From positions 1 through 21,844 of IMG/VR virus record IMGVR_UViG_3300037549_000066: a DNA stretch of 21,844 nt; one strand, given 5' to 3'. Below are positions 1 through 21,844 of this stretch, one piece after another. The translations under genes and the position numbers were made by a program. The DNA is from a virus. Numbering within the stretch: the first letter of the stretch is position 1; every line of letters begins with the position of its first letter. The notes under the pieces are model-generated. The model was given only the letters and a program-made list of their open reading frames with translations, was not told the DNA's origin and did no database searches.

Positions 1-141
1 TAACATGTTTTTGTTCATGGATTTTTGAATAGTCCAATTGAGCTTTACCCAAATACAAGTCGCACCCATAAATAAAAATGGATTAATTATCCGAAGCAAG
101 TCATTAAATGAGCTTAAAAAAATACAAATCGCGTCAATCAC
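1..141 (-). CDS. Partial small membrane protein, runs off left edge
   Basis: A GTG-started frame of 47 codons stays open to the window edge. The start is chosen because a strong GGAGG lies 5 bases upstream of the GTG, and the GTG overlaps the stop of the preceding minus-strand gene by a few bases, as elsewhere in this cluster. The visible product is hydrophobic, with a likely membrane segment around residues 20-38 (INPFLFMGATCIWVKLNW). No family is recognised. It is the last visible gene of the leftward early cluster. The missing 3' end could change the interpretation. Confidence 0.55.
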   Translation of the reverse strand, partial: MIDAICIFLSSFNDLLRIINPFLFMGATCIWVKLNWTIQKSMNKNML

Positions 142-346
142 TTTTGCCTCCGTTCTCCTTCATCGCCTTTTCAATGTCGTTAACCAATTGGTCATTAATG
201 TATCGATGCAAGCACCAAGTAGCGAACATGGCACGCGATTTGAATACCGGATCACCAAACTTGATATGATCTTCCAAGCTCTTTAAAAACTTAATATGAT
301 GCTTGAGACTCTTTTTAGCCTCTGCAACATTGTCTCCTTCCTTCAT
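134..346 (-). CDS. Hypothetical 70-aa protein
   Basis: The frame could open further upstream at 433, but that would overlap the preceding gene by 70 bases. I choose the ATG at 346 because AAGGA sits about 7 bases before it (AAGGATATCTATG). The product begins MKEGDNVAEAKKSLKHH and is Lys/His rich with predicted helices and two Cys-free basic ends. Residues 10-35 look amphipathic. No domain is recognised. It is co-directional with the Cro-like gene and overlaps the next GTG-started frame, so it belongs to the same leftward operon. Function unknown. Confidence 0.6.
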   Translation of the reverse strand: MKEGDNVAEAKKSLKHHIKFLKSLEDHIKFGDPVFKSRAMFATWCLHRYINDQLVNDIEKAMKENGGKSD

Positions 347-363
347 AGATATCCTTATGCAAC

Positions 364-594
364 TCATACAAGTCGTAAATAATGTAATACAACGGGCAAT
401 AACATGCCGCTGACCAAAAGTGTGATAATCCAATTTAGTTTTGATTCAAGCTTACAAAACCGTTCATGATGGACACCAAATCTTTCTTCATGGACACGCA
501 GTTTTACTTCGTGCTCTATATATTGTTCTGTGTTCACTGTATTTCCTTGGTTGTTGAGTAATTCAATTAATTCTTCACTGGTTTCGGCTATCAT
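364..594 (-). CDS. Coiled-coil protein with C-terminal membrane anchor (XhlA-like topology)
   Basis: This 76-aa protein has a charged N-terminal part (residues 1-52, rich in E, H, R and heptad-like Leu/Phe spacing) and one C-terminal membrane segment (about residues 53-73, LNWIITLLVSGMLLPVVLHY). That layout matches small phage proteins such as the haemolysin XhlA family, which act with holins in some phages. The match is to topology only, not to a residue signature. Its start overlaps the end of the Cro-like gene by 20 bases, with AAAGG about 9 bases upstream. It sits in the early leftward cluster rather than next to lysozyme, so a lysis role is only one possibility; superinfection exclusion is another. 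Confidence 0.65.
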   Translation of the reverse strand: MIAETSEELIELLNNQGNTVNTEQYIEHEVKLRVHEERFGVHHERFCKLESKLNWIITLLVSGMLLPVVLHYLRLV

Positions 595-763
595 TCCATT
601 CTGCCTTTAATAGTCCATTAGTCAGCAGTTCCAATTTTCTCTGAGACTCTAAAGGAACATACCCCCACTTAAGCCAGTTGAGTAAACTCATGTGTGACAT
701 TTTGGTGTCTTTCCTGAACTTATATGTTGACCCAAAATGTTTTTTTACATCTTCTGGACTCAT
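575..763 (-). CDS. Cro-like helix-turn-helix regulator
   Basis: This 62-aa protein has the size and pattern of lambdoid Cro/YdaS-type DNA-binding proteins. It starts MSPEDVKKHFGSTYKFRKDT, with a putative helix-turn-helix at about residues 8-38 and a WLKWGYVPLESQRKLE stretch. The latter resembles the 'W...G.IP..R...IE' signature after the recognition helix in Cro-type proteins. It is the first gene of the leftward cluster and is divergent from the recombination operon, which is the usual place for a phage early regulator. An AGAGG lies 5-6 bases before the ATG. It probably binds in the 764-832 interval to control one or both divergent promoters (inference). No CI-type partner is visible in the window. 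Confidence 0.68.
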   Translation of the reverse strand: MSPEDVKKHFGSTYKFRKDTKMSHMSLLNWLKWGYVPLESQRKLELLTNGLLKAEWNDSRNQ

Positions 764-803
764 TTAAACCTCTTTTATTGGATTTTCTTAATATTTCTCA
801 ATT

Positions 804-832
804 AGTATAGCAAGAAGGTTGACTTATGACAA
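804..832 (-). promoter_or_regulatory. Sigma70-like leftward early promoter
   Basis: Read on the minus strand, TTGTCA (832-827) and TATACT (809-804) are separated by exactly 17 bases, which is close to the bacterial sigma70 consensus. Transcription would start near 797 and lead directly into the Cro-like gene at 763. The -35 box overlaps the first codons of the rightward leader frame at 826, so the divergent transcription units share DNA. I could not find an equally good rightward promoter in 764-818. Confidence 0.55.
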
Positions 833-882
833 GCACTTGGCATATTATGGACGTGAACTTAACAAAGGACAAACAACAATGA
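826..882 (+). CDS. Possible 18-aa leader peptide upstream of exonuclease gene
   Basis: An ATG at 826 follows AGAAGG (812-817) with good spacing and opens an 18-codon frame (MTSTWHIMDVNLTKDKQQ). Its TGA overlaps the ATG at 879 of the exonuclease gene (ATGA). This arrangement is typical of translationally coupled phage genes. The peptide has no recognisable family. It is offered as a leader because the same AGAAGG otherwise serves only a TTG start at 819, which would add an unconserved 20-residue extension to the exonuclease. Confidence 0.35.
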   Translation: MTSTWHIMDVNLTKDKQQ

Positions 883-1709
883 CTAAGCAACAATTTAAAG
901 ATGGTGTTCATGATATAACGAACGAAGAATATCACGCAGCCGAAGGAATTTCTCGAAGCAAACTGATGTTAATGGACAAAAGCCCATACCATTTTTGGTA
1001 TGAAATGTATTCTGGTTTGGTTGAGAAAAGAGAAGCCACGCCAGCAATGAACATCGGCTCGGCCTTTCACACGTTACTATTAGAGCCTGAATTATTCAGC
1101 AAAGAGTTTGCGGTTGCTCCAAAGATTGACCGCCGGACTACCAAGGGCAAAGAAGAGTTTGCAATCTTTATGGAGGAGAACGCCAATAAGATTCTACTTA
1201 CCGATGACCAATACGCCAAAGCTTCCGTTATGGCAAATCACGTCAAGCAACATGAAATCGTGACGACCTTACTTGATGAATCACTTTTTGAGCAATCCAT
1301 ATTCTGGACTGACGAAGAAACAGGCATTCAATTTAAAACACGGCCTGATATTTGGTCATCTAAAATGGTCGTTGATTTAAAAACTACGGCTGACGCAAGC
1401 GTTCAGGGGTTTACACGCTCCGCATTAAATTACGGGTACTATTTACAGGCTGGCATGGCGTTTGAAGCATGTAAGGCTATAGGCAAGCCGTTTGAGATGT
1501 TTGTTATTTTGGCCGCTGAAAAAGAAGCCCCGTATGTACCAGCAGTATTAATCATGGATCAAAACGCGCTGCAATTTGGTATTGACCAATTTCAGTCTTA
1601 TAAAAAGCGGTTGAAAGCGTGCTTGGACTCTAACAAATGGCCGGGCTATCCCGTTCAAGAGTTATCAGTGCCTAAGTTTGCTAAAATTGAAGAGGAGCAA
1701 GTAGCATGA
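879..1709 (+). CDS. RecE/ExoVIII-like PDDEXK exonuclease
   Basis: This 276-aa protein looks like the PDDEXK-like exodeoxyribonuclease VIII C-terminal domain family. It would resect double-stranded ends 5' to 3' to expose single strands for the annealase encoded next. The visible signatures are ITNEEYHAAEGISRSKL near the N-terminus, GSAFHTLLLEP (residues 60-70, with His64), RPDIW with Asp157, VVDLKTT with Asp166-Leu-Lys168, and Gln190 in YYLQAGMAFEA. Together these form the D...(D/E)xK...Q nuclease core. A TTG start at 819 is possible, but ATG 879 has AAAGGA 9 bases upstream and begins just before the conserved region. Its end overlaps bet by ATGA, so the two are translated together. It lacks the long N-terminal part of E. 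coli RecE, as is usual for phage forms. Confidence 0.88.
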   Translation: MTKQQFKDGVHDITNEEYHAAEGISRSKLMLMDKSPYHFWYEMYSGLVEKREATPAMNIGSAFHTLLLEPELFSKEFAVAPKIDRRTTKGKEEFAIFMEENANKILLTDDQYAKASVMANHVKQHEIVTTLLDESLFEQSIFWTDEETGIQFKTRPDIWSSKMVVDLKTTADASVQGFTRSALNYGYYLQAGMAFEACKAIGKPFEMFVILAAEKEAPYVPAVLIMDQNALQFGIDQFQSYKKRLKACLDSNKWPGYPVQELSVPKFAKIEEEQVA

Positions 1710-2560
1710 GTAAGGAACTACAATCATTGAATCAAAGCATGATAATGTGGGATGACCAAAAAAAGCTTGAGGAAATCCGCAAATTATTCGCACCAACATT
1801 GACAGAGATGGAGTTTCAATTCTTCGTAGGCTTGGGGAAAGCCTCGGGATTGAACCCATTTACTCGTGAGATTTGGGCAGTTAAATACGATAAAAATGCA
1901 CCGGCTCAAGTGTTTATAGGTCGTGACGGATATAGAAAAGCAGCTCAAGCCCATTCTGAATATGACTATCATCAATCTGATGCAGTCTATGAGAATGATA
2001 AATTTGAGGTCGTTAATGGTGAAGTGCGTCACGCTTACACCATGAAAGACAGGGGTGCTCTGGTTGGTGCTTACTGTGTGGCGAAACGTCATAAATCCTC
2101 ACGGCCTATTTATGTCTTTGCTGAACTTAAAGAGTATTCAACCGGTCGAAGCGTGTGGAAAGATAAACCGGCTACTATGATTAAAAAGGTAGCTGAATCT
2201 CAATGTCTGCGTGCGTGCTTCCAAGATTTGTTAGGCGGTACTTATGGCGAAGAGGAAATCAATCACAATGAAGCTCAAGAGCCAGCAAAGCCGGTTAGCA
2301 AGTCTCAGCAGTTAATGGATAAGCTCAAGACTGCAAAAGGTCAAACCATTGAAGGTGAGGTCACGCATGAGGAAACGGGTGAAATAGCAACATCAGAACA
2401 ACTCACTGAAATTGAGTTTCTTGTGGCAGTTAAAGATTTTTCACCGTCTCGATTCCTTGATGCCCTTAAACATTATGGCGTTGAAAAATTACCTGAGATA
2501 ACTAAAGCTCAGGCAGAGGATTTCATCGGGATATTAAACAAACTGGCGGACAAAGAATGA
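1706..2560 (+). CDS. bet: Bet/RecT-family single-strand annealing protein
   Basis: This 284-aa protein matches the phage recombination protein Bet branch of the RecT superfamily, which anneals complementary single strands exposed by the partner exonuclease. The visible hallmarks are GLNPFTREIWAVKY (about residues 49-62), AQVFIGRDGYRKAAQ (about 67-81) and KKVAESQCLRACFQDLLGGTY (about 160-180). These are the conserved blocks of Bet proteins. The C-terminal 90 residues (after EEEINHNEAQEP) are charged and less conserved, and may contact a single-strand binding protein as in other members (inference). Length is close to lambda Bet (261 aa). It is fused by an ATGA overlap to the exonuclease upstream and to a 59-aa gene downstream. 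Confidence 0.92.
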   Translation: MSKELQSLNQSMIMWDDQKKLEEIRKLFAPTLTEMEFQFFVGLGKASGLNPFTREIWAVKYDKNAPAQVFIGRDGYRKAAQAHSEYDYHQSDAVYENDKFEVVNGEVRHAYTMKDRGALVGAYCVAKRHKSSRPIYVFAELKEYSTGRSVWKDKPATMIKKVAESQCLRACFQDLLGGTYGEEEINHNEAQEPAKPVSKSQQLMDKLKTAKGQTIEGEVTHEETGEIATSEQLTEIEFLVAVKDFSPSRFLDALKHYGVEKLPEITKAQAEDFIGILNKLADKE

Positions 2561-2736
2561 GTTGTATTTGTGAAAAACATAAGGACGAGCTTAAAAGCTT
2601 GTCCTCCGAGGAGTTAGATAAAAAGATTGAGGAGAATGTCCTAAAAGCGCATGACCTTAACCAAGAACTTTTTACTCAGAAAAAAATTGTTGATTTACTG
2701 ATTGAGGAATTGGAGTCCAGAAAATGCCAACAGTAA
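2557..2736 (+). CDS. Small acidic coiled-coil protein, 59 aa
   Basis: The start ATG overlaps the stop of bet (ATGA), and the frame ends 13 bases inside the next gene, so it is embedded in the operon on both sides. The product begins MSCICEKHKDELKSL and is Glu/Lys/Leu rich, with heptad-like spacing throughout, suggesting a short coiled coil. Cys3, Cys5 and a Cys near the end (CQQ) are present. No family is recognised. The position directly after bet is where many phages keep small recombination or single-strand binding accessory genes, but nothing in the sequence shows such a function. Confidence 0.6.
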   Translation: MSCICEKHKDELKSLSSEELDKKIEENVLKAHDLNQELFTQKKIVDLLIEELESRKCQQ

Positions 2737-2987
2737 TTCACGACCCAAGCAATTATCTTGATAAAATAACCGAAGTTTATGCCTTTGTTTCAGTAGATGA
2801 ATTCGGGGAAGGTGTCATTGGCATGACTCTTGCAGTCAATGGCCGTGAAACCTTCATGCCATTTGTTTGCGCGGATAAAAAACGCATGGAAAGCATTAAA
2901 CCTCACGCTAAAGAAATAGCGAGAACTACAGGGAAGAAAGTCCGATTGATTAAACTAACGACCCGTGAAGAGATTGAGGAGTATTAA
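2724..2987 (+). CDS. Hypothetical 87-aa early protein
   Basis: The product starts MPTVIHDPSNYLDKITEVYA and reads as a small alpha/beta fold: several beta-like stretches (VYAFVSVDEFGEGVIGMTLAV and ETFMPFVC), then a helix and a final strand (KKVRLIKL). It overlaps the previous small gene by 13 bases and is followed directly, with no gap, by the next ATG. No domain is recognised. Coding appears real from the GGAG-like Shine-Dalgarno upstream and the tight operon packing. Confidence 0.65.
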   Translation: MPTVIHDPSNYLDKITEVYAFVSVDEFGEGVIGMTLAVNGRETFMPFVCADKKRMESIKPHAKEIARTTGKKVRLIKLTTREEIEEY

Positions 2988-3302
2988 ATGCACTTGGTAG
3001 AAGACAAGGATTTGACCAAAGAAGAGAAACAATACTTAGAGAATTTATTTTGGAAATATCAGCAGGAAATTGAAGAAAAAATTCACCAAAAAATGGTCGA
3101 TGAATTTCACTTGCTTTCACGTTATAAAGGGGAATTAGCGCGTAAATTTACAGAATTAAACGGATTTCATGGCACGTTGCTTGGTTGTATGAAAGAGATG
3201 ATTGATAAGCAAGATGCCCTGTTTCAGATACATAGTGATTTAATTAATTTGATTTTGCGAACCAATCCTCAATTGATTAAAGAGTTTGAGGTTGTTCAAT
3301 GA
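2988..3302 (+). CDS. Hypothetical helical 104-aa early protein
   Basis: The ATG follows the previous stop without a gap and is preceded by GAGGAG. The protein is highly charged and helical, with heptad-like patterns across about residues 8-60 (KEEKQYLENLFWKYQQEIEE) and a second helix at about 70-100. A coiled-coil oligomer is likely. No family is recognised. It overlaps the next gene by ATGA, so translation is probably coupled. Confidence 0.65.
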   Translation: MHLVEDKDLTKEEKQYLENLFWKYQQEIEEKIHQKMVDEFHLLSRYKGELARKFTELNGFHGTLLGCMKEMIDKQDALFQIHSDLINLILRTNPQLIKEFEVVQ

Positions 3303-3487
3303 AAAATATCGGAGGAGGTTATTTTCAGCTTTCGGTTGAGCAGTTTGAAGAGATTTATAAAAATGGATTCACTTTTGTTCAACCATATCCGGGTAAATTC
3401 AAGAAAATAACGATGGATAACATTCTAATTAGCGAAGAGGATGTTAAGAAAATGCTTGAGAAAAAATTGAAGGAAAAAAATAATTGA
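3299..3487 (+). CDS. Hypothetical 62-aa early protein
   Basis: It begins at an ATGA overlap with the upstream gene, preceded by GAGG. The product starts MKNIGGGYFQLSVEQFEEIY and ends in a Lys/Glu-rich helix (KKMLEKKLKEKNN). The middle (FVQPYPGKFKKITMDNILI) looks like two short strands. No family is recognised. Confidence 0.6.
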   Translation: MKNIGGGYFQLSVEQFEEIYKNGFTFVQPYPGKFKKITMDNILISEEDVKKMLEKKLKEKNN

Positions 3488-3753
3488 ACTCACTATTAAC
3501 AGAGTCCACATTCAAGATAACCAAGAATCCCCTTGACCATCATGTCATTGGGATTTACCAGTTTTTGACTGATGGATTGTGTCAGATAGGAAGCTCTCAG
3601 CAGATGATAGAGCTTACAGACTATGGTTTAGATGCCTTAGAAAAGAATTTGAAGGCTCTTTTACTAGCAATTCTTACTTACAAAAATAAAGGATTATGCA
3701 ATGACTCAACCCTTAACCACATATCGAGAAAATGCCGCTGCCAAAGCGAATGA
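3484..3753 (+). CDS. Hypothetical 89-aa early protein with TTG start
   Basis: A TTG start overlaps the preceding TGA by two bases, with AAGGA 9 bases upstream. The frame stays open for 89 codons and includes MIELTDYGLDALEKNLKALLLAI-type helical sequence in the middle. The last 17 codons overlap the next gene, which has its own good AAAGGA-ATG. The C-terminal tail (KCRCQSE) is therefore read from DNA shared by two frames. No domain is recognised. The start codon is less certain than for the neighbours. Confidence 0.5.
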   Translation: MNSLLTESTFKITKNPLDHHVIGIYQFLTDGLCQIGSSQQMIELTDYGLDALEKNLKALLLAILTYKNKGLCNDSTLNHISRKCRCQSE

Positions 3754-4018
3754 GCCGGTTGTCAATGCTCATGAATTTCTCTTAAAATTTCTTGCTAAAT
3801 TCGACACTGCTAAGCGTGGCGGCATTCATGACTTTATGGAAATATCGATTTTCAACATGATTAATTCAGCGATTGGAAACATTGATACTTACCTACAGAC
3901 TGGCCAAAAGCAAGTGAGTGCCAATGAGATTATGGCGATTGTAGCAGACTCTTATCAAGGGGTTTTGGATAACATTAAACGTAATATTGAGAACATGAAT
4001 CAGGTGAATTTGAGATAA
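3701..4018 (+). CDS. Hypothetical 105-aa early protein
   Basis: A clear AAAGGA lies 8 bases before the ATG. The product is mainly helical with few charged repeats: FLLKFLAKFDTAKRGG, ISIFNMINSAIGNIDTYLQT and a final helix rich in Asn. No catalytic motif or metal site is visible. It overlaps the end of the TTG-started gene by 53 bases and is followed 11 bases later by a coiled-coil gene. Confidence 0.65.
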   Translation: MTQPLTTYRENAAAKANEPVVNAHEFLLKFLAKFDTAKRGGIHDFMEISIFNMINSAIGNIDTYLQTGQKQVSANEIMAIVADSYQGVLDNIKRNIENMNQVNLR

Positions 4019-4029
4019 GGGCTTTATCA

Positions 4030-4398
4030 ATGGACGATATGCAAAAATTAAAGAATGAATTGGCCTCATTAAAAGAACAGTTTAAAAAGAAGTGTGAAAA
4101 GCTCAAAAAAGCCAATGAGAAAATACGCTATCTCGCTCCAAAACATCAGCGTAGGAATGTTTGGCAAGAAGCCCGGCATTTGGAACTCTCGATTTTAAAA
4201 GATTTGACCGACCATTTGGATAAATTTATTTATAAAGTTACTTACAAATATGAAGAAACTACTTATTCCGAGCCTAAAGTGGAATCTTTTGGCACAAAAT
4301 GGCTTAAAAGAAGTTTATTAATGCACTTGGCTCATAAGCACGACTTAGTATTATATGACTATGAGGTCAAAATAATAAGCGCAGAGAAATTATGGTAA
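4030..4398 (+). CDS. Hypothetical 122-aa protein with N-terminal coiled coil
   Basis: Residues 1-35 are a Lys/Glu/Leu heptad coiled coil (MQKLKNELASLKEQFKKK). The remainder (about residues 60-120) alternates strands and helices with several aromatics. The Shine-Dalgarno AAGGG sits between short inverted arms (GATAA 4014-4018, TTATC 4024-4028). No family is recognised. It lies directly before the helicase in the early operon, so a replication accessory role is possible by position only. Confidence 0.65.
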   Translation: MDDMQKLKNELASLKEQFKKKCEKLKKANEKIRYLAPKHQRRNVWQEARHLELSILKDLTDHLDKFIYKVTYKYEETTYSEPKVESFGTKWLKRSLLMHLAHKHDLVLYDYEVKIISAEKLW

Positions 4399-4412
4399 TG
4401 GATTTGATGGTT

Positions 4413-4431
4413 TTAGATAAGGATTATCTAA
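4413..4431 (+). promoter_or_regulatory. Hairpin holding the helicase Shine-Dalgarno site
   Basis: TTAGATAA (4413-4420) and TTATCTAA (4424-4431) are perfect 8-base inverted arms around a GGA loop. The AAGGA Shine-Dalgarno spans arm and loop, and the GTG start follows the last arm base directly. Folding would control access of the ribosome to the helicase gene. The lysozyme gene has the same design at 8066-8084. Confidence 0.55.
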
Positions 4432-6177
4432 GTGAAAGAATTACGCCCGTATCAGCAGGAAGCTGTTACAGAGTGTTGGAAAGCTCTTGTAGCATCAGAT
4501 GAACCCGTTTTATTAATGGCAAGTGTAGGCTCAGGTAAAAGCCTGATGCTTGCCGATATCCTCTTGAGAATGCAAAAGCTCGGCAAACGTGCTCTATGTC
4601 TTGTTAATAACGCTGAATTGGTACGCAATAACTGTGCCACTTTTATTGAGCAAGGAGGGGAAGCGTCTATTTACTGCGCGGCTCTAAAGTGCAAAGATAG
4701 CAGTGCGCCTATAGTGTTCGGCACTCCTCAAACCATATTAAACGGAATTAATAAAAATGAACCGATTTCACATATCAAATTCAATATTATCGTGGTTGAT
4801 GAAGCTCACGCTATTAATTACCTTGATCATCGGAGCATATTTGTTCGGTTATTGCGACACTACAAACAAGAATACCCTCTCATGCGAGTACTTGGAGCTA
4901 CAGGAACAAACTTCCGATTCAAAGGAACAGAAATCGTGGGTAGTGGGTGTTTGTTCCGAACTCAAGTCGGAAATATTACTACTGAACAATTAATCAAAGA
5001 CCATTATTTGATTGATCCAAATTTTGAGGTTGATAAAGAGCTTGTAATCGACTTCACAAAGGTCAAGGTTAAGCGTAACGGGAAGTTCGACCAAAAGGAG
5101 CTTGAACAGGTCATCACTGAAAGCGCACGCCTCACAGAGCTTATTTGCAAGCAAATAATCCATATCATGGAATCTCAAAAACGTTTTGGGATATTTATCT
5201 TTGCAACGACCAAAAAACACGCATTTGAAATATTAAGCCATTTACCGGAAAATGAATCAGCAATAATCTTAGGGGAAACACCGCAAGATGAAAGGACTAC
5301 TATACTGGATAAGGCGCGAAAGGGTGAGATTAAGTATCTTGTTAACATTGCTATTATTTCTGTTGGTGTCGATGTTCCAGCTTATGACACTCTCGCTTAT
5401 TTACGACCAACAGAAAGTCTTGTCCTTCTTGTTCAAACAATGGGAAGAGCCTTACGATTGTCACCCACCACGGATAAAGTAGATGCTCTTGTCTTGGATT
5501 TTGCTGGCAATCTTGAGCGTCACCGCGATTGGGATAATCCTATTTTGCTAAAAGCTTTGCGTCAGACTATTGACCATGATAAACCACGGCCTATGATATG
5601 TCCTAGGTGCTTGGCTGGAAATACTGAGAACGCGAGGCGGTGCGTTGGCGAGAGAATATATAATCAGAATGGAAAAGTCACGCAAATTCGCTGCGATTAT
5701 TATTTTGAATTTAAGGAGTGTACCGGGTGCGGCATTCAAAATGACATTACGAGCCGTCATTGCCGCTCATGCCATTGTGAGCTTATCGATCCGAATAAAA
5801 AGCTTACCTTGGACACGACCACCGAGGATTTAAAAGAATTAGAAGTTCTTCATGCAAGCTATAATATAGCTGATACACAAACGGCCTTTCGCATTAGCTG
5901 TTCTTACCGGTGCCGTGATAATGAGGGTAAAATTGCTACCTTCTATGAAAATTACACGCCATCCAGTGATAAGGCTCGTCATGTGTTCTATGGGCAATTC
6001 ATTAAAAAACACTGCAATACACCATCCGATTGGTACCCATACATTAGCGAACGTTCCAAAATGGAACAAATGCTTGAGCATGTTAATACACCATCAAAGA
6101 TAATGTTGAAATTTGATAATACCGGATATAGAATCAAACGGAAAGTTTTTGAAAATAGCTTATCTGCCATTGCGTAG
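4432..6177 (+). CDS. DEAH-box superfamily 2 helicase with Cys-rich C-terminus
   Basis: This 581-aa GTG-started protein is an SF2 DNA helicase. It has a Q-motif-like RPYQQEAV (residues 5-12), Walker A ASVGSGKS (30-37), Walker B/motif II DEAH (123-126), motif III-like GATGTNFR (155-162), and motif VI QTMGRALR (335-342) preceded by VGVDVPAYD. The layout resembles SSL2/RadD-type helicases of phages. After residue 388 come nine cysteines in CPRC (390, 393), C404, C421, CTGC (430, 433) and CRSCHC (444, 447, 449). These suggest two zinc ribbons that could bind DNA. The last 125 residues have no recognised fold. As no DnaB-type helicase is seen here, it may unwind the phage origin or support recombination (inference). 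It ends the rightward early operon. Confidence 0.9.
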   Translation: MKELRPYQQEAVTECWKALVASDEPVLLMASVGSGKSLMLADILLRMQKLGKRALCLVNNAELVRNNCATFIEQGGEASIYCAALKCKDSSAPIVFGTPQTILNGINKNEPISHIKFNIIVVDEAHAINYLDHRSIFVRLLRHYKQEYPLMRVLGATGTNFRFKGTEIVGSGCLFRTQVGNITTEQLIKDHYLIDPNFEVDKELVIDFTKVKVKRNGKFDQKELEQVITESARLTELICKQIIHIMESQKRFGIFIFATTKKHAFEILSHLPENESAIILGETPQDERTTILDKARKGEIKYLVNIAIISVGVDVPAYDTLAYLRPTESLVLLVQTMGRALRLSPTTDKVDALVLDFAGNLERHRDWDNPILLKALRQTIDHDKPRPMICPRCLAGNTENARRCVGERIYNQNGKVTQIRCDYYFEFKECTGCGIQNDITSRHCRSCHCELIDPNKKLTLDTTTEDLKELEVLHASYNIADTQTAFRISCSYRCRDNEGKIATFYENYTPSSDKARHVFYGQFIKKHCNTPSDWYPYISERSKMEQMLEHVNTPSKIMLKFDNTGYRIKRKVFENSLSAIA

Positions 6178-6198
6178 ACAAAGTAACGGGTTCGTTTT

Positions 6199-6373
6199 GG
6201 CGTTCCCAGCGATATTTTTCCGGCTGCAACGCCCTTGATTGGCGTTTAGGAATCTTGTACAGAGTGTCAGCCAGTAATGTACAAGGCGGAGCTTCCCCGT
6301 TAATCAGGGCTAAACGATTCTAGCCCGGCAGGAATGATAAATCGTGACAGCGTGGAGAGACACGCCTTTATCA
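6199..6373 (+). ncRNA. Candidate structured RNA or leader with at least four perfect hairpins
   Basis: This gene-free interval after the helicase holds consecutive perfect stems. They are GGCGTT 6199-6204 with AACGCC 6228-6233 (with CAGC/GCTG nested inside), CTTGTACA 6254-6261 with TGTACAAG 6278-6285, GGGCTA 6307-6312 with TAGCCC 6321-6326, and TGATAAA 6335-6341 with TTTATCA 6367-6373 enclosing GCGTG 6350-6354 and CACGC 6361-6365. A second GGCGTT at 6241-6246 and a second ACGCC at 6362-6366 allow rival pairings, as in RNA switches. The last stem ends at the AAGGA of the 55-aa gene. I do not recognise a known RNA family. Strand is inferred from the flanking plus-strand genes. Confidence 0.6.
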
Positions 6374-6383
6374 AGGATGAGAA

Positions 6384-6551
6384 ATGAAAGAATTTAATCT
6401 TATTCAGGAATTAGAAAAACTTTATTGGTACATGCAAGGTGCTCATTCAGTTTGCGATCATGAAAACTCAAGCGCAACTTTTCATCAAGCATGTCATAAA
6501 TTAGATGAGATAATTAATTCAATACCTAAAGACAAAGAAGCCAACGCATAA
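6384..6551 (+). CDS. Hypothetical 55-aa protein downstream of the structured RNA
   Basis: An AAGGA (6373-6377) lies 6 bases before the ATG. The frame encodes a compact helical protein (MKEFNLIQELEKLYWYMQGA at the start, DEIINSIPKDKEANA at the end). It contains His21, Cys24, His26, His34, Cys37 and His38, a spacing that could bind a metal, though no known zinc-finger pattern fits exactly. It is the last plus-strand gene before the strands converge. Its Shine-Dalgarno site directly follows the strong hairpin of the putative RNA, so its translation may be controlled by it. Function unknown. Confidence 0.6.
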   Translation: MKEFNLIQELEKLYWYMQGAHSVCDHENSSATFHQACHKLDEIINSIPKDKEANA

Positions 6552-6559
6552 CGCTGGCT
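6539..6559 (-). terminator. Weak hairpin terminator at the convergent gene ends
   Basis: AGCCA (6539-6543) pairs with TGGCT (6555-6559). One mismatch follows, then a further CG/CG pair closes a 5-base loop. Read leftward, the stem is followed by the T-rich TCTTTGTCTTT, fitting a terminator for the 166-aa gene. Read rightward there is no T-run. A second short inverted repeat, TCTATC-ATA-GATAGA, lies at 6568-6582. Support is moderate only. Confidence 0.35.
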
Positions 6560-6586
6560 CAACTCCTTCTATCATAGATAGATGAG

Positions 6587-7087
6587 TTATTCCTCTTCTT
6601 CCTCATCACGGCATTTCTTGGGAAGTTTTTTACCTTTAGTTGCTTTTTTAGTTGCTTTCAAGAATTCTTTTTTTGCTTCTTTGTCGAAGAATATCGTATC
6701 AGCAATAAAGTTAAGCGCAGTTTCAAGCAATAATATTTTAGTTTCCAGTCGAGTAAATTCTTTATATATCTTACTTTGGTTATCAAGGGAAATTCCATCC
6801 ACCGGGCTATACTTATCTTTTTTGATTGCTACCAACATCTCGGCAGTAATCCCAAACACTTTCATAATCTCACCATCAGATTTTTTTTGACTCAAAAACA
6901 TTTGAATCTTTTTTAAATCATCCAAACCGGGTTGCTGATTATTGTTGTCTGCTATTTGATTTTTACGCCATTCTGATTGTACAATCTCCGGCTTCTTGGA
7001 GTTTGGCTTCCAACTATCAAGCGTAACCTCTTCCTTGTCACTTCCGTCAATGCTGCACGGATCGAATTCATAACTTCTATTCCCCAT
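6587..7087 (-). CDS. Hypothetical 166-aa protein with possible helix-turn-helix
   Basis: It starts at ATG with AAGGAG 7 bases upstream. The first 50 residues are polar and probably disordered (MGNRSYEFDPCSIDGSDKEE). Residues about 60-85 (FLSQKKSDGEIMKVFGITAE) resemble a helix-turn-helix of the kind seen in phage small terminase and regulator proteins. A helical segment with LETKILLLETALNFIADTIF follows, then a very basic Lys-rich patch and a final run of acidic residues. The length is close to P22-type small terminases, but no large terminase lies next to it, so that idea is weak. It is the last leftward gene, with its own upstream repeat-rich control region. Confidence 0.7.
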   Translation of the reverse strand: MGNRSYEFDPCSIDGSDKEEVTLDSWKPNSKKPEIVQSEWRKNQIADNNNQQPGLDDLKKIQMFLSQKKSDGEIMKVFGITAEMLVAIKKDKYSPVDGISLDNQSKIYKEFTRLETKILLLETALNFIADTIFFDKEAKKEFLKATKKATKGKKLPKKCRDEEEEE

Positions 7088-7125
7088 CTAAACGCTCCTT
7101 GTAAGTAAATCTGTTTCCTTAAGTC

Positions 7126-7143
7126 TGATTATCGTGATAATCA
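7126..7143. repeat. Perfect inverted repeat, operator-like
   Basis: TGATTATC (7126-7133) and GATAATCA (7136-7143) are perfect 8-base arms separated by GT. The site lies 39 bases before the start of the 166-aa gene, in the gap where its promoter should be. That fits an operator for a dimeric repressor, although a hairpin in the leader RNA is also possible. Confidence 0.5.
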
Positions 7144-7159
7144 AACATAGGGCTTTTTT

Positions 7160-7195
7160 AGTATAATTCGAGTATAAATTGAGTATGAATTATAC
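7160..7195. repeat. Three 11-bp iterons nested in a 9-bp inverted repeat
   Basis: Three head-to-tail copies of AGTATAAATTN start at 7160, 7171 and 7182, exactly one helical turn apart. The outer bases also form a perfect inverted repeat, GTATAATTC (7161-7169) and GAATTATAC (7187-7195). On the minus strand the copies contain TATACT- or CATACT-like hexamers that could serve as -10 boxes. The region between the VRR-NUC stop and the 166-aa gene therefore looks like a protein-binding array, either a complex promoter/operator or an origin. Confidence 0.5.
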
Positions 7196-7229
7196 CTATT
7201 GGCCACTAACTACCTGTACAAAATTAACA

Positions 7230-7658
7230 TCAACAAATTGACTTAGAACTAAACAGATTTTTTGGTTCATTCTGCTCTCTAAATGTAGTATAATCTAACA
7301 AATAGAACGAAATTATTTCTTTCGCAGCCTCAAATCCCCAAACTGCGACCGCAACATAACCGCGCTGAGTTTTTCGTGCCAAAAATGCCGCTTGTTCCTT
7401 CGATGGTTTGTTATTGCCGACCTTCAATTCTAACCATAAGCCATGATTTCCATTCATTGGTAGTGCCAAAAAAAAGTCTGCCACTCCTTTTTTGACATTC
7501 ATTCGTTTCAATTTTCGGCCAGCTTGCCAATGGCTGCCGTCAGCTTTTGGAATTAAAAAACGCTCATTGGCAAAATGATGAAAGTCCGGTTCAAGTTCCG
7601 GGTATGTTTCATCAAACCAATTTACGAGATTAATGTGATCAATCTCTTCGGGTTTCAC
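7230..7658 (-). CDS. VRR-NUC domain nuclease
   Basis: This 142-aa protein has the stand-alone VRR-NUC (PD-(D/E)xK) layout of phage structure-specific nucleases, some of which cleave Holliday junctions. Visible elements are HHFANE with Glu32, GVADFF with Asp61, LWLELKV with Glu77-Leu-Lys79, and Gln89 in KPSKEQAAFLAR, followed by the typical GYVAVAVWGFEAA strand-helix. The start is GTG at 7658, with AAGGG 7 bases upstream inside the end of the lysozyme gene. Placement beside lysozyme at the end of the late operon rather than in the replication operon is unusual. It may resolve branched DNA before packaging (inference). Confidence 0.88.
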   Translation of the reverse strand: MKPEEIDHINLVNWFDETYPELEPDFHHFANERFLIPKADGSHWQAGRKLKRMNVKKGVADFFLALPMNGNHGLWLELKVGNNKPSKEQAAFLARKTQRGYVAVAVWGFEAAKEIISFYLLDYTTFREQNEPKNLFSSKSIC

Positions 7659-7659
7659 G

Positions 7660-8064
7660 TTAGAACCCTTGGCGCATCATCAGAGCAACATCTTTCGCGC
7701 GTTGACCGACTTCTTTTGCCCATAAGCTATCCAAAGCTTCTTGAGCAGCAGTTGTATAGTCGTTTCGTTCTAGTGCTGCAATCATCCCGTGGAATTCAAG
7801 CAAGCGCGGTAATCCCATGTTAAAGCACATGTTGATTAAGGCCAGTTGAACGTGTTCAGGTTGATTGATGTAAAAATGACATGTGGCCAAGTCCGTTTTG
7901 GCCTTCTTGATGTCGTTTTGAAGCATGAGTTCTGCTTCATCTTCGCTGATACCATTGTCATCAAGATTTCTTCCATATCCAATGGTCACGATTTTCATTG
8001 TGTCTAAATAGGGGTGTGAGCGATATCCTTCGCATTTTTTGAGCCATAATTCTAAATCTTGCAT
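7660..8064 (-). CDS. T4-type (GH24) endolysin
   Basis: This 134-aa protein is a phage lysozyme that cleaves the MurNAc-GlcNAc bond of peptidoglycan. The catalytic triad spacing is clear: Glu12 in KKCEGY, Asp21 in YLDTM and Thr27 in VTIGYGRNL, that is E-8-D-5-T. The C-terminal part (QLALINMCFNMG and GQRAKDVALMMRQ) also fits the family. It lacks a signal peptide, so it should need a holin. No convincing holin gene is adjacent. Its ATG lies only 16 bases after the T-run of a strong terminator, and its AAGGA sits in a hairpin, so expression is probably controlled at both levels. It overlaps no gene and is followed one base later by the VRR-NUC gene. Confidence 0.93.
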   Translation of the reverse strand: MQDLELWLKKCEGYRSHPYLDTMKIVTIGYGRNLDDNGISEDEAELMLQNDIKKAKTDLATCHFYINQPEHVQLALINMCFNMGLPRLLEFHGMIAALERNDYTTAAQEALDSLWAKEVGQRAKDVALMMRQGF

Positions 8065-8065
8065 C

Positions 8066-8084
8066 TTTTACAATCCTTGTAAAA
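8066..8084 (-). promoter_or_regulatory. Hairpin holding the lysozyme Shine-Dalgarno site
   Basis: On the minus strand TTTTACAA (8084-8077) and TTGTAAAA (8073-8066) are perfect 8-base arms with a GGA loop, so AAGGA lies in arm and loop just before the ATG at 8064. Its 5' arm shares bases with the T-run of the terminator at 8081-8102. The same geometry occurs before the helicase gene. Confidence 0.55.
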
Positions 8085-8102
8085 AAGGCACCCGAAGGTG
8101 CC
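8081..8102 (-). terminator. Rho-independent terminator between fibre and lysozyme genes
   Basis: On the minus strand GGCACC-TTCG-GGTGCC forms a perfect 6-bp stem with a stable UUCG loop, followed at once by six T (8086-8081). It lies 8 bases after the stop of the 289-aa fibre gene. There is no room for a promoter between it and lysozyme, so lysozyme and the genes after it need read-through or antitermination. Confidence 0.9.
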
Positions 8103-8110
8103 AGCGGAGA

Positions 8111-8980
8111 TTACGCAGGGGTTACAACACGGTAACGAATGTACAAAGTAACTGTACTGTCGCCAGTTGCAAAATCGGCAGTTTGGTTCGATAAGAATAC
8201 GGCTGTGTTCAAAGAGGCCGCTTTAGTAACGCTTAGAGAACCAGATATACCACCATTAGATAAGAATCCACTTGCAGCTACGGCATTTAAAGAGGCAGCA
8301 GCCAAGGTTCCAGAAGCAACGGCACCGGCTCCATGTACAGTATTTCCGTACTGTGCAGCCAATACGCCACCGGCAGTATATTGAGTGGTTCCAAAAGCGA
8401 TATCCCAAAGAATGTTATCAATGAGGATTAATTTACCAGCACCCGGGGCAGCGATTAACTGAACAGGGGTATCATACAATGCTTTGACTTGAGCAGCGGT
8501 CAAAGTCACGGTAGCAGTGGCAGCAACATCCAAGGCAATATTTGCATAGTCAACGGCATTGGCACCAATCTTAGAGCCTGTAACAGCACCGGCACCGATG
8601 GTCAATACGCCAGTGTTGCTCATGGTCGCATCACCAGACATTGCAACGCCAGTCGCTACGTTTGACGCATTACCGACAAATATGTCACCGCTTGACAGAG
8701 TATTTGACAAGCCACCATTAGCAGCCAGTGAAATAAAGGTGTTATTTGTAGCATCGTGAGTAAAGAATCCAATTTGATTTGAAGAGTAATAAATCAATAC
8801 TAAGTCTTCAATTTCCCATTGAAAAACACCATTGTTTAATAATTCAATGTTTGCTTCTTCGTTGGTTAAGTAACCGGCTGTGGTAATTGTCGATAAATTT
8901 GCAGTAGTAACGATACCTACGATATTGGGGAATAAATTAAACTCCCTCTTAATCGAGGTTATTGTGGATGTTGCGGCCAT
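8111..8980 (-). CDS. Tail or head fibre-like structural protein, 289 aa
   Basis: The protein is rich in Ala, Thr, Ser, Asn and Gly with few charges, typical of phage fibres. Residues 90-140 carry the repeated hydrophobic-Gly pattern GDIFVGNASNVATGVAMSGD and the following VLTIGAGAVTGSKIGANAV, found in many tail fibre shafts. The C-terminal half (LIAAPGAGKLILIDNILWDI to TLYIRYRVVTPA) looks like a beta-sandwich tip domain. An AGGGAG precedes the ATG at good spacing. It is the last gene before the strong terminator and may be an accessory fibre or decoration protein. No enzymatic motif is visible. Confidence 0.78.
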   Translation of the reverse strand: MAATSTITSIKREFNLFPNIVGIVTTANLSTITTAGYLTNEEANIELLNNGVFQWEIEDLVLIYYSSNQIGFFTHDATNNTFISLAANGGLSNTLSSGDIFVGNASNVATGVAMSGDATMSNTGVLTIGAGAVTGSKIGANAVDYANIALDVAATATVTLTAAQVKALYDTPVQLIAAPGAGKLILIDNILWDIAFGTTQYTAGGVLAAQYGNTVHGAGAVASGTLAAASLNAVAASGFLSNGGISGSLSVTKAASLNTAVFLSNQTADFATGDSTVTLYIRYRVVTPA

Positions 8981-8999
8981 TTTATAATCTCCCTATAAT

Positions 9000-9209
9000 T
9001 TATTTGGTTTGATGTTTAAGTCTTTTACGTCTTATCCTATCCAAATCATCTACACCTAAATAGCCAACGCCTTCGGCAGCCGCATCGGTTCGTACTCCAT
9101 ACTTACCGGTATCGCCAGCCTCTTTTATGAGAGCGTCATGGCCTCTAAATCCTTCTTTTCTACCTTCTCGAACTTCGATAGGTTTTCTTGGAACGTCATC
9201 ATAAGCCAT
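9000..9209 (-). CDS. Hypothetical basic 69-aa protein
   Basis: An AGGAG lies 6 bases before the ATG and overlaps the stop region of the Lys-rich 37-aa gene. The product starts MAYDDVPRKPIEVREGRKEG and ends with a strongly basic helix (RIRRKRLKHQTK). It is Gly-, Arg- and Asp-rich in the middle. No family is recognised. It belongs to a run of small charged proteins in the late operon that may be virion or assembly factors (position only). Confidence 0.65.
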   Translation of the reverse strand: MAYDDVPRKPIEVREGRKEGFRGHDALIKEAGDTGKYGVRTDAAAEGVGYLGVDDLDRIRRKRLKHQTK

Positions 9210-9218
9210 GATTATCTC

Positions 9219-9332
9219 CTAGTATCGGCAGTCCTTTTTGTCTTTCTTGTCAGTTTTACGCTCTGACTTTTTTTCCATCTTTTTCTCTTTCATGTCCATT
9301 TTTTTCATGGGCTTTTTAGCTTCTTTCTTCAT
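9219..9332 (-). CDS. Lysine-rich 37-aa protein
   Basis: A short frame starts at ATG 9332 with GAGGA 9 bases upstream and ends at TAG 9219, two bases before the AGGAG of the next gene. It encodes MKKEAKKPMKKMDMKEKKME and then more Lys/Glu/Asp. Sixteen of 37 residues are Lys and five are Met. The tight fit between neighbours and two good Shine-Dalgarno sites argue it is real. It could bind nucleic acid or be a virion peptide; nothing shows which. Confidence 0.6.
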   Translation of the reverse strand: MKKEAKKPMKKMDMKEKKMEKKSERKTDKKDKKDCRY

Positions 9333-9350
9333 TTTAGCTCGTCCTCAAGG

Positions 9351-9614
9351 TTAATTGGCTTGTGATAATGCAGCATTTCCAGCGGCTTCTATTGTAGCGT
9401 CAGCGACCGTATTAGCACTATTCAATATGGGCTTTACGACAGCAGAAACAGCAGGAGACTTTGACTGTATAAATGATTCAAGCTTGGTAATTAATAAGGA
9501 CAATTCTTTTTCGATGGAATCCACCAATTCAGGCTCGGCAGCAATCAATGAGCTTTCAATGACGGATAGTAGGTGATTACTCAAAAGAGTAATGATCATA
9601 TTAAACATGGGCAA
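9351..9614 (-). CDS. Hypothetical 87-aa helical protein
   Basis: AAGGA lies 8 bases before the ATG. The N-terminus (MPMFNMIITLLSNHLLSVIE) is an amphipathic or hydrophobic helix, followed by an acidic helix (AAEPELVDSIEKELSLLITK) and an Ala/Val-rich C-terminal half. It could attach to a membrane, but the hydrophobic stretch is short and contains Asn and His, so it is not a convincing holin. No family is recognised. It sits in the run of small late genes between the tailspike and the 289-aa fibre. Confidence 0.65.
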   Translation of the reverse strand: MPMFNMIITLLSNHLLSVIESSLIAAEPELVDSIEKELSLLITKLESFIQSKSPAVSAVVKPILNSANTVADATIEAAGNAALSQAN

Positions 9615-9619
9615 TGTCC

Positions 9620-9835
9620 TTATTTTTTCTTAGATGATTTAAGAACCTTATTGGCCTTAGAATCTATCTTACTCTCAGTTGATTTACTGATTTTCCCTTT
9701 GTGCTCCATTTCAGAAGCACGAGCCTTAGCATTCTTTGCGTGGGCTTTATCATTAACAGGATATTTCCTTTCCTTCGGTAATGCAAATTCACTTTTAGGC
9801 AGCTTGTTCCTGCTCTTTGCTGTCAGCTTCGCCAT
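9620..9835 (-). CDS. DUF6582-like small basic protein, 71 aa
   Basis: The start ATG at 9835 has AAGGAG 7 bases upstream; the longer frame from 9868 lacks one. The product MAKLTAKSRNKLPKSEFALP then KERKYPVNDKAHAKNAKARA resembles the 'LP...FALP..RKYP..D..HA.NA.AR' signature of small phage and bacterial proteins classed as DUF6582. I give this family name from memory of its pattern. The C-terminus is very Lys/Ser-rich. The 5' end overlaps the upstream 89-aa gene by 41 bases in another frame. The role of the family is unknown; a virion-associated function is possible. Confidence 0.7.
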   Translation of the reverse strand: MAKLTAKSRNKLPKSEFALPKERKYPVNDKAHAKNAKARASEMEHKGKISKSTESKIDSKANKVLKSSKKK

Positions 9836-10064
9836 TTCCTTGCTCCTTGGAATCAACAGGTACCGCATCCTTTGCAGCTTTCTCTTGTGCTAGCTTTTGT
9901 TCTTCGCCCATTAAAAATGCGACTTCATTCAAATGTCCAGCGACCATATTTAAATGAACCTTTGCTCCATCCAATTGTTCAGTCAATGTGGTTACGGCTT
10001 GTTTGGCTCTTTGAAGTTCAGCATTCAAAACCTGTGCTCTATTCCCTAAGACTTCTAAGCTCAT
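9795..10064 (-). CDS. Coiled-coil 89-aa protein with acidic tail
   Basis: The ATG has AAGGA about 8 bases upstream. Residues 1-60 form a clear heptad coiled coil (VLGNRAQVLNAELQRAKQAV, then TTLTEQLDGAKVHLNM), and the last 25 residues are Gln/Glu/Lys-rich (SKEQGNGEADSKEQEQAA). Such small coiled-coil proteins often occur beside tail fibre genes, but no family is recognised. Its last 41 bases are also read as the start of the next gene in another frame. Confidence 0.7.
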   Translation of the reverse strand: MSLEVLGNRAQVLNAELQRAKQAVTTLTEQLDGAKVHLNMVAGHLNEVAFLMGEEQKLAQEKAAKDAVPVDSKEQGNGEADSKEQEQAA

Positions 10065-10087
10065 TTCTTATATCCTTATCTGTAAAA

Positions 10088-11143
10088 TTAAACAACCGTG
10101 AAACCTGAATATTGAGTCTGTCCAGCATGTCCCCAATTATCCCAGCGTACTTGTTTACTATCTACAACGACCGTTCCAGCAGCTACATTCGCACCAGCAG
10201 CCAAAAACGCTGTGTATGGATTGTTGCCAGCCGTAGCGCGTACCTTCGCACTATTTACACGAACCTGACCAATATAACTGGACTGAGCATTTAAATAAAG
10301 TCCGTATTGAGCAATGTTCGCATCATTACTATATAACTGTAAGTTGTTAAATTCCATACCTGTTATACCGTAACATTGCAATTGCATTCCAGTGTTATTT
10401 TCAAAGCATAAACTATTGGCCAAAATACTGGAACCTAATCCGGCACCACCTTCAATGTAAAGCCCACGATTTTTGTTGACAACGAAAGCCGAATTGTCAA
10501 ATTGAAGCATTTGTCCACGCCAATACATGCCACCGCCAACGGCTCCGGCAACGGTTCCGCAACCTTGTATTGTTGTGTCTCTGATGCTGATAAAGGAGGT
10601 TTCATTGTTTCCTGTAGCCACGGAGGTGATGATCCCCCACTGTGAGCAATTTTGAATAATGCTATTTTCAAAAATAAGATGGTTGCAAGCATCGTTGTCT
10701 CCGGGATTACCTGAGTTGATGATATTAAATCCATCCGTGAACCCTTGGACTATCAAAGAATTATAGCGTTGGTTATAAAGTGCTTGAGGTTGAACCCCGA
10801 CACTTCCTGCTTGATTATTACCATTTAAGCTCATAAAGGATAATTCACCGCCCATCATGAATTTTAAAGGGCTTGGCTGCGTGTATTTAAAAAGGATCAC
10901 ATTCGGAGCCACCGCATTAATATTGGTGCGAAGCATCCCATCCCCATAAATATAATTACCCTTATTAAAAACACTGCCTGAATCAAAAGGCATAATCAGG
11001 GATGAGCTAACATTATAATTACCCGCTGGAATATATAGAGGTTCGTTATCAGTATAAGCATCATCAATCGCGGTCTGTAAGGCGGCTGTGTCATCGGCTA
11101 CTCCGTCTCCAATTGCTCCAACGTCTTTTGCATTAATCGTCAT
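10088..11143 (-). CDS. Right-handed beta-helix tailspike (pectate lyase-like)
   Basis: This 351-aa protein opens with MTINAKDVGAIGDGVADDTA, the signature of the Pectate_lyase_3 fold at the start of many phage tailspikes and depolymerases. Repeating short strands follow (NSIIQNCSQWGI, IRDTTIQGCG, LYIEGGAGLGSS, LCFENNTGMQLQC), as expected for rungs of a right-handed beta-helix. It probably binds or degrades a surface polysaccharide; no catalytic site can be assigned by eye. The ATG at 11143 has AAGGA 5 bases upstream; a longer TTG-started version lacks one. It has no large head-binding domain, so it may dock on another fibre. The upstream chaperone gene ends 8 bases before this ATG. Confidence 0.85.
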   Translation of the reverse strand: MTINAKDVGAIGDGVADDTAALQTAIDDAYTDNEPLYIPAGNYNVSSSLIMPFDSGSVFNKGNYIYGDGMLRTNINAVAPNVILFKYTQPSPLKFMMGGELSFMSLNGNNQAGSVGVQPQALYNQRYNSLIVQGFTDGFNIINSGNPGDNDACNHLIFENSIIQNCSQWGIITSVATGNNETSFISIRDTTIQGCGTVAGAVGGGMYWRGQMLQFDNSAFVVNKNRGLYIEGGAGLGSSILANSLCFENNTGMQLQCYGITGMEFNNLQLYSNDANIAQYGLYLNAQSSYIGQVRVNSAKVRATAGNNPYTAFLAAGANVAAGTVVVDSKQVRWDNWGHAGQTQYSGFTVV

Positions 11144-11151
11144 AATATTCC

Positions 11152-11607
11152 TTATGCTGGCCAAGTAATAGTAGGTAATCCGGCAATGACTGATTCAACC
11201 GTGGGCAGTGGAGCACCTTGTTGAACTTGAGTCATTATATTAATCGCGTAGTTAAATACCGCATCACGCCAAGCTATAAAAGCCGTAGCTTCGGCCTTCC
11301 AAGTAACATTAGTGCTTAATACATAACTCGCGCAAGATACCCCATCGGCATATTGCTTTGATTGCGCTGTTGAATCAATAATCGCCTGAATCTGCGTCAT
11401 GCAAGTATTTTGAAGGGTATTCATATCAAATATTGCCTGATAGATGCCCGCTTCGGCTAGTAAATCAGATTCTAAAGGTCTAGGAATTCCAGCAACATTC
11501 CAGTTCCCAATTAAAATATCATTATCAGGCTGTCTGAAATTAATATTTCCGGCTTCAATTTGTCCGGGATATTTAAGTCTGCAAATTTCTACTAAATTAA
11601 TAGCCAT
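11152..11607 (-). CDS. Tail fibre assembly/chaperone-like protein
   Basis: This 151-aa protein begins MAINLVEICRLKYPGQIEAG and ends with a helical segment (KAEATAFIAWRDAVFNYAIN) and LPTVESVIAGLPTITWP. That C-terminal 'A.AF.AWRD.V..YA......PT....I..LP...WP' pattern is common in proteins encoded beside phage fibres and annotated as fibre assembly chaperones. The ATG at 11607 has AAGGA at 6 bases; the ATG two codons earlier abuts it too closely. It sits between the large fibre and the tailspike, so it may help fold or attach either one. Family assignment is by pattern only. Confidence 0.65.
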   Translation of the reverse strand: MAINLVEICRLKYPGQIEAGNINFRQPDNDILIGNWNVAGIPRPLESDLLAEAGIYQAIFDMNTLQNTCMTQIQAIIDSTAQSKQYADGVSCASYVLSTNVTWKAEATAFIAWRDAVFNYAINIMTQVQQGAPLPTVESVIAGLPTITWPA

Positions 11608-11616
11608 ATCCATTCC

Positions 11617-13863
11617 TTATATTCTAATAGCAACTATATAACCAGAACCGGTGACTGAACCCGATGCAAATACTGCATATCCCTCTAAAAATACGTTTGT
11701 CGTAGTTGACACGTTTACAATCAATGGTGCGGTCGGAAGGTTAAATTGTGACGTTGCAGCCGATGACTGACCGGAGCGAATCGAGTTATCGGGTAAAGTT
11801 GCGGATGATAAACTGCACCATGAAATTGCTTGGCTAATATTGCTAGTTCCCGAAGCTAAAGATACAACACCTAAAACCAACCACTGACCGGCTGTCACGC
11901 TTAAAGTGGCAATGTTTTTTGCTGTGGCTGTGGTCATCGAAACGCCGCTGACTGCAAGAACTGCCGCACTTAATTGTTCCCCGTGATATCCTGCCGGTGT
12001 CGCTGATCCGCTGGTTTGTCCAAAGGTGTACACCCCTGCCGTGCCTTTTGAGGTTATTTGTATTCCGATATTGCTATCTGAACCCACGGCACTTAAAACA
12101 GGGCTTCCCCCGGTTATATTATTTGCAATCTGGAAATTATTTACAGGCGTTCCACCCGAAGCGGAAAACGTCAGCATTGTATTGCCGTTGGAATCTAAAA
12201 GAGATGTTCCAATTTTTGGGGTAGGAATCGCCAAACTTGCAGGAAGCGTCGTGCTGATGCTTGGCACGCCACCGGCAGAGGTTACTAAAACGCCACTATT
12301 TGCCGTGGCCAATCCAGAAACAGCCGTACCATTTGCCGCATACCATGCGACCTGATTGATAGAGCCTGAGTTAACGGTTCCTGAGCCTGATGGAGCCGCC
12401 CAAGTACCGTCACCCCTCCAAAACGTAGAGCTTGAGGCCGAAGTACCTGAGTTTAGGTGCGTGACTGCCAAGTTACCTGTGACAAAATTCGCCAAATCAA
12501 TCGAGGTGCCATTCCAAACCCCTGTTGTAATGGTTCCAAGCGTGGTTATAGAGCTTTGGCCAACGTATGAGGCTGATATGTCAATGACCGGTGTGGTTCC
12601 TCCGGTTGAGGTTATTCGGTTGGTTGTTCCACTTACAGAGGTTATACCTGAGAAAGTCGGAGCCGCCCAAGTGCCATCACCACGCCAAAAAGTTGACGAG
12701 CTAGCCGAGGTTCCAGAATTTAAATGACTTACTGCTAAATTACCGCTGACAAAACTTGCCAAGTCAATAGCCGTACCGTTCCAGACACCGGCTGTTATAG
12801 TGCCAAGGGTAGTAATTGAACTTTGACCGACATAGCTTGCTGAAATATCAATCACAGGGGTCGTGCCACCTGTTGAGGTAATACGGTTCAACGTACCGGA
12901 AACGCTTGAAACTCCGGTTCCAGAAGGGGTCGCCCAAGTACCGTCACCGCGCCAGAATGTGGTCGCTCCGGCACTCGTACCGCTATTTAAATTCGTTACA
13001 GGCAAATTGCCGGTGAATCCTATAGTAATAGAGCCGCTCACACTCGTTATGCCAATATTTTGACCTTGAGTTAGCGTTGCACCGACCGGATCACTGGCAG
13101 TCGTTCCAATTAATACTTGTCCTGCCGTTAATAAAACGGAAGTCAAAGGCGAGCCACCTTGAGCCAGCATCACACCATGTGGAGTGCTTGAGCTTAAAGT
13201 TAATGCTGAGAAGGTTGGCGAGCTTCCGGGTGCAATGCTTTGGGGCAAGCTTAAAGTCACGTTGCCAGTTGGTGAGGATGCAATCACCTGATTTGTAGTG
13301 CCAATGATTGATAGAACGCCAGCACCAACCAAAGTATCAACATAGGTTTTATTTACCAAATCAGTAGGATTAACCGGAGCAGCCGCGACTTGCCCAGAGG
13401 TCAAAGCAGCAGTTGAGGAGGTAATCACCGCACTTGGGATTGTTATTCCTATGGGCAATGTAGTACTAAAGGACGGAACCCCTGCGCCATTCGTACTAAA
13501 TACCGCGTCATTGCTTGAGACAATCGGCGATAAAATCGTTCCATTGGCCGCATAATAAGCAATCGAATTGGTTGTTCCAGGGTTTACAGTACCGGTTCCA
13601 CTTCCTGATAATTCAACCCATTGCATGACTATAGGGTTAAAATATTCATAGGTTTGTAAGTCAGTATTTAAACGCAATCGATAATAAATTGCCGCTGTTG
13701 GCATCGGTCTTGCAGCAGTAGTACCCGGAGCCAAAAAAGTCCAAGGATTGTTAAACAATACGTTCGCACTGCTCAACAAGCCCGGTACTTGGTCATTATT
13801 GGCAATATCACCGCCAGCATTCATCTGACTAAACTTAATAGTCTGTATGGGTGTCGTCATCAC
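11617..13863 (-). CDS. Long repetitive tail fibre, 748 aa
   Basis: The protein is rich in Ser, Thr, Gly, Ala and Asn with almost no Cys, as in trimeric fibres. The N-terminus ([20 protein letters not shown] and the following [19 protein letters not shown]) is likely the attachment part. Residues about 280-495 hold tandem copies of an 89-residue unit marked by [20 protein letters not shown] and [21 protein letters not shown] second, distant duplication (YAANGT ... GGVPS.STTLP) frames this block. The last 150 residues form a different domain ([20 protein letters not shown] to YIVAIRI), probably the receptor-binding tip. AAGGA lies 6 bases before the first ATG. It is followed directly by a fibre chaperone-like gene. 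Confidence 0.87.
12361..13020 (-). repeat. 267-bp tandem repeats within the fibre gene
   Basis: Equivalent positions of the fibre repeat fall at 13001, 12734 and 12467, giving a spacing of exactly 267 bp (89 codons) twice. The second and third copies are nearly identical in protein sequence but differ at many third codon positions. That suggests old duplication with selection on the protein. The first copy is more diverged. Confidence 0.8.
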
Positions 13864-13885
13864 TATTCCTTGTGATAATTATTTT

Positions 13886-14224
13886 TTATGATCCTTGAAG
13901 CTGTCTAAGCGATACTCCGATGTAAGCTATTGCGTCCGGTGTAATAAAGTGTAACACGTCACCGCCTCGAACATAGCGTTTGATAGGCTTGAACTCATTG
14001 TAAGGTTGCGTGCCAACACTACCGCCAGCAGGAATCACAGGCGTTGCATTCTTGCAAACAAAAACATTTGAGTTTGAAGCATATTCAAAATACGCCTGAT
14101 ATTGCATTGTATCAGTGCCGGGAACTGTCCAAGTCTGTTCGGCATTCACAGTACAAGCGATTTGTGTGGCTGTATCGCTAAAAGGCATCGTCTCGATGTA
14201 ATTAGCATTGTATTGAATTGTCAT
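13886..14224 (-). CDS. Hypothetical small structural protein, 112 aa
   Basis: AAAAGGAG lies shortly before the ATG. The protein (MTIQYNANYIETMPFSDTAT, with YQAYFEYASNSNVFVCKNAT and YVRGGDVLHFITPDAIAYIG) is made of alternating beta strands with few charges and resembles small beta-sandwich virion proteins. It sits between the 690-aa head-binding/fibre gene and the repetitive fibre, so it may be a fibre connector or decoration protein. No family is recognised. Confidence 0.68.
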   Translation of the reverse strand: MTIQYNANYIETMPFSDTATQIACTVNAEQTWTVPGTDTMQYQAYFEYASNSNVFVCKNATPVIPAGGSVGTQPYNEFKPIKRYVRGGDVLHFITPDAIAYIGVSLRQLQGS

Positions 14225-14239
14225 TTAATTAAACTCCTT

Positions 14240-16312
14240 TTAATTATGCAGTCCTAAACGAGCGTCCTTGGTGTAATGATAGGTGATAAATCCTTCTGGG
14301 TTAGCGTCACCACTGGTTGTTATTCCTGATAACAATGAACTTCCATTAGCGCATTTGTAAGTGATTCCCGGCGCACTGACTAAAAACGTAGCCCAGAATG
14401 ATGATACAGCAGCATCGGCAGTTCCACCAACCGGTCCTGTACCATTTTGTAACAAATTGGCGCTTACTTGCCCAGTAGCTCCGGTTATTGGTGAGAATAA
14501 AGTCACTAAAGGTGCTGTTGTTCGGGCTACCTCTTTGAATGGGAATCCAAAAGAGCGCGACCTTACCGAGTCAGTACCGGCTTTAATTCCAAGCATTTCA
14601 GCAAACAATGAACCGCCAGCATTTGGAGTGCCAAAGAGCACGCCCGGAGCATAGCTTGATTCATAGTAGAAGAACGCATCACGCAATACTTGGTCTGATG
14701 TTTTAGGGTTCGTATCAATGGCAAACATATTAGGAACCAAAGAAATTCGATTAAATGAAACCACATCACTTTGACCAAGTGCCGAAGTCGTATAAAAGAC
14801 AACACCCAAACATTGAGTAGAACTGGCAAACGCTGGCATTTGAAACCCATTGTATGGGAAGCTTGCCGGAGTCGCACTTGATACAGTATTGACCGGTGAA
14901 TTTATAGGTTCAACGGCTGTCCATTGTCCAGTAAATACAGGCTCACCGGCTGACCATGAGGCAATAGGGTCTACAGTTGAGGGCAGCGTTGAGCTATAGA
15001 TTAACTTCATCTTGATAGTCAATAAAGTGCCGTGTGTGGTCGTTAATCCCAATGTAGCCAAGGATGATAGAATGCTTCCCCAATACGGCAGGATGGAAGT
15101 CGGATCAATGTATTGAATAATGGCAAAATTTTGCTGTGTAGTAGCCGCAACGGTTGTTATTGCCAATCGTCCATCACTGGCACGAGATACCGCTAAACTT
15201 CCGGGGTTTTGAGCCGATAGAATAGTTTGGTCAGTAATGTAAATATTTGAACCAATCGTAGTATTGGCCGTTGTTCTTTGTTGCCAAGGATTTAATGGGA
15301 AATTCCAAGCAACCAAGATGTCATCTTTAGGTTGTAATAAAATTGAATTTTTATAGTGATGGAAAGTCTGGTCAATCTGACGCTCAACCGTAGTTTGCTC
15401 ATAAGGATATTCAAGCTCTAAATCGCCAGAGACAAGCTGTAAACTGGTTAAAGTTATATCACAGGTTGTGGGCAATGTAAGCCTGTATTCAATCCACGCA
15501 GCCGGAGGCGTATTTGTATTGGCTGATGCCAGAATTTCACCAACTCCGGGATATTCAACAAACGTTTCTGTTAAAGGTGTACTTGGCAATACCGTGGTCA
15601 AAAGGTTGTTCAATGAGTCATATATTGCCGCACTAATTGGGTTTGGCGGTGTCGCACTCAATGCCGTGATGCTGGAAGAGACAAAGGTATTTGACCAAAG
15701 CACCCCGTTTTCATTAAAACGCTGCCTTAAAACCGCACCTGTCCATGTACCGCTTAACTGAATATGTAAGGCATAAGGCGCATTGGATGGGTCAGTGACC
15801 GAACTATTCAAAGCAATTCGGTTAAGGGTAACGTTCCCTGTTCCGGTCAAATCCAAGAACCAACCCGGAGCCACGCGAATGGTTTGTGTGGTTATATTAA
15901 TCTGAGCAAATGGACTGACAAAATCCACCAAAGCAAATTGTGGGTTAGTGATTTGGTTATCAGTAGTTATCGATTGGCCAACCGGTGTCGTACCAGTAGA
16001 ACCCGGCTGATAGTTTTCGACCAAGTAAATCAAGGGGTCTTGCTGTGAAGGTTGTTGCAATCCATTGTTTTGGCGAAACTCAAGCCGATAAACAACAGAA
16101 GGATCCCAATAAATATCGATAGGAAGCGTACCATTAGCATAAAACTGTATGGGCTGACTCCAAGGACTGTTGCCATTAAAGTCATGCCATACGGTTGATG
16201 GCAAGTAAGGCAATGTATTTTGAAGCACGTACATATAGAACGTGTCATCAAATTGCTTACCGGTTAAGTCTACAAATGACCATACCGGGTTACTTCCTCT
16301 AACATAGCTCAT
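14240..16312 (-). CDS. Large structural protein with head-binding-like N-terminus, 690 aa
   Basis: The ATG at 16312 has AAGGAG 8 bases upstream; a TTG two codons earlier is not needed. The N-terminal 115 residues (MSYVRGSNPVWSFVDLTGKQ, then FYMYVLQNTLPYLP, PIQFYANGTLPIDIYWD and VVYRLEFRQNNG) recall the head-binding domain of podovirus tailspikes. In those the 'NP', the strands and the 'nG..P..iY....vyrl' order are similar; this is inference. The remainder is Thr/Ser/Asn/Pro-rich beta structure with no enzymatic motif. In transcription order it follows the HNH gene and precedes the small structural protein and long fibre. It may be the adaptor that attaches the other fibres to the tail hub. 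Confidence 0.75.
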   Translation of the reverse strand: MSYVRGSNPVWSFVDLTGKQFDDTFYMYVLQNTLPYLPSTVWHDFNGNSPWSQPIQFYANGTLPIDIYWDPSVVYRLEFRQNNGLQQPSQQDPLIYLVENYQPGSTGTTPVGQSITTDNQITNPQFALVDFVSPFAQINITTQTIRVAPGWFLDLTGTGNVTLNRIALNSSVTDPSNAPYALHIQLSGTWTGAVLRQRFNENGVLWSNTFVSSSITALSATPPNPISAAIYDSLNNLLTTVLPSTPLTETFVEYPGVGEILASANTNTPPAAWIEYRLTLPTTCDITLTSLQLVSGDLELEYPYEQTTVERQIDQTFHHYKNSILLQPKDDILVAWNFPLNPWQQRTTANTTIGSNIYITDQTILSAQNPGSLAVSRASDGRLAITTVAATTQQNFAIIQYIDPTSILPYWGSILSSLATLGLTTTHGTLLTIKMKLIYSSTLPSTVDPIASWSAGEPVFTGQWTAVEPINSPVNTVSSATPASFPYNGFQMPAFASSTQCLGVVFYTTSALGQSDVVSFNRISLVPNMFAIDTNPKTSDQVLRDAFFYYESSYAPGVLFGTPNAGGSLFAEMLGIKAGTDSVRSRSFGFPFKEVARTTAPLVTLFSPITGATGQVSANLLQNGTGPVGGTADAAVSSFWATFLVSAPGITYKCANGSSLLSGITTSGDANPEGFITYHYTKDARLGLHN

Positions 16313-16324
16313 TAGCAATACTCC

Positions 16325-16984
16325 TTAATCAATATTTGCCCATGTCATGCCGCAACTTAATCGACTAATACTTAGGACAGATACGCCCATCATGGACGCT
16401 ATTTTTTTATGCCTGACTTTTTCTTGGAGCAATTTTTTTACTTCTTTTACCTTTTCCACTGACAAAGTATGTGTACGGTTCATATTTTGTTTGGCTCTTG
16501 TAATCCAAGTGCAATTATCAGGCTCATATCCTTTATTATTATCAATTCTTTCTATGGTAAGTCCATCTACATAACCATTATTTAATGCCCACTGATGAAA
16601 TAATTCAGCTGAGTTAAGCCATTCATCACAAACTTTTATGCCCTTTTCCCCATAGTCCTTATATCTGGCACATTTTTTATTATGACATCTATAAATCATT
16701 CCTCGCCTAATATTTAAAATTCTATCTCTATTTGGGTTTGACCAAGCAATTACGCCTTTACCTTTTCTGCTCTCACACTTACAAACTTTATCTCTATTTT
16801 TGAATAATGAATACTGACCTTCATATTCCAGAGCACATAATTTACATTTCACACGTATATATCTTTTTTTATTCTTAGATTTCTCTGTAGGAAATCTCAT
16901 TCCAAGCTCTTCTATAACCGTAAAATTGTGGAAATCTAATTGTATTTCTTTCCAAGCTCCTGTTTTGACTTTATTATCATTCAT
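16325..16984 (-). CDS. HNH homing-type endonuclease
   Basis: This 219-aa protein has the layout of free-standing HNH homing endonucleases of phages. The conserved block is YRCHNKKCARYKDYGEKGI (about residues 98-116), VCDEW and GLTIERIDNNKGYEPDNCTW (141-160) followed by ITRAKQ. The N-terminal CKLC (47-50) and CKC (68-70) pairs may bind zinc, and residues 186-210 (KKIASMMGVSVLSISRLSCG) form a helix-turn-helix for target binding. It interrupts a run of structural genes, so it is probably a mobile passenger. Codon use appears more AT-rich than in the fibre genes. Its Shine-Dalgarno (GTGAG-like) is weak, and a long hairpin precedes it. Confidence 0.87.
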   Translation of the reverse strand: MNDNKVKTGAWKEIQLDFHNFTVIEELGMRFPTEKSKNKKRYIRVKCKLCALEYEGQYSLFKNRDKVCKCESRKGKGVIAWSNPNRDRILNIRRGMIYRCHNKKCARYKDYGEKGIKVCDEWLNSAELFHQWALNNGYVDGLTIERIDNNKGYEPDNCTWITRAKQNMNRTHTLSVEKVKEVKKLLQEKVRHKKIASMMGVSVLSISRLSCGMTWANID

Positions 16985-16997
16985 CTACAACACTCAC

Positions 16998-17039
16998 TAA
17001 AATAAGTTTTATTGCCCACACATTGGCAATCTTATTTTA
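16998..17039 (-). other. Long hairpin upstream of the HNH gene
   Basis: TAAAATAAG (16998-17006) pairs with CTTATTTTA (17031-17039), and ATTGCC (17011-17016) with GGCAAT (17025-17030). This makes a 15-bp stem with one 4-base bulge and an 8-base loop. It fills the gap between the DUF6496-like gene and the HNH gene. Without a following T-run it is not a standard terminator. It may shield the HNH start in transcripts read from upstream, or mark the insertion edge. Confidence 0.6.
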
Positions 17040-17041
17040 CA

Positions 17042-17185
17042 CTATTTCTTTTTCTTTTTTTCACCGGCTTCTGAATAAGCTATAGCAATGGCTTGTTTTT
17101 GAGTTTTACCAGCATTCACCTCTCTTTTTATATTCTCAGAAAATCCTGCTCTAGTTTTAGCCTTCATACCTTTTATTAATGGCAT
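17042..17185 (-). CDS. DUF6496-like small basic protein, 47 aa
   Basis: The ATG at 17185 has AAAGGA 9 bases upstream; the longer frame from 17224 lacks support. The product MPLIKGMKAKTRAGFSENIK continues with NAGKTQKQAIAIAYSEAGEK and a Lys run. It follows the pattern 'K....S.NI......G..QKQA.AIA.S.A' of short phage and bacterial proteins classed as DUF6496 (named from memory of the pattern). The function of the family is unknown. It lies in the late operon just after the ejection-like genes and before the HNH insertion. Confidence 0.75.
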   Translation of the reverse strand: MPLIKGMKAKTRAGFSENIKREVNAGKTQKQAIAIAYSEAGEKKKKK

Positions 17186-17209
17186 AATTAAATTCCTTTT
17201 TATAAATGC

Positions 17210-17239
17210 TTGTTTTTTGTTCACTGAAATGTTTATAAT
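17210..17239 (+). promoter_or_regulatory. Sigma70-like plus-strand promoter within the late region
   Basis: TTGTTT (17210-17215) and a perfect TATAAT (17234-17239) are 18 bases apart on the plus strand, against the direction of the surrounding genes. Transcription would start near 17246, a few bases before the AGGAG of a 23-codon frame. Confidence 0.5.
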
Positions 17240-17259
17240 GCTCTGTTTAGGAGACTCTT

Positions 17260-17331
17260 ATGTTTACAATATTACTTGTTGTTGGTCTTACTTTAACTTT
17301 CTTGCCTGAATATTTAGATTTATTCGAGTAA
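17260..17331 (+). CDS. Putative 23-aa membrane peptide, antisense to the late operon
   Basis: An ATG at 17260 has a near-ideal AGGAG 6 bases upstream and sits just after a sigma70-like promoter. It encodes MFTILLVVGLTLTFLPEYLD then LFE: one hydrophobic helix (residues 2-15) with an acidic end, the profile of very small phage membrane peptides or type I toxin-like peptides. It fills most of the gap between the ejection-like gene (stop overlapped by 12 bases, tail to tail) and the DUF6496-like gene. No family is recognised. The promoter, ribosome site and frame together are the only support. Confidence 0.45.
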   Translation: MFTILLVVGLTLTFLPEYLDLFE

Positions 17332-18318
17332 TTTAGTGGCCAATTTTTTACCTTTATTTGTCCCTAATCCTAATAAAGCTAACCCTGTTGATGGAATTCC
17401 TAATTTTTTTAGTACAGGCAAAGCCTTTTCTCTAAACTTCATGTATTTAGCATAATCCTCAATTCCGCCTTTTAACAAATCGGCAATCTCATGATGACCT
17501 GTACCTCTCAATGCCTGTTCCATTTCATGAAGAATAAGTTGCTTTAGCTCTCTAGCTTGAGGAGCGAGTAAGCGTTCAGATGCCAATGGAGACTTAGCTA
17601 AGTTTCTTGCATGTTGACCAATCTGAGATTGCAAAGCAAATGCTGGTTTATATTCGCCATTTATTACGCCTTGTATCATTTCTCCAGTAGCATGGGTTTT
17701 AGGTAAAAAAGGTGCGGTTTCTTGTAATAAAGGATAACTCATTTGAAAATTATTAACGCCACGTTGATTAACAAGTTTCTCAGCTTCTTTTAATTGTCGA
17801 GCCGCTCCTTTTTGGGTGACAGGAAACTTTCTTAGCCCAGTTTTAATTAATGCTCTTCCACTAGCTATCTCAGGGGCATATTCAACACCTTTTTGAATAA
17901 TTTTATCCATCAATGTTCCTTCGCCTTTTTGACCTAACAAATTGGCAAAATCATGTTCTTCTTGCATCGGAATATGTTCAGACAATTTAAATTGTTTATG
18001 CTTCGGCATTAAATCCAGTTTTTCCTGAATTTCTTTAGGTAATGGAAAGGCTTTATTAATTGAATTACCAAAACTTTCACCGGCATTTTCGACACCTTGG
18101 ACTAAATCATGTGGAAGATTTAGGGTAGAATGACCAAGGTTAGCAAGGCCAGCAAGAATATTTCTTGGTAATTTATGCCAAAATCCCTCCGGCTCAGGCA
18201 AGTTATCCAAATATTCACCGTGGTCTTCTTCATTAACCGGTTTTAGTTGAGTCTCAAAACCAGCATTAATTTCTTCAATAGGCTTGAGTAATGACATATC
18301 AAATTTTGATTTAGCCAC
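17320..18318 (-). CDS. Putative internal virion/DNA ejection protein, 332 aa
   Basis: The frame overlaps the end of the upstream gene; I choose the GTG at 18318 because GAGG lies about 9 bases before it, only 5 bases before the upstream stop. The product starts VAKSKFDMSLLKPIEEINAG (GTG read as Met) and is helical. A glycine-bearing hydrophobic stretch lies at about residues 55-75 (NILAGLANLGHSTLNLPHDL) and another near the C-terminus (GIPSTGLALLGLGTNKG). Position after the gp10-like and Gly-rich genes, and alternating helical and small-residue segments, fit P22 gp7/gp20/gp16-type ejected proteins that cross the cell envelope with the DNA. No residue signature proves it. Confidence 0.6.
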   Translation of the reverse strand: MAKSKFDMSLLKPIEEINAGFETQLKPVNEEDHGEYLDNLPEPEGFWHKLPRNILAGLANLGHSTLNLPHDLVQGVENAGESFGNSINKAFPLPKEIQEKLDLMPKHKQFKLSEHIPMQEEHDFANLLGQKGEGTLMDKIIQKGVEYAPEIASGRALIKTGLRKFPVTQKGAARQLKEAEKLVNQRGVNNFQMSYPLLQETAPFLPKTHATGEMIQGVINGEYKPAFALQSQIGQHARNLAKSPLASERLLAPQARELKQLILHEMEQALRGTGHHEIADLLKGGIEDYAKYMKFREKALPVLKKLGIPSTGLALLGLGTNKGKKLATKLLE

Positions 18319-19666
18319 GTTTCCACCCCTCTGGTAAATGTGCAGCATTAGCTTCTGTCGTTTCATACTTTTTGCCATTTGGATCAATAACAATCACATT
18401 CTTTGTGTCAGTGGAGGATAAATTTCCTTCCGTAGCCTGTGATTCATGCTGCGCTTGCATTTCAGGATTGTAAAATAACTTTTGTGTCGCTGGAGTTCCT
18501 TTTCTAGCCTTTTGTCGAGCATCAGATAATACTTTTTGATAACGCATTGATGCTTGTAATTGAGCACTAGCTGGTAATTCATATTGTTTAATTAATTTCT
18601 TAACTAATTTAGGAACATCTTGAGCGTCAAGAGATTCTTTAAGCATATTATAGGTTCTATTAGTGCGCCCTGCTTTTAAAGTTGACGCTTCATTGACAGT
18701 TGTAGCAGCGAGCATTTTTTCAGATAAAAGAAAATCATCAAACAATTTTCTTGCCTTAGGGTCTGTTTTATAATTAGCGGCTGCTTGTTCTAGTCTACGA
18801 ATAGAACCCTCACCAGAAAAAGGAGCTGCTCCCTTATAAACATAGGGATAAAGCTCATTAAATAATATATTTCCTTCTTCGGACTGTCTTTCTGCCGCTG
18901 TCAATGGTATTTCTTTACCTAATGGCGCACCTGTTTGTTCATCAAAAAATTCTTTTTCACCCGGCTTTAGTCCTTGTTTTGTGCGCGCTCTTAAATCACG
19001 CAAATCTTTTTTAGCATCAACCTGAGCATCATAAGCTGCTTTGGCATTTTGATAGACTTCGCTGCTTTCACCAACTTGCTTTTTAAGTTTTTCTAAGTCG
19101 GAAGCATCTCGTGCCGCTCCATGAAGAACATTGCTTTCACCGGAGGCAGGGTCAATACCAAAATGTTTTTTAAAGTAGCCTCTCAACAATGGATTTTTTT
19201 TAATCGCCTCCATGTCAATACCACCTTGAGGAGCATTCACAGGCTCACCGGGTGAGCTTTGCTGTGCTGATTGCAACCCTTCTGGCGAAAACATGCCCAT
19301 ACCTTGCCCCATTTCCTCGGTCGGCATCTCGGTTTGTGGCATTTCTTGGCCGCCAGCTTCTTGACCACCTCCAAACATTTTCATCATGTTTTGGAATTGT
19401 TGAAACTCATACATCGGGTCGTTGGAGTTCTTCAATTTCTGCAATTGCTGTTCCAATATCATTTTGCGAATAGGGTCAAGGGCTGCCGCACGTCCAGCCG
19501 CTTGCTTTCTCAAAGCGAGTTCTTGTTTAAAATGCTCTTCGGCTTGCTTTTGTTTTTCGCGCTCAAGAATAGGTTGCATGGCTCTTGAATACATGCTTGA
19601 GCCTGTGTTAGCCGCTTGACGCAAGGTATCACCCATAACGCCCGGTAATGGTATATTTAATGCCAT
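18311..19666 (-). CDS. Putative internal virion/ejection protein with coiled coil, 451 aa
   Basis: The start is ATG 19666, two bases after the upstream stop, with GGGGG 5 bases before it. The product begins MALNIPLPGVMGDTLRQAAN and MYSRAMQPILEREKQKQAEE, an N-terminal pattern I associate with podovirus internal proteins. A strong helix or coiled coil spans about residues 25-85, then a Met/Gln/Gly-rich linker (GGGQEAGGQEMPQTEMPTEE), then mixed helices. The C-terminal end has the small-domain-like sequence VIVIDPNGKKYETTEANAAH. It is most likely ejected with the DNA, like P22 gp20 or gp16 (inference from order and composition). Confidence 0.62.
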   Translation of the reverse strand: MALNIPLPGVMGDTLRQAANTGSSMYSRAMQPILEREKQKQAEEHFKQELALRKQAAGRAAALDPIRKMILEQQLQKLKNSNDPMYEFQQFQNMMKMFGGGQEAGGQEMPQTEMPTEEMGQGMGMFSPEGLQSAQQSSPGEPVNAPQGGIDMEAIKKNPLLRGYFKKHFGIDPASGESNVLHGAARDASDLEKLKKQVGESSEVYQNAKAAYDAQVDAKKDLRDLRARTKQGLKPGEKEFFDEQTGAPLGKEIPLTAAERQSEEGNILFNELYPYVYKGAAPFSGEGSIRRLEQAAANYKTDPKARKLFDDFLLSEKMLAATTVNEASTLKAGRTNRTYNMLKESLDAQDVPKLVKKLIKQYELPASAQLQASMRYQKVLSDARQKARKGTPATQKLFYNPEMQAQHESQATEGNLSSTDTKNVIVIDPNGKKYETTEANAAHLPEGWKRG

Positions 19667-19667
19667 A

Positions 19668-20327
19668 TTAGCCCCCTGCCAAGTTCCAGCGTTTAGCCAA
19701 TGCGCCACCAATTGGACCACCTAGAGCACTACCAGCAGCACCGCCAACCATGCCGAGCAAATTAGCGAACATATTGCCGCCAGCATTTTGTTTTCCGTAA
19801 GCCATATTGGCTGAGTTCTCGCCCATTTTCATGGCATTATTACCCATGTTCATGGCGTTATTACTCATACCTGACGCAGCATTTGCACCCGTTCCATAAA
19901 TTCCCTGACCGACACCAATACCAGCAAGGTATTTTTGCATCAGGTTATCCATGTAATTATTGCGCTCGTCTAATCCGATTTTTGTTGTTCCACCTTGTAT
20001 GGCTTGTAAGGCCGGACTCGAACCCATAAGCCCCATAGAGCTAGCAGCATCCAAGCCATGCTCAGTGGCCATACCTTCCGCTTGTTTGGCTCCTTCACTT
20101 TCTTGATACCCCTTTGACCATTTATCCTGCAATGCTTGAGGGTCAAGCAGTGCTTTCATTGCTTCCGACAAACCACCATAGGCTTCTTGTCCATTTTGGT
20201 TATATGGATTTAAATAGCCTTGGGCTTCTTTCCCGTAACCTTGTGCTTGATTGTAATATTGATCTAACTGCTCTTGACCTTTTTCGTACCCTTTCCCCGG
20301 GTGCAAGAAACTTGATAGCCAACTCAT
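19668..20327 (-). CDS. Gly/Asn/Met-rich internal virion protein, 219 aa
   Basis: The protein begins MSWLSSFLHPGKGYEKGQEQ, an N-terminal pattern found in podovirus internal core or DNA transfer proteins (P22 gp7-like position). It continues with Gln/Tyr/Gly-rich helices (LDQYYNQAQGYGKEAQGYLN). A repeat-like stretch NAMNMGNNAMKMGENSANMA lies at about residues 157-176, and a C-terminal Gly/Ala membrane-active segment (LLGMVGGAAGSALGGPIGGA) at about 190-209. That segment could insert in the host membrane during DNA injection. It follows the small structural gene by about ten bases with a GGAG-type ribosome site. Confidence 0.68.
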   Translation of the reverse strand: MSWLSSFLHPGKGYEKGQEQLDQYYNQAQGYGKEAQGYLNPYNQNGQEAYGGLSEAMKALLDPQALQDKWSKGYQESEGAKQAEGMATEHGLDAASSMGLMGSSPALQAIQGGTTKIGLDERNNYMDNLMQKYLAGIGVGQGIYGTGANAASGMSNNAMNMGNNAMKMGENSANMAYGKQNAGGNMFANLLGMVGGAAGSALGGPIGGALAKRWNLAGG

Positions 20328-20338
20328 AGCGCATCTCC

Positions 20339-20647
20339 TTATGGGTAGGCAGTAGTTGTAAATTTAACTAAAGCCCCGCTTTGCATCCCTACATACTCGT
20401 TATTGGTTGTATCGTATAAAATCACACCATTTCCTATGGTGCCAGCCGTGAACATGGCTGTAATTTCGGCGGCTGTATAATAAGGAGCCGACAAAAAGTT
20501 AAAGCCATTTTGTGTATCTGTGATTACTTCATTGAGCACATCAACCACGTTCGCAATCCATTGATTAAATTGAAATGGAAAATTACTGTCGCTTAGTGGT
20601 GCCGCATCAATTCGGTCTAAAAATATTTCACCGTTGAATAATGACAT
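20339..20647 (-). CDS. Small tail-associated structural protein, 102 aa
   Basis: The ATG at 20647 overlaps the stop of the gp10-like gene (TGATG), with GGAGGGG 7 bases upstream. The product has a helical N-terminal half (FPFQFNQWIANVVDVLNEVI) and a beta-rich end (GNGVILYDTTNNEYVGMQSG, then ALVKFTTTAYP) resembling the small 'G.v.YdtT.n.......G..v' motif of phage tip proteins. In P22 the gene after gp10 encodes the tail needle gp26, so a short needle or plug is possible by position. It is much shorter than gp26 and lacks its long coiled coil. Confidence 0.62.
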   Translation of the reverse strand: MSLFNGEIFLDRIDAAPLSDSNFPFQFNQWIANVVDVLNEVITDTQNGFNFLSAPYYTAAEITAMFTAGTIGNGVILYDTTNNEYVGMQSGALVKFTTTAYP

Positions 20648-21844
20648 CAGTTCGCCCCTCCACTGACTCGGCGTGTATTCCTTACACCGCCAAGAATGAC
20701 AATAGGGGCAGAGCTTACGCAAACAAGCTTATAACAACGATTTCGGCTTACACCTAGCTCATACCATCTCATGCGCCATCTATAGGCACCCAGAGGGCTA
20801 AATTCGCGTAAATCAGCAGACATAAAGGTTATGCCGCCATCATCACTATAATATAACTCAATATGTGGCTTAAACAGCATGTTATAATGATTATCGTCAA
20901 AGGTTGGTGTATTGCTTCCTTCGGCAATTATGAAGTCGTTGCCGTCTTCCGTAACCATGAAAACCGGAACGTCCGGCGTACTCGTCTCACCGACAATAAA
21001 CACAGTATTAAGAAATGGCGCATTGCTTTGATAAAACGTTTGATCGCCAAATACAAAGTCAATCTCGACATAATCATCAATAAACTCCGAGTAGTCAGGT
21101 AAAAATAAGTGTGGCGTTATCATCTCATAACGCATGGGGTACTTCAAAAAGGCATTTGCAGCATTCGGGTCTGTACCAATATTTCGCAATTCATTGTAAT
21201 AAATGTTTCCTGCCATCTCATACATTGCAGGATCACCGCTCACCGTCACCAAATGCGTGTTATTAAAATAAATATGGTCTTTAATTCTGTTTCGCTCGCC
21301 ATTTAATTCAATTACTCTGCCCCATTTCTGCGTATCAAAGTTATATTCAATCGCATTGGCTGAGTTCTCAACATCTAATAGCCCAAAATCCATATAAGCA
21401 CCGGCTGAAACCCTATAAAAGATAGTATTTTCCCACTGATATAAAAATCCTTGGGAAGTTTCTTCTAAGAATGGACTTAAACCCGGATTACTAACCCCTT
21501 TTTCAAGCAAAACATTAATCGCTTGTGAGGATATAGGGTCAGGTTGTTGGCCATTAGAGGCCATAAAAGTAACAAGGCCGGTTGAGTTCTTGCCAAGCCA
21601 TACCATGCGCCCAAAATCAATTGACAGGCTGAATGGGTCTGCGATTCCATAATCCCAATTGTAAGAAGAGTTTAATTTAAACGGGAATTCGCTAGTCACT
21701 CCATTTACGGTAATTTGTGTGATAATATTTGCCCATATGTCGGTCGTAAAGTCCGTAAAAATATACAATTGGGAATGTAATACACCCATTTGTTGGACAA
21801 TACCGGACGCTCTGTTAAACAACGGGCTTCCGTTAATAGTAAAG
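20647..21844 (-). CDS. P22 gp10-like packaged DNA stabilisation protein, partial
   Basis: The frame is open to the right edge, so the N-terminal part is missing. The visible ~398 codons look like the beta-propeller tail hub family of P22 gp10, which plugs the portal after packaging and holds DNA. Features include GVLHSQLYIFTDFTTDIWAN, an Ile/Asn/Gly-rich middle (WGRVIELNGERNRIKDHIYF), and a C-terminal block with YYSDDGGITFMSADLREFSP and RWYELGVSRNRCYKLVCVSS. This corresponds to the gp10 ending where an Arg-rich 'W.R.G..R....KL' motif precedes the stop. A TTG near 21822 is not a start; the frame continues past it. It is the most upstream gene seen in the late operon. Confidence 0.72.
   Translation of the reverse strand, partial: FTINGSPLFNRASGIVQQMGVLHSQLYIFTDFTTDIWANIITQITVNGVTSEFPFKLNSSYNWDYGIADPFSLSIDFGRMVWLGKNSTGLVTFMASNGQQPDPISSQAINVLLEKGVSNPGLSPFLEETSQGFLYQWENTIFYRVSAGAYMDFGLLDVENSANAIEYNFDTQKWGRVIELNGERNRIKDHIYFNNTHLVTVSGDPAMYEMAGNIYYNELRNIGTDPNAANAFLKYPMRYEMITPHLFLPDYSEFIDDYVEIDFVFGDQTFYQSNAPFLNTVFIVGETSTPDVPVFMVTEDGNDFIIAEGSNTPTFDDNHYNMLFKPHIELYYSDDGGITFMSADLREFSPLGAYRWRMRWYELGVSRNRCYKLVCVSSAPIVILGGVRNTRRVSGGAN

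Follow-up and report, generated by a model that had tools for sequence, protein, structure and literature searches.

A composite structured RNA behind a phage helicase gene, independent of its flanking genes

The DNA analysed here, hereafter the window, comprises the 21,844 nucleotides of IMG/VR virus record IMGVR_UViG_3300037549_000066, in which the end of a helicase gene and the start of a 55-aa gene enclose a non-coding gap. The sequence-only reading had placed in this gap, at positions 6199 to 6373, a multi-hairpin RNA of no known class that would switch the 55-aa gene. The locus therefore raises three questions: is there a structured RNA, where does it begin and end, and does it act on the gene behind it or in some other way? 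Folding energy did not answer the first of these. The minimum free energy was -54.1 kcal/mol, as against a shuffled mean of -49.2 (z = -1.24; 21 of 200 shuffles were as good), and on neither strand was the folding energy significant. Because folding energy does not set the element apart from shuffled sequence, the question had to be taken to its relatives.

The viral contigs hold 49 relatives of the helicase. Homologues of the element, which we call RNA A, lie downstream of the helicase in contigs L002, L006 (identical in L007 and L008), L009, L012 and L050, and three more, in L051, L055 and L059 (truncated), came from pattern scans. With the window, this makes 9 distinct copies on 11 contigs, all of them metagenomic viral contigs, perhaps from soil, in the collections searched, and the copies are 76-92% identical to that of the window. 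Most of the helicase relatives are without RNA A, which is therefore an accessory element. Further pattern scans of the viral contigs with other conserved segments gave no new full copy and one new copy of the first two hairpins (P1-P2, in L102); a candidate in L061 was a chance match. Among genome contigs there were 0 matches to the pseudoknot motif and 20 chance matches to a looser motif, none of which was matched by the covariance model. RNA A was unmatched in phage and plasmid records; the sole match, to phage records, was that of the L002 tRNA region.

No Rfam family matched RNA A, either at the gathering score or at a relaxed threshold; this includes group I and group II introns, self-cleaving ribozymes, tRNA and tmRNA. 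ARAGORN reported 0 tRNA or tmRNA genes in the window. The earlier judgement by eye that the element is no tRNA, tmRNA or group I intron core thus agrees with these searches. No published description was found in a literature search that covered few subscription papers or preprints. RNA A appears to be an RNA family without an Rfam counterpart, within a recognised but unexplained category of phage RNAs.

Eight of the 9 copies were aligned and used to build a covariance model, R1; the ninth, L059, was left out of it. The structure has six hairpins (P1 to P6) and two pseudoknots, 49 pairs in all, with internal loops in P1 and P2 (Table 1). Its ends are the limits of the conserved alignment and not mapped transcript ends. 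The stems of the sequence-only reading are present, as P3, P4, P5 and P6, while both pseudoknots had escaped it. Its starting point of 6199 is halfway through P2. The conserved element begins about 44 nt earlier, at 6155, and its first ~23 nt are shared with the end of the helicase gene, whose stop codon (TAG, 6175-6177) sits within the 3' strand of the P1 inner stem.

Table 1. Features of the window, and what follows RNA A in related contigs
Feature	Position	Strand	Description
Phage helicase ORF	4432-6177	+	DEAD/ResIII type; upstream of RNA A
RNA A, whole structured RNA	6155-6365	+	~211 nt; R1 249.5 bits in the window
Hairpin P1	6158-6184	+	Outer stem GCTT/AAGT, internal loop AT/GACA, inner stem CTGC/GTAG
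Hairpin P2	6188-6207	+	GGG..CCC with inner CGT/GCG; inner pairs covary
A-proper (P3-P6 and two pseudoknots)	6208-6365	+	Cassette present or absent behind P1-P2
Pseudoknot A	6222-6226 with 6268-6272	+	GGCTG with CAGCC in P4 loop; 100% of cells paired
Hairpin P3	6228-6246	+	AACGCC-CTTGATT-GGCGTT; double changes in 4 of 6 pairs
Hairpin P4	6254-6285	+	8 bp, CTTGTACA/TGTACAAG; double changes in 6 of 8 pairs
Hairpin P5	6307-6326	+	6 bp, GGGCTA/TAGCCC; loop AACGATTC
Pseudoknot B	6314-6319 with 6340-6345	+	ACGATT (P5 loop) with AATCGT; invariant in all copies
Hairpin P6	6350-6365	+	GCGTG-GAGAGA-CACGC
55-aa ORF	6384-6551	+	Downstream; Shine-Dalgarno AAGGA at 6374-6378; no family match
Second P1-P2 module	6529-6590	-	R2 57.1 bits; right after stop of minus-strand ORF 6587-7087
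L002 after RNA A			C-E-tRNA-Tyr-F array
L006 after RNA A			D-E-F
L012 after RNA A			B
L050 after RNA A			C, tRNA-like RNA, F
L051 after RNA A			tRNA-Gln and P1-P2 module
L055 after RNA A			P1-P2 module and apparent tRNA split by HNH ORF
L059 after RNA A			Unnamed hairpin, then B

The stems change their letters and keep their pairing. P1 occurs with CUU/AAG, CUG/CAG and CUC/GAG, together with changes in its inner stem; relatives have CTGGT..ACCAG or TGC..GCA in P3; and P5 is GGGCTA/TAGCCC in some copies and GCGCCA/TGGCGC in others. P6, read by eye, occurs as GCGTG/CACGC, GGGT/ACCC and GCCG/CGGC, with 82.8% pairing in an imperfect alignment. The P4 loop, of 16 nt, is conserved (GAGTGTCAGCCAGTAA) and holds one strand of pseudoknot A, whose partners vary in step: GGCTG/CAGCC, GGTTG/CAACC and GGTG/CACC, with a double change at one pair, and with the last type representing a paired one-base deletion on both strands. 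Pseudoknot B is compatible with the alignment and, since it is invariant, gives no covariation. RNAalifold proposed a longer helix, GCGAUAUUUUUCC with GGAAAGAUAAAUCG, which is broken at several positions in L002, L050, L051 and L055 and also conflicts with pseudoknot B; it was not adopted. Most positions of the unpaired core are invariant among copies, a pattern that suits a folded functional core and would not be expected in an antisense sRNA, and no reading frame conserved across the copies was found.

In the 8 aligned copies, 96.8% of the cells of the 49 proposed pairs are paired, and 20 pairs have double changes, in 47 cells. Shuffled alignments gave 16.1 ± 2.8 double-change cells, and none of 500 shuffles reached the observed values; when the partners were slid by 1-3 columns, pairing fell to 34-43%. 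A tree-based null, in which the observed substitutions were replayed on a FastTree tree, gave 4.6 ± 2.4 double-change cells, with a maximum of 13 in 400. The covariation case rests on the whole structure and not on single pairs, whose significance is weak with 8 sequences (the best pair is expected 0.2 times per tree-based null alignment). Because the structure was chosen on the same 8 sequences that were scored, the copy outside the alignment matters. L059 forms P4 with new letters, ATCATGCA/TGCATGAT as against CTTGTACA/TGTACAAG in the window, and cmsearch marked no broken pair in its P4, P5 or P6.

These results bear on one alternative, that the element is a young DNA repeat or insertion which the copies have by common descent, and which pairs by chance and has no function as RNA. 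The copies are indeed few and close to the window in sequence, and the folding energy would suit such a repeat. The compensatory changes, however, exceed both the shuffles and the tree-based null, and the covariation of P4 in L059, outside the model, adds to a body of covariation that already contradicts this explanation, which we regard as highly improbable. Of the sequence-only reading, the claim of an RNA thus stands: lack of covariation had been named as what would speak against it, and covariation was found. Its statement that the stems go far beyond chance is upheld by their conservation and not by their folding energy.

The switch is another matter. It was proposed on the basis of two copies each of GGCGT (6199 and 6241) and ACGCC (6229 and 6363), which are present and were thought to allow mutually exclusive pairings. 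The alternative helix, 6199-6204 with 6228-6233, is 71.4% paired in the alignment as against 71.0% in shuffles, shows no double change, and is fully formable only in the window and L002; in six of the eight aligned copies the sequence of P3 differs, so that the alternative cannot form fully there. The first GGCG copy forms the 3' side of P2, a hairpin with covariation of its own. Nor does the final stem abut the Shine-Dalgarno sequence of the 55-aa gene, as had been read: P6 ends about 8 nt before it.

That short distance would nevertheless suit a riboswitch, or a regulator of translation, that controls the 55-aa gene, and in L009, too, a small ORF with its own Shine-Dalgarno sequence stands directly behind RNA A. 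Against such a role, the mutually exclusive pairing is not conserved, and no conserved alternative fold that includes the Shine-Dalgarno sequence was found. A small ORF stands directly behind RNA A only in the window and L009 among the 9 copies; the genes behind it are mutually unrelated and missing in most copies, and in 7 of the 9 (L002, L006, L012, L050, L051, L055 and L059) RNA A is followed first by an RNA or RNA-like module. Because the downstream genes differ and the next feature is so often RNA-like, it is unlikely that RNA A switches the 55-aa gene in cis, and we give this explanation very little weight.

The upstream side is variable too. Before RNA A come the helicase itself (window and L006), an ORF of ~90 aa that stands behind the helicase (L002, L009 and L012), an ORF of 63 aa beside one that resembles a terminase small subunit (L051), or a terminase-small-subunit-like ORF (L055); the two terminase-like assignments were made from sequence and not by family search. 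Neither flanking gene, then, is conserved across copies. A UAG stop or UAG triplet lies immediately 5' of P1 in most other copies. In the window the helicase has ~7 C-terminal residues (NSLSAIA), encoded by P1, beyond the conserved 'GYRIKRKxF' end; at the site where relatives have TAG before P1, the window has an out-of-frame TAG, and the helicase reads through into P1.

RNA A is itself made of two parts. P1-P2 occurs without A-proper in L003, L004, L035 and L102, where other RNA modules or nothing recognisable stand behind it. L050 lacks P2 and retains both P1 and the pseudoknotted part; RNA A is therefore a composite of P1-P2 and a domain of ~160 nt. We built a second model, R2, from 21 copies of P1-P2 (63 model positions, two hairpins), in which P1 is 97.3% paired and 35 double-change cells stand against 10.0 ± 2.3 expected. 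R2 matches 13 of the 49 whole records, with no more than three matches in any of them (of the three in the L004 record, one is weak); the matches lie where operons end or within RNA arrays. In the window two P1-P2 modules face each other, at 6155-6217 on the plus strand and 6590-6529 on the minus strand, the latter overlapping the 3' end of the 55-aa gene. A terminator scan identified the minus-strand P2 as an intrinsic terminator (6560-6538 plus a T-rich tail) with a conserved inner loop.

This link to a terminator favours the main rival to the explanation that we prefer below, namely that P1-P2, perhaps with the whole RNA, is a cis-acting transcription element whose target is RNA polymerase at the end of the last translated gene, either as an antiterminator through the untranslated RNA array or as a terminator or attenuator. 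Nearly all copies of P1-P2 stand directly behind a stop codon, at operon ends and at most 2-3 times per phage, and the put RNA of phage HK022 provides a precedent of like size. On the other side, the P2 inside RNA A has no T-run directly behind it, and neither R1 (only a 4.3-bit fragment) nor R2 (no match at E <= 10) matches the HK022 genome (NC_002166), which carries put. A double-pseudoknot domain of ~160 nt also exceeds what termination needs, and P1-P2 occurs without that domain. We consider a transcription element possible but somewhat doubtful.

What follows RNA A is most often another RNA or an RNA-like module. The modules labelled B to I in Table 1 and here are putative, unclassified RNAs, 55-104 nt long, that have closing stems and in most cases end in -CCA, all read by eye; none of the small RNAs in the arrays had an Rfam match. 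Such arrays lie at 5250-5640 in L002, 4990-5320 in L006, ~3560-3645 in L012, 5100-5560 in L035 and ~1150-1430 in L050. Their RNAs adjoin RNA A or P1-P2 and are divided by short TTAT-like linkers, and several have T-loop-like loops (UGCAACU, UGUAAAU). Module F, of the GGCTCC...GGAGCC type, lies directly downstream of the helicase in L022 (~1990-2080) and L018 (~4720-4780), both without RNA A, and may be more widespread than RNA A.

The L055 neighbourhood contains, at 1360-1780 on the minus strand, an HNH endonuclease ORF apparently inside a tRNA gene, with the 5' acceptor half GGAGCAA before it and the T-arm plus TTGCTCCACCA after it. An HNH endonuclease gene is also found in the window, at 16325-16984 among minus-strand genes. 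The ORF downstream of RNA A in L055, within an apparent split tRNA, would fit a ribozyme or an RNA belonging to a mobile element, with the cassette distribution arising from self-cleavage or homing, and so would the modular presence and absence of RNA A and its compact double-pseudoknot core. We judge this unlikely, given that the other copies have no adjoining endonuclease and that the intron and ribozyme families of Rfam do not match. P1 has a superficial resemblance to a hammerhead; its CUN/NAG pairs covary, which is incompatible with a hammerhead core.

The explanation that we prefer, and to which we give an even chance, is that RNA A is a trans-acting folded non-coding RNA of the phage, made with the operon transcript and released, and not a switch of the next gene. 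The recurrent two-hairpin 3'-UTR module, P1-P2, and the compact double-pseudoknot domain behind it would be transcribed as the tail of the preceding (early) phage operon, along with whatever tRNAs and other small structured RNAs lie there. RNA A would most likely be freed by processing, and as a stable folded RNA it would act in trans, probably with a protein, ribosome or tRNA partner. Its independence of both flanks, its cassette behaviour, its invariant unpaired core and its RNA neighbours fit a folded RNA of this kind, and the exchange or absence of A-proper behind P1-P2 in four contigs also counts in favour. Several observations count against it: the promoter-like match upstream is weak (6106-6134, 10/12), the terminator scan found no consistent terminator after P6, copies are few in the collections searched, and in 2 of the 9 a protein gene follows at once, so that a cis role is possible there.

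More tentatively, tRNAs, the unclassified RNAs B to I and RNA A, arrayed between P1-P2 modules at operon ends, might form a modular phage RNA system in which RNA A is one effector. If so, RNA A could be, for example, a tRNA- or ribosome-binding RNA that alters host translation or protects the phage tRNAs. The neighbouring arrays suggest a larger unannotated RNA repertoire in this one environmental phage group. Annotation centred on proteins misses such RNAs, and part of RNA A is hidden inside the helicase gene.

How does RNA A compare with RNAs already described? Riboswitches with pseudoknotted aptamers resemble it in being compact, with an invariant unpaired core, and in the window RNA A likewise precedes a small ORF; it differs from them in having no conserved downstream gene, no conserved alternative pairing and no Rfam match. 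GP20-a RNA (Rfam RF02991) is the sole phage RNA family with even a chance-level match, to part of P5-P6 (14.9 bits, E = 5.4, against a gathering score of 47.2); P1-P4 and the pseudoknots are not covered, and RNA A is not a member. The put RNA of HK022 is an antitermination RNA of ~70 nt in two stem-loops (PMC9378689). P1-P2 is loosely similar in its size, its two stem-loops and its place on a phage transcript. However, put lies behind early promoters whereas P1-P2 follows stop codons at operon ends, and in RNA A it is followed by ~160 nt of extra structure.

The nearest known kind is the phage RNAs near tRNA islands. GOLLD and ROOL are elaborate RNAs of phages and prophages, found near tRNA islands and of unknown function (PMC12286853). 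Like them, RNA A is phage-encoded, pseudoknotted and, in relatives, near tRNA genes: a tRNA-Tyr in L002 and a tRNA-Gln in L051, although the window itself has no tRNA. Their Rfam models matched neither the window nor 9 related loci, and the architecture of RNA A is a different one. A homo-oligomeric cage made of RNA only is a trait of GOLLD and ROOL. GOLLD is often longer than 800 nt and ROOL is also much larger, as against ~211 nt for RNA A. RNA A adds a family backed by covariation and without an Rfam counterpart to the short list of elaborate phage RNAs, and its small size, with a core of only ~160 nt, makes it far more tractable than GOLLD or ROOL for synthesis, probing and structure determination.
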